DNA from: Clostridiales bacterium
Lineage (GTDB): Bacteria > Bacillota > Clostridia > Oscillospirales > CAG-272
NCBI GenBank assembly: GCA_003523225.1
Contig: DPGK01000033.1
Location: forward strand, 15,771-63,077
Reading direction: 5' to 3'
DNA: 47,307 nt
In this document: piece by piece, positions 1 through 47,307 of the stretch
Layout of the letters: each line of letters opens with the position of its first letter
How positions within the stretch are numbered: the stretch's first letter is position 1
The notes under the pieces: generated by a model
Seen by the model: only the letters and a program-made list of their open reading frames with translations
What the model was told of the DNA's origin: nothing
The model's database searches: none
Translations under genes and position numbers: made by a program

Positions 1-78
1 AGGTCTGCATAACCAGTCTCCATCTGTTGCGGAGAGCGCCTGAGGATACGTTCGTAAATGCACTGGTTTAACGAAAAA

Positions 79-125
79 CAATCCCTCAGTCAGCTACGCT
101 GACTGCTCCCTTTACACAAGGGAGC
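79..125 (-). repeat. REP-like double-hairpin element, copy 1
   Basis: Two adjacent hairpins: 87-94 pairs with 98-105, and 105-112 pairs with 118-125. Read on the minus strand it has the same layout as the element at 418-468: a CTCCCTT/AAGGGAG hairpin around a GTGTA-type loop, a second hairpin with a different stem, then GAGGGATTG. The two copies lie in opposite orientation about 290 bp apart. Palindromic intergenic elements of this look are common in gut Clostridia; that family assignment is from memory. Confidence 0.6.
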
Positions 126-180
126 TTGAGTTTGCGGTAAGCCGTAAGTGAAATGGCATACAGTTAAAAACACCGATTCA

Positions 181-245
181 ACATTGATTTTTCGTTAACA
201 ATAAAGCTATCGAAAAGCCTCCCTCTTGAGGGACGGAAGGAGTTT
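181..245 (+). repeat. partial REP-like element
   Basis: A degraded relative of the neighbouring elements. It starts with ACATTGATTTTTCG (a near copy recurs at 371-383) and contains a short hairpin (220-225 with 228-233) in the same AAGCCTCCCT context as the full copy at 418-468. The second hairpin is missing. Confidence 0.4.
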
Positions 246-417
246 GCGACATTTTGAAATCAAATCTTACTTTGTCGCACACGCGCACTCCATAAGTCGC
301 CTGCCGCGACAGTTTCCTTGCGAAGTAAGCCATCCTATTGGAGAACATATGGGACTGTCAAAACAAAAAAACATTGATTTTCGTCCGAGAGAGGCGATTT
401 TGTTCGGATCAAATAAG

Positions 418-468
418 CCTCCCTTGTGTAAAGGGAGGTGGCACGGCGCAGCCGTGATGGAGGGATTG
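418..468 (+). repeat. REP-like double-hairpin element, copy 2
   Basis: First hairpin 418-425 with 431-438 (loop GTGTA), second hairpin 442-447 with 451-456 (loop GCA), ending in GAGGGATTG at 460-468. It mirrors copy 1 at 79-125. No protein is credible across 1-664; the short reading frames there are not supported by ribosome-binding sites or recognisable motifs. Confidence 0.6.
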
Positions 469-537
469 CAACACAAATAATATATTGTTTGTTTGTCACC
501 AATACAGACTTTATGCCCCACCGTGTTCCACGCCGTA

Positions 538-553
538 TGTTTCACGTGAAACA
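538..553. promoter_or_regulatory. parS: parS centromere site 1
   Basis: A perfect TGTTTCACGTGAAACA, identical to the consensus bound by ParB/Spo0J in Bacillota. It lies just downstream of rsmG, the usual gidA-gidB-parA-parB neighbourhood. The palindrome extends far past the 16-bp core: 524-567 is a perfect 44-bp inverted repeat centred on parS, so it can also form a long hairpin in RNA or a cruciform in DNA. Confidence 0.93.
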
Positions 554-605
554 TACGGCGTGGAACAAAGCTTGCCGCATATGTATGTGAGCGTCGTCGA
601 CGTGA

Positions 606-621
606 TGTTTCACGTGAAACA
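606..621. promoter_or_regulatory. parS: parS centromere site 2
   Basis: A second perfect TGTTTCACGTGAAACA, 68 bp from the first. Here the palindrome extends by only one base pair on each side (605-622). Two closely spaced perfect sites argue for a genuine ParB loading locus and for an origin-proximal position. Confidence 0.93.
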
Positions 622-664
622 TACCCAATATCGAAAAAACACACACTACGGTAAATTCGCTGGA

Positions 665-1432
665 TCAAAGCGGCTTATTTTTTATCTTTCCGTATGCGCG
701 CGGATAGCATTCCGGGGTGGGCGAAACCTTATTTATAAGGATAAGCATCCGCTCAAGGACGTCTCCGCCCGCAGGAGGTATGAGAGACAGCTTTTTTGCG
801 GAGCAGACCGCACCGCCGAGCTTCCGGACCGCATTTTTTGACGCGGCAAGCTCCTCCGCGCCGCGCGGACCTTTCATTGCACAGAATGTCCCTCCGTTTT
901 TCAGATAAGGCAGGCACAGCTCGCAAAGCACGGGAAGCGCGCTGACTGCGCGCGCAGTGACAAAATCAAAGCTCTCGCGCATAAGCGGATCGTTTGCGCC
1001 GTCCTCGGCGCGTATGCAAAGCGGGGTGATATTGCGCAGTCCCAGCTCATTTGCCGCAGATGACACAAAATTCAGCTTTTTCTGTGTGCTGTCGATGGCA
1101 TGGATCTTTATATCCGGACGTACAATGGCGAGCGGGATGGTGGGGAAGCCACCGCCGCAGCCGATATCGGCAACAGACGCTCCCCTCGGTATAAGCGGCG
1201 CAACGGTCAGGCAGTCCACAAAATGAGCAAGTATCAATCCCTTGGTATCCGTGATCGCGGTTATGTTCGTGTGAGAATTAAAGTCAAGCAGTAGACGGGC
1301 AAGGGTATAAAAGTCGGATTCCGCTTTTTCCGTGCTCAGAACTTCCTCAAGACCGTTCATTTCAAGGGCTTTACGAAACAATTTGGAAAATTCCGCCGCA
1401 GAAAGCTCCGGGGACACATTTTTATCAGTCAT
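665..1432 (-). CDS. rsmG: 16S rRNA (guanine527-N7)-methyltransferase RsmG
   Basis: RsmG (GidB) puts the N7-methyl group on G527 of 16S rRNA using S-adenosylmethionine, in the cytoplasm. The 255 residues show a class I methyltransferase: a NIT motif near 56-58, the SAM-binding loop GCGGGFP at 91-97, an acidic residue after the second strand (HAID, 111-114), TARAV at 159-163 and a conserved MKG near 186-188. The first 30 residues form an extra helix ahead of the usual N-terminus, so the protein is slightly longer than the typical 210-240. The gene starts 29 bp after mnmG and is the last of a co-directional minus-strand run. Family assignment is secure. Confidence 0.96.
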   Translation of the reverse strand: MTDKNVSPELSAAEFSKLFRKALEMNGLEEVLSTEKAESDFYTLARLLLDFNSHTNITAITDTKGLILAHFVDCLTVAPLIPRGASVADIGCGGGFPTIPLAIVRPDIKIHAIDSTQKKLNFVSSAANELGLRNITPLCIRAEDGANDPLMRESFDFVTARAVSALPVLCELCLPYLKNGGTFCAMKGPRGAEELAASKNAVRKLGGAVCSAKKLSLIPPAGGDVLERMLILINKVSPTPECYPRAYGKIKNKPL

Positions 1433-1461
1433 TTTATCTCCTTATTGATTTGATCTTCTTC

Positions 1462-3342
1462 TCATTTAAGTCCCAGACGTATCAGCAGTACCGAAATGTC
1501 GGCTGGGCTGACTCCGCTGATGCGCGACGCCTGTCCGAGAGTAAGCGGACGTATGGCGGATAGCTTCTGCATTGCTTCGATTCGAAGCCCCTTGACTTCG
1601 TTGTAATCCATGTCAGGCGGCAGAATGTAGCTCTCAAGCCGTTCACTGCGGCGCACCTCAGCAAGCTGCCTTTTGATGTACCCCGCGTATTTTACGTTTG
1701 CCTCCACCGTCCGAACCACGGCAGGGGGCGGAACAGGTGTATTTTCACCCGGTGCAAGCGGGGCGACGTCATAATAATCAAGTCCCGGACGGCGAAGCAG
1801 GTCGGCAAGACTCAAGCCTCCGGCTGACGGCGGCATATCGTGCGCGTCAAGGAAGCTGTCAAGAGCTGATTTTTGGGGGTACGTCGTCTCAAGACGGCGT
1901 ATTTCCGCGTCAATTTCCGCTTTTTTCGCCAAAAAAGCCGCATATCTTTCATCGCTGACAAGTCCCACACGGTGTCCCATGGGAGTCAGACGCTCATCGG
2001 CGTTGTCCTGACGCAGCAAAAGCCGAAATTCGGAGCGTGAGGTCATCATTCGGTAGGGCTCGTTTGTTCCCTTGGTGATCAGGTCGTCAATGAGTGTGCC
2101 GATATAGCCGTCGGAACGGCGCAAAATAAGCGACGGCTCTCCCTTCAGCTTCAGCGCGGCGTTTATTCCGGCAACAAGCCCCTGAGCGGCTGCCTCCTCA
2201 TAGCCCGAAGTGCCGTTGAACTGTCCCGCGCCGTAAAGCCCTGAGATATTCCGGAATTCCAGCGTGGCAAGCAGCTGCATAGGGTCGGCGCAGTCATATT
2301 CAATGGCGTATGCGTAGCGGGAGATCACCGCATTTTCAAAGCCCGGAAGCGTGCGGAGCATCGCGTCCTGCACTTCGGGCGGCAAGGATGTGGAAAATCC
2401 CTGCAGATACATCTCCTCGGTGTCGGGTCCCAAGGGTTCAAGAAAGAGCTGATGGCGTTCTTTATCGGCAAAACGGACGATCTTATCCTCAATAGACGGA
2501 CAATATCTGGGTCCGGTTCCATGTATCTGACCGGAATACATTGCCGAGCGATGCAGATTTTCCCTGATTATCCGATGAGTTTCGGCATTTGTGTATACGA
2601 TATGACAGGGGATCTGACGGATCTTCTGAATTTCATCCTCGTCGGTAAGGACTGAAAAAGGGGTAATATGCTCCTCGCCGGGCTGTTCCTCAAGGCAGGA
2701 GAAATCAACGGAGGAGCGCAGTATACGCGGCGGCGTGCCGGTCTTGAAGCGTCGCACGGAAACACCCGCCCGTGCAAGTGACCGCGTCAGCGCGGCGGCA
2801 GGCAAAAAGCCGTCGGGACCTGCGGGATAGTTGTGCTCCCCCACAAATATCCGGCTGTCAAGATATGTACCGGTGGCGACTATTACAGCCTCACACTCCC
2901 ATTCCTCGCCGATGGCGGTGGTAACTCCGGTAACACGCCTGCCACTGCCGAATTCCTCGGTCGTTATTCCGACGATCTCCGCCTGCATCGGGTGCAGGTG
3001 CGGCGTAGTTTCAAGCGTGTGCTTCATTATGCGCTGGTAAAGGCGGCGATCCGCCTGAATGCGCTTCGATTGCACTGCCGCGCCTTTTCCGGTGTTCAGC
3101 GTGCGGGACTGAAGCGTCACAAGATCTGCGGCGCGACCCATCTCGCCCCCAAGCGCGTCAATTTCAAATACCAGATGTCCCTTTGCCGTTCCGCCTATCG
3201 ACGGATTGCAGGGCATATTTGCCACTCCATCCATAGAAATGGTAAAAAGAACGGTGTCAATGCCCATTCTTGCGGCGGCAAGCGCGGCTTCAATTCCTGC
3301 GTGTCCACCGCCGATAACGGCAAGCTGTGTTTTCTTTTTCAT
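1462..3342 (-). CDS. mnmG: tRNA uridine-5-carboxymethylaminomethyl modification enzyme MnmG
   Basis: MnmG (GidA) is the FAD-dependent partner of MnmE; together they install the carboxymethylaminomethyl group on U34 of certain tRNAs. Its 626 residues match the family length. Visible hallmarks are the N-terminal dinucleotide-binding loop GGGHAGIEAA, MPCNPSIGG near residues 43-51, the central RPGPRYCPSIE-type region (here GTGPRYCPSIEDKIVRF) and a C-terminal helical domain with YAGYIKRQ. A GGAAG ribosome-binding site precedes the ATG. In many Clostridia mnmE lies immediately upstream; here a MurJ-type flippase gene occupies that place, 46 bp away, and rsmG follows. Confidence 0.97.
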   Translation of the reverse strand: MKKKTQLAVIGGGHAGIEAALAAARMGIDTVLFTISMDGVANMPCNPSIGGTAKGHLVFEIDALGGEMGRAADLVTLQSRTLNTGKGAAVQSKRIQADRRLYQRIMKHTLETTPHLHPMQAEIVGITTEEFGSGRRVTGVTTAIGEEWECEAVIVATGTYLDSRIFVGEHNYPAGPDGFLPAAALTRSLARAGVSVRRFKTGTPPRILRSSVDFSCLEEQPGEEHITPFSVLTDEDEIQKIRQIPCHIVYTNAETHRIIRENLHRSAMYSGQIHGTGPRYCPSIEDKIVRFADKERHQLFLEPLGPDTEEMYLQGFSTSLPPEVQDAMLRTLPGFENAVISRYAYAIEYDCADPMQLLATLEFRNISGLYGAGQFNGTSGYEEAAAQGLVAGINAALKLKGEPSLILRRSDGYIGTLIDDLITKGTNEPYRMMTSRSEFRLLLRQDNADERLTPMGHRVGLVSDERYAAFLAKKAEIDAEIRRLETTYPQKSALDSFLDAHDMPPSAGGLSLADLLRRPGLDYYDVAPLAPGENTPVPPPAVVRTVEANVKYAGYIKRQLAEVRRSERLESYILPPDMDYNEVKGLRIEAMQKLSAIRPLTLGQASRISGVSPADISVLLIRLGLK

Positions 3343-3388
3343 TGATCTTACTTCCGTATAATATATAAAATGTTTATTATTTTCAGTT

Positions 3389-4999
3389 TTATGTCTGATC
3401 CGCCGCAGGCGTACACAAAAATCCGTCGGCGCACCTGCGTATCTTCTCTTTTACCGACCCTTTGCCGCCGAAGCGTCTCAGCATAAGTGCCGCGCCGAGA
3501 GCAAGGACAGCACAGTAAATTCCAAGACCGGCGACTCCGCTTGCGAGGAAACGCAGAATCGGAGAAATGCCCGAAAGCAGTTCTCTGCAGCGGCAGACAG
3601 CGCCGAAGCAGTAAGCTCCTCCGATTGCGAGAAAGGGCAAAAACGGCAACAGCGGACGAAGAGAGAGCGCGCGGTTGTGCCTTTGTGAGGTCATAAGGTT
3701 CAGCCCGCCGACGACAAAAGCGGATAGGCTGTATGCAAGTGTGATCCCCGCCACGCCGAGCCGGCGGGAAAGCAGGATGCTGAGTACGATGCCGCAGACA
3801 ATAGATGTGACGCTGTTAAGCATCGGACGGCGCGCGTCGCCGTAGCCGTACTGCACTCTGCCGTATACCTCTCCGACGGCAAACGGGATAAAGGAAAGAG
3901 AGTATCCCGCCAGCGCCATGGCGGTAGAGGCGACATTTTTGTCGCTGAACTGACCTCTGCCGAATGCAATGCGAGAAATATCGGGGGCAAGGACTCCGGC
4001 AATTACCGAAACGGGCATAAAAACCGCAATAAGCAGTACCGCTGTCAGATTTGCGGTGCGCGCGGCGGAAAGGTGGCTTCCGCAGGCAATTTTTGCGGTC
4101 ACATAGGAAAACATGATCGAACAAAAGGCGGTTATAAATGCGGTAACAAGATTAAAGAGCACCGTACCGCAGCCAAGCTCGGTAACGGCTCCCGCCCCAA
4201 GACCCGACGCAAGACTTTTATTTATCTGCTGACCGACGTAATATGCCGAATATCCGGCAAGCAGCGGTCCTGACATACCGATAAGCCGCCTCACAAGCGG
4301 ATCGCGGAAACAATCAAAAGGTCGGCGCGGCGGGGAGTCCGGCAAAGCCACACCGGGCGCGCGCAGATAACGCGCCGAAAGCAGATAAAACCACACGGTG
4401 TTGACGGCGGTGCAAAGGATAGATCCCACGACCAGCGCGTCGGCTCCCAGCCGACCGCCAAGCAAAGCAATAGCGGCGATTATGATAACGCTCTGAGTGA
4501 TCCCGCGCGCCTCCACTGCGGCAAAGCGCTTGTTTGCGCTAAGCAGAGCCTGACTTGCCGCGCTCATTGCAAAAAGGAGCAGCAGGGGCGTGTAGATCCT
4601 GAGATACCGCGCAAGGCGCGCCGTGTCCTGCGGGGAATACGAGGGCGCAAGCAGGCGGGAAAGCGGATACGCCCCTGCCAAAAACAGAACGGAGGCTCCG
4701 GCGGACAGAAGCAGAAACGCGCGCACGGCGTTCCCGGCGAACAGCGCGCCGCGCCCGTCCTCCGCGGAGGCGTTGAGGTAAACCGTGATAAAAGAGGTCA
4801 TAAGCACATGAGAGAGCAGATATTCAAGGTCGCCAATGACAGTCTGCGCGATATTTATGATATCGGTGTCAAGGGTAGCCCCAAAAGCTCCGGAAACAAA
4901 TATCTGCTTTACAAAGCCCAAAAGCTTTGCCGCCGTTATCACACCGATAACAGAAAAAATCACTTTGTCTATTCTGGTTTTTTTCGTCTGTGCGGTCAT
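3389..4999 (-). CDS. MurJ/MviN-family lipid-linked saccharide flippase
   Basis: A 536-residue multi-spanning membrane protein of the MATE-like MurJ/MviN family, which flips undecaprenyl-linked precursors (lipid II or polysaccharide units) across the cytoplasmic membrane. The N-terminus (KLLGFVKQIFVSGAFGAT) is the family signature, and about a dozen hydrophobic segments follow. An AAAGGAG site precedes the ATG. It follows genes for an initiating sugar transferase, glycosyltransferase and polymerase/ligase, so it may be the exporter of the polysaccharide made by this cluster rather than the essential peptidoglycan flippase. The two roles cannot be separated from sequence alone. Confidence 0.85.
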   Translation of the reverse strand: MTAQTKKTRIDKVIFSVIGVITAAKLLGFVKQIFVSGAFGATLDTDIINIAQTVIGDLEYLLSHVLMTSFITVYLNASAEDGRGALFAGNAVRAFLLLSAGASVLFLAGAYPLSRLLAPSYSPQDTARLARYLRIYTPLLLLFAMSAASQALLSANKRFAAVEARGITQSVIIIAAIALLGGRLGADALVVGSILCTAVNTVWFYLLSARYLRAPGVALPDSPPRRPFDCFRDPLVRRLIGMSGPLLAGYSAYYVGQQINKSLASGLGAGAVTELGCGTVLFNLVTAFITAFCSIMFSYVTAKIACGSHLSAARTANLTAVLLIAVFMPVSVIAGVLAPDISRIAFGRGQFSDKNVASTAMALAGYSLSFIPFAVGEVYGRVQYGYGDARRPMLNSVTSIVCGIVLSILLSRRLGVAGITLAYSLSAFVVGGLNLMTSQRHNRALSLRPLLPFLPFLAIGGAYCFGAVCRCRELLSGISPILRFLASGVAGLGIYCAVLALGAALMLRRFGGKGSVKEKIRRCADGFLCTPAADQT

Positions 5000-5017
5000 G
5001 AGACTCCTTTCGGGCGT

Positions 5018-6445
5018 TTATCCGGAGCTTTGTCCGCTCCTCCGCGCACTCCTCGGCGGCAGCGCGAAAAGGGCAAGCCCCGATCCCAGCGCCGCCGCGA
5101 GCGGTACAGACTGCCAGATGCTGTTGCTGATATTTCCCCGCACAAAATACGCGCCAAGCAACAGAAGTATCTCCGCCATTCCCCGGCTTACGCGCGCCGC
5201 GCGGAAGATACCGACGGCAGCTAAAGTCATCAGCGCAAGCAGTGGCAGCGTGCCGCAGATGCCGGTCTCGCAGAGCATTTCAAGGAAGATATTGTGCGGA
5301 TAGACCCCGTATTTTGCCTCAAAAGCACCGGGACCCATGCCGCTTATCGGCGAGCGCAGAAATTCGGCAGCGGCGAGCTTGTAGATCGAGGCGCGGTCAC
5401 TTACGCGGAAGCCGGGTTCAAGCTCAAACTCGCTTCCGGTATCACCGTGCAGGATATTGTCAAAAACCTCGTCAATTTTATCCGAAACGGCGGGGTCTTC
5501 GGTATCGGTGGTAGTAAAATCCCCGTTCTGAAGTCCGGAAAAAAAGATGTCTATGCGGTCAACGCCGTGCATTCCCGGCGGAGCGTAGATAAATACATTG
5601 AAAATTATCACCGCAGCCATCACCGCCGACATAACAAAGCTGGAACGAAACCTCTGTCTGCTCGCAAGCCGCCACAAAAAGACGGCAATACAGCAGAGTG
5701 CGGAACAAAGATACGCTCCGCGCGTGCCCGACGCTATGATATCGACCCAAAAGATCAGTATCATCGCACCGCGCCATAGCTGCGGATGCGGCAGCGGGCG
5801 CGCACCGGGAAAGGGCAGGCGCAGCTCGGCGGCGTCGTAAAAGCGGAAAAGCGCGCAAAGCATCACCGGCATCAGAGTGTAGGCAAAGCTCATATAATTG
5901 ATAAGCCCGAGATACGTGCCGTCGGTAAAGATACTGCAATCAAAAAGCGCGCACACAAGATAGATCAGGGCGGCGGGCAGTGCAATAAAGCCAAGGCTCT
6001 CAAAAGTGCCGGAAAAGCCGTCCTCTCCGCCAAGCAGCGCAAGGGTGACTCCCGCAAAGAGGGCGGGCAGACAGCGAAGGATAAAAAGGCACAGGCTGTA
6101 AGCCGGACCGGAATCAAGAGCGCCGCGCATAAAGCCCCAAAGGAACGCAATTGCAAAGAACAAAAGTGCTCCGACAGGAAGCGCAAGAGTTACCGCGGCA
6201 GGGCGTTCTCTTTTAAGCACCGAAAGAAAAACAAGTCCGCAGATGAGCGCAAACAGCGCGCACCCCGCCAAATAGATCAGGGTGTACGCCGCATTTTCCC
6301 GGTAAGCAAAGCCAAGGTAAAAAAGGACAAGCTTATAAAGATCACTAAAGACAAAGCAAAGCGGGAAAAAAAGCCGACGGCTGAATATGTCCGCCGCGCG
6401 GTAAAGACCGGAGCGGAGAGAATTTTTGGTCAGCATGAAGATCAC
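5018..6445 (-). CDS. O-antigen ligase/polymerase-like membrane protein
   Basis: A 475-residue polytopic membrane protein with the Wzy_C/O-antigen ligase signature: a large extracytoplasmic loop after the mid-protein segments, then GMGPGAF with YPHNIFLEMLCETGICG about 20 residues on. Such proteins polymerise or transfer lipid-linked glycans on the outer face of the membrane. The start is a GTG that overlaps the stop of the glycosyltransferase (GTGA); an in-frame ATG three codons later is also possible because GGGAGG lies between their ideal spacings. It is the second ligase-like protein in the cluster, so the two probably act on different glycans or as polymerase versus transferase. Confidence 0.8.
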   Translation of the reverse strand: MIFMLTKNSLRSGLYRAADIFSRRLFFPLCFVFSDLYKLVLFYLGFAYRENAAYTLIYLAGCALFALICGLVFLSVLKRERPAAVTLALPVGALLFFAIAFLWGFMRGALDSGPAYSLCLFILRCLPALFAGVTLALLGGEDGFSGTFESLGFIALPAALIYLVCALFDCSIFTDGTYLGLINYMSFAYTLMPVMLCALFRFYDAAELRLPFPGARPLPHPQLWRGAMILIFWVDIIASGTRGAYLCSALCCIAVFLWRLASRQRFRSSFVMSAVMAAVIIFNVFIYAPPGMHGVDRIDIFFSGLQNGDFTTTDTEDPAVSDKIDEVFDNILHGDTGSEFELEPGFRVSDRASIYKLAAAEFLRSPISGMGPGAFEAKYGVYPHNIFLEMLCETGICGTLPLLALMTLAAVGIFRAARVSRGMAEILLLLGAYFVRGNISNSIWQSVPLAAALGSGLALFALPPRSARRSGQSSG

Positions 6446-7437
6446 CGCGCCTCCCTCATGGTTGCCGCCGACACAAGACCCTCAAGGCTGCCAAATCCAT
6501 AGCAAAGGTGAAAGGCAGGAAACAAAAACATAAGACGGAGTGCCTCGGCAACCGTCACAGCGGAGCTTAGCGAGAAAAACAGGTCGAGAAGCAGATAAGA
6601 GGCAAGCTCCACGGCGAGCAGCCGCCAAAATCCGCTCCAGAGCAGACCCATGACCGGAAGTAAAATGAGGGAGAGCGCGAAGACAAACGGTATAAAATGC
6701 CGCGCTCTCATTGCTCCCGGGCAAAGCCTTGCAGTAATGATGTTCCATTTGCCGTTTTGCCGCGCCATTTTTGCAATTCCGGCGACCGAGTCGCGGCAGT
6801 AATAGGAGAGCTTTATTTCGTGGCTCAGATATATCCTGCCGCCCGCGCGGATTATGCGGTGATTCAGCTCGCTGTCCTGATTGCGGGTCAGCCTTTCGTC
6901 GTAAAGCCCCACACGGTCGAATATCTCTCGGCGGAAAGCACCGAAGGGTACCGTGTCGGTAAATCCGTCCGGCGCGTCGGTACGGAAGCCGGAATTTCCC
7001 ACCCCGAAAGGGGAGGAAAGCAATTTTGCGATCGTGCGCCCGATTTTGGTGCGCGATACCGTTTTGATCGCTCCGCCCACGTTGTCGGCTCCGGTGCGCC
7101 GAAGTACCGAAACACAGCTTGAAAAATAGCTGCGGGCATACTCGGCGTGCGCGTCAAGCCGGATTATATACTCGCCGCGCGAGGCGCGTATACCGATATT
7201 CATGGCATACGGCACAGTGCGGTCGGGGTTTTCAAATACCTGGATAAGCGCGGGAAAGCGCGCGCGGTATTCCGCGAGAATTGCCATGGTGCGGTCAGAG
7301 GACATTCCGTCCACAAATATCCACTCCATCGACTCCCGGGGATAATCCTGCGCAAGCATTGAGGCAAGACACGCACCGAGGTACTTTTCCTCATTGTACA
7401 CAGGAACGATAACGGAAATAAAAGGGATATCCTGCAT
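6442..7437 (-). CDS. family 2 glycosyltransferase (ExoA-like)
   Basis: A GT-A fold glycosyltransferase of 331 residues: ISVIVPVYNEEKYLGACL at the N-terminus, VDGMSSDRT, the nucleotide-sugar/metal motif IRLDAHAEY, and QDSELNHRI in the acceptor region. Hydrophobic segments in the last third anchor it to the membrane, as in succinoglycan-type ExoA enzymes. The reading frame is open 38 codons further upstream, but the ATG at 7437 is chosen because AAGGAAAGG sits just before it and the conserved domain starts directly after. Only one base separates it from the sugar transferase stop. Donor and acceptor sugars are unknown. Confidence 0.85.
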   Translation of the reverse strand: MQDIPFISVIVPVYNEEKYLGACLASMLAQDYPRESMEWIFVDGMSSDRTMAILAEYRARFPALIQVFENPDRTVPYAMNIGIRASRGEYIIRLDAHAEYARSYFSSCVSVLRRTGADNVGGAIKTVSRTKIGRTIAKLLSSPFGVGNSGFRTDAPDGFTDTVPFGAFRREIFDRVGLYDERLTRNQDSELNHRIIRAGGRIYLSHEIKLSYYCRDSVAGIAKMARQNGKWNIITARLCPGAMRARHFIPFVFALSLILLPVMGLLWSGFWRLLAVELASYLLLDLFFSLSSAVTVAEALRLMFLFPAFHLCYGFGSLEGLVSAATMREAR

Positions 7438-7438
7438 T

Positions 7439-8185
7439 TTATCCTTTCCTTGTCCGCCTCCTTTTTGCGGGATCGTTCCGGACACGCCCGGAATGATCCC
7501 TGCCCGCCACGGCAAGCAGCGTCCGCAAAAGCGTCCGCGCCTCCCCGGCAAGGCTGAAATTCCTTATCGCTTCAAGGTTATATTCCATTTTCCGGGGCAG
7601 AAGAATATTCACATAATCCTCCTCGGGGTCGGCGGAAGCGTCAAAAAGCCTTCCCTCGTCCTTAAAGAGTATGCTTGCCTCGGAGGTTATCCCTGCGGGA
7701 AGCAGGAGAGTGGCATACATCTGCGGCGTGTACCGGGCAACAAATCCGGGGAGCTCGGGTCTTGCGCCGACAAAGGTCATCTCCCCGCGCAGAACATTGA
7801 AGAGCTGCGGCAGCTCGTCCAGTCTGAGATCGCGAAGCGCCCTCCCCACGCGCGTTATGCGTCGGTCGCCGCCGCAGGTCACGGCGGGACCTGCAAGCTC
7901 GGCGCCGCTTCGCATGGTGCGGAATTTCAGTATCCGGAATGTCCTGCCCCCGGCGGTCACCCGCGGCTGCCTGAAAAGCACTCCTCCAGGAGAGTCGAGC
8001 GCCACTGCTACGGCAGTGCCAAGCATGAGCGGGGAAAGTATGACTAACAGGAGCAAGGACGCCGACACATCAAACGCGCGCTTCAGCGCCAACGCCGGGC
8101 GGCGGCGATCCAGAATGTCAAAATAGGGTCTTACCTCGGGAGTCCGCAGCCTCGGCGGAAGCTCCTCCCATCTTTTAAGCATCAT
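7439..8185 (-). CDS. polyprenyl-phosphate sugar phosphotransferase (bacterial sugar transferase)
   Basis: A monotopic phosphoglycosyl transferase of 248 residues that would start a glycan repeat by moving a sugar-1-phosphate onto undecaprenyl phosphate. It has a single membrane-associated helix (LLLLVILSPLMLGTAVAVAL), the family block LKFRTM, and LDELPQLFNVLRGEMTFVGA with the catalytic Asp-Glu pair and FVGARPELP. The start is the first of two adjacent ATGs (8185), with GGAAG 10 bases upstream; the longer open frame reaching back to 8539 only overlaps the aminotransferase gene. The amino sugar made by the upstream aminotransferase may be its substrate. Confidence 0.88.
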   Translation of the reverse strand: MMLKRWEELPPRLRTPEVRPYFDILDRRRPALALKRAFDVSASLLLLVILSPLMLGTAVAVALDSPGGVLFRQPRVTAGGRTFRILKFRTMRSGAELAGPAVTCGGDRRITRVGRALRDLRLDELPQLFNVLRGEMTFVGARPELPGFVARYTPQMYATLLLPAGITSEASILFKDEGRLFDASADPEEDYVNILLPRKMEYNLEAIRNFSLAGEARTLLRTLLAVAGRDHSGRVRNDPAKRRRTRKG

Positions 8186-8210
8186 CTGATCTTGACTTCC
8201 GTGGCTTTTT

Positions 8211-9446
8211 TCAGCGGCAAGCGGAAAAGGCGTGCGCCCGTTCCAGCTCCCGCGCAAAGTAGGAGGAAACATAATCAACGTCGCCGTCGGAAAGACAGGT
8301 ATGAAGCGGCAGTGATATCTCATTTTCGTACTGCCGCCATGCAAACGGGTAATCCCCCATGCTGAAGCCGAGGTTTTTGTAAGCCGTAAGCATGGGCAGC
8401 GGCTTGTAGTGAACATTGCAGGCGACGCCCGCGTCTGCCATTCCGTCGATAATGCGGCGGCGGCAGGTGTCGTCGATTCCCGGCACGCGGACAAGATAAA
8501 GATGCAGGCTGGTATCCGCACCCGGCTCAAAATGCTCAAGCCGGCGGATACCGAGCGGCAGGAGCGCGCGGTCGTAACGCTTTACTATCTCACGGCGACG
8601 CCGCAAGAGAGCCGGGTATCTCTCGAGCTGTCCAAGTCCTACCGCGGCGTGGATGTCGGTCATATTGCACTTGTATCCCGGCATCATCACGTCATATTCC
8701 CACGCGCCGGGGCCGCTCTTGTGCCGCGCGTCCTTGCTCTGACCGTGCAGCGACATAAGCATATACTGCCGGTAAAGCTCGTCATCGTCAAGACCCGGGC
8801 GGGAAAGCCAGGTAACGGCGCCGCCCTCTCCGGTCGTCAGACATTTGACGGCGTGAAAGGAAAAGGTGGTAAAATCGGCAAAGCCCCCGCTCATCACACC
8901 GCCGCGCGAAGCGCCAAGTCCGTGAGCCGAGTCTGCGACCACTACCGGGCGGTCCCAAAGCATCTGCATATCCGTGCGGGGACGGTAAAGACCCTTTTTC
9001 GAATCAAGCACCGCAAAAATGCGGTCGTAATCGCAAAGCCTGCCGCCGATATCCACCGGAATGACCGCTTTCGTGCGCTCGGTAAGAGCGGCGGCAAGGG
9101 CGTCACAGTCCATTTCATAGCTTTCCGGAGCGCAATCGACCATAACGATGCGTGCGCCGACATGAGCAACTACCTCCGCAGTGGCGGTGTAGGTGTAAGC
9201 GGGAAGCACTACCTCGTCTCCCTCTCCCACACCGAGCAGCCGGAGCGTCAGCTCTGCGGCGGCAGTCTGTGAGGAAAGGCAAACCACACGTCTGCGTCCG
9301 AGATATGCGGCAAGACGGCGTTCAAACAGCTTGGTACGCTCACCGGTGGTTATCCAGCCGGAACGCAGCGCGCCGACTACCTCGCTTATCTCGGTATCCG
9401 AGATATCGGGAGGTGAAAAAGGAACGGTTTTTATTTCGGTATTCAT
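8211..9446 (-). CDS. DegT/DnrJ/EryC1/StrS-type PLP sugar aminotransferase
   Basis: A pyridoxal-phosphate enzyme of 411 residues that transaminates nucleotide-linked keto sugars. It begins with a typical FSPPDISDTEISEVVGALRS and TTG motif, has PAYTYTATAEVV, the PLP-contacting region VVADSAHGLGA, and FSFHAVKCLTTGEGGA with the Schiff-base lysine. The start is set at 9446, where AGGGA precedes an ATG and homology begins; an open frame of 90 further codons is noise. Its place just before the initiating sugar transferase suggests it makes the amino sugar at the reducing end of the surface glycan. Confidence 0.9.
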   Translation of the reverse strand: MNTEIKTVPFSPPDISDTEISEVVGALRSGWITTGERTKLFERRLAAYLGRRRVVCLSSQTAAAELTLRLLGVGEGDEVVLPAYTYTATAEVVAHVGARIVMVDCAPESYEMDCDALAAALTERTKAVIPVDIGGRLCDYDRIFAVLDSKKGLYRPRTDMQMLWDRPVVVADSAHGLGASRGGVMSGGFADFTTFSFHAVKCLTTGEGGAVTWLSRPGLDDDELYRQYMLMSLHGQSKDARHKSGPGAWEYDVMMPGYKCNMTDIHAAVGLGQLERYPALLRRRREIVKRYDRALLPLGIRRLEHFEPGADTSLHLYLVRVPGIDDTCRRRIIDGMADAGVACNVHYKPLPMLTAYKNLGFSMGDYPFAWRQYENEISLPLHTCLSDGDVDYVSSYFARELERAHAFSACR

Positions 9447-9540
9447 ATTTTCCCTGAACATGCGAAAGATTTTCTTTCTTAGTTTATACCGTTCGGAGAA
9501 AATATATACGAAACGAAGGTAATTCCGCTTGCGGGAGGGG

Positions 9541-10968
9541 TCAAGTATGCCGCCTGCGGGGCAAACCTCCGTCGGTACCGGAGCATACCTCCGCCATTGC
9601 AAACATAGCAACCACCATAAGCTCATACGGCACCGGAACGAACTCGCCGGGGTTGAAGCAGGACATGATAAGCACCGCAAGATAGCCAAGTCCCAGCGCG
9701 GCGGTGGAGCAGTCAAGTCTGCGCGTCACCGTAAGCATCCGCAAAAGCGCCTGAAAAAAGTACGCCGCCGTGCCAAAAATGCCAAGACTGCCGATAAGCT
9801 GGAGCGGCATCGAATGATACCAGTAAAACGCTCCCTTTTTGGGGGAATAGATATCGGTGTTCGCGGTGCTTCCCAGCCCCGCACCGAAAAGTGGGTTATC
9901 CCTGAATGCCTGAAGGGCGCGTCTTATCAGCCGGTATCTCGGCTCATCGCAGGTAATAAAGCCGCCGTTTCCAAGGTCAAAAAACCGTATGACCGCACAA
10001 ACCGCGGCAATTCCCACCGCCGCCGTGACCGCGGCAATGATAAGATTGCTCTTTTTCCGCGCCGGAGTCCCCGATGTAAGCACAAGGTAGACAAGCAAAA
10101 ATGGCAGCATAACGACGGCGCTTACAAGCCCGCCGCGTGAGCCTGAAATAAAAAGGCAGAAAAGCATCAGCACCTCGGCGACAAGGTGCAACCGTCTTTG
10201 GCGGGCAAAATAAAGGGGATAGGGCAACGCAAAAAGCAGAAAGGTTGAAAAATTGCTGTGCTGCTGAATTTCCGGAACCCGTCCGGATGACAGGATAACG
10301 TCAAACCTGATAAGGCAGTTCCAAAGCACCTCAAGACAGACGAACATCCCCATGGCGTACATGATCTCGGCAAATTTGGCAAATCTGTCGTACTCCACCT
10401 GCCGCTCAAGCTGGGAGCGCAGGGCAAGATACGCCACGATCATTCCAAAGCTCAGCGAGAGGGTGTAGTAAAGCGTCACCGGGGCAAAATATTCCTCCGC
10501 CGTGATGCTGCCAAGTCCCCCAAGCAGAACCGCCGCACCCACGGCGGCAATGCCCCATATACTGCTGCCGGCGCGAGGCGGCATCCGATAACGGATAAAG
10601 TGAAAGGCAAGCGAGAGCGCGGCGGGAATGGCAAGCCACCAGTATCCGATGAATACATCAAAGGAATTGTAGCAGTCGCAGGCAAAAACGCAAAGAATGA
10701 GAAAAGGACAGAAAACGGCGGTAATGTCGTCGCTGACGACAAGGATGACACATATGAGCAGCACAAAAAACACCACGCCTGCGACCTGCACGGACGCTAC
10801 GCGGGGTCCGTCATAAATGTCGGAGGGCGGAATGCCCAGCATCACCGAGCCCAGGACAAACACGGCAGATCCCAAAAGAATAAGTATCAGGAAAAACCGC
10901 CTGCTCAGCAGAAAACGCCGGACGTCCGACAAAGCTTTACCCATAGACATGACAGTGATCAAGCCCAC
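9541..10968 (-). CDS. O-antigen ligase-like membrane protein, first gene of the polysaccharide run
   Basis: A 475-residue polytopic membrane protein. Near the C-terminus it carries the ligase/polymerase signature: FGAGLGSTANTD, then WYHSMPLQLIGSLGIFG. It resembles Wzy/WaaL-type enzymes acting on lipid-linked glycans. Three closely spaced in-frame ATGs (10968, 10947, 10941) are possible starts and none has a good ribosome-binding site; the first is about 22-28 bases from the predicted transcription start. A gap of 94 bp separates it from the aminotransferase, the largest gap in the run, with no clear terminator or promoter in it. Confidence 0.78.
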   Translation of the reverse strand: MGLITVMSMGKALSDVRRFLLSRRFFLILILLGSAVFVLGSVMLGIPPSDIYDGPRVASVQVAGVVFFVLLICVILVVSDDITAVFCPFLILCVFACDCYNSFDVFIGYWWLAIPAALSLAFHFIRYRMPPRAGSSIWGIAAVGAAVLLGGLGSITAEEYFAPVTLYYTLSLSFGMIVAYLALRSQLERQVEYDRFAKFAEIMYAMGMFVCLEVLWNCLIRFDVILSSGRVPEIQQHSNFSTFLLFALPYPLYFARQRRLHLVAEVLMLFCLFISGSRGGLVSAVVMLPFLLVYLVLTSGTPARKKSNLIIAAVTAAVGIAAVCAVIRFFDLGNGGFITCDEPRYRLIRRALQAFRDNPLFGAGLGSTANTDIYSPKKGAFYWYHSMPLQLIGSLGIFGTAAYFFQALLRMLTVTRRLDCSTAALGLGYLAVLIMSCFNPGEFVPVPYELMVVAMFAMAEVCSGTDGGLPRRRHT

Positions 10969-10995
10969 ATCAGGCTGTTGGCGTTATGCGAAAAT

Positions 10996-11024
10996 ATTTT
11001 ATCATAAAAACCCCTTCAAGGCAA
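10996..11024 (-). promoter_or_regulatory. predicted sigma-A promoter for the polysaccharide-mnmG-rsmG run
   Basis: On the minus strand TTGCCT (11019-11024) and TAAAAT (10996-11001) are separated by exactly 17 bp, upstream of the first gene. No equally good promoter was seen inside the downstream run, so it may drive all eight genes, though mnmG and rsmG could have internal promoters that I did not recognise. Confidence 0.5.
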
Positions 11025-11119
11025 CGCTTTTTATAAAAAAGTTGAAAAACCGGACGCCCCTCACGCCTCGATCCGCCGCTGTTTTCCAGCTGCCCGCGCG
11101 GGAATAACGTCCAAGCTCT

Positions 11120-11171
11120 CCGGCATAGAATATTCCGGCAGGATATAATAAATCCGCCGGAAATATGCCGG
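11120..11171 (+). promoter_or_regulatory. inverted repeat bracketing the sigK leader
   Basis: Arms 11120-11127 (CCGGCATA) and 11164-11171 (TATGCCGG) pair, and inside them 11133-11139 pairs with 11156-11162. The loop contains TATAAT (11144-11149) and the 3' arm touches the GGGAGG ribosome-binding site. It could be an operator over the promoter or an RNA hairpin limiting sigK translation. A GCATA-like element 13-15 bases upstream of the TATAAT recalls sporulation sigma promoters, but the match is too loose to name the sigma factor. Confidence 0.45.
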
Positions 11172-11183
11172 GGAGGTCATTCA

Positions 11184-11867
11184 ATGCTTACATATCTTAT
11201 GAATATTTTCTCACGTTTTCTGCATCTTATGCTCGGAATCGGAACGCCGCGCGGTTTCCCTCCGCCGCTTTCCGCCGACGAGGAAAGAAAATGCTTCCGC
11301 CTTGCGGCGGCGGGGGATGCGGACGCGCGCGAGAAGCTGATAGTACACAATCTCAGGCTGGTATCTCACATCGTGCGGAAGTACTATTCCTCAAGCCGGA
11401 TGCAGGAGGATCTGGTTTCTGTCGGCTCGCTGGGACTTATCAAGGCGGTAGACAGCTTCGACATTGAAAACGGCGCCCGCTTTGCCACCTATGCGGCTAA
11501 ATGTATTCAGAATGAAATACTCATGTATTTCCGCCAGCAGAGGAAGCTGCAGGCGGAGGTCTCGATAAACGACGCCATTGACGTTGACCGCGACGGGAAT
11601 CCGCTGACCTACATTGATGTGATAAGCTGCGAGGAAAATCTTGCGGATGATCTTGACCTGCGGCTCGACGGCGCGAAAGTCCGCACGTATGTCGATACGG
11701 TGCTCGGAGAGCGCGAACGCCAGATAGTCAAGCTCAGATACGGTCTTGACGGCAGGGACACGCTGACCCAGCGCGAGGTCGCGGCACTGCTCGGCATTTC
11801 CCGCTCATACGTCAGCCGCATTGAAAAATCCGCGCTTGAAAAGCTGCGCTCCGCGTTCGGAAGATAA
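11184..11867 (+). CDS. sigK: late mother-cell sporulation sigma factor SigK
   Basis: A sigma-70 family factor of 227 residues that closely follows sigma-K. It has a short N-terminal pro-like segment with a hydrophobic stretch, PPPLSADEERKCF, HNLRLVSHIVRKYY (region 2), ATYAAKCIQNEILMYFR, and region 4 with TQREVAALLGISRSYVSRIE. Sigma-K directs late spore coat and cortex transcription in the mother cell. The gene is continuous, so no skin-type element splits it as in B. subtilis or C. difficile. GGGAGG lies 7 bases before the ATG. It is monocistronic here, and its presence makes the organism a probable spore former. Confidence 0.93.
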   Translation: MLTYLMNIFSRFLHLMLGIGTPRGFPPPLSADEERKCFRLAAAGDADAREKLIVHNLRLVSHIVRKYYSSSRMQEDLVSVGSLGLIKAVDSFDIENGARFATYAAKCIQNEILMYFRQQRKLQAEVSINDAIDVDRDGNPLTYIDVISCEENLADDLDLRLDGAKVRTYVDTVLGERERQIVKLRYGLDGRDTLTQREVAALLGISRSYVSRIEKSALEKLRSAFGR

Positions 11868-11938
11868 AAGCCTGCCGAAGTCCTGCGGGCAAAGAGCTGG
11901 CAGACGACAAAAAAGTGCGGCATATATCCTTATTATAA

Positions 11939-11967
11939 TTGACTCTTTTGCGATTTTATAGTATAAT
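11939..11967 (+). promoter_or_regulatory. strong sigma-A promoter for the superoxide reductase gene
   Basis: TTGACT (11939-11944), 17-bp spacer, TATAAT (11962-11967), about 100 bases upstream of the start codon. Near-consensus elements suggest high basal transcription. Confidence 0.75.
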
Positions 11968-12068
11968 AAGAACAATAAAAAATCACCGGCATATAACATA
12001 CAAAGCATGTATGCCGGCACTCTGAAGGATAGCCCCCAGAAATCGGAAAAACAAAGGAGATCACAGGT

Positions 12069-12686
12069 ATGGAACAGAAATTTTACGTTTGTGAGCATTG
12101 CGGAAAGATAATGGCGCTTGTAAAGGACAGCCGCGCGCCGGTAATGTGTTGCGGTCAGAAAATGAAGGAGCTGCTTCCCGGAACGACCGAGGCAGCGTCG
12201 GAAAAGCATATTCCCGTTATCAGCGTTGAAAACAACAAGGTGACCGTAACCGTCGGCGAGGTCGAGCATCCCATGCTCCCCGAGCATTACATTGAATGGG
12301 TGTCTCTCGAGACAAAGCAGGGAAATCAAAGAAAATTGCTGAAGCCGGGCGACAAGCCGCAGGCGTACTTTGCCCTCTGCGAGGACGATGAGGTCGTAGC
12401 CGCATACGCCTTTTGCAATCTTCATAAGCTCTGGAAGGGAGAGCCGGAAAAGGTATGCGAGCTGGAGCCTGTCGATACCAAGGCAAACAAAAACTTTATC
12501 GTCTGCAAGTGCAATCAGGTCAGCTATTTTGATATTCTCGACCAGGTACACAAGCACAGCAATATGGATGATCTTCTCAAGGTCTTTGAGGATGTAAAGA
12601 ACACCACCCGCTGCTCCACCGGCTGCGGAGGCTGCTACGATAAGGTAATAGCCATTATTTCCGACGAAATAATGGGCAGTCACTGA
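12069..12686 (+). CDS. desulfoferrodoxin-type superoxide reductase with C-terminal BFD-like [2Fe-2S] domain
   Basis: The enzyme reduces superoxide to peroxide in anaerobes. Domain 1 (1-35) is a desulforedoxin-like iron site with C8, C11, C27 and C28. Domain 2 (40-130) is the superoxide reductase core: Glu45-Lys46 before the ligand H47, then H67, H73, C116 and H119, the complete His4-Cys iron set. Domain 3 (about 144-200) is unusual: CKC at 146-148 and CSTGCGGC at 182-189 in a BFD-like [2Fe-2S] fold, as in bacterioferritin-associated ferredoxin and NAD(P)H-dependent redox enzymes. It may supply electrons to the active site. Normal desulfoferrodoxins stop near residue 125-130. The start has AAAGGAG upstream and its own promoter. 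Confidence 0.92.
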   Translation: MEQKFYVCEHCGKIMALVKDSRAPVMCCGQKMKELLPGTTEAASEKHIPVISVENNKVTVTVGEVEHPMLPEHYIEWVSLETKQGNQRKLLKPGDKPQAYFALCEDDEVVAAYAFCNLHKLWKGEPEKVCELEPVDTKANKNFIVCKCNQVSYFDILDQVHKHSNMDDLLKVFEDVKNTTRCSTGCGGCYDKVIAIISDEIMGSH

Positions 12687-12735
12687 GGCGTACCGATACG
12701 CTGAATGCTGTATTACGGAGAATAAAAGCCATAAA

Positions 12736-12768
12736 CCCCGGCGTCTGCGCTTTTTGCAGCCGCCGGGG
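12736..12768 (+). terminator. GC-rich hairpin after the superoxide reductase gene
   Basis: CCCCGGCG pairs with CGCCGGGG, and inside them CTGC pairs with GCAG, around a T-rich loop. The T-tract after it is interrupted (CAATCATTTT), so it may be a weak terminator, possibly shared with the convergent AraC gene. Confidence 0.5.
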
Positions 12769-12901
12769 CAATCATTTTCACTGTCCTTCCCTCTGCACAT
12801 CCAATGCTGCCATCAAGGCGCAAAAGTGCCATTTCTCCATATTACAGTTCCATTCCTCTCTTTACAGGCGTATGGCGGGAAGATATAATAAAAAGTAAGC
12901 T

Positions 12902-13729
12902 TCAGGCATTTGTAAAGCATCTGCGGTATTCGGTCGGCGACATTCCGACGCACTGGTGAAACATCTTTGAAAACCAAAGGCTGTCAGCATATCCCACCGA
13001 CGCCGCCACCTCGGTGACGTTGAGAGAAAGATCGCGCAGCAGCGCCTGCGCATGGTCGATCCTTGTCCGCACCAGATACTGCTGCGGCGAAATACCCATC
13101 TCTTTTGCAAATATGTTGGAAAGATAATGCCTGTCTATACCGATAAAGGCTGCTATATCCGCCACGCGAAGCTCGCGGTGATAAAAATTATTCTTTATAT
13201 ACTGAACTGCCATTGAAACATACTGCTGACTGCCTGTCTTTGTATGCAGTCCCTCATGGCGGCTCTGCGTCATATGGTACGAAAGCAGTATGTGAAACCA
13301 ACCAAGCAGATATTCTGCGGCGGCTGTAGCCGGCGGCTGTTCGGCTACGATCTGTGAGATCCATTTTTCTGTTTTATCCGCCCAGCCGTACTCAAAAACG
13401 TGATTACGGGCAGTGATATTTGCGGCGGCAAGCTGCTCCTCTGCTTTTTCTCCGGCAAAGGATATCCACGCGTACCGCATAGGATCCTTCTCGTCGCTGT
13501 GGTATTCATGCTTTTGATTCGGGCATATCAGAATACCGCAGCGTCCGTCAAGCGGCTGCCCGCAAAAGCTTCCGCGACCGGACAGAACGTAAAGCAGGAT
13601 ATATTTATTCCGCACACAGGGTCCGACCTGTTTTCCCGGCACCGTCTGCTCGTATCCTATCGACAGCACGGAAAGAGCATTGTCCGGTCTTGGCAGGTTG
13701 TTGATTATCCGTCGTTGAAATGCTTGCAT
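12902..13729 (-). CDS. AraC-family transcriptional regulator
   Basis: A 275-residue regulator with an N-terminal cupin-like ligand domain (about 25-110; YILLYVLSGRGSF and CPNQKHEYHSD) and a C-terminal AraC double helix-turn-helix (about 170-270), with RVADIAAFIGIDRHYLSNIF and VTEVAASVGYADSLWFSKMF followed by GMSPTEYRR. This architecture is typical of carbohydrate-responsive activators such as MsmR/RafR. It is divergent from the glycoside hydrolase gene at 13849 and probably controls it and the following solute-binding protein. AAAGGAGG lies before the ATG. The inducer is unknown, but an alpha-galactoside is a reasonable guess from the neighbour. Confidence 0.92.
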   Translation of the reverse strand: MQAFQRRIINNLPRPDNALSVLSIGYEQTVPGKQVGPCVRNKYILLYVLSGRGSFCGQPLDGRCGILICPNQKHEYHSDEKDPMRYAWISFAGEKAEEQLAAANITARNHVFEYGWADKTEKWISQIVAEQPPATAAAEYLLGWFHILLSYHMTQSRHEGLHTKTGSQQYVSMAVQYIKNNFYHRELRVADIAAFIGIDRHYLSNIFAKEMGISPQQYLVRTRIDHAQALLRDLSLNVTEVAASVGYADSLWFSKMFHQCVGMSPTEYRRCFTNA

Positions 13730-13756
13730 AATGATCCTCCTTTTGCGTCTGCTTTC

Positions 13757-13785
13757 ATTTTACTATACTTTCCCGCCTGCGTCAA
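13757..13785 (-). promoter_or_regulatory. promoter of the AraC-type regulator gene
   Basis: Minus-strand TTGACG (13780-13785) and TAAAAT (13757-13762) with a 17-bp spacer, 27 bases ahead of the start codon. It lies in the 119-bp divergent region shared with the glycoside hydrolase, so the regulator's operator is expected here too. Confidence 0.65.
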
Positions 13786-13848
13786 GCAGTAAGCGGCAAT
13801 TCATATCTTTGCATCAGGAATACACATCAAAAAAAGAAAGGAAAAACC

Positions 13849-15459
13849 ATGCAGATCATTCCAGACTCCGGCAGACCCTCGGGCAGCTACTGGTGCTCAT
13901 GGCGCACACAGCGTCTCTCCGTCTCGGATTCAATTATCCGTTCCAAGCTCCAGGAAAGGGGATATCACAGTTTATACGACCGCTCATTGCGCGAGACCAT
14001 AAGCGACGAATGGCTTTTCGGCTCTCCCGGTGTAGTGAGCAACTATATGGAGCGCATTCGCGGCGACCTTATCGTCCTGCTCGACGACGGATGGGATATT
14101 CCGCTTGAGCGGAATGATGACCGCAGCTACAGCGAATTCGGCTCACTTGAGGCAAATCCCCGCCGTTTTCCGTACGGGGACACGCCAAAGGAAAGGCTTG
14201 CCGTCATCTCCGACAAGGTAAAGTCGCTCGGATATGCCGGGCTTGGGCTGTGGATACCTTTGCAGGCGGTCGGCGAACGCAAAAACGAGCTTCTGCCGCT
14301 TGAGGAGTTTACAGAATACTGGGCAGAACGGGCGCGCTGGTGTCAGTATGCCGGAGTACGTTACGTAAAAGTGGACTGGGGCTTCCACAACAACAACCGC
14401 CTCGGTAACAACAAAGCCGCCTTTGACCATTGCGTTTCATACCGCACAGGCCTTACCCGCGCGTTCCGCGAAAACGCGCCCGACGTCATGATGGAGCATA
14501 CCATGGTTCAAGGCACCTTTTTCACCCCGCTTGACAATGACGGCTCCGACTTTGTAAACCGTCTTACCGATATTTCGGATGTATACAGGCTTTACGACAT
14601 CTCCCCCTCGTTCAATACCGTTACAACGCTGGCGCGCGCGGCGGAGATCATGGCGCTTCACACCTCCGGGTGCGGTGACGGCTGCCTTGTAAATACCGGA
14701 GAAGAACCGTACGTTGCCGCAACGCTCGGCATGACAATGGGCATGATGTCACATCCGTTCATTTCGGGAACTGCCCTGTCCGCACGCCCCGCCGGAATGG
14801 TCAACGGAATAATGCAGACCAGCCTTTTGCGCGCCGACTTTTACGATTACGACTGGTATGAGCGCGCCCTGCTCTGGCAGCGCATCTGCCCGCCCGTCCC
14901 GCTCGGCGGCTGCAAGGTAAATATTTCGGATAAAAAGCTGACCGACAGCTGGACTTTTTCGCGCGAACCGTACCCGTATTATCCTCAAAAGCTTATCGGC
15001 AGTACAATGACCCAGACCGCTCCGGCTGCCATTGCGCGCGGTACGCGCCTGCCGAAGGCTGTGTCCGACGGATATCTGCCGTATCTGACCGCATTTCAGC
15101 ACCCCACGTCCGCCGCATACGCCGTCGGTATGCTGGCGCGGACCGTCGACGGAGTCATGAACAATACCGTACCGCTTGCATCCGTTACCGCATATCCGGG
15201 GAACGCCGATCAGACCATCGGCATATTCGGTCCGTGCCGGCAGATCGACCTTGTTTTTGACACCCCCGTAGTCGACCGCCGCGTATTCCTCGGCGGTATG
15301 CTGGAAGCAGAAGCCGCCGACGTTACATCCGGAGTCAGCTTCCCCTCTACTAACGTCTTGCGCATTCCGGGCAGTCTGCTCGGAGAGGTCGGAATTACAG
15401 GTCAGTCGGCAGACGATTATTCAGAGCCTGCATCGGTCGTACGGCTGATCGGCGACTGA
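13849..15459 (+). CDS. clan GH-D-like glycoside hydrolase (alpha-galactosidase-like)
   Basis: A soluble 536-residue protein without signal peptide. Features of a GH27/GH36-type TIM barrel are visible: DDGW at 79-82, a strand ending GLGLWIP near 131-137, and YVKVDWG at 172-178, in which Asp176 fits the clan-D nucleophile. NRLTDISDVYRLYD further on is the likely acid/base region, followed by a beta-rich C-terminal part. Such enzymes cleave alpha-galactosides or related sugars. GAAAGGA precedes the ATG. Divergent from an AraC regulator and followed by a solute-binding lipoprotein, it fits a small sugar-use locus. Exact family and substrate are uncertain. Confidence 0.72.
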   Translation: MQIIPDSGRPSGSYWCSWRTQRLSVSDSIIRSKLQERGYHSLYDRSLRETISDEWLFGSPGVVSNYMERIRGDLIVLLDDGWDIPLERNDDRSYSEFGSLEANPRRFPYGDTPKERLAVISDKVKSLGYAGLGLWIPLQAVGERKNELLPLEEFTEYWAERARWCQYAGVRYVKVDWGFHNNNRLGNNKAAFDHCVSYRTGLTRAFRENAPDVMMEHTMVQGTFFTPLDNDGSDFVNRLTDISDVYRLYDISPSFNTVTTLARAAEIMALHTSGCGDGCLVNTGEEPYVAATLGMTMGMMSHPFISGTALSARPAGMVNGIMQTSLLRADFYDYDWYERALLWQRICPPVPLGGCKVNISDKKLTDSWTFSREPYPYYPQKLIGSTMTQTAPAAIARGTRLPKAVSDGYLPYLTAFQHPTSAAYAVGMLARTVDGVMNNTVPLASVTAYPGNADQTIGIFGPCRQIDLVFDTPVVDRRVFLGGMLEAEAADVTSGVSFPSTNVLRIPGSLLGEVGITGQSADDYSEPASVVRLIGD

Positions 15460-15569
15460 CGCCCCGCCACCGCATTCCCCGAAGCCTTTAATTACCGTTT
15501 CCCCGCGAGCCGATACTTCTTTGGCTCTGCATTAAAAAAAATTTCAGAATAACGAAAGGAACACCCGTC

Positions 15570-17045
15570 ATGAAGAACCACCCCGCAAATGCGAAAGTAA
15601 TTTCGCTTGTATCCTTTTTACTTATGCTCGCGCTGCTTCTGTGCATGACCTCAGCCTGTGCGCAGGATAAGCCGGATGAGAAGGAAAGCACCACTGCGGA
15701 AATTCCCGTTGCAACCACAAGCGAAGACACCGGAAATTATGATGCCAACGGATTCCTGAAGGACTCGCTCCCCGAACAGACCAACCTCGGCGTCGACATT
15801 GTAATGCTTTACTGGTCAGACGTTGAAAACGTTGAATTTGAGGTAGAAGACGCGGGAGCCGGCATGGTGGAGGAATCCATCTACCGCCGCAACAAAAAGG
15901 TCGAGAGCAGAATGGGCGTCAACATAGTCTTCCAGGGCACTCCCGGCAACGCCTCAAAGAGAAACGAATATGTTGCAAAGATACGCGCCGCATACGACGC
16001 GGGAAATACATACGATATCTACGCAGGATATACCCTTGCAATGGCTACCGCGGCTACAAGCGGCTTCTGCTCGAACCTGCTTGATTACGAAAGCCTTGAT
16101 TTCACCGCTCCCTGGTGGCCTGAAAAGCTGATAGCAGAGGCGACCATAAACAACAAGCTCTTCTTTGCCACGGGCGACCTCTCCACCAATCTGCTTTACA
16201 TGATGTACGTCATGTACTTCAATAAGGATATCATGAGCGCGTATGCGCTGGAAAGCCCGTATGACTGCATGAACAGCAATACCTGGACATATGACAAGAT
16301 GTTCGAAATGGCTCATGCGCTGGACGGAAGACAAAGTGAGTCCGACCCCACATACGGATTTGTTGCCAACACCATGCACACCGACCCCTTCTTCTACGGC
16401 GCCGGACTGCGCACTATTGACCGCGACGCCGACGGAGCGCCGGTAATATCAGATAAATTCAACAGTGAGCGCACTCAGGACGTTGTAACGCTTGTAGCCG
16501 GCTTCCTTGCCGACCCGGTGTGCGATATCGGCAAAAAATGCAATACCGAATTCGAGAGTAGCAGAGCGATGTTCCTTATGAGCCGCGCAAGATACGCCAG
16601 CCGCGACCTCGGTGACGCCTCCTTCAATTACGGTATTGCGCCCATACCGAAGTACACTGCCGATCAGGAGGGCTATTCGACCTGCCTTGGAATGCCGTGC
16701 AGCTACTATGCAGTGTCCGGCGCTGCTCCGCACGCCGAAGAAGCTGCCATGGTGCTTGAGTGCCTCTCCTCCGAGGGCTACCGCATCATAACCCCGGTGC
16801 TGTTTGAGGTCACAATGAAGACCCGCTACACCACCGATCCCATCGCTGCCAATACCTTTGACATTGCCCGTGCCGGAGTCAGCTTTGACCTTGGCAGAAT
16901 ATACAGCGACGCGCTGGGCAACTTTACATACTCCATTTTCCGCAACTGCATTTGTAAAAATGACCCCAACTTCTCACGTAGCTATAAAATTAACGCGGGA
17001 GTATTGCAGACAAAGCTTGCGGAAATGATAAAGGCGTTTGAATAA
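15570..17045 (+). CDS. extracellular solute-binding lipoprotein (ABC sugar-uptake type)
   Basis: A 491-residue secreted protein with an N-terminal hydrophobic segment (10-27) ending in TSAC, where Cys30 would carry the lipid anchor, then an acidic Ser/Thr-rich linker and a family-1-type binding fold (YDIYAGYTLAMATAA; NGYTYDKMFEMA-like NTWTYDKMFEMAHAL). It probably captures an oligosaccharide for an ABC importer, but no permease or ATPase gene is adjacent. GAAAGGA precedes the ATG. A good intrinsic terminator follows directly. It could serve a permease elsewhere or act as a sensor ligand carrier. Confidence 0.82.
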   Translation: MKNHPANAKVISLVSFLLMLALLLCMTSACAQDKPDEKESTTAEIPVATTSEDTGNYDANGFLKDSLPEQTNLGVDIVMLYWSDVENVEFEVEDAGAGMVEESIYRRNKKVESRMGVNIVFQGTPGNASKRNEYVAKIRAAYDAGNTYDIYAGYTLAMATAATSGFCSNLLDYESLDFTAPWWPEKLIAEATINNKLFFATGDLSTNLLYMMYVMYFNKDIMSAYALESPYDCMNSNTWTYDKMFEMAHALDGRQSESDPTYGFVANTMHTDPFFYGAGLRTIDRDADGAPVISDKFNSERTQDVVTLVAGFLADPVCDIGKKCNTEFESSRAMFLMSRARYASRDLGDASFNYGIAPIPKYTADQEGYSTCLGMPCSYYAVSGAAPHAEEAAMVLECLSSEGYRIITPVLFEVTMKTRYTTDPIAANTFDIARAGVSFDLGRIYSDALGNFTYSIFRNCICKNDPNFSRSYKINAGVLQTKLAEMIKAFE

Positions 17046-17073
17046 TAAAAAACAGACCGTAACCTTTTGGGAG

Positions 17074-17119
17074 GCTAGCTCAAATGCAGAAAAATGCGTT
17101 TGGGCTAGTTTCTTTTTTT
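17074..17119 (+). terminator. intrinsic terminator after the solute-binding protein gene
   Basis: CTAGCTCAAATGCA (17075-17088) pairs with TGCGTTTGGGCTAG (17095-17108) around a six-base loop and is followed by TTTCTTTTTTT. Confidence 0.88.
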
Positions 17120-17191
17120 GAATTTTTGCGGCAAGAAATAGAATCGAAATAAAAAAACCTCAAAATGAGGCAAAAAAGAGTACACCAAAAA

Positions 17192-17216
17192 GAGGATCGG
17201 CAAGATCCTCATTTTT
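17192..17216. terminator. bidirectional terminator hairpin
   Basis: GAGGATC (17192-17198) and GATCCTC (17204-17210) form a stem flanked by A-runs on the left and T-runs on the right, so it reads as a terminator on both strands. On the minus strand it overlaps the end of the decayed gene at 17209-17782. Confidence 0.65.
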
Positions 17217-17782
17217 GAAAGTTATACAAATCTTCGTATGCACCGTTTTCCTTTGTAATACCGATGATTTCGGGAACATTTTGCGTTTGCTGGAGAAGCC
17301 CCCTCATGGTTGATAATCCCTTGTCGGCAATTTTGTCGATTACAGAATGAATCTCATGATCAGCAAGCTCGTCCACGGATTTTTCCGCAGAGGAGGCATA
17401 GGCTTCAAGCTCTTTGGAAAGCGGTTCTTCTATAGCGGTGAAGAAAATATCGAAAACGTTATTGAACGCTATCGTCTTCTATGATTTCTATAATTGTTCC
17501 GGCTATGTAGTTTCCCTCATTATTTGTGAGAAGTTTTATCGGATAATCATCAGAATAGCTACGCAAGGGATGCTTATACCCGGTATCCTTTAACTTCTTC
17601 ACCCAAAACTCGTTGAAACATTTACGGATCATCATATATATTTTTGCGTGCTAATTATCGGCTCTGGCGACATTGTACGGCGAAGCCGATGCCGACCAAT
17701 CATCTCGGTGGAATTGGTCTTTTAAGTCCTCAAAAATTATGAGCGAGGTTTTGTCGAGCAAAGCTGCTTCTTTTTACGGCAT
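17209..17782 (-). pseudogene. decayed gene of unknown function downstream of the XRE regulator
   Basis: Read on the minus strand, a ribosome-binding site (AAGGAG) precedes ATG CCG, but the third codon is TAA where AAA would be expected. The frame then codes a plausible soluble protein (KEAALLDKTSLIIFEDL), meets a TAG near 17654, continues (NEFWVKKLKDTGYKHPLRSY), shifts frame by one base near 17470, and ends with NVFDIFFTAIEEPLSKELEA to EDLYNFQK and a stop at 17209. Two nonsense codons plus one frameshift make it a pseudogene of about 190 residues. I do not recognise the family. It sits at the end of the unit that begins with the disrupted solute-binding gene. Confidence 0.75.
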
Positions 17783-17817
17783 TGGTTCTCCTTGGTGTAA
17801 AGCAAATCTCGCTGTCT

Positions 17818-18045
17818 TCATTTCTCCACATCTCCATTGAGAACCCAATTTGCATCATACCCAAATTCGTAAGCAATCACTTTTGCAAGCATGGGAGAAA
17901 TCACCTTGTTCTGATTGTTCCCCGGACGGCTGTTTCCGGTCAATATGTAGACATAATTCATAGATACGCCGATCCGTCTTGCGAATTCGGCTTTTGAGAT
18001 CCCCTGTTCTTTGATTATCTGATTCAAACGATCCCCCAGTGTCAA
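17818..18045 (-). CDS. small XRE-family DNA-binding regulator
   Basis: A 75-residue helix-turn-helix protein: LGDRLNQIIKEQGISKAEFA, then RRIGVSMNYVYILTG is the classic XRE recognition region. The start is an unusual TTG at 18045, supported by AGGAGG seven bases upstream and by a 4-bp overlap (TTGA) with the stop of the LuxR-type gene, which suggests coupled translation. It could autoregulate the unit or have paired with the product of the decayed gene downstream; the latter is a guess. Confidence 0.85.
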   Translation of the reverse strand: MTLGDRLNQIIKEQGISKAEFARRIGVSMNYVYILTGNSRPGNNQNKVISPMLAKVIAYEFGYDANWVLNGDVEK

Positions 18046-19748
18046 GTTACGTCCTCCTCTTTCTGATTCCGCATGACCTCTGCGTACCGCAGCATCTGTT
18101 TGCGCGATGATACGCCGAGCTTGCCCAGAATGTTGTGGTTGTGGTATTTCAGCGTACTTTCCTTAATGCCGGTCAGTGCAAGAATTTCTTTTGCGCTTTT
18201 TCCGGCGAGGTAATACTCAAAAACATTTCGCTCGGCTTCCGTCAGTGTTTGAAGCCCTGCGAGGAAATATTGGTAATCCGCCGGATCGATCTCATTCTTG
18301 CGTGAATAGGCAAGCCGCTCAAGCTCCATCTGTATCCGGTTAAGTTCACTTTGCGCACTGCAGTATTCCGTCTCGATCCTATTAAAATCGTTCAATGCCG
18401 CTTCATATTCCGCTTGCAAGCGGATTTTTTCATTTTCAGCCGTCTGATGCTTCTGGGTAAGGGCACTCACCGTCTCTCCGTGGGCTTTTTCCTGACGGTC
18501 AAGATATTCAATGAGGTCGAGAATCTCTGGAATGTCAGAGCCTGCCTCATCCCGCTTATCTGACTTGATCTGCTCGAGCGCAGAAAGCAGCGGAGACAGA
18601 AAACGCCTGCTGAAATAGCGGCAGAAGCTCACCGTGAAAAACAGCAGCAGAACAAGAAGCAGGATAGTCTGGGCGATACTTTCAAACCGAGCGCGGTCAT
18701 AATCTGCCTTCGGAACCATAACGGCAAGAAGATGCTCGCCGGAACCGGCTGAAATTGAGAGCTTTTTGGTTAGTCCGATATAAATATATGTATCTGACTT
18801 AAAATCGGTAAGTCCGTTGTCAAGCCGAGTGACCGCGTAATCCTCAGTAAGTGCATGAAAATACCCATTTGATCCGCCGCAGACAAGCGACTCCGATGTG
18901 ATCAGGACATTTTCATGTGCAGTTGTCAGAAGACAACTGAGATGTTCGAGCTTTGAGGGCTGTACATGATAGGTCATGAAATAACTGGCGCTGATTTCAT
19001 ATCCGCAAAGGCCATAAAAGGTTCCATCTGCTCCAAGCATGGGAACGGTCAATAGAAGTGCATTTTCAGAGGTTCCCGGCAGGGTGAACAGATCGGTGAT
19101 CCGATACGCCGAGTCAAGCGGAAACGCCGCACCGGAAGATATCTCGGCATAATCGGGAAACATATCTGTCCGGAATTCCAGCCTCCATTTCCGATGCGGC
19201 ATGATCCCGTGCGCTTTGGCAATATCGGCAGATCCGCGATACATCAGTACATCGGCACCCGTTGGGTGATAGCCGTTGATCTGCAAATACAGGCCGGTTC
19301 GGGAAAAAGCCGATTCAGGGAGAGATGTGTTGACGGTGGCATTCAGCATTACAAATGCACCGGAACAGTTTGCCGCAAAGAGCTTCTGACGCAACGGTTC
19401 GATCATTGCTTCCTGTATGTCTGCAGTACCGGATTTTGAATCGTTAAGAGCAGCAAACGAAAGGTCATTTTTCTGCAAATACTCCTCCAGAATAGCGGTC
19501 ATATCCTCTGACAGCGTGATCGCAGAAGCGGCAAGATGATCGAAGTGGGTGCAGATGTCCTTCTCAAAAACCTCCATCTGAATGTCCAGCGCCTCGAAAA
19601 ATGTTTCTTCCGTACTTGTCGTGCGTCCGAATACGATCAGTCCCACGGTCAGTATCAGAAGAAGCAGAAGCGTCAGAAGAAGCATATAAACAAATAATTT
19701 GCTTTTAAGAGACCATGCGGTATATCGGGATGTGGAAGTTTTTCGCAT
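18042..19748 (-). CDS. membrane-bound sensor with LuxR-type DNA-binding domain
   Basis: A 568-residue one-component regulator. A transmembrane helix at about 18-40 and a second at about 368-388 enclose a 325-residue extracytoplasmic sensor region, probably Cache-like (NGYHPTGADVLMY; GADGTFYGLCGYEISASYF). After the second helix come a long coiled coil (about 410-480) and a C-terminal LuxR HTH (about 500-560): LTEAERNVFEYYLAGKSAKE, then STLKYHNHNILGKLGVSSRK. There is no kinase domain, so sensing and DNA binding lie in one chain and the regulator must act from the membrane. It starts 13 bp after the extended frame of the solute-binding protein, which might deliver the signal. Confidence 0.85.
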   Translation of the reverse strand: MRKTSTSRYTAWSLKSKLFVYMLLLTLLLLLILTVGLIVFGRTTSTEETFFEALDIQMEVFEKDICTHFDHLAASAITLSEDMTAILEEYLQKNDLSFAALNDSKSGTADIQEAMIEPLRQKLFAANCSGAFVMLNATVNTSLPESAFSRTGLYLQINGYHPTGADVLMYRGSADIAKAHGIMPHRKWRLEFRTDMFPDYAEISSGAAFPLDSAYRITDLFTLPGTSENALLLTVPMLGADGTFYGLCGYEISASYFMTYHVQPSKLEHLSCLLTTAHENVLITSESLVCGGSNGYFHALTEDYAVTRLDNGLTDFKSDTYIYIGLTKKLSISAGSGEHLLAVMVPKADYDRARFESIAQTILLLVLLLFFTVSFCRYFSRRFLSPLLSALEQIKSDKRDEAGSDIPEILDLIEYLDRQEKAHGETVSALTQKHQTAENEKIRLQAEYEAALNDFNRIETEYCSAQSELNRIQMELERLAYSRKNEIDPADYQYFLAGLQTLTEAERNVFEYYLAGKSAKEILALTGIKESTLKYHNHNILGKLGVSSRKQMLRYAEVMRNQKEEDVT

Positions 19749-19761
19749 ATTCCCGCCTCTT

Positions 19762-21126
19762 TCAATCGATCCCGCAGAAGAATTCCCAAAGCTCCTCGGT
19801 CAGTGCAGCGATGCTCTCACCTTTTTCGGCGCGTTCCGTGAGAGAAGGCTGCATTTTCCGAAGCCCTGCGTACAATGCGTTTGTTTTGTCAAAAAAACCC
19901 GCAAAATCCGGACGGACAACGGGAATATATTCGTCGTACATCGTTTTGATGGCTGTGTAGAGACTTTCATAACCGGCATCGGTAAAGTCTTAGGCTTCGA
20001 TCGCGTCAAACGCGCCGTTTGTCACCGGCATATAGCCAGTACTGACGACAAAATCAAGATTCCGTTTACTTTCAGTGAACCATTTGACAAATTCATATGC
20101 GGCTTCCGCTTTTTGATCGGTCGTTCTGAAAGCGCTCAGACCAACGCCGGTCTGGGGCATATATTCGTTTTCACCGCCTGATTTCGGCAGAGGAAGTACT
20201 TTCAGCTCCATCGCTTCAGAAGTATTGTCGGGATAGGTGACGGTATCGTTGTAATATCCCACAGCTGCTGAGGAACCGATGCCCGAAAGCACCTCGCCGG
20301 TCATGACCTGCGTATTTGCATACAGATCTGATACAACGACAAGTCCCTTTGCAAGAGCTTTTGCGAACATAGAGAAGGACTCTTTTATAGCGGGATCGTT
20401 CTCGTCATACCAACCGCTTTCGGTATATTCCAGCTCTCCGTAGCGGGACAGAATATCCAGTTCCATGTGACGGATCAGGTAGTCAAAGGCACAGAATGCT
20501 TTGCCGTCCGACCATTCATAGTATTTTTCGGCAGCAGTAAAGAAGGAGTTCCAGTCGGATAGGCTGTCATATGTTACGCCTGTATCTGCGGAAAAGCGTG
20601 CAAACTGCGAACCGTTGATAAAGAATGCGTAAGTGGATTTAGACACGGGAAAGACGATGAGCTTTTCATCGATCCTGCCGCTGTCAATAAACTCCGGCAC
20701 ATAAGCATCCAGCTCCTTGTCCGAAAACCACTCACTCCAGTCAAGCAGATTTTCGATGCCGAGCGACGGCACATGCTGTGTATAACAGGAAAAGAGATCG
20801 GGCAGTTCCGGAGTTCCCGGCTTGCCTGCCTGCGCATCAAGAAGCTGCGCCAAAATTTTGGATGTGCTCGTTACATTGGTGACCTGAATCCGTATACCTT
20901 TATCATGTCCGACCGTTTCATTGAATTCTTCGATCAGCAGATTCATGGGAGCGTCTGCCTGCTCACCGTAAACGTGCCAGACCGTAAGCGTGACCGGATC
21001 GCCCGGATCCAGCAATGACTTGTCAGAGTCTATGCTCATGCAGCCGCTCATAGAGATGCAAAATCCTCCGAGCACAAAGGTCAGTAAAAGAATTTTCGAT
21101 AAAATGTGTGCAAGTGTGTTTTTCAT
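19762..21126 (-). pseudogene. solute-binding lipoprotein gene interrupted by an in-frame TAA
   Basis: The continuous frame from the ATG at 21126 codes 378 residues and stops at TAA 19990-19992. It has a signal peptide with the lipobox-like SMSGC (Cys29), a family-1 binding fold, and VTNGAFDAIEA at its end. Beyond the TAA the same frame continues for 75 sense codons (DFTDAGYESLYTAIKTMYDE to LWEFFCGID) to TGA at 19762, giving the roughly 450 residues normal for this family. The C-terminal helices are therefore cut off by one nonsense codon. This may be a real mutation, a strain polymorphism or an assembly error. The start was chosen 30 codons inside the open frame, where GGAG and the signal peptide begin. 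Confidence 0.75.
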
Positions 21127-21531
21127 GATTTTTTTCTCCGCTTTTCGTAATTTTATCGAAAAAACATAAAATATTTTTTCTTTTCCCCACCTTTTGCCCA
21201 TTTGGGTGGGGGACAAAACTCCGAAAATCTGTAAAATAATACTTGAGGTAGGTTCAAGGAGGGTATAAATCTTGCCTTCGGCTTAAAGAAGTTATGGGGT
21301 ATCCTATGTCAAGTCTCCGCAAACGCGCCAATGAATTCGGAGACCGCCCCAACTGTTTTGATTATAATATAGCATATCCTTCAGATTGATTACTCATCAA
21401 AGGAAGGATATGCTTGAATTCGCTACGCTCATTATAGCACAAAATATTGAAACAGTCAATGGTGTATGGCTGTTTGTAATAGGAGTATTAGAAATCCATA
21501 TCAGCATCACAATGAAGGAGGTAAATTTTTT
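21127..21531. other. divergent intergenic region with inverted repeats
   Basis: No gene is supported. It holds a CCCCACC/GGGTGGGG hairpin (21185-21211) ahead of the minus-strand binding-protein gene, a TATAAT at 21363-21368 facing the plus strand without a clear -35 box, and a perfect 12-bp inverted repeat, AGCATATCCTTC (21371-21382) with GAAGGATATGCT (21403-21414). The latter could be a regulator site for the plus-strand module or a mobile-element scar. Confidence 0.5.
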
Positions 21532-21900
21532 ATGCCGAAAAAGAAAACCGCAGCGTATAAAATCATCACCGATTCCGGTGGGAATAGGTATAAGTTCTAC
21601 TGCGACCTGACCGGGGCACTTTTATGTACTACGAAGTCATATCATGCGGACACACCCGAAAGAGAACTTGAACTTGCATGGAATACTGAAGGCAAAGCAC
21701 ATTTTAATTTGTGCCACAAGTGCGGGAAATGGGTCATCGAAGCGATGTTCAACGCAGATGCGTTGGAATGTGTAGCTTGCGCCCCATGGGAAAATACACC
21801 GGAATATTGCAAGTTTTGCGGGACAAAAGTATCTGCCTCCGACGATGTATGTCCAAAGTGCGGAAAGCAGCTTATTTACGGAGGATGCTTCGATGATTGA
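21532..21900 (+). CDS. zinc-ribbon protein, first gene of the envelope module
   Basis: A 122-residue soluble protein. The N-terminal half has an unrecognised fold (YKIITDSGGNRYKFYCDLTG); the second half has paired Cys motifs: CHKCGKW, CVAC, and a double zinc ribbon CKFCG with CPKCGKQL at the end. No signal peptide or membrane segment. AAGGAGG lies before the ATG. It overlaps the next gene by 8 bp. Related zinc-ribbon genes often accompany YdjI/SPFH-like genes in Clostridia, and a remnant of one lies downstream. Function unknown. Confidence 0.8.
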   Translation: MPKKKTAAYKIITDSGGNRYKFYCDLTGALLCTTKSYHADTPERELELAWNTEGKAHFNLCHKCGKWVIEAMFNADALECVACAPWENTPEYCKFCGTKVSASDDVCPKCGKQLIYGGCFDD

Positions 21901-22186
21901 TACCACAAGAAGTCAAAAATATATCCGTCTGGAAGCCTTCGGTATGGGGCCGTATGCTATGAAAAAGCTCAAGATATGTAAAAAATGCGGTCAGATCGCC
22001 GGAGCATGGAGTTTCTTCTGCCCTGCCTGCAAAAGTATAATATCCGGCGGAACATTGTTCGATACATACAAAAGAATGCACGTCCACTGTCCGCATTGTA
22101 AAACAGTTCTCGCTTCGGATACGCAGTATTGTCCGCATTGCGGAAGAAAAGTTTTGCTGAACACGAATGAACAAAGCTTAAAATAA
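21893..22186 (+). CDS. second small zinc-ribbon protein
   Basis: A 97-residue protein with CKKCGQIAG and CPACK (first ribbon, residues 28-45) and CPHCKTVLASDTQYCPHCGR (second ribbon, about 65-85). The ATG is eight bases inside the end of the previous gene with GGAGG upstream, so the two are probably translationally coupled. No enzymatic motif; a metal-binding or protein-contact role is inferred only from the cysteines. Confidence 0.8.
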   Translation: MIDTTRSQKYIRLEAFGMGPYAMKKLKICKKCGQIAGAWSFFCPACKSIISGGTLFDTYKRMHVHCPHCKTVLASDTQYCPHCGRKVLLNTNEQSLK

Positions 22187-22205
22187 TAAAGGAGTATTTC
22201 TAAAA

Positions 22206-24935
22206 ATGAAAAAGAGCTTTTTGGTCTATCGAGTATGTACATTTATGCTCTGCCTTGTGCTAATGCTCGTTATATTCCCGATATCGGTGTTTGCGGCGAA
22301 GGATATGTTCACCACATATCAGATCGACGACGTTACAATTACCGGAATTGATACACCGACGGCAGGAAAAACATTCGACTTCACAGCGGAAGAAGCCTCC
22401 CAGAAGTACAATATCATCAAGGTGGCATGGAGAGAGCAGAACGGAAGCAATTACATAACAAGCACCTCGTCGACCGCTTCTGCTGGGAAAAACTATACAG
22501 TTTACGTGGTTCTGGAGGTTGCTACCGCCAATCACTATTTCAATACCGACAGCTCAAGAAGGCCGGCAGTTTCGAGCGTCACCGTAAACGGTAATACTGC
22601 AAGCGCAAGCAATACGCAGGATTACAGCCTTTTCTCTATAGACGCATCCAAATATGAGCACGATACCACGTATCAGAAATATCTGGTCGTTATGTATACC
22701 TTCCCGACGGTTGAGGCGGCTCCCATCGAAAGCGTGGAGTTTGACGTTCCTGCACTTGTACCGGGTGAGCGCGTTCCCACCACGTGGCAAGCCTCGGGAA
22801 TAAGCATTGACGCCATAAACGGAAACGCGAACAACGGTCAGGTCAGTGTCAACAAGGTTGAATGGACTTTGCAGGACGGTACTGCTCTGGCAGGAAATGC
22901 AGTCTTCGAATTCGGCAAGAAATACACGCTGACTCTTACGCTCGGCACGGTCTACGGTGCAAGCTTTGCCACGGACCCGAATCACTTTTTAGCACAACCC
23001 GGAAAACCGTTCCCCACTGTTACGGTTAAAATGAACGGAAAAACAGCCACTGTGCTTCCGACGTACGACAGCTATTCCAATCTGTACGTGGTTGCAGCCT
23101 GCGTATTCGACTGTGATACTGCCGCGCAAATAAAGACGATTGAGCTTACCGGCATTGATGCACCCGTCTCCGGCAAAGCACCCGACTATACCTTCACCGT
23201 CGGTGCGGGATATGAGAATAACGGCAGAAATGATGCTTACTACAAAAATGGTATGTGCTGGTCTGAAGTTGGCAGTTCGTACATCCTCTCTGACGGCACG
23301 CAGGCATTCTTACCAGGCAAGGCTTATCAGGTAGATATCCGCATCAAGGCAAAGGAAGGGTATGAATTTGCCACCAATTCTTACGGTAATGTTTCTATGA
23401 CTGCCACCGTCAACGGCAAGAGCGCAACTGTTTCCGGAAACAGGAACGAAATACTCGTTACATATGCATTCCCCGCTACCGGAAACATTGCCATCAGCAA
23501 GGTTGGTGTCACGGACATTGATGCGCCCGTTACCGGCCAATCTCCCGACTACACCGCGGTGTACAGCAATGTCAACTACGGTGCCGCTGATTATAACAAT
23601 AAATCCACCCAAAACGGCATTTCCTGGTACAACGAAACCGATAAGAAAACTATGTCCACCTTGGACAAATTCGAAGAAGGCAAAACCTATTCCGTTCAGA
23701 TTATGATCTGGACAAACGACGGCTATGAGTTCCAGTATAAATCCGGCTCTGTGAACGTGGTCGCTACCGTCAACGGCAAGAACGCCGAGGTAAGCTCACG
23801 CACCAATGAGGAAGTTACGCTTTATTACACCTTCCCCAAGATAGCGGAACACAAGCATTCTCCGCTGAAGGTGGACGAGGTCAATGCTACCTGCAAGGAA
23901 GCAGGCAAAAAGGCATACTACTTCTGTCCAGAATGCGGCAAAAATTTTGAGGATGCCAAGTGCACTAAGGAAATTGCCGACATAAACTCTTGGGGTAAGA
24001 TCGAAAAGCTCGAGCATACTGGCGGCAAGGCAACCTGCGAAAACCGCGCGATCTGCAAGAACTGCGGTGAATACTACGGCGAGCTTGCCGAGCACAGCTT
24101 TGGAAGTGCGTGGGATTATAAGGATGCATCCGGTCACGCGCACAAGTGTAAGGTTTGCGGCATCAACGATACCATTATTTCTCACAGCGGAGGGACCGCA
24201 AAGTGCGGAGGATTGGCAAAATGCGCCGAATGCAAGGCTGAATACGGCGAAGTGATGCAGCATCAGTGGAGCGAAACGCCGAATTACACCGACAAGAACG
24301 GTCATGCGCATAAGTGTACGATCTGCGGTGAGCACGATACGGTAGTTAAGCACACCCCCGGTGCAGAGGCAACAGAGACGAGCGCTCAGCTGTGTACTGT
24401 CTGCGGCTACATGATCAAGCCGAAGCTTTCGCACGAGCATAGCCTCGCGAAGATGGATGAAGTAGATGCAACCTGCACGACAAGCGGCAAAAAGGCTTAC
24501 TACTACTGCGAATCCTGCAACGCTATTTTCAGCGACAGCAAGGGCAACAACGAGATAGTTGACGGCTCCGAAATTATCATTGAGGCGACGGGACACAAGG
24601 AATCCAAGTGGAAGTCGGATGAGGATACACACTGGAAGGAGTGCACTGTAAAGGGCTGCGGCGAGATTGTCGTAGGAAAAGAAGCGCACGACTTTAGCAA
24701 GTCGGGCAAGTGCACCGTTTGCTCGTACAGACAGGAAAGCGGAGATGATTCCGAGCAGGTATCGGACACTGATGATAAGTCAGACACAACTCCTGACGGT
24801 GAGAAGGTTGACGATGTAGCTCCTGCTTCCGATAATACGGCAATGTGGATCGCAGTGATCGCCTGTGGTATCGTTGCACTTGCCTGCATCATAGTGGTTG
24901 CGGTGGTGCTTACAAAAAAGAATAAGAAAAACTGA
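22206..24935 (+). CDS. large membrane-anchored surface protein with repeated domains and Cys/His modules
   Basis: 909 residues: signal peptide (1-31, ending VFAA), four tandem domains of about 120-130 residues beginning near 38, 173, 311 and 432 with related openings (ITGIDTPTAGKTFDF; LTGIDAPVSGKAPDY; VTDIDAPVTGQSPDY), a region of Cys/His modules (about 548-840; ATCKEAGKKAYYFCPECGKN and HAHKCKVCG types), an acidic Ser/Asp/Thr linker and a C-terminal transmembrane helix (about 878-900) with a Lys/Asn tail. There is no LPXTG, so anchoring is by the membrane helix. It shares the Cys/His modules and tail design with the giant Cys-rich protein at 27016. It is probably exposed at the cell surface; the ligand is unknown. 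Confidence 0.8.
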   Translation: MKKSFLVYRVCTFMLCLVLMLVIFPISVFAAKDMFTTYQIDDVTITGIDTPTAGKTFDFTAEEASQKYNIIKVAWREQNGSNYITSTSSTASAGKNYTVYVVLEVATANHYFNTDSSRRPAVSSVTVNGNTASASNTQDYSLFSIDASKYEHDTTYQKYLVVMYTFPTVEAAPIESVEFDVPALVPGERVPTTWQASGISIDAINGNANNGQVSVNKVEWTLQDGTALAGNAVFEFGKKYTLTLTLGTVYGASFATDPNHFLAQPGKPFPTVTVKMNGKTATVLPTYDSYSNLYVVAACVFDCDTAAQIKTIELTGIDAPVSGKAPDYTFTVGAGYENNGRNDAYYKNGMCWSEVGSSYILSDGTQAFLPGKAYQVDIRIKAKEGYEFATNSYGNVSMTATVNGKSATVSGNRNEILVTYAFPATGNIAISKVGVTDIDAPVTGQSPDYTAVYSNVNYGAADYNNKSTQNGISWYNETDKKTMSTLDKFEEGKTYSVQIMIWTNDGYEFQYKSGSVNVVATVNGKNAEVSSRTNEEVTLYYTFPKIAEHKHSPLKVDEVNATCKEAGKKAYYFCPECGKNFEDAKCTKEIADINSWGKIEKLEHTGGKATCENRAICKNCGEYYGELAEHSFGSAWDYKDASGHAHKCKVCGINDTIISHSGGTAKCGGLAKCAECKAEYGEVMQHQWSETPNYTDKNGHAHKCTICGEHDTVVKHTPGAEATETSAQLCTVCGYMIKPKLSHEHSLAKMDEVDATCTTSGKKAYYYCESCNAIFSDSKGNNEIVDGSEIIIEATGHKESKWKSDEDTHWKECTVKGCGEIVVGKEAHDFSKSGKCTVCSYRQESGDDSEQVSDTDDKSDTTPDGEKVDDVAPASDNTAMWIAVIACGIVALACIIVVAVVLTKKNKKN

Positions 24936-24955
24936 TGATACAGCGAGGTGAACGT

Positions 24956-25525
24956 ATGAAATGGCCGTTCATCGGGCTTGTAGCCGTGTTTGCCGCCGCG
25001 ATTGTCGGCGGCGGCATTGCGGCACTTTGCCGCAGACGTCCGAACATAGAAACGGATGATATAGACGGCGGCGTTGTAAAGCGATACTGGGCTGATGTGC
25101 CGAAGGTGATCAAATCCACCGAAATCGTGACGTTTCACTTTGAGATCTCGCTGTTTGCGGCTTGTAAAACAGATGGTTTAGGTCACCGTGTCTACACACT
25201 GGATGCCGCTCTGAAAGCCGGCGAGGTGCTTGTAAAATACGATTGGTATGACCGCCAGGGCGGGCGTGACAAGGGCGAGTATAAGGCAGACGCGGATTTT
25301 ATGACACGCCTGCAGGAGATAGTCGCAGCACACAATTTTGCACAGCACAACGGATATTACCATACTGTCAGCGGGCTGCCTGATATGTACGGAGAAAGTC
25401 TGGATATCATATATGCAAGCGGCGAGCGGATTTACGTCCATGACAATCAGAGCTGTTTCCTGCCGCATGAAGCAGAAAAAGCACTTATTATGCTGTTCGG
25501 TGCGGCGACGAAACTTGAACATTAA
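24956..25525 (+). CDS. small membrane-anchored protein of unknown function
   Basis: A 189-residue protein with one N-terminal transmembrane helix (MKWPFIGLVAVFAAAIVGGG) followed by CRRRP, which orients it as a type II or N-terminally anchored protein, then a soluble domain with no recognised motif (VTFHFEISLFAACKTDG; DVNIIYASGERIYVHD-like). The start at 24956 is preferred over the ATG overlapping the previous stop (24935) because GAGGTG lies just ahead of it. It is co-directional and close to both neighbours and is probably part of the same transcript. Confidence 0.7.
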   Translation: MKWPFIGLVAVFAAAIVGGGIAALCRRRPNIETDDIDGGVVKRYWADVPKVIKSTEIVTFHFEISLFAACKTDGLGHRVYTLDAALKAGEVLVKYDWYDRQGGRDKGEYKADADFMTRLQEIVAAHNFAQHNGYYHTVSGLPDMYGESLDIIYASGERIYVHDNQSCFLPHEAEKALIMLFGAATKLEH

Positions 25526-25546
25526 TGAATTGAGGAGGAATCTATC

Positions 25547-26110
25547 ATGTCAATCTTTGATAAACTGAAGAAAAACGCACAGACTGCGGTGAAGTCTGCC
25601 GCGGCATCTGCCTTTGCAAGCGAGGAAACCTTTACGTTTGCGGCATTGCCCGAGAGTCTTGCCGAGATGAAAGCTTTGCCTGAAGCATCGCTTGCCAGTC
25701 CCTTTGCGACGGCGGCTCTTACTGTATGCGCACTGTGCGTCTTTGCTGCCGACAAGCAGATCGGCACTGAAATGCTCAATTTCCTGCGCGGTCCCCGTCC
25801 GCTGTCCAATCACGATATCTCGTTTTTGAACGATCGCTTCAGTGACGGTCATCATGTACCGTTCTCCTATTTCAAGGGCGCGGTTCCCGCAAACGATTAC
25901 ACGCCGGACACGCCGTTTATTATAACCGTTACAAGCGGTCTTTATTCCGATGCAAACGAAGGCTATAAGAAGTTATACATCAAGAGCGGCGGCGCGGACA
26001 GTCCGCGTGAGATCGTCCTGAGAAGGCTCGGTGACGGCAGATGGATGCTGTGGGATCAGTTCCTGCTTCTGAGCATCCGTAAGGCGAAATCCGACGATCC
26101 GTGGATGTAA
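25547..26110 (+). CDS. conserved-looking hypothetical protein
   Basis: A 187-residue protein with no signal peptide. The N-terminus is amphipathic (MSIFDKLKKNAQTAVKSAAA); a moderately hydrophobic segment (ALTVCALCVFAADKQIG) is too short and polar to be a sure membrane helix. The rest (GPRPLSNHDISFLNDRFSDG; ADSPREIVLRRLGDGRWMLW) looks like a folded domain. GAGGAGG precedes the ATG. I recall similar genes near YdjI-like genes of Clostridia, but I cannot name a family. It overlaps the next gene by 10 bp. Confidence 0.7.
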   Translation: MSIFDKLKKNAQTAVKSAAASAFASEETFTFAALPESLAEMKALPEASLASPFATAALTVCALCVFAADKQIGTEMLNFLRGPRPLSNHDISFLNDRFSDGHHVPFSYFKGAVPANDYTPDTPFIITVTSGLYSDANEGYKKLYIKSGGADSPREIVLRRLGDGRWMLWDQFLLLSIRKAKSDDPWM

Positions 26111-26574
26111 GAATCCGTATACTGATAACCGTTATGGTATTTACAATGCTGCTTGGATCGTTTGGATGCGGTAGAGAAATGCAAAAAAACGTCACATCGG
26201 CAGGGACAATGACACTTACTTTACGCGGAATGCGCGGCAGCTATGTGTATAAATTCGAGGGTGATGTGACGGAAGTGCGGCGTTATCGGGAAGCCTACCG
26301 TGATGGAGAAGACGAGCTTGTGCTTGAGTCGACCGCACCCTGCGGTGTGCAGACTATGATCGAACTTATGAACACCTGCGGCATCCTTCGTTGGGACGGC
26401 TTCCACGGCAAACATCCCAAAAATGTATCTGACGGAATCATGTTCTGCTTTGAGGCGACGGTAAACGGCGGACAGATGATCCGTGCTGAAGGTTCTGCGA
26501 ATTTTCCGAAAGGTTACCACAAATTTGTGCGCGTTCTGGATGCAATGCTCGCAGAGCACGAAAAGACAGAATAA
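26101..26574 (+). CDS. probable small lipoprotein of unknown function
   Basis: 157 residues, starting with a GTG inside the end of the previous gene. Residues 5-20 are hydrophobic and end at GSFGC, a lipobox-like site with Cys23. The mature part (TLTLRGMRGSYVYKFEGDVT, with Cys residues at CGVQ and CGIL) has no motif I recognise. Translational coupling to the preceding gene would explain the weak ribosome-binding site. The lipoprotein call is moderate because position -3 of the lipobox is not aliphatic. Confidence 0.65.
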   Translation: MDVRIRILITVMVFTMLLGSFGCGREMQKNVTSAGTMTLTLRGMRGSYVYKFEGDVTEVRRYREAYRDGEDELVLESTAPCGVQTMIELMNTCGILRWDGFHGKHPKNVSDGIMFCFEATVNGGQMIRAEGSANFPKGYHKFVRVLDAMLAEHEKTE

Positions 26575-26593
26575 CAGAACAGGAGAGATACAT

Positions 26594-26838
26594 ATGGGAC
26601 TTATTGAAGCGATTACCGGGTCAGCAGGCGGCGTGCTGGCTGACCAATGGAAAGAGTTTTGCTACTGTGGTTCCATTGCCAACGATATCCTGATCGTCAA
26701 GGGACAGAAACGAATCAGCGGACGTTCCTCCAATATAAAACGATTGCAAAGCAAGAAAAATCGGACAGCTCCGGTTCTTCATCGACACATATCGCGGGCT
26801 CCGGCACCACAGTCGGCGGCGGTGGCGGGAAATTCTAA
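26594..26838 (+). pseudogene. internally deleted SPFH/YdjI-like gene
   Basis: AGGAGAG and ATG at 26594 begin a frame whose first 48 residues (MGLIEAITGSAGGVLADQWK, then KGQKRISGRSSN) look like the start of YdjI-type SPFH-domain proteins, which usually exceed 300 residues. After that the sequence changes, in another frame, to a tail (KTIAKQEKSDSSGSSSTHIA, then GSGTTVGGGGGKF) that looks like the C-terminal end of the same family, stopping at 26836-26838. The middle is therefore missing and head and tail are out of frame. The uninterrupted frame runs to 26866 with a meaningless C-terminus. Family call is from memory of the N-terminal motif. Confidence 0.6.
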
Positions 26839-26910
26839 GGGGTGTTATGGAAGGAGTATAGCGTGAAAAATAAAGCATGTTTAAAATCGAACTGCACCTG
26901 TTTCACGCCC

Positions 26911-26970
26911 AAATTGCTCTCAAAATGGGTCCCAACCCATTTTGATTTGCTTTGCAAATACGAGCAATTT
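26911..26970 (+). promoter_or_regulatory. nested hairpin upstream of the giant Cys-rich gene
   Basis: CAAAATGGGT (26921-26930) pairs with ACCCATTTTG (26935-26944) around CCCA, and outside it AAATTGCTC (26911-26919) pairs with GAGCAATTT (26962-26970). It may end transcription of the preceding module, although no clean T-run follows, or act as a leader structure. It overlaps the promoter predicted at 26952-26980. Confidence 0.45.
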
Positions 26971-26980
26971 TAATTAAAAT
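26952..26980 (+). promoter_or_regulatory. predicted promoter of the giant Cys-rich gene
   Basis: TTGCAA (26952-26957), 17-bp spacer, TAAAAT (26975-26980), about 35 bases ahead of the start codon. Its -35 box lies inside the outer loop of the nested hairpin. Confidence 0.45.
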
Positions 26981-27015
26981 ATATTTGAGCCCCCTGTGGC
27001 GGCATGGAGATTAAA

Positions 27016-30000
27016 ATGAATCAGAAAATGAAAAGAATATGGGGTATACTGCTCTGCTTTTTGCTGTTGATCGGAACGAATTCGGGATATATACGGTCTA
27101 ACCAGATACATAGTCATGCCGGGCAGGAATTATCGTACGACGATCACGACCATGACGAACATGATTCTCAATATGCAATCGATCTGCTATCGGTTTGTGA
27201 GAATATTCTTGAGTTCTCACTGTCACTCTTTGCGATGCCGGTATATGCCGCCTACGAGGATGGTGTAGAATGCGAGCATTGCGGTAGTTGGCGGTATGAC
27301 GACTGGAAATGCGATAACGGCGATCACTGCGGTGAAGGCTCGGGCACGTCCTGCTACGAGGAGCATCATTGCGGCTACTGCGGCGCGTGTGACGATGACC
27401 ACGAGCTGTGCGACGACTGCGGGAACTGTCTCGACGAATGCTGCGAGTGCGACGAAAAATGCCGCGGCTGCTATTCGACGAGCGGGGACGTCTGCGACTT
27501 GTGCAACGAGCACTGTACGGAGTGCGTCGATTTCATCTGCGACGACTGCGGCATCTGCACCGAATGTGCGGGTAACGAGCTGTACTGCTCCCAGTGCATG
27601 CTGTGCATCGGCTGTGCGGACTGGATCTGCTACTGCGGCGAGGGCTGCTCGGAATGCACCACCGGCTGCGAACAATGCTATGAAAAGTGCTTGAACTGTG
27701 CAGAAGATGAGCTTTGTACCGACTGCGGAACCTGCTTTGACTGTCTCGGCGGCGAGGGCAACTACTGCTCTGAATGCCTGCTGTGTAAATTCTGTACGGA
27801 ATACATATGTGAATGCGGCAGGGGCTGTAGCGAGTGTGTCCTGATCTGCGAACAATGCAAAGAAAAGTGCGAGGAGTGCGCCGACGGCGGTATCTGCGAG
27901 GACTGCGGAACCTGCTATGACTGTGTGGGCGGAGACGGCAACTACTGTCTGAACTGTAATCTTTGCAAATTCTGCGTTGATTACGTCTGCGTCGGATGTG
28001 GTGAGGGCTGCTCGGAATGTGCCATAATCTGTCCGGAATGCGGCGAGAAGTGTGAAAACTGCGCGGACGATGAGCTGTGCGGCGACTGTGAGGTGTGCTT
28101 TACTTGTCGCGGCGGCGAGGGTAATTACTGCTCCGATTGCGGAGTGTGCAAAATGTGCGTTGAATATGTCTGTGCCTGTGGAAACGGCTGCTCGGAGTGC
28201 GCATACATATGTGCCGAGTGCGGCGAAAAGTGTACAAACTGTGCCGAGGATGAGCTTTGCATAGAGTGCGGAATATGCTTTGATTGCGTCGGCGGAGAGG
28301 GCAATTACTGCTCCAGCTGCGGATATTGTAAAAACTGCGTGGATTATGTCTGCTACTGCGGAAACGGATGCTCGGAATGCTCCGTAATCTGTGTGGCTTG
28401 CAGCGAAAAATGTGAAAATTGTGCTGACGATGAGCTGTGCGCCGAGTGCGAGCGCTGCTTTGACTGTGCAGGCGGCGAATTCTGTGCCGAATGCGGAGAA
28501 TGCGGTGAATGCGTTGAAGTTCTGTGTTCCTGTGGCAACGGATGTAATCAGTGCGCCGATGTGATATGCGAGAGCTGCGGTGAAAAATGCTCAAACTGTG
28601 CACCGGATGAGTTGTGCACGGAATGCGGCACCTGCCTTGAATGTGTAGGCGGTGAAGGTGACTTCTGCACTAATTGCAGTATCTGTAAATACTGTGTGGA
28701 TCACGTCTGCGTCGGATGCAGCGGGGGCTGCTCAAACTGCGCCGACATATGCGAGGAATGCGGTGAAAAATGCTCCAACTGTGCGGGCGATGAGCTTTGT
28801 ACCGATTGCGGTGTCTGCCGCGATTGTGTGGGCGGCGACGGTAACTTCTGCGACACCTGCGCTATCTGTAAAAACTGCGTGGACTACATCTGCTTTAGTT
28901 GCAGTCAGGGTTGCTCGAACTGCGCGGAGATATGTCCTGAGTGCGGCGAAAAGTGTAGCGAATGCTCGGACGGCGAGCTATGCACCGATTGTGGAAACTG
29001 TATAAACTGCGTTGGCGCGGAGGATTTCTGCGCGGTGTGCTCGCTCTGCCTTGAATGTGTGGAAGCGGTGTGCGCCTGCGGAGAGGGCTGCTCCAACTGT
29101 GCCACCGTCTGCGCGGAGTGTAACGAGAAATGCTCTAACTGCTCCGTTGGAGAGGTGTGCACGGAATGCGGCACGTGCGTTGACTGTGCCGGTGCGGACA
29201 GCTTCTGCATAACATGCGGACTCTGCACGGACTGCGGCGTCGTCTGCCCTTGCGGTGAGGGATGCGAAAACTGTGCGGATATCTGTCCGGACTGTGGTGA
29301 AAAATGCTCAAACTGCACGGATGAATTCTGTGCGTCCTGCGATATATGTCGGGAATGTGCGGATGATCTCTTCTGCGAGGACTGCTATCAGTGCGGCGAA
29401 TGTACGGAGATCTGCGAGGACTGCGGCACCGTCTGTGCAGACTGTGCTGAGAGCGTGTGCGAGGAGTGCGGTAAGTGCTCCGGATGTATTGATGAATTCT
29501 GTCCCGACTGCGGCATCTGTATCGACTGTGCCGACAGAATGTGCCGCGACTGCTATTACTGCGGCGACTGTGCCAACAACATCTGTGTCGACTGCGGTGA
29601 ATACTGCTCCGACTGCACCGGATTCTGTACGGAGTGCGGAAAATGCGAAAGCTGCGTGGAAATCTGCCCCGATTGTGAGCTGTGTGAGGATTGCTGCGCA
29701 GAAAGTGCAGAGAATTTCGGCTGCAACCACGGTATCTGCCCCGAAAGTGCCGCGTGGAAAAACCATTACTGCTCCAAGGGCGGTCACTGCGTCGGCAAAT
29801 CAAGTAAAATTGAGCACGATGAGGATGAGCACTGGACGGTCTGCGGCAACGGATGTGATATCATACTGAATTCTGAACTGCATACTTTCGGTGAAAGTAC
29901 GGTTACAAAGGAAGCAACGAAAACGACTGACGGTGTGATGAAATTCACCTGTTCTGTTTGCGGCTTTGTAAAGGAAGAAGCTATTCCGAAGCTGACCGAC

Positions 30001-30957
30001 GGACATACACATGAGTATACCGCTGTTGTAACCAAACCGACGTGTGAATCGGGAGGATATACAACGCATGCCTGCGAGTGCGGTCATACGTATACGGATA
30101 TGCAGACACCTGCTGTAAAGCACAATTACGTTCATAAGCATACCGAATCCGAGCACTGGCGGGAATGTGAATACTGCCACACGACCACGGAAAAATCCGC
30201 TCATAAGATGGGTGCGTGGACAACGGTTTTGAAAGCGGGATACACTTTCGAGGGAGAAAAGCAGAGTGAATGTAAGATCTGTGAATACACAGTCAAGGAG
30301 ATTATTCCTGTACTGGGCGTTCCCGACGGCAAATTGGTCGTCGTCATCCCGGACTATGAAAAGTATATTTCGACTGGGTCCGTGTCTTCAAGCGAAACAC
30401 CTTCGTCCGATATTTCGGGCAAAACCGAATCGTCCGGTTCGACAACAACTCCGAGCGGCAGCGAAGCAGCAACGCCTCCGAGCTCCGAAATTCAACCGTC
30501 AGGAAAAAATCACCATGCGACAAAAGAGCTCGTAACAAAGGGTACGGATAACACCGTTCCGGCACTGCCTGTGCTTCCGCCGACGGAAGCCGGCAATCAG
30601 TTTGACGGCTGGGTAAATAAGGCAACCGGAGAACCGGTGAAAAAAGGCGATACGCTGACCGAAAATATTGAGATTGAACCTGTCTGGAAAGATTGCGGAG
30701 AAGATAAGCACACCGATATAGACGAAGACAATCACTGCGACAAATGCGGATATATCATGGTGAATGAAGTCAAGCCTGAAGATACAGCGGCATCAACAGA
30801 TGAAACCACTGAGGACTCCGGGCATGAAGATGAAAAAGCACCGAAGGATAACAGCGATGGTGTACCAAGCTGGTTTATAATTGTGATTTCGTGCTTCGGC
30901 GGAGTGATTGCTATCTGTGGTGTTGTTTTGGCAGTTGTTCTGCGGAAAAAGAAATAA
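27016..30957 (+). CDS. giant Cys-repeat surface protein with C-terminal membrane anchor
   Basis: 1313 residues from the ATG at 27016 (GGAG six bases upstream; an ATG four codons earlier has no site). Order: hydrophobic N-terminus (8-20), a metal-ligand-like HDHDEHD patch (44-50), a second hydrophobic stretch ending AMPVYAA (about 73-79), an irregular Cys-rich part (85-205), then about twelve tandem units (206-894) of 57-62 residues with up to 16 Cys each, mostly CxxC alternating with Cx3C. After these come CxxC/His modules like those in the 22206 protein, a Ser/Thr linker, an InlB-B-like repeat (VLPPTEAGNQFDGWVNKATG), and a final transmembrane helix with RKKK. No heme CxxCH series and no catalytic motif. 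A thiol-rich metal-binding or disulfide-locked stalk is inferred. Confidence 0.85.
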   Translation: MNQKMKRIWGILLCFLLLIGTNSGYIRSNQIHSHAGQELSYDDHDHDEHDSQYAIDLLSVCENILEFSLSLFAMPVYAAYEDGVECEHCGSWRYDDWKCDNGDHCGEGSGTSCYEEHHCGYCGACDDDHELCDDCGNCLDECCECDEKCRGCYSTSGDVCDLCNEHCTECVDFICDDCGICTECAGNELYCSQCMLCIGCADWICYCGEGCSECTTGCEQCYEKCLNCAEDELCTDCGTCFDCLGGEGNYCSECLLCKFCTEYICECGRGCSECVLICEQCKEKCEECADGGICEDCGTCYDCVGGDGNYCLNCNLCKFCVDYVCVGCGEGCSECAIICPECGEKCENCADDELCGDCEVCFTCRGGEGNYCSDCGVCKMCVEYVCACGNGCSECAYICAECGEKCTNCAEDELCIECGICFDCVGGEGNYCSSCGYCKNCVDYVCYCGNGCSECSVICVACSEKCENCADDELCAECERCFDCAGGEFCAECGECGECVEVLCSCGNGCNQCADVICESCGEKCSNCAPDELCTECGTCLECVGGEGDFCTNCSICKYCVDHVCVGCSGGCSNCADICEECGEKCSNCAGDELCTDCGVCRDCVGGDGNFCDTCAICKNCVDYICFSCSQGCSNCAEICPECGEKCSECSDGELCTDCGNCINCVGAEDFCAVCSLCLECVEAVCACGEGCSNCATVCAECNEKCSNCSVGEVCTECGTCVDCAGADSFCITCGLCTDCGVVCPCGEGCENCADICPDCGEKCSNCTDEFCASCDICRECADDLFCEDCYQCGECTEICEDCGTVCADCAESVCEECGKCSGCIDEFCPDCGICIDCADRMCRDCYYCGDCANNICVDCGEYCSDCTGFCTECGKCESCVEICPDCELCEDCCAESAENFGCNHGICPESAAWKNHYCSKGGHCVGKSSKIEHDEDEHWTVCGNGCDIILNSELHTFGESTVTKEATKTTDGVMKFTCSVCGFVKEEAIPKLTDGHTHEYTAVVTKPTCESGGYTTHACECGHTYTDMQTPAVKHNYVHKHTESEHWRECEYCHTTTEKSAHKMGAWTTVLKAGYTFEGEKQSECKICEYTVKEIIPVLGVPDGKLVVVIPDYEKYISTGSVSSSETPSSDISGKTESSGSTTTPSGSEAATPPSSEIQPSGKNHHATKELVTKGTDNTVPALPVLPPTEAGNQFDGWVNKATGEPVKKGDTLTENIEIEPVWKDCGEDKHTDIDEDNHCDKCGYIMVNEVKPEDTAASTDETTEDSGHEDEKAPKDNSDGVPSWFIIVISCFGGVIAICGVVLAVVLRKKK
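27634..29697 (+). repeat. twelve tandem coding repeats, period about 171-186 bp
   Basis: Units begin at about 27634, 27814, 27997, 28177, 28357, 28531, 28717, 28900, 29077, 29251, 29422 and 29593, each opening with a Cys codon of the CGxGC type. Steps are always multiples of three, so length changes keep the frame. Units 1-8 keep the full pattern with ELCTDCG and GGEGNYC; the last units are shorter and lose the glycine-rich loop. Confidence 0.9.
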
Positions 30958-31003
30958 TAGGTATCCTGCTTATATCTGTAATTGACAGTGATGCCTAAAT
31001 ATG

Positions 31004-31046
31004 AAACCGTCCGGAACTCCAAAGAAGAATTCCGGACGGTTTTGGC
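31004..31046 (+). terminator. intrinsic terminator after the Cys-repeat gene
   Basis: AAACCGTCCGGAA (31004-31016) pairs perfectly with TTCCGGACGGTTT (31030-31042), and TTTTGG follows from the stem end. Confidence 0.85.
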
Positions 31047-31060
31047 TTTCCCCAATTACC

Positions 31061-31253
31061 TCATTTGAGCCATTCATCCTCTGTCTGCGATGTCGTTGCT
31101 TCGATGATGATCCTCGCAACATGCGTGAATTCTATTCAAAAAATTCTGCAATGTGGTCTTGCTGACCTACCGTGCACCGATTACAAGATTTTTCTTGTAA
31201 GATCCGTTCAATTTCAAGAAATTTTACTTAACCTCACGGGTAATACATGCCAT
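31061..31253 (-). pseudogene. small frameshifted gene relic
   Basis: On the minus strand ATG at 31253 (MACITREVK) continues after a one-base shift into FLEIERILQEKSCNRC and VGQQDHIAEFFE, then after a second shift into FTHVARIIIEATTSQTEDEW, ending LK and TGA at 31061. The pieces join into a plausible protein of about 60 residues, or the end of a longer one. Each frame alone is broken. I do not recognise the family. Confidence 0.4.
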
Positions 31254-31597
31254 AATTTTACCCTTAAATCAATTAAAAGTATGCTTTGCCTATTAAAAAA
31301 GTACATATTGTCAAGGTGAATGCCAGATATATATTTTGTGTCCCACCGGAAGTCTGTATGTATACCACACTTACACAGCGTTGCCACTTGCAACAGGCTT
31401 TTACACTTGAAACACACAGTTCGTACAGATTCATAATGCTGAAATTCTTCTAATGCCGTTCAAGAATATCGAATACATCACAGACAAGTGTCTCACAAAA
31501 ACGAAATAACTGCATAATATCAACATGCAGTCATTTCTCCTATTCGGTTTGTTAGATTTCTTCGTTAAGGATATTTCGCTTTGACCGTACCGCCATT
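31254..31597. other. AT-rich gene-poor stretch
   Basis: No supported gene. Base composition is clearly lower in G+C than the flanking housekeeping regions. Short minus-strand frames exist but lack good ribosome-binding sites and motifs. It may be the eroded upstream part of the relic at 31061-31253. Confidence 0.5.
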
Positions 31598-31639
31598 AAA
31601 AAAGCGGGCGAAAGCTTTCATCAAACTGACGAAAGCCCT
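31598..31639 (-). terminator. probable terminator of the ABC-GDPD unit
   Basis: Minus-strand reading gives GCTTTCGTCA paired with TGATGAAAGC around GTT, followed by TTTCGCCCGC and six T residues. It lies about 160 bp past the last gene of the unit, with another hairpin (31662-31690) in between. Confidence 0.5.
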
Positions 31640-31661
31640 TACTTTGGTCTACAGTCTGAAT

Positions 31662-31690
31662 GGGCTGCTGCGCCAAAGGCGCAGCAGCCC
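31662..31690. repeat. perfect 13-bp hairpin
   Basis: GGGCTGCTGCGCC (31662-31674) and GGCGCAGCAGCCC (31678-31690) with loop AAA. Very stable, no T-run on either side. It may be a REP-like element or an RNA-stabilising 3' structure for the phosphodiesterase transcript. Confidence 0.7.
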
Positions 31691-31800
31691 ATAATTTGAT
31701 GAACGGCAGTTTTTTGAATATATCCGGAGCGATGACCGTCGCACGCAGCGGAGAGAAAGGACAAAGGCGAGCCGTCCCCGCGTTGCGCGGCAGGTGCGTG

Positions 31801-32652
31801 TTATTTGCGCTGTCTCTTTCCGGTGCTTTCAAGGTACTGCCTCATTGCAAGCACCCAGTCGGTCTGGATTATGTCATATCCGCGGTCGGCAAGCCAGCCC
31901 CAGCCGAGGTCGGGGTCTACCGTCAGCGAGGTATCGTCGGAATGTCCCGCGGCAAGCTGAGCCTTGTAGTTGTAGATTATTGCGTTTGCCCACACAAGCT
32001 TTCCGGCGCTGTGCAGCTTTTCAATGAAATCGGTCGTGCCGACATAGTTTTCTTCGCTGTTGAAGACGACTTCCGCACCGACATAGTTTATGTTGCGGCG
32101 CATAAGCTCCTCGTGTACGCCGTTGTCGTTCTTGAGGATGGGCAGATACTGAATTTCCGGCGCGTACTCCTCGATAATGTCGAAAAGCTCCGCCTTGGGG
32201 GAGGTCTTTACGATTATCTGGTTTTCCATTCCGTGGGCGCGGATAGCGTCGGAGATCTCGCGGGGGTTCTCCCAGAATTTATCCACGTTTATGTAGCAGC
32301 GCCCTTTGAAGCGGTCAAGCACTTCGTCGAAGGTGCAAAGACCGAACTGCGTGTAGTCGCGGTCATAGTTTACATAGCGCAGGCGGCGTATTTCCTCGTC
32401 GGTAAGCTCGGAAAGGCTTGTCTTGCCCTCTGTGCCGAGGTAGTTGAGGTGTCTGTATTCCATCTTGGGATGCAGGATCCACAGCGTGCCGTCGGCGCTT
32501 TTGTTTACGTCGACCTCGATCATGTCCGCGCCGTGCGATACCGCGATACCGTACGAGGCAAGGGTGTTGCAGGGAATATTCCCGCCGCAGGAGCCGCGGT
32601 GAGCGACGATTATTATCCGCTCGGCGGCGTCTTTTTTAATGTCGAATGTCAT
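31801..32652 (-). CDS. glycerophosphodiester phosphodiesterase family protein
   Basis: A 283-residue protein with the GDPD TIM-barrel signature: IIIVAHRGSCGGNIPCNT near 13-30 with the catalytic HRG, then IEVDVNKSADGTLWILH near 44-61 with the metal-binding Glu-x-Asp and the second catalytic His. It ends GYDIIQTDWVLAM, the usual (T)D motif. The family hydrolyses glycerophosphodiesters; some members act on teichoic acid or other phosphodiesters. No signal peptide, so it is cytoplasmic. It starts 45 bp after the ABC permease with AAAGGA upstream and is the third gene of that unit. Confidence 0.88.
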   Translation of the reverse strand: MTFDIKKDAAERIIIVAHRGSCGGNIPCNTLASYGIAVSHGADMIEVDVNKSADGTLWILHPKMEYRHLNYLGTEGKTSLSELTDEEIRRLRYVNYDRDYTQFGLCTFDEVLDRFKGRCYINVDKFWENPREISDAIRAHGMENQIIVKTSPKAELFDIIEEYAPEIQYLPILKNDNGVHEELMRRNINYVGAEVVFNSEENYVGTTDFIEKLHSAGKLVWANAIIYNYKAQLAAGHSDDTSLTVDPDLGWGWLADRGYDIIQTDWVLAMRQYLESTGKRQRK

Positions 32653-32697
32653 TTTTTATCCTTTCATCTGGAAATTTATTTGTTCCGGACATGCCGG

Positions 32698-34464
32698 TCA
32701 GTTCTTTATCTGCTGCTTGTTGAAGGAAACAAAGGACAGAACAAGCATCAGCGCTGAGAAGAAGAGCATCCATGCAATGCCTATCCATATGTTGTATATC
32801 GAGCTTGAGAGTGTGGCGTAACCGCCTGTCATGCTTGAAATAATTTCGTTGAGGCTGAAATAGCTTGATTCCGCATAGGCTTCCGCCGCGTTTCCTACCA
32901 TAGACGTAAGGTCGAGGTAGGGGAATGGGGAGTATTCAAAATGAATATGCGGGAATGTCATGTTCAGCACCACTGACAGCATTATCACGACGGATGTGGC
33001 GAAGCGCCCCATCATTGAAAGCGCGATAGGAAGCGCGGCTTTCTTTATCAGAGTGGATATGAGCAGTGCGAACAGCACTATCGGAGACGCAGAGAGCACC
33101 GTAAGCAGTATCCTTATGATAAGTGTGATCGCGGAGGGGATCTGCGCGACGCTTCCGCCGATAATGAACAGGTCGGGCTTGAAAAGATCCTTTATTCCGA
33201 ACAGGAGCATACATTCGCCGCCAAGCAGCAGTGCGCCGGCTCCCGCGGCGGCAAGCCACCATACATAGAGAGATACGAGCTTTGAGGTAAGTATCTTCGA
33301 GCGGCTCTGCGGACGGATAAGCAGAAGTCTTATCGTGCCGGAGGTGTACTCGTTGGAAAGCGTCATGCCCGCAAGGATTATCATGAATATCACAAGATTT
33401 CCGAGCATTGAGCTGACCTCGGAGGTGAGCATCTCCTTTGACGAGCTGCTCATCGTCCCGCGCAGCGGAATACCGTGCTCAAGGCTGTAAAGCACCAGCG
33501 CTTTTGATTCGTCCCATTGCTTGCCGCAACTGCGCATTTCCTTTTCGTACTGTTTGTATGTTCCGTATGAATGCTGGAGGCTTTCGCCGTATTCGCGGGA
33601 ATTGAACAGCTCCTCGGACATTGCGACTCGGAAATCTCCTGAGCCGTACATGCGTGTGAGCATTCTGTTTACCGTGTTGTACTGCCAGCTGCCGTATTCG
33701 TACAGATTTTCCGTGAGCTGCTGCCAGCCCCATACGGAAAGCTCCGCCGCCTCAAGGGCGCGTTCCGCATTCTCGCGTATATACTTTGCGTATTCCGCGT
33801 CAAGCTGAGAGTTGCCGCTTAATCCCGAATCAATGGTGCCGTTTTCATACGCCTTAAGCGTTGCCGCGCACCTGTCGCGCTCCGCTTCCGCATCGGCAAG
33901 GCGGGAGGCGTAATAATCGCCGAGCGTAAAGCTCAGTATGTCGTTTTCAAGCTCCGCAAGCTCCTTGCGCGCGTCGGCAAGAGTGCGGCTGATATTTTCC
34001 GGGTCAAGTTCGCTCAGTGAGTCATCCTCTCTCATGCGCTCGTAGATGAAATCCATAAGCATGGAGTTGGTTATATCCTCTTTGGTGAAACCGCCGGGAG
34101 CCACTGTCTCGACAACCGTGAGCCAACCGAGCGCCTGTGCATAGTTGTCCCGGAAAAAGTATATCTGCCACTCGGAATCAATGCTGTTTTCGGTGAAGAA
34201 ATTCACGGTGCTTTCATAAACGCGCCAGTATTTTTCCCGCAGGACATCCTCGCTCTCCTGTGCGTAACCGATCTGATTCTGTATGTTGTCGGGGTCGTAC
34301 ATATAATTGCCGTACCCTTCATAGGTCAGCGCTCTTGAAGTCAGAAAGTTGAATACAGGCGAGAGGGCGGTAAGCGCGGCTATAATGATAAGTATCACGC
34401 GCAGTCCGGTCTGCTTCCAGACCTTTTTGTTTTCGTTTCCGATAAGTCTGCCAAGACCTTTCAT
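32698..34464 (-). CDS. ABC-2 type exporter permease with large extracellular insertion
   Basis: A 588-residue membrane protein. TM1 (about 20-40) is followed by an extracytoplasmic region of roughly 300 residues with coiled-coil character (RTLADARKELAELENDILSF), then a block of five or so membrane helices starting near LGNLVIFMIILAGMTLSNEY with TSGTIRLLLIRPQSRSKIL, the coupling-helix signature of ABC-2 permeases. The insert is much larger than in simple BcrB-like permeases. The ATG overlaps the ATPase stop by 4 bp and has AAAGGAGG upstream. Export of a lipid-linked compound, peptide or antibiotic is possible; the substrate is unknown. Confidence 0.85.
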   Translation of the reverse strand: MKGLGRLIGNENKKVWKQTGLRVILIIIAALTALSPVFNFLTSRALTYEGYGNYMYDPDNIQNQIGYAQESEDVLREKYWRVYESTVNFFTENSIDSEWQIYFFRDNYAQALGWLTVVETVAPGGFTKEDITNSMLMDFIYERMREDDSLSELDPENISRTLADARKELAELENDILSFTLGDYYASRLADAEAERDRCAATLKAYENGTIDSGLSGNSQLDAEYAKYIRENAERALEAAELSVWGWQQLTENLYEYGSWQYNTVNRMLTRMYGSGDFRVAMSEELFNSREYGESLQHSYGTYKQYEKEMRSCGKQWDESKALVLYSLEHGIPLRGTMSSSSKEMLTSEVSSMLGNLVIFMIILAGMTLSNEYTSGTIRLLLIRPQSRSKILTSKLVSLYVWWLAAAGAGALLLGGECMLLFGIKDLFKPDLFIIGGSVAQIPSAITLIIRILLTVLSASPIVLFALLISTLIKKAALPIALSMMGRFATSVVIMLSVVLNMTFPHIHFEYSPFPYLDLTSMVGNAAEAYAESSYFSLNEIISSMTGGYATLSSSIYNIWIGIAWMLFFSALMLVLSFVSFNKQQIKN

Positions 34465-35495
34465 TGTGCCGAGCCCTCCTTTCCGGAATCGTTGCCCGCA
34501 AGGGGAGGGGTAACAGTGCTTGCCGCCTGCGGCGGAGTGGGAGGCGCATATGCGATATTTGTGGTTTCAAGGAAAACGTCCTCAAGGGAATGAGTCACGG
34601 GGGTGAGGGCGGAAATATCGCATCCGGCGGCGACCAGCGCGCGCACAAGGTCAGGCTCAGAGCCGCGGCAAAGGGTAACGCGCAGTCTGCCGTTTACGAT
34701 ATTGGCGGTCACGTCCTCGCCAAGCGTTCTTGCGGCGTCGGCGGCGAGCTGCTGCTGTTTTTCGGGAACGTCTATTTCCACCACGTCCCTGCCGCCGCTT
34801 CCGGAGCGCCGCACCTCATCGATCGACAGCGTGCGCATAAGCACGCCGCGGTCGATGATGCCGACGCGGTCGCACATCAGGTCAAGCTCGGCAAGCTGAT
34901 GGCTTGACACGAACACGGACACGTTTTCGGTGTGAGACAGCTCCTTCAGAATGTCGCGCAGCTCCTTGATGCCCGTTGGGTCAAGCCCGTTTGTCGGCTC
35001 GTCAAGCACCAAAAGCCGAGGATGATTCAGCAATGCCTGCGCGATGCCGAGGCGCTGACGCATACCGAGGGAGTATTTTGATATCTTATCCCCGGCGCGC
35101 GCTTCAAGACGGACGAGCCTCAGCAGTTCATCTGTCCTTTCCGGCGGCACGCCGTCATACATCCTCCGGTAAAGCTCCAGATTTTCTCTGCCGGAAAGAT
35201 ATTTGTACATTTCGGGGTTTTCGATTATCCCGCCGACGCAGGACATGGCGGCTTCAAAGTCCGAGGCAACGTTGTATCCGCAGATGCTTATCTCTCCGGA
35301 ATCAATGTGCAGAAGTCCCAGCATCAGCTTGATGGTAGTGGTCTTGCCCGAACCGTTCGGACCGAGAAAGCCGAATATCTCCCCCGGCGTCACATCAAGG
35401 TTTATGTCCGTGAGTATCCTGCGCGAACCGAAGCTCTTTGAAAGATGCCTTATCGAAAGCACAGGCTGAACGGCGGGTGCGCTTTGAGCGTTCAT
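34461..35495 (-). CDS. ABC transporter ATP-binding protein (BcrA-type)
   Basis: A 344-residue ATPase: Walker A GPNGSGKTT near 44-52, signature YSLGMRQRLGIAQALL, Walker B LLVLDEPTNGLDP, and the switch His in VFVSSHQLAE. The C-terminal accessory domain is followed by a Pro/Ala/Thr-rich tail (PPTPPQAASTVTPPLAGN) that is probably disordered. It pairs with the overlapping permease gene. The AAAGGA site and a consensus promoter about 95 bases upstream support the start. Confidence 0.93.
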   Translation of the reverse strand: MNAQSAPAVQPVLSIRHLSKSFGSRRILTDINLDVTPGEIFGFLGPNGSGKTTTIKLMLGLLHIDSGEISICGYNVASDFEAAMSCVGGIIENPEMYKYLSGRENLELYRRMYDGVPPERTDELLRLVRLEARAGDKISKYSLGMRQRLGIAQALLNHPRLLVLDEPTNGLDPTGIKELRDILKELSHTENVSVFVSSHQLAELDLMCDRVGIIDRGVLMRTLSIDEVRRSGSGGRDVVEIDVPEKQQQLAADAARTLGEDVTANIVNGRLRVTLCRGSEPDLVRALVAAGCDISALTPVTHSLEDVFLETTNIAYAPPTPPQAASTVTPPLAGNDSGKEGSAQ

Positions 35496-35600
35496 TGTGT
35501 TACCGTCCTTTCATATATGATAGTGGGTTTAAAATGGGCGATGTGAGGCGATACGGTTTATAGTTTCAACGTGTGAAATAAAATGCCCGCAACTGCATTA

Positions 35601-35628
35601 ATTATATCAAATTTTCGGTGTTTGTCAA
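35601..35628 (-). promoter_or_regulatory. consensus sigma-A promoter of the ABC-GDPD unit
   Basis: Minus-strand TTGACA (35623-35628) and TATAAT (35601-35606), both perfect, with a 16-bp spacer, about 105 bases before the ATPase start codon. The rest of the 319-bp region (35496-35814) shows no gene; the start-proximal plus-strand part has AT-rich TATATATG-like sequence. Confidence 0.75.
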
Positions 35629-35814
35629 TGAAATCATATGATATTGAAAAATATTTAGCTGCAAAGCGCCAATGCGACAAACATTTTGACGGCAGGCGCG
35701 CGGGGTGTCTCCGATATGTCTTTTTTGCCGCGTGTGCCTTAATATTCAAGGCATAAGGATAACACCTGCGCGAATATTATATATGTAGAATTTTGCACAT
35801 ATGCGGGGGCGTTC

Positions 35815-36465
35815 ATGAAAAGCAAAAAAACGCGGGAAGAGGTAAAGCTTGCCGATATTTTTCCCGGCGAGCCGCCGGTGTACGGAATAAAGCGCCAGAG
35901 GCGCACCGTAAGCGGAGAGGTGCCGCTGCTTTGTGCCGAGATCGAATATCCGGAGTTTTTGGTTTCGTCGGACGAGGAGGCGGGACTTGAAAAGCTGAAT
36001 GCGTTTTATGCCGGCATCGCGGAGAGTTTTTCCGCTTGGGCGGAGACGGCGGGCAGGGAGCTGGCTGAGGTCTTATATGCCGCCGACACTGACCCGCGCA
36101 AGCGCTTTCGCTTTTCTCGCATAAGATGTGTGGCGTCATTTCTTCCGGGCTTCTGCTCTCCGGGACTTATCTCGGTGTCCGGAAGCGCGATCGTCTGCCG
36201 CGGCAGACAGCCGCTCGGCGGACAGCTTCTGTCCCGCCTGTGGCGGCCGTCGGACGGCAGAATGCTGCCTTTTGGGGCGGCGGGAATTCCTCGCGGCGCG
36301 GATATTTATTTTTCCCGCGAGGGTGGGTTGATATGCCGCCGGATAAGCGGCGGCGTTATCAGTGACGAAACTGCACATATTGATAAAGTGTATACCGTTT
36401 CAAAAATAATTTCAAATTTTTTTGAAACAAGATCGAAAGATGTCGACTTGAGGAGTGTTTTGTGA
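35815..36465 (+). CDS. unknown protein, possibly DUF3298/RsiV-like
   Basis: A 216-residue protein without signal peptide or membrane helix. After a basic, polar N-terminus it has CAEIEYPEFLVSSDEEAGLE then KLNAFYAGIAESFSAWAET, which recalls the N-terminal part of DUF3298-type domains (acidic pair, then INxxY), and a C-terminal part with the RPSDGRMLPF that such domains share. The resemblance is loose. A weak GGGGG site precedes the ATG. The gene ends 133 bp before the ATPase operon, whose promoter lies across its 3' end, so it is probably a separate transcript. Confidence 0.6.
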   Translation: MKSKKTREEVKLADIFPGEPPVYGIKRQRRTVSGEVPLLCAEIEYPEFLVSSDEEAGLEKLNAFYAGIAESFSAWAETAGRELAEVLYAADTDPRKRFRFSRIRCVASFLPGFCSPGLISVSGSAIVCRGRQPLGGQLLSRLWRPSDGRMLPFGAAGIPRGADIYFSREGGLICRRISGGVISDETAHIDKVYTVSKIISNFFETRSKDVDLRSVL

Positions 36466-36471
36466 TATAAT
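36443..36471 (+). promoter_or_regulatory. predicted promoter of the V/A-ATPase operon
   Basis: TCGACT (36443-36448), 17-bp spacer, TATAAT (36466-36471), about 120 bases ahead of the first ATPase gene and overlapping the stop codon of the preceding gene. No riboswitch-like fold was recognised in the leader. Confidence 0.5.
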
Positions 36472-36598
36472 ACTATAAATACATCGTTGCATATACGGTC
36501 GCTTGAACTCATTACGCGCAGAGATGGCGCGAAGTGCTTCTGATATGACCGAAAATGAAAAAACATGGCAGACGCGACGGGAAGGCGGTGATGGATAA

Positions 36599-36925
36599 AT
36601 GACGATGGATGTACTGAGAGAGATCAAGATCGCCGAGGAAAAGGCGGAGAAGATACGTTCCGATGCCGGACGCGAGGCAAAGAAAAGAACCGACGCGGCA
36701 AGAGCCGAGGCGGAAAAGCTGATTGCCGAGGCCGAGGAGGAGGCGCGCCGTGAAGCCACGGATACGGTGGCAGAGGTAAGCCGCCGCGCCGGAGAGCTTG
36801 TCGCCGCGGAGGCGGAGACGGCGCGAGGTGAGGCTGCGGAGCTTGAAAAGTCGGCGGCGGCGAACACCGACGAGGCAGTCAAAATGATTTACTGGGAGAT
36901 AGTTGAGAAATGTCAACGTGCGTAA
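36599..36925 (+). CDS. V/A-type ATPase subunit G/H (NtpF-like stator)
   Basis: A 108-residue, highly charged, almost uninterrupted coiled coil rich in Ala, Glu, Lys and Arg (EIKIAEEKAEKIRSDAGREA). It matches the small peripheral-stalk subunit that pairs with subunit E to hold the catalytic head against the membrane part. First gene of the operon, as ntpF is in Enterococcus hirae. An in-frame ATG two codons later is an alternative start. Its end overlaps the next gene by 16 bases. Confidence 0.82.
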   Translation: MTMDVLREIKIAEEKAEKIRSDAGREAKKRTDAARAEAEKLIAEAEEEARREATDTVAEVSRRAGELVAAEAETARGEAAELEKSAAANTDEAVKMIYWEIVEKCQRA

Positions 36926-38856
36926 TGAAGCGTATGACGGTGTGGGCGTGCAAAGAGGATGCCGACACGATAGCGGGGCGTCTTGTGCGTCTGCGGTGCG
37001 TCGATGTTGACGTTGCCAGCCCGGATGCGGACAAGTCCCTTGTCCGTTACGACCCTTCGGCGCGCATACGCGAATGCGAGACACAGCTTTCCCGCATAGA
37101 TGAAGCTATGAAGCCACTCTACCCGTACAGTCATAAAAAGGGCGGACTGGTTCGGGAAAAGCTGAAGGTCAACCGCGAGGCAATTGCAAAAGACGTCGGC
37201 GGTATACGCACCGACATTGAGGCGTGCGTGGAAAAGATCAATTCAATAAAGCGGAGGCAGGAAGCGATAGAGCGCGAGCTTGCCGACGCTGAATCCGAAA
37301 TTTCGGCGGCAAAGCCATGGCTTGGCTGCGGCTTTGAGCTTGATACCCCGGGAACGGCGAACACACGTCTCTGCTTTGGAAGTCTGCCTTCGTCGACGGA
37401 CGGCGAGCTGCTTGAAGCAAGGCTTGACGGGCTTGCCGCGGCGTGGCGCATCATCGGTAAAGACGCGCTGGCAGTATATGCCGTTTTCGTTGCCGAAAAG
37501 ACGGACTATGAAGAGCTTTTGCGGCGCTTGTCGTCGGCGGGCTTTGTACGCGCCGTATTTCCGGAGGGCTGCGGCTGTGCGGAGGAGATCTGCGCGGCGG
37601 CCACCGAGCGGCGGGATGCGCTGCTTGCGGAGCGCGACGGGCTTAAGGATACACTTGAGAGTCTTGCCCCAAGGCTTGACGATCTGCAGGTGCTGTGGGA
37701 TACCGTTTCCACCGAGCTTGTCGGAGAACGGATAAAGGAAAAGCTGTTGTCCTCCGGAAGCTGTGTACTGCTTCAGGGCTGGATACCTGCTAAAAACGAG
37801 GAAAAGGTCGCGCAGGTCCTTGACGCAGTTGAGTGCGCCTATTCGTTTACAGACCCCGAAAAGGGGGACGATGTTCCGGTAAAGCTGGAGAACAACCGTT
37901 TTGCCTCGAACTTCGAATGGGTGGTGGCGATGTATTCGCTTCCCGCCTACGGCACGTACGATCCCACCTTCTTCATGAGCTTTTTCTATATCCTTTTCTT
38001 TGCCATGATGTTTGCCGATGTGGGCTACGGTCTGCTGCTTGTTCTCGGCGGTTTCCTTGCTCCGCGCATTCTGCATATGAAGCCGGACAAAGCCAAGCCG
38101 TTTTATATGTTCGGCTACTGCGGCATAGGAAGTATGATCACGGGCGTGCTGTTCGGCGGTTATTTCGGAGATATGCCGCTTGCAATTGCAAGGGCGATAA
38201 ACCCGGACGCCGTGCTGCCCGAAACTCTTGCCCTTGTCGTTGACCCCATTATTGACCCCATGACCTTCTTGGTGATCGGACTTGCGCTCGGCGCTGTCCA
38301 TCTTATCGCCGGGCAGGCGATCAAATTTGCACTGGTGTGGAAGACCTCGCCGCTTGACGCGATATGCGACTATGCGTTCTTCTGGGTGCTTTACGCGGGA
38401 CTTATAATGCTTTTTGCCCTGCCGTCGGTCGGAAAATGGGTGACTATTGCCGCCGTGGTTGCGATAGTCCTTACCGGAGGACGCAAGGAAAAAAATATCC
38501 TTATGCGTATTCCCAAGGGATTTCTCGCGCTTTACGGACTTGTCAACTTCGGTTCTGACGTCCTTTCCTACTCAAGAATACTTGCTCTGGCTCTGTCCGG
38601 AACGGTGCTGGCGCAGGTCATGAATATTCTCGGCACTATGGGCTCAAGCCCGTTTGCCATTATTATCGGTATGCTCATTTGCTTCCTCATAGGACACATC
38701 CTTAACCTTGTGCTGAGCGTGCTCAGCGCATTCGTGCATACCAGCCGCCTCCAGTACATTGAGTTCTTCGGCAAGTTCTACGAGGACGGAGGCAGACCCT
38801 ACGCTCCCGCCGAGCCTTCGGAAAAGTATTCCGAGAATCTTGGCGGAAATGCCTGA
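36910..38856 (+). CDS. ntpI: V/A-type ATPase subunit I
   Basis: The 648-residue membrane stator subunit, equivalent to the a-subunit. The N-terminal half (1-330) is cytoplasmic and coiled (MKRMTVWACKEDADTIAGRL; IKRRQEAIERELADAESEI); the C-terminal half has about seven to eight membrane helices beginning at TYDPTFFMSFFYILFFAMMF and containing the essential Arg-bearing helix region with NFGSDVLSYSRILALALSG. Together with subunit K it forms the ion half-channels. The ATG at 36910 has GGGAG upstream; another in-frame ATG overlaps the stop of subunit G/H (TAATG). Confidence 0.93.
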   Translation: MSTCVMKRMTVWACKEDADTIAGRLVRLRCVDVDVASPDADKSLVRYDPSARIRECETQLSRIDEAMKPLYPYSHKKGGLVREKLKVNREAIAKDVGGIRTDIEACVEKINSIKRRQEAIERELADAESEISAAKPWLGCGFELDTPGTANTRLCFGSLPSSTDGELLEARLDGLAAAWRIIGKDALAVYAVFVAEKTDYEELLRRLSSAGFVRAVFPEGCGCAEEICAAATERRDALLAERDGLKDTLESLAPRLDDLQVLWDTVSTELVGERIKEKLLSSGSCVLLQGWIPAKNEEKVAQVLDAVECAYSFTDPEKGDDVPVKLENNRFASNFEWVVAMYSLPAYGTYDPTFFMSFFYILFFAMMFADVGYGLLLVLGGFLAPRILHMKPDKAKPFYMFGYCGIGSMITGVLFGGYFGDMPLAIARAINPDAVLPETLALVVDPIIDPMTFLVIGLALGAVHLIAGQAIKFALVWKTSPLDAICDYAFFWVLYAGLIMLFALPSVGKWVTIAAVVAIVLTGGRKEKNILMRIPKGFLALYGLVNFGSDVLSYSRILALALSGTVLAQVMNILGTMGSSPFAIIIGMLICFLIGHILNLVLSVLSAFVHTSRLQYIEFFGKFYEDGGRPYAPAEPSEKYSENLGGNA

Positions 38857-38911
38857 GATCAAAATCAAATTCAATTCAAATTCATAACACAATCAAGGAG
38901 AAACAAAAACA

Positions 38912-39412
38912 ATGAACTTCACTGAATTCTTAAGCAGTATGACCACGGGTGAGGGACTTGCTCTCATCGGCGCGGCGCTTGCCGCTATTCTTCCCGGTAT
39001 CGGAAGCGCGAAGGCGGTAGGCTCTGTCGGTGAGTCTCTGACCGGGCTTCTGTCCGAGGATCCTTCAAAGTTCGGTAAAGCCTTCCTGCTTGAAGCGCTT
39101 CCCGCAACTCAGGGTATATACGGCTTTATCATTGCGTTTATGGTAATGGTAAAGGTCGGAGTCGTCGGCGGAGACGTTGTCGGCTCGCTGGGTCTTGGAA
39201 TGTATTATCTGTTTGCCTGCCTGCCCGTCGCCATATGCGGCTATTATTCCGCAATACGTCAGGGCCGCGTCGCTTCCGCCGGTGTTGCAATGGTTGCAAA
39301 GCGTCCCGAGGCTTCCGGTAAGGCTGTTACCGCTACCGCTATGGTAGAGCTTTACGCACTGCTTTCCCTTATCGTTTCCTTCCTGCTCGTCATGTTTGCT
39401 CCTGCCATGTAA
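38912..39412 (+). CDS. ntpK: V/A-type ATPase subunit K (rotor ring)
   Basis: A 166-residue proteolipid made of two fused helical hairpins, four membrane helices in all, forming the rotor ring. The ion site is legible: L63, T66, Q67 and Y70 in LPATQGIY, Q117 in AIRQGRV, and E146 in MVELYAL. These line up with L61, T64, Q65, Y68, Q110 and E139 of the Na+-transporting E. hirae NtpK with constant offsets of 2 and 7. Na+ coupling is therefore likely. AAGGAG precedes the ATG. Hydrophobic and free of charges elsewhere, as the family requires. Confidence 0.95.
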   Translation: MNFTEFLSSMTTGEGLALIGAALAAILPGIGSAKAVGSVGESLTGLLSEDPSKFGKAFLLEALPATQGIYGFIIAFMVMVKVGVVGGDVVGSLGLGMYYLFACLPVAICGYYSAIRQGRVASAGVAMVAKRPEASGKAVTATAMVELYALLSLIVSFLLVMFAPAM

Positions 39413-39453
39413 GGCGACGGACAGGTCGATAATATGAGAGGCAGCTTTGAGAA

Positions 39454-40077
39454 ATGGTTGGACTCGAAAAAGTAACAAATAAGATACTTTCCGCTGCCGA
39501 GGCGGACGCCGCCTCTGTGCTTTCCGCCGCTGACGAAGAATGCCGCGGTATTCTTGCCGACGCTGAGGAGAGGGCTGCGGAGATACGCAGAGAAGCCGAG
39601 GACGCAGCCGAGGCTGAGGGCACAGGCGTGGTCTCACGCGCCCGCGCCACTGCGTCTACCGAGCGTCGCAATATCCTGCTTGCAGGAAGATGCCGCGCCG
39701 TTGACGCTGCGTTTGAGGCTGCGGAAAAAAAGATATGCGGAATGCCGCGGGAGAATTATCTTGCTTTCCTTCTGGCGCTTGCACGCGGAGCGGCGGAAGG
39801 GCAGAAGGGCGGGGAGGCTGTGATCACACTTAACCGCGCCGACCGCGAAAACGTGGGCGCGGAGCTTCTTGAGCGGCTTTCCGAAGGCTCTGACGGGATA
39901 GTGTGGAAAATTGCCGAAAACGACGCGCGCATCGACGGCGGTTTTCTGCTTGATATCGGGCTGACACGGGTGGACTGCTCGGTCATGGCACTGATAAACC
40001 AGGTTCGTCCGTCCCTTGAGGCGGATGTCTGCCGGATACTGTTTGACTCCTCCCGGAAGGATAAAGAAAATGGCTGA
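39454..40077 (+). CDS. ntpE: V/A-type ATPase subunit E (stator)
   Basis: A 207-residue peripheral-stalk protein with an N-terminal helical half (ILSAAEADAASVLSAADEEC) and a globular C-terminal part ending in GGFLLDIGLTRVDCSVMALI, the conserved E-subunit tail. It pairs with the G/H subunit. Its stop overlaps the start of subunit C by 8 bases. Confidence 0.88.
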   Translation: MVGLEKVTNKILSAAEADAASVLSAADEECRGILADAEERAAEIRREAEDAAEAEGTGVVSRARATASTERRNILLAGRCRAVDAAFEAAEKKICGMPRENYLAFLLALARGAAEGQKGGEAVITLNRADRENVGAELLERLSEGSDGIVWKIAENDARIDGGFLLDIGLTRVDCSVMALINQVRPSLEADVCRILFDSSRKDKENG

Positions 40078-41104
40078 GGCGGTAAAGACAAGGCGGGGCA
40101 GATACCGTGAGGAGGACTATCGGTATGCCGCGGCAAAGGTTGCGGCGCTTTCCGTCGGGCTTATTCCTCCGCAGAAAATGCACGAGCTGACTGACGCGCC
40201 GGATGCTTCCGCCGTTATGGCGCGCGTGGCGGAATACGGCTTTGAGTCGGCGGGCGACGGTAGCGATGAGGCGGTTCTGACGGCATATCTTGCCGGAAAG
40301 TACGACGCTTTGCTTTCATTTTGTCCCAGCACGCCGCTTGCAAGGCTTTGCCGACTGAGATATGACTGCAATAACCTCAAGTCGGCAATAAAATGCCGCG
40401 CCTCCGGCAGGGACGCAGCTCCGCTGATGATAGAATGCGGCTGTATACCTGCGGACGAGGTGCTTGATGCAGCTTCGAAAAACGATTTTTCGGGACTTGC
40501 GGCTCTTTTGCCCAATATGTCGGAAGCCGCAAGGCAGGCTTCCGAGGCACTCAGGAAAAGCGGCAGCTCGCGCACGGTGGATTCACTGCTTGACCGCGCC
40601 TGCTTTGCGGATATGCGGCGAGCTGCGGCAGAAACCGGGATCCCCGAGGTGGTTTCGCTGCTTCGAATGAAAACAGACTACACAAATTTTATGACCGCTC
40701 TCCGTTCGCTTCGCCTGCGCGACCGCGAGCTGCGACGCGCCGTGTTTGACGATTCGGTGATATCCGGCGGCTCGGTGGGTATGCGCGAGCTGCGCGACGC
40801 CGCCGATGCGGAAGCGGTTGCAACGCTTGCGCGTAATGCGGGGTATTCCGACGCCGCAAAGGCAATATCGCGCTCCGGTGGCGACGCTGCGGCGCTTGAA
40901 GGCGTATCCCTTGCGCTTGACAATTCCTTTGCCGCGGAGATAAACCGGGTAACGGGCTTCCGCCTTCTCGGGGCGTACCCCGTGATAGCATATATTGCGG
41001 CGCTTGAATATGAGGTAAAGGACCTGCGGATAATTCTGTCCGGTCTGCGGGCAGGGGACAGCCGTGCGGTCATCGGGGAGAGGCTGAGAGATTATTATGT
41101 ATAA
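40070..41104 (+). CDS. ntpC: V/A-type ATPase subunit C (d-like rotor adaptor)
   Basis: A 344-residue, mostly helical protein with YREEDYRYAAAKVAALSVGL near the start and LARLCRLRYDCNNLKSAIKC, matching the funnel-shaped subunit that couples the central stalk to the K ring. The start at 40070 is used because GGAAGGA lies just upstream and homology begins there; the open frame reaches 54 bases further into the E gene. It ends 8 bases inside subunit F. Confidence 0.88.
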   Translation: MAEAVKTRRGRYREEDYRYAAAKVAALSVGLIPPQKMHELTDAPDASAVMARVAEYGFESAGDGSDEAVLTAYLAGKYDALLSFCPSTPLARLCRLRYDCNNLKSAIKCRASGRDAAPLMIECGCIPADEVLDAASKNDFSGLAALLPNMSEAARQASEALRKSGSSRTVDSLLDRACFADMRRAAAETGIPEVVSLLRMKTDYTNFMTALRSLRLRDRELRRAVFDDSVISGGSVGMRELRDAADAEAVATLARNAGYSDAAKAISRSGGDAAALEGVSLALDNSFAAEINRVTGFRLLGAYPVIAYIAALEYEVKDLRIILSGLRAGDSRAVIGERLRDYYV

Positions 41105-41432
41105 AGTAGCAGTAATCGGAGAAAGACAGGATATTCTCGGCTTCACGGCACTTGGCTTTACCGTGCTTGAAGCGGCAGACACTGACGCCGCGCGCGATGC
41201 GTTGCGCCTTGCGACCTCCGGAGCGGACGCCGATGGCGTCGCCGACGGAGGGTATGCGGTGATATTTATCACCGAGGGCTACGCCGCAGCGCTTGCCGAT
41301 GAAATTTCAAAATTTGACAATACCCCTACCCCGGCAATTCTGCCGATTCCCTCCGCCACTGCCGACGGCGGTTTCGGTATGCAGGCGCTTCACGAGCGGG
41401 TGAAGCGCGCCGTGGGAAGCGACATCCTCTGA
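41097..41432 (+). CDS. ntpG: V/A-type ATPase subunit F
   Basis: A 111-residue protein with the F-subunit fold: YKVAVIGERQDILGFTALGF at the start and VIFITEGYA in the middle. It binds subunit D in the rotating central stalk (called NtpG in E. hirae). The ATG is inside the end of subunit C, which indicates coupled translation. Confidence 0.9.
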   Translation: MYKVAVIGERQDILGFTALGFTVLEAADTDAARDALRLATSGADADGVADGGYAVIFITEGYAAALADEISKFDNTPTPAILPIPSATADGGFGMQALHERVKRAVGSDIL

Positions 41433-41477
41433 CGATCCCGGATGTCGGCACAAATGCAGAGAAAGGCATAGATCAAT

Positions 41478-43247
41478 ATGGAAGTAATAGAAGGAAAAAT
41501 CCTCAAGGTCTCCGGTCCTCTTGTGATTGCCGAGGGCATGAGACGCGCCGATATGTTTGACGTTGTGCACGTGGGTGAAGGAAAGCTCATCGGCGAGATA
41601 ATCGAAATGCACGGCGACCGTGCTTCGGTTCAGGTTTATGAGGAGACAGCAGGTATAGGACGCGGCGACCCGGTCGTATCTACCGGCGCTCCGCTGTCCG
41701 TCGAGCTGGGTCCCGGGCTTATCGGGAACATATACGACGGAATACAGCGTCCGCTTGAGAAGCTGCGCGAGATGGCAGGCTCAAACCTGACGCGCGGTAT
41801 CGTGTCCCCGGCGCTCGACCGCGACCGCGTGTGGCACTTTGAAGCCACCGCACAGCGCGGCAACCGCGTAAGCGGAGGCGATATCCTCGGCGTGGTTCAG
41901 GAGAGCGAGGCGCTGACTCACAAAATAATGGTGCCTCCGAAGATGAAGGGAACGATCATCTCCATACGCTCGGGGGATTTCCGCGTTACCGACAAGATAG
42001 GCGTTCTTGAGGATGACGACGGAAACGTGCACGAGCTGACGCTTATGCAGAAATGGCCGGTACGTGTGGCGCGTCCCTATGCCGGAAAGCTGCCGCCCGC
42101 CGATCCTATGGTAACGGGTCAGCGCAGCATCGACGCGCTTTTCCCGATAGCCCGCGGCGGAACTGCCTGCGTCCCCGGACCTTTCGGTTCCGGCAAGACG
42201 GTGGTTCAGCACCAGCTTGCAAAATGGAGCAATGTTGACCTTGTGGTATATATCGGCTGTGGCGAGCGCGGAAACGAGATGACTGACGTTCTGCGTGAGT
42301 TCCCTGAGCTGCGCGACCCGCGCACCGGGCGCTCGCTGATGGAGCGCACCGTGCTTATTGCCAACACCTCGGATATGCCGGTTGCGGCGCGTGAGGCTTC
42401 GATATACACCGGGATCACGATTGCGGAGTATTTCCGCGACATGGGCTACACCGTAGCCGTAATAGCCGACTCCACCTCGCGCTGGGCAGAGGCTCTGCGT
42501 GAGATGTCGGGCAGACTTGAAGAAATGCCGGGTGAGGAGGGATATCCCGCCTACCTTACCTCACGTCTTGCTCAGTTCTATGAGCGCGCGGGACGTGTCG
42601 TATGTCTCGGTTCAGACGGACGCGAGGGCGCGCTGTCTGCCATCGGGGCGGTATCTCCCGCCGGCGGAGACATTTCCGAGCCGGTAACTCAGGCGACGTT
42701 GCGTATAGTCAAGGTATTCTGGGGACTTGATTCCTCGCTTGCATACAGCCGTCACTTCCCGGCTATCAACTGGCTGACGTCCTATTCGCTTTACCGCGAA
42801 AGACTTTCTGACTGGTTTACCGAAAATGTATCCCGCGACTGGATACCGCTTACCCGCCGTTGCCTTAAAACCCTTCAGACCGAATCGGAGCTTAAGGAGA
42901 TAGTACAGCTCATCGGAGCCGACGCGCTTTCGCCCGACGACCGTCTGACCCTTGAGGCGGCGCGCTCGCTGAGAGAGGATTTCCTGCAGCAGAACGCCTT
43001 TGAGGATGGGGACAGCTACACTCCGCTTAACAAACAGTGCGCACTTCTTAGACTTATCTTCAGCTTTGAGGACAAATGCCGCCGTGCGATAGCGCGCGGA
43101 GCGTCGGTGGATGAGATAGCCGACCTGCCGGTAAGAGAAAAGATAGGCAGAGCCAAGTCGGCTCCGGCTGACAGCTTTGAGGCGGATTACACCGAGATAG
43201 AAGCCGAGCTTGACCGTGAGCTTGAAGCGGCGATACCGAAGAAATAA
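41478..43247 (+). CDS. ntpA: V/A-type ATPase catalytic subunit A
   Basis: The 589-residue ATP-hydrolysing or ATP-making subunit. The Walker A loop GPFGSGKT lies near 234-241, Walker [18 protein letters not shown] follows (with the catalytic Glu in GERGNE), and [20 protein letters not shown] and [20 protein letters not shown] are family-typical. The non-homologous A-type insertion (about 90-190) is present. It alternates with subunit B in the head hexamer. AGAAAGG lies before the ATG. Confidence 0.97.
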
Positions 43248-43258
43248 GGAGAGGACAG

Positions 43259-44662
43259 ATGATAAAGGAATATAAGACCATAGAAGAAGTCGCCGGTCCT
43301 CTTATGCTCATTAAAAGCGTTGAGGGCGTAAAGTACGACGAGCTGGGCGAGATAGTGATGCCCGACGGCTCGCTGCGCCGCTGCCGCGTGCTTGAAATAA
43401 ACGGAAGCGACGTGCTGGTTCAGCTGTTTGAATCCGCCGCCGGAATAAATATTTCCGAAAGCCGCGTGCGTTTTACCGGACACGGCGTCCGCCTTGCCGT
43501 TTCTCCCGATATGATGGGCAGAGTTTTTAACGGTATGGGCGAGCCGATAGACGGCGGAGTGCGCATAATCCCGGAAAAATACTGTGACATAAACGGTACG
43601 CCTATCAATCCGGCTGCAAGATACTACCCCTCCGAGTTCATCCAGACGGGTATTTCCACAATTGACGGACTCAACACGCTGGTAAGAGGGCAAAAGCTGC
43701 CTATCTTTTCCGGTTCGGGTCTGCCTCACGCCGAGCTTGCGGCGCAGATAGCGCGTCAGGCAAAGGTGCTGGGCGACGGAAACGGTGAAAACTCAAACTT
43801 TGCCGTTGTATTTGCGGCAGTAGGTATCACCTTTGAGGAGGCGGACTTCTTCATCAACGATTTCAAGCGCACCGGAGCTATCGGACGCACGGTGATGTTC
43901 GTCAACCTTGCCTCCGACCCTGCTATCGAGCGTATTTCAACGCCCCGTATGGCGCTTACCGCCGCCGAATACCTTGCCTTTGACCTTGGCATGCATGTGC
44001 TTGTCATCATCACCGACATCACAAACTATGCCGAGGCACTGCGTGAGGTCTCAGCCGCGCGCCGCGAAGTCCCCGGACGTCGCGGATACCCCGGGTATAT
44101 GTACACCGACCTTGCCACCATGTACGAGAGGGCGGGGCGCAAGATGGGCTCGGACGGTTCTATCACGATGATACCGATACTCTCGATGCCCGAGGACGAC
44201 AAGACACACCCCATCCCCGACCTTACCGGATATATCACCGAGGGTCAGATAATACTTTCGCGCGAAATGTACCGCAAGGGCTATATGCCGCCTGTGGACG
44301 TTCTGCCGTCGCTCTCGCGTCTTAAGGACAAGGGAATAGGCGTCGGACGCACGCGCGAGGATCACGCCGGAGTAATGAACCAGCTCTTTTCAAGCTACGC
44401 CCGCGGGCGCGACGCAAAGGAGCTTATGGTGGTTCTGGGCGAGTCGGCGCTGACTCCGATGGATCGGCTTTACGCCAAATTTGCCGATGCGTTTGAGGAG
44501 CGGTATATCAATCAGGGCTTTAATGAGAACCGCTCGATAATCGAGACGCTCGACCTCGGCTGGGAGCTGCTTTCTATCCTTCCGAGAAGCGAAATGAAGC
44601 GTATCAAGCCCGAGCTGGTCGAAAAATACTGGCCGAAGGGCGACAAGGCAAAAAAGCAGTAA
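43259..44662 (+). CDS. ntpB: V/A-type ATPase subunit B
   Basis: The 467-residue non-catalytic head subunit. As expected, the P-loop is replaced by [18 protein letters not shown], and the partner Arg region of the nucleotide site ([24 protein letters not shown], here [20 protein letters not shown]) is intact. AAGGAGAGG precedes the ATG, 11 bases after subunit A. Confidence 0.97.
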
Positions 44663-44692
44663 TTCATGCGAGAAAGGAGGTGCGCCCGATAA

Positions 44693-45361
44693 ATGGCGGG
44701 AATCAATGTAAGCCCCACTCGTATGGAGCTGAAAAAACTTAAAAACCGGTACGCCGCGGCGCGCCGCGGACATAAGCTGCTCAAGGATAAGAGAGACGAG
44801 CTTATGAAGCATTTTCTTGACACGGTCAGGGAAAACGAGGAGCTTCGTGAAAAGGTGGAAAAGAAGCTGCGCGCTTATTACAGATCCTTTACCGCGGCGG
44901 GTGCGGTCGGTAACCCCCGGATGCTGGAGGAGGCTCTGATAACGTCGAGCGGAGAAAATCTCATCAGCATGGAGCTTTCCCGCACGATGGGAGTGACAGT
45001 TCCGGTGCTTGAGGGCGGAGACATCACCGTGGGGATCGGATACGGCATGGCGTTTACACCTGCCGGGCTTGACGCCGCGCTTGAGGAGCTGTCACAGCTG
45101 TCCGCCGACATGATAAAGCTTGCCGAGCTTGAAAAAACGGCGCAGCTTCTGGCAGGAGAGATCGAGCGCACACGCCGACGCGTGAACGCGCTTGAATATA
45201 TCCTCATGCCGAGATACCTTGAGTCGATAAAGATAATTTCAATGAAGCTTGACGAGGATGAAAGAGGCAGCCGCGCGCGACTTATGAAGGTCAAGGAAAT
45301 GGCTGCCGAGACGGAGAGAAAGCAGAAAAGAGCCGAAATGTTCGGCGAGGATGCGGGATAA
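44693..45361 (+). CDS. ntpD: V/A-type ATPase subunit D (central shaft)
   Basis: A 222-residue protein of two long helices forming the rotor axle; NVSPTRMELKKLKNRYAAAR and GHKLLKDKRDELM at the N-terminus are the family signature, and RRVNALEYILMPRYLESIKI the C-terminal helix. AGAAAGGAGGTG gives a near-perfect ribosome-binding site. It is the last gene of the operon; no ntpH or ntpJ homologue follows. Confidence 0.95.
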   Translation: MAGINVSPTRMELKKLKNRYAAARRGHKLLKDKRDELMKHFLDTVRENEELREKVEKKLRAYYRSFTAAGAVGNPRMLEEALITSSGENLISMELSRTMGVTVPVLEGGDITVGIGYGMAFTPAGLDAALEELSQLSADMIKLAELEKTAQLLAGEIERTRRRVNALEYILMPRYLESIKIISMKLDEDERGSRARLMKVKEMAAETERKQKRAEMFGEDAG

Positions 45362-45441
45362 AATCTTTCCTGCAAGCCGCCTCTTTCCGGATGTATTCCT
45401 GAATCATAACCGCCGTGAAAGCGCGGAGATGGATATGAGCC

Positions 45442-45489
45442 AATACGGGTCCACAAAGGTTTTGCCTTGCGTCGGACCCGTATTTTTTG
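45442..45489 (+). terminator. intrinsic terminator of the ATPase operon
   Basis: AATACGGGTCC (45442-45452) pairs perfectly with GGACCCGTATT (45474-45484); the loop is large, and TTTT then G follows to give a run of six T. Confidence 0.85.
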
Positions 45490-45615
45490 TGCTCATGGAA
45501 AAATGCAAAAGTCTTTTCTGTGTTTTTATTATGCCCGGTTAAGACTAAAGACGCTTCCCGGCGGAGCTGCAAGCGGTTCTGACGGCATTTTTTTGCGGTA
45601 TTTTCGGATATTCGC

Positions 45616-45644
45616 TTGACTATTCCCGGCGGTGGGGGTATAAT
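45616..45644 (+). promoter_or_regulatory. near-consensus promoter of the phosphodiesterase gene
   Basis: TTGACT (45616-45621), exactly 17 bp, TATAAT (45639-45644), about 65 bases before the start codon. The gene is thus an independent, probably well-expressed transcript. Confidence 0.85.
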
Positions 45645-45710
45645 TATAACGTGAAAAATTGTTTATCCGGCGAAGTTATAAGCCGGAAGGTCAAGAAAGG
45701 ACAGATCAAA

Positions 45711-47012
45711 ATGGCACAAAGCAAAGTTATTGTTTTTTCATGCGACGCAATGGTCTATGAGGATATCGAATATCTGCTTGAGACCAGTCCGCGCTTCCGT
45801 GAGCTTTACAAAAAAGGCTCGATAGTAAAGCGCACCCGCACTATATGGCCGTCTGTTACATACCCCTGCCATACATCAATGTCGACCGGTTGCTATCCCG
45901 ACAAGCACGGCGTGACAAACAACTCGGAATTCCGTCCCGGTCAGCTTAAAAACGTACCCTGGACATGGTTTGCCGACAATATTAAATGCCCCGATATCTT
46001 TACTGCGGCAAAGCGGGCGGGACTCACCACCGCGGCGGTGTTCTGGCCTGTTACCGGATGCCACCCAGACATTGACTATCTTGTCGCCGAATACTGGCCG
46101 CAGTCTCCCGACGACACCAAAAAGGCGGCGTTTCTGCGCGCCGGAACCTCCGAGGAGCTTTACGACGAGTGCTGCGCCCCGTATCTTGAGGACGTAAAGA
46201 TACGCACCCATCCCGCGACAGATGAGTTCCTTGTCAGATGCGTCTGCGACATCATAAGAAAGCACCAGCCCGACCTGCTCATGCTTCACACCGGCGACGT
46301 TGACAGCTACCGTCACGGTACAGGTCTGTTCACCGAAAAGGTGCGCGGCGGAGTGCGCGACACTGAGCGCTGGCTCAATGAGATAATCGACGCTACAAAG
46401 GAAGCGGGCGTGTTCGAGCAGACAAACTTCTTCCTTGTCAGCGACCACGGGCAGCTTGAGATCGTCCGCAACATCAAACCAAATGTCGTATTTGCCGACC
46501 ACGGACTCATTACCACCGATGCGGAGGGCAATCTGGTTGACTGGACTGCGTACTGCCATTCGACCGGGCTTTCGGCTCAGATAAGACTTAAAGATCCCGA
46601 CGACCGTGAGGCATGGCAGAAGACATACGACCTGCTTAAATTCATGCGCGACGAGGGAATATACGGTATCAGCGAGGTGCTTACCACCGAGGAGGCGGAA
46701 GAAAAGGAGCATCTGGGCGGTCCGTTCTCCTTTGTCATCGAATCCGACGGCTACACCTCCTTCTCGGAGGACTGGAAGCGTCCTATGGTAAAGCCTATGG
46801 ATCTTTCCGACTACCGCTTCGGACGCGCCACGCACGGACACAATCCGGACAAAGGACCTCAGCCCGTTTTCTTCGGCTTCGGACCGGATATCCGCGAGGG
46901 CGTTGAGATCGAGCGTCGCCCGACCGTTGACGAAGCGCCGACCTATGCAAAAATTCTCGGTGCTGAAATGCCCTGGGCGGACGGTCACGCAATTGATGAA
47001 ATGCTGAAATAA
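45711..47012 (+). CDS. alkaline-phosphatase-superfamily nucleotide pyrophosphatase/phosphodiesterase
   Basis: A 433-residue enzyme of the NPP-type branch. Metal and catalytic residues are recognisable: D12 in VFSCDAM, the nucleophile T50 in WPSVTYPCHTS followed by TGCYPDKHGV, the second metal site with TGDVDSYRHG, SDHGQ, and THGHNP near the C-terminus. Members cleave nucleotide phosphodiesters, pyrophosphates or phospholipid-type esters. No signal peptide, so it is probably cytoplasmic, which is unusual compared with secreted NPPs. The start at 45711 follows AGAAAGGA; 20 extra codons upstream lie in the leader. Substrate unknown. Confidence 0.85.
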   Translation: MAQSKVIVFSCDAMVYEDIEYLLETSPRFRELYKKGSIVKRTRTIWPSVTYPCHTSMSTGCYPDKHGVTNNSEFRPGQLKNVPWTWFADNIKCPDIFTAAKRAGLTTAAVFWPVTGCHPDIDYLVAEYWPQSPDDTKKAAFLRAGTSEELYDECCAPYLEDVKIRTHPATDEFLVRCVCDIIRKHQPDLLMLHTGDVDSYRHGTGLFTEKVRGGVRDTERWLNEIIDATKEAGVFEQTNFFLVSDHGQLEIVRNIKPNVVFADHGLITTDAEGNLVDWTAYCHSTGLSAQIRLKDPDDREAWQKTYDLLKFMRDEGIYGISEVLTTEEAEEKEHLGGPFSFVIESDGYTSFSEDWKRPMVKPMDLSDYRFGRATHGHNPDKGPQPVFFGFGPDIREGVEIERRPTVDEAPTYAKILGAEMPWADGHAIDEMLK

Positions 47013-47026
47013 ATCGCATTGACCTG

Positions 47027-47307
47027 CGCGCTTTGCGCGAGCCCGGGAAGTTCGCACAGCGAGAATTTGAGCCTCAGCGCATTCCCGGGAAGCGAATGCG
47101 GAGCAGGACTTCACCAACACCCACAAACTTCCGGCGGATCCTCATCCACATTGCCATGTGCCAAAAGAAAGCAGGCACATGAGGTCGGGAATCGAACCTT
47201 CACCTCGCGCTTTGCGCGAGCCCGGGAAGTTCGCACAGCGAGAATTTGAGCCTCAGCGCATTCCCGGGAAGCGAGTGCGAGACATAGCTTCACCTACATC
47301 CACAAAC
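47027..47307. repeat. 179-bp-period tandem repeat running off the window
   Basis: 47027-47100 and 47206-47279 are the same 74-bp sequence with one mismatch, and both are followed after eight diverged bases by related 20-bp ends (47109-47128 and 47288-47307). Each copy contains CGCGCTTTGCGCG and the palindrome TTCCCGGGAA. Between the copies lies a short hairpin (GTGCC/GGCAC). The second copy reaches the window edge, so more units may follow. No gene is supported here. Confidence 0.85.

Follow-up and report, generated by a model that had tools for sequence, protein, structure and literature searches.

Exported proteins of obligate anaerobes tend to exclude cysteine, according to an excerpt of PMC12453122, and the family described here reverses that tendency with cysteines that are nearly unchanged. 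Its member in the window (the whole stretch of DNA analysed, 47,307 nucleotides) is encoded by an uncultured gut-type bacterium and carries a rod in which more than a quarter of the residues are Cys. The question raised by this locus is what such a rod is, and what holds it together on the surface of the cell.

Gene and architecture of the rod protein

The frame is open from a mechanically called ATG at 27004, giving 1317 residues; on comparison with relatives the start at 27016 is better supported, because an equivalent methionine (MNQK) begins L005, P0014 and P0018. The 1313-residue chain, leader, HDHDEHD patch and C-terminal hydrophobic segment described in the first-pass annotation are all present, the last with a Kyte-Doolittle peak from about residue 1291, and the Cys spacing formula which it gave for a unit is correct. 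The whole protein has 239 Cys, 219 of them within the 823 residues of the rod (residues 90-912), mostly as CxxC (127 with overlaps counted), and the rod is very acidic (170 Asp and Glu against 30 Lys and Arg). That annotation had also counted twelve tandem units of 60 residues; regular 16-Cys units do exist, but they number nine, preceded by an irregular stretch (30 Cys in residues 90-214) and followed by 14-residue modules with 4 Cys. A repeat family, D1, is seen at the DNA level: its 9 copies, each of 115 nt, recur every 177-183 nt and show 62-73% identity to the reference copy.

Table 1. Features of the rod gene and its surroundings (window coordinates)
Feature	Position	Strand	Basis
Recurring neighbour, 909 aa, exported, membrane-anchored, similar His/Cys motifs	22206..24935	+	topology by eye
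Recurring neighbour, 196 aa, no Pfam family	24935..25525	+	
Recurring neighbour, DUF6935	25547..26110	+	PF22043, E 5.4e-51
Recurring neighbour, 157 aa, lipoprotein-like	26101..26574	+	by eye
SPFH/Band_7 gene remnant, about 49 codons; intact in L002 and L006	26594..26740	+	
Terminator-like hairpin, 11 pairs, between SPFH remnant and rod gene	26920..26945	+	
Promoter-like hexamers after that hairpin	26952-26980	+	
CDS, Cys-rod protein (1313 aa; 1317 aa from upstream in-frame ATG 27004)	27016..30957	+	N-termini of L005, P0014, P0018
Hydrophobic Sec-type leader, residues 5-29	27016..27090	+	by eye
His/Asp-rich linker HSH...DDHDHDEHD, residues 36-54	27109..27165	+	His count across sequences
N-cap CxxCG-RYDDW-C-x4-HC-...-CY-xx-HHC-xxC, residues 84-126	27253..27381	+	invariant Cys and His in alignments A1, A2
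Less regular Cys-rich stretch leading into repeats, residues 127-214	27382..27645	+	
Nine tandem units, 58-62 aa, exactly 16 Cys each, residues 215-753	27646..29262	+	
Terminal 14-residue modules (CxxCxxCxxC or CxxCxxxCxxC plus 3-4), residues 754-898	29263..29697	+	
C-cap GCxHxxC ... HYCxxGxHC, residues 899-935	29698..29808	+	alignment
His/Cys domains (EHWxxC..., HTHxY...TCxxGGYTTHxCxCGH), zinc-ribbon-like, residues 936-1090	29809..30273	+	by eye
Weak List_Bact_rpt (PF09479) similarity, residues 1175-1218	30526..30657	+	E 0.0093, 16.5 bits, below cut-off 27
C-terminal membrane helix and RKKK tail, residues 1289-1317	30868..30954	+	hydropathy, by eye

In some close relatives SPFH, TPM or zinc-ribbon genes lie near the rod gene. 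The signal scan found 4 terminator-like sites where 3.6 were expected and 10 promoter-like sites where 3.9 were expected; 3' of the rod gene it shows no plus-strand terminator-like site, and a sequence-derived terminator pattern was unmatched there. In the upstream regions of six sources the best Zur-like site, a single one at about window 21145, has 3 mismatches, and a Fur-like site is absent even when 4 mismatches are allowed; both results look chance-like. With gathering scores as the threshold, Rfam has no match in the window.

Relatives, anchors and cysteine conservation

We found 243 relatives and worked with 25 loci, one of which was dropped, and 65 further proteins. The dropped locus, L025 (Cloacimonetes), does not look exported on inspection by eye and is probably a compositional match; distant relatives lacking the N-cap may be such matches too. 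L023 was kept outside the rod set and out of alignment A4. As judged from these sequences, the rod protein is a member of a conserved, undescribed family, and homologues with conserved Cys spacing, whose absence would have counted against the first-pass annotation, do exist. The 15 rods listed differ in length in steps of about 60 aa, together with 15-17 Cys. In 10 of 10 genomes all rod matches fall within a single open frame, so that no variant repertoire is apparent at that threshold; in G163 the rod matches fall on two contigs.

The anchors of the relatives vary, being SLH, choline-binding, CWB2 or dockerin domains, and together with the leader and the C-terminal helix (by eye and hydropathy) they support the surface location proposed earlier. 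P0127 and P0147, from Oscillospiraceae and Anaerovoracaceae MAGs, share with the rod protein a related N-cap and a Cys rod, but have an SLH anchor instead of the membrane helix, and P0147 has its N-cap loop in the Cys form. Both are annotated as 'S-layer homology domain-containing protein', the name of a domain and not of a function.

The cysteines of the family are fixed to a high degree. In 29 non-redundant orthologues only 3 of 5187 ungapped aligned Cys cells are non-Cys, and all 3 are His. Across 11 compared loci, 1-5 of 78-239 aligned Cys codons differ non-synonymously and 21-99 show TGC/TGT changes, with 26-52% of non-Cys codons changing amino acid; in L007, for example, 223 Cys codons carry 99 TGC/TGT changes and 2 non-synonymous ones, against 498 of 1000 for other codons. 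The Cys pattern is thus not a product of chance, because Cys codons vary synonymously and hardly ever otherwise.

Among 394 distinct unit matches, 13 of 4636 well-placed Cys cells are non-Cys, with His the commonest replacement (5), followed by Ile (4), Asp (2), Gly (1) and Thr (1). Two base changes separate a Cys codon from a His codon (the replacement codons are CAT in L004 and CAC in L008), whereas the one-step changes are represented by a single Gly, with Tyr, Arg, Ser, Phe and Trp at zero. The His replacements are few, and 4 of the 5 seen in units occur in a single context and could go back to one or two events. Among the 95 proteins of the SLH set, which was not de-duplicated, 17749 Cys cells contain 6 replacements, namely 3 Tyr, 1 Gly, 1 Phe, 1 Arg and no His; by eye one of these, a Tyr, falls within the rod.

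In the N-cap loop His and Cys largely alternate: 33 of 47 distinct loops have HC without an extra Cys, 9 the extra Cys without HC, 5 both and 0 neither, in a count where 31 of 116 sequences lie outside the pattern and 5 regex matches, inside rods by eye, were set aside. The His-rich linker (at least 4 His in 15 aa between residue 21 and the N-cap) occurs in 29 of 48 sequences, L/P duplicates kept, and most of the distant loci (L013, L014, L017-L022, L024) have 0 or 1 His in that region. Scans around unpaired Cys for His at +/-3 were set aside because the His peaks, contributed mainly by the caps, stood at several offsets.

Searches against known families and predicted structure

The cysteine arrangement had not been recognised in the first-pass annotation, and indeed neither Pfam nor NCBIfam contains a family that extends over the rod, a domain family unnamed in the libraries searched. 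At E 0.1 Pfam gives the window protein no family besides the PF09479 match outside the rod, neither a zinc-ribbon family nor PF03302 (Giardia VSP), and NCBIfam gives none; in the 10 host genomes PF03302 has 0 matches over the cut-off and one at E 0.43, in G004 on a contig other than the rod's. A sequence search of the PDB returned two chance-like matches only (best E 0.069), and in open-licence PMC literature no paper on such a bacterial family was found. A multihaem cytochrome reading was rejected, as repeated CxxCH is absent from the window rod (0 occurrences); in 51 sequences, not de-duplicated, 39 of 5013 CxxC are CxxCH.

In the AF2 model of residues 690-1090, pLDDT is 80-87 over residues 830-899, and the bridge-assigned residues of the terminal modules stand 6-8 (mostly 7) apart, alternating between the residue preceding CxxC and the third Cys of the module. 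Compared with zinc-knuckle geometry, the model suggests a knuckle-type hairpin with presumed strand pairing around CxxCGxC. The pattern is confined to the terminal modules; the model of the N-cap and the first units is poor (pLDDT 50, pTM 0.24). Foldseek probability was at most 0.23 among the 50 matches listed, which include RNA-polymerase subunits and one rust-fungus effector and were given no weight. The VIA-align list is short and concerns mainly model residues 244-312.

Metal, disulfides or free thiols

Host oxidative folding was surveyed with the Pfam profiles VKOR, DSBA and Thioredoxin_4 in 10 host genomes other than the window's own, MAGs of unstated completeness. VKOR matched 0 of 10 (3 of 14 controls), DSBA 1 of 10 (8 of 14 controls) and Thioredoxin_4 1 of 10, at the same place as DSBA (9 of 14 controls). 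The single DSBA match, at E 2.5e-35, belongs to the rod host G008.

A Zn/Fe-thiolate reservoir, a redox-sensitive stalk and a disulfide-locked fibre were the earlier hypotheses, and the metal-thiolate one is favoured among them because of the Cys to His replacements, the His-rich linker of the close relatives, the knuckle-like predicted hairpins and the lack of an oxidase profile match in 9 of 10 hosts. We give a slightly better than even chance to a surface rod held by metal-thiolate coordination, most likely of Zn(II), over a disulfide fibre. From the above we infer the metal, its stoichiometry, the fold of the regular units and their role as follows. The chain would be exported unfolded via Sec; on the anoxic cell surface its CxxC knuckles would take up Zn, about 4 for each 16-Cys unit and some 55 in the whole rod, and the folded chain would be a stiff rod made up of knuckle hairpins. 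Collecting or terminal metal sites may be provided by the His/Asp-rich linker and the His/Cys caps, the C-terminal anchor would keep the rod on the cell, and metal would stand in for disulfides, which the hosts apparently cannot form. Such a rod would probably serve as a protease-resistant stalk or coat of the envelope, and also as a metal buffer. Against the metal model, Zn-thiolate sites would add negative charge to an already acidic rod, the His-rich linker is absent from most of the distant members, G008 has its DSBA match, and 8 of the 13 unit replacements are not His.

The fibre locked by disulfides and resistant to proteases, in which CxxC would be oxidised after export by an unknown catalyst or outside oxidants into a disulfide ladder, as partly proposed for Giardia VSPs, we consider unlikely yet worth serious weight. 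The number of Cys per unit is even, an acidic, Lys/Arg-poor rod would suit neutral disulfides, and in some obligate anaerobes DsbA-like proteins without a partner enzyme act in the folding of a small number of secreted proteins (PMC12453122, in excerpt), to which the match in G008 may be added. Yet the hosts mostly lack oxidase profile matches, the same excerpt notes a tendency of obligate anaerobes to keep cysteine out of exported proteins, and His in place of Cys, like the His/Cys exchange of the N-cap, is incompatible with keeping a disulfide. The lack of oxidase matches in most hosts, with the extreme content and conservation of Cys, would fit a sponge of mostly free thiols scavenging oxygen, electrophiles or heavy metals, with structure secondary; but such a sponge needs neither fixed spacing, exact 16-Cys units nor Cys/His exchange at set positions, the terminal modules are modelled as regular and fairly confident, and we hold it improbable. 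Least probable is an Fe-S or other redox-metal wire on the surface. Its CxxCxxCxxC runs do resemble 4Fe-4S ferredoxin motifs, but the spacing differs from the ferredoxin CxxCxxCxxxCP, on which ground the Fe-S reading was rejected; the leader is by eye Sec-type without a twin-arginine motif, and therefore pre-assembled clusters would not be exportable; for haem, CxxCH is wanting.

The broader proposal built on the metal-thiolate rod, to which we attach somewhat less than an even chance, is a new bacterial surface-module family in which CxxC knuckles recur at intervals of about 7 residues, metal uptake takes the place of disulfides in folding on anoxic cell surfaces, and the anchor is interchangeable (membrane helix, SLH, choline-binding, CWB2, dockerin). 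If metal-bound, these modular rods would be another route to stable extracellular structures without oxygen and would add a large metal-binding capacity to gut-microbe surfaces; they would be what anaerobes have in place of disulfide-stabilised coats, arisen independently of protist VSPs.

Giardia VSPs resemble the rod protein in belonging to a gut organism and in being CxxC-rich surface proteins anchored in the membrane, and both have an ectodomain rich in CxxC and one C-terminal membrane helix (by hydropathy in the rod protein); however, many relatives of the rod protein anchor otherwise, it has no PF03302 match, and its units are regular, with 16 Cys per about 60 aa. Giardia VSPs form a large variant repertoire expressed one at a time. 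A Giardia VSP became trypsin-sensitive upon reduction or chelation, which metal reversed (PMC6341118, in excerpt). The hairpin-like pattern predicted around CxxCGxC in the terminal modules resembles zinc ribbons and knuckles (CPxCG), in which His can replace Cys; the rod differs in lacking a zinc-ribbon profile match, in its overlapping CxxC and in its place on the cell surface. Metallothioneins are likewise very rich in Cys, with a metal-thiolate core as proposed for the rod, but they are small and cytosolic with Lys beside Cys, whereas the rod protein is 1300 residues long, anchored, acidic and built of periodic units. CdeC of Clostridioides difficile, grouped here with other Cys-rich spore proteins, is also a Cys-rich surface protein of a clostridial bacterium, set apart by its description in an excerpt of PMC12453122 as a spore protein among disulfide-bonded proteins, whereas the rod protein shows no spore pointer.

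Architecture of the rod protein and conservation of its cysteines

The open frame of the rod protein encodes, in order, a hydrophobic leader, a His/Asp-rich linker, the Cys rod, His/Cys domains and a linker rich in Ser, Thr and Pro, and the chain closes with a C-terminal membrane helix whose last residues are RKKK (leader and domains by eye). This layout bears out the 1313-residue Cys-rich chain with leader and membrane helix described in the first-pass annotation. The rod itself (residues 90-912) comprises 823 aa with 219 Cys, carries 170 acidic versus 30 basic residues, and is divided into three zones. Twelve 60-residue units had been proposed; units of 16 Cys do exist, but they number nine and are flanked by differing zones. 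At the DNA level, the unit copies are 62-73% identical to one reference copy (115 nt compared).

Features of the rod protein and its surroundings (window numbering, or residues of the rod protein)
Feature	Position	Strand	Remarks
Rod protein CDS	27016-30957		1313 residues; basis: open frame
Rod zone 1	residues 90-214		30 Cys; cap motif at its start
Rod zone 2	residues 215-753		nine units, 58-62 aa, exactly 16 Cys apiece
Rod zone 3	residues 754-898		~14-residue modules, four Cys per module
909-aa surface protein	22206-24935		repeated His/Cys motifs; recurring neighbour, upstream of rod
SPFH/Band_7 gene, 5' remnant	26594-26740		~49 codons; intact counterpart in L002, L006
Zinc-ribbon-like gene 1	21466-21900		small; overlaps gene 2
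Zinc-ribbon-like gene 2	21845-22186		small; overlaps gene 1
LuxR-type (GerE) domain gene and adjoining extracellular solute-binding protein gene	18042-21216	minus
Glycerophosphodiester phosphodiesterase with DUF4996	31801-32652	minus	directly downstream

Codon comparison shows selection on the rod protein. Across eleven related loci on genome contigs (L001-L010, L012), 1-5 of 78-239 aligned Cys codons per locus are non-synonymous and 21-99 show TGC/TGT differences, while 26-52% of non-Cys codons have an amino-acid change. Among 29 non-redundant orthologues (residues 84-912), 3/5187 cells in Cys columns are non-Cys, all of them His, a Cys column being one with at least 70% Cys and cells gapped up to neighbouring Cys columns being excluded.

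Relatives, anchors and distribution

The rod family is real, conserved and surface-exposed through several anchors, and it has no name in the libraries searched, in agreement with the earlier remark that the arrangement was not a recognised one. A first protein search gave 243 relatives, at least 22 of them at 59-99% identity among the matches listed (120 of 243). A scan of genome contigs gave 25 loci labelled Oscillospiraceae, Clostridia, Lachnospiraceae, Eubacterium and, once, Cloacimonetes (L025, left out of the family); 15 titles name a ruminant sample and the others no sample. A second search seeded with distant members yielded 76 proteins at E 1e-10 (65 new), annotated with SLH in 24/76 and dockerin in 9/76. 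Pfam scans confirmed several of these anchors: L011, L014, L024 and P0147 have SLH, L013 has choline-binding repeats, P0022 has CWB2, and P0161 and P0171 have Dockerin_1. They found no family on L016, L017, L021 and L022 and no known anchor on P0157. The distant Cys-rod proteins (L013, L014, L016-L022, L024) have very unlike tails and lengths of 827-1651 aa, differences that suggest a reused extracellular module. Proteins P0026-P0120, mostly SLH-annotated, include many 90%-clusters of a single relative; this is a closely related set, because 84 of the 87 holding the N-cap start (the conserved Cys/His motif region opening the rod) share a rod of 611 residues and 166 Cys.

Rod matches lie within one open frame per genome (10/10 genomes). 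They occur in 13/295 genomes of the family of G004, of which five were already known and three more carry the L004, L011 and L012 genes (by eye), and in 1/391 genomes of the class sample and 1/398 of the phylum sample, the sole match in both being G004 itself. At the model and threshold used, the close rod family is patchy, and rare elsewhere. One N-cap match (L037, G255:C135:4575-4871) contains one in-frame TGA, which might reflect decay of the copy or an error in the sequence.

Metal-thiolate rod versus disulfide fibre

Of the readings considered, a metal-thiolate rod is favoured, with slightly better than even confidence; a disulfide fibre is rather improbable. The orthologue alignment, where His is the sole replacement, counts for metal. 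In the wider unit alignment, 13/4636 well-placed cells are non-Cys (5 His, 4 Ile, 2 Asp, 1 Gly, 1 Thr). The variable CxC/CxxC place accounts for four of the eight non-His replacements, and four of the five His share a single context (L004, L008, L011 and P0019, proteins of 52-62% identity), which implies a small number of events. The N-cap loops also speak for metal and against disulfides: among 47 distinct loops, 33 have HC without an extra Cys, 9 an extra Cys instead of HC, 5 both and 0 neither, with five further matches inside rods (by eye) set aside and 31/116 sequences outside the pattern. As for oxidative folding, Pfam profiles found VKOR in none of 10 host genomes (controls 3/14), DSBA in 1/10 (8/14) and Thioredoxin_4 in 1/10 (9/14), at the same place as DSBA; since MAG completeness is not stated, absence from one genome is weak and absence from nine is stronger. 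Against metal stand the acidity of the rod, the SLH set, where 6/17749 Cys cells are replaced, none by His (five of the six outside the rod by eye), the absence of a His-rich linker from most of the distant members, and the finding of no metal-responsive box upstream of the rod gene.

AF2 prediction was poor for residues 84-398 (15 sequences, pLDDT 50). For residues 690-1090 (11 sequences) it reached pLDDT 64.7 overall and 80-87 across residues 830-899, in only one of five models, the rest having means of 38-49. Across residues 830-899 the bridge-assigned residues are spaced by 6-8, mostly 7, and fall by turns on the residue just ahead of a CxxC and on the module's third Cys. Given a putative pairing of these residues, the pattern would fit zinc-knuckle hairpins. 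Neither Foldseek nor VIA-align gave a convincing relative.

In how the rod may work, the closest resemblance is to Giardia VSPs, whose protease resistance hinges on metal and/or disulfides according to a passage of PMC6341118. Descent from VSPs is not supported by VSP profile searches of the window protein and host genomes.

Neighbouring genes

Four upstream neighbours recur among the 25 loci, in counts that are lower bounds because many loci end early. The 909-aa surface protein, with no Pfam family above its cut-off, is found in at least 9 (L001, L003, L005-L010, L012; matches in L016 and L024 are to the rod protein and were not counted). At least 9 loci have a 196-aa protein, at least 8 a DUF6935 gene and at least 6 a lipoprotein-like gene, each of these three counts including a weak L024 match. 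None of the four was found in L004, L013, L014 and L016-L023. The first 49 residues of the SPFH protein are matched in 5/25 loci (L002, L003, L006, L011, L015), and in L003 and L011 the match lies on the downstream side of the rod; the remainder of the gene was not found within the window. In L002 and L006 the protein is Band_7_1, plus a double zinc ribbon below cut-off; DUF4428 proteins occur in L006 and L010 and a TPM protein in L006. The B. subtilis SPFH protein YdjI is required for the link between PspA and the membrane during envelope stress, according to PMC8581546. From gene position in a minority of loci, the rod may be tied to envelope stress.

Zinc-ribbon-like gene 2 scores above the Pfam DZR cut-off and gene 1 just under it; gene 1 recurs in L001 and L009, gene 2 in L001, L005 and L009. 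The GerE-domain gene and the solute-binding protein gene both recur in L001, L005, L009 and L010.
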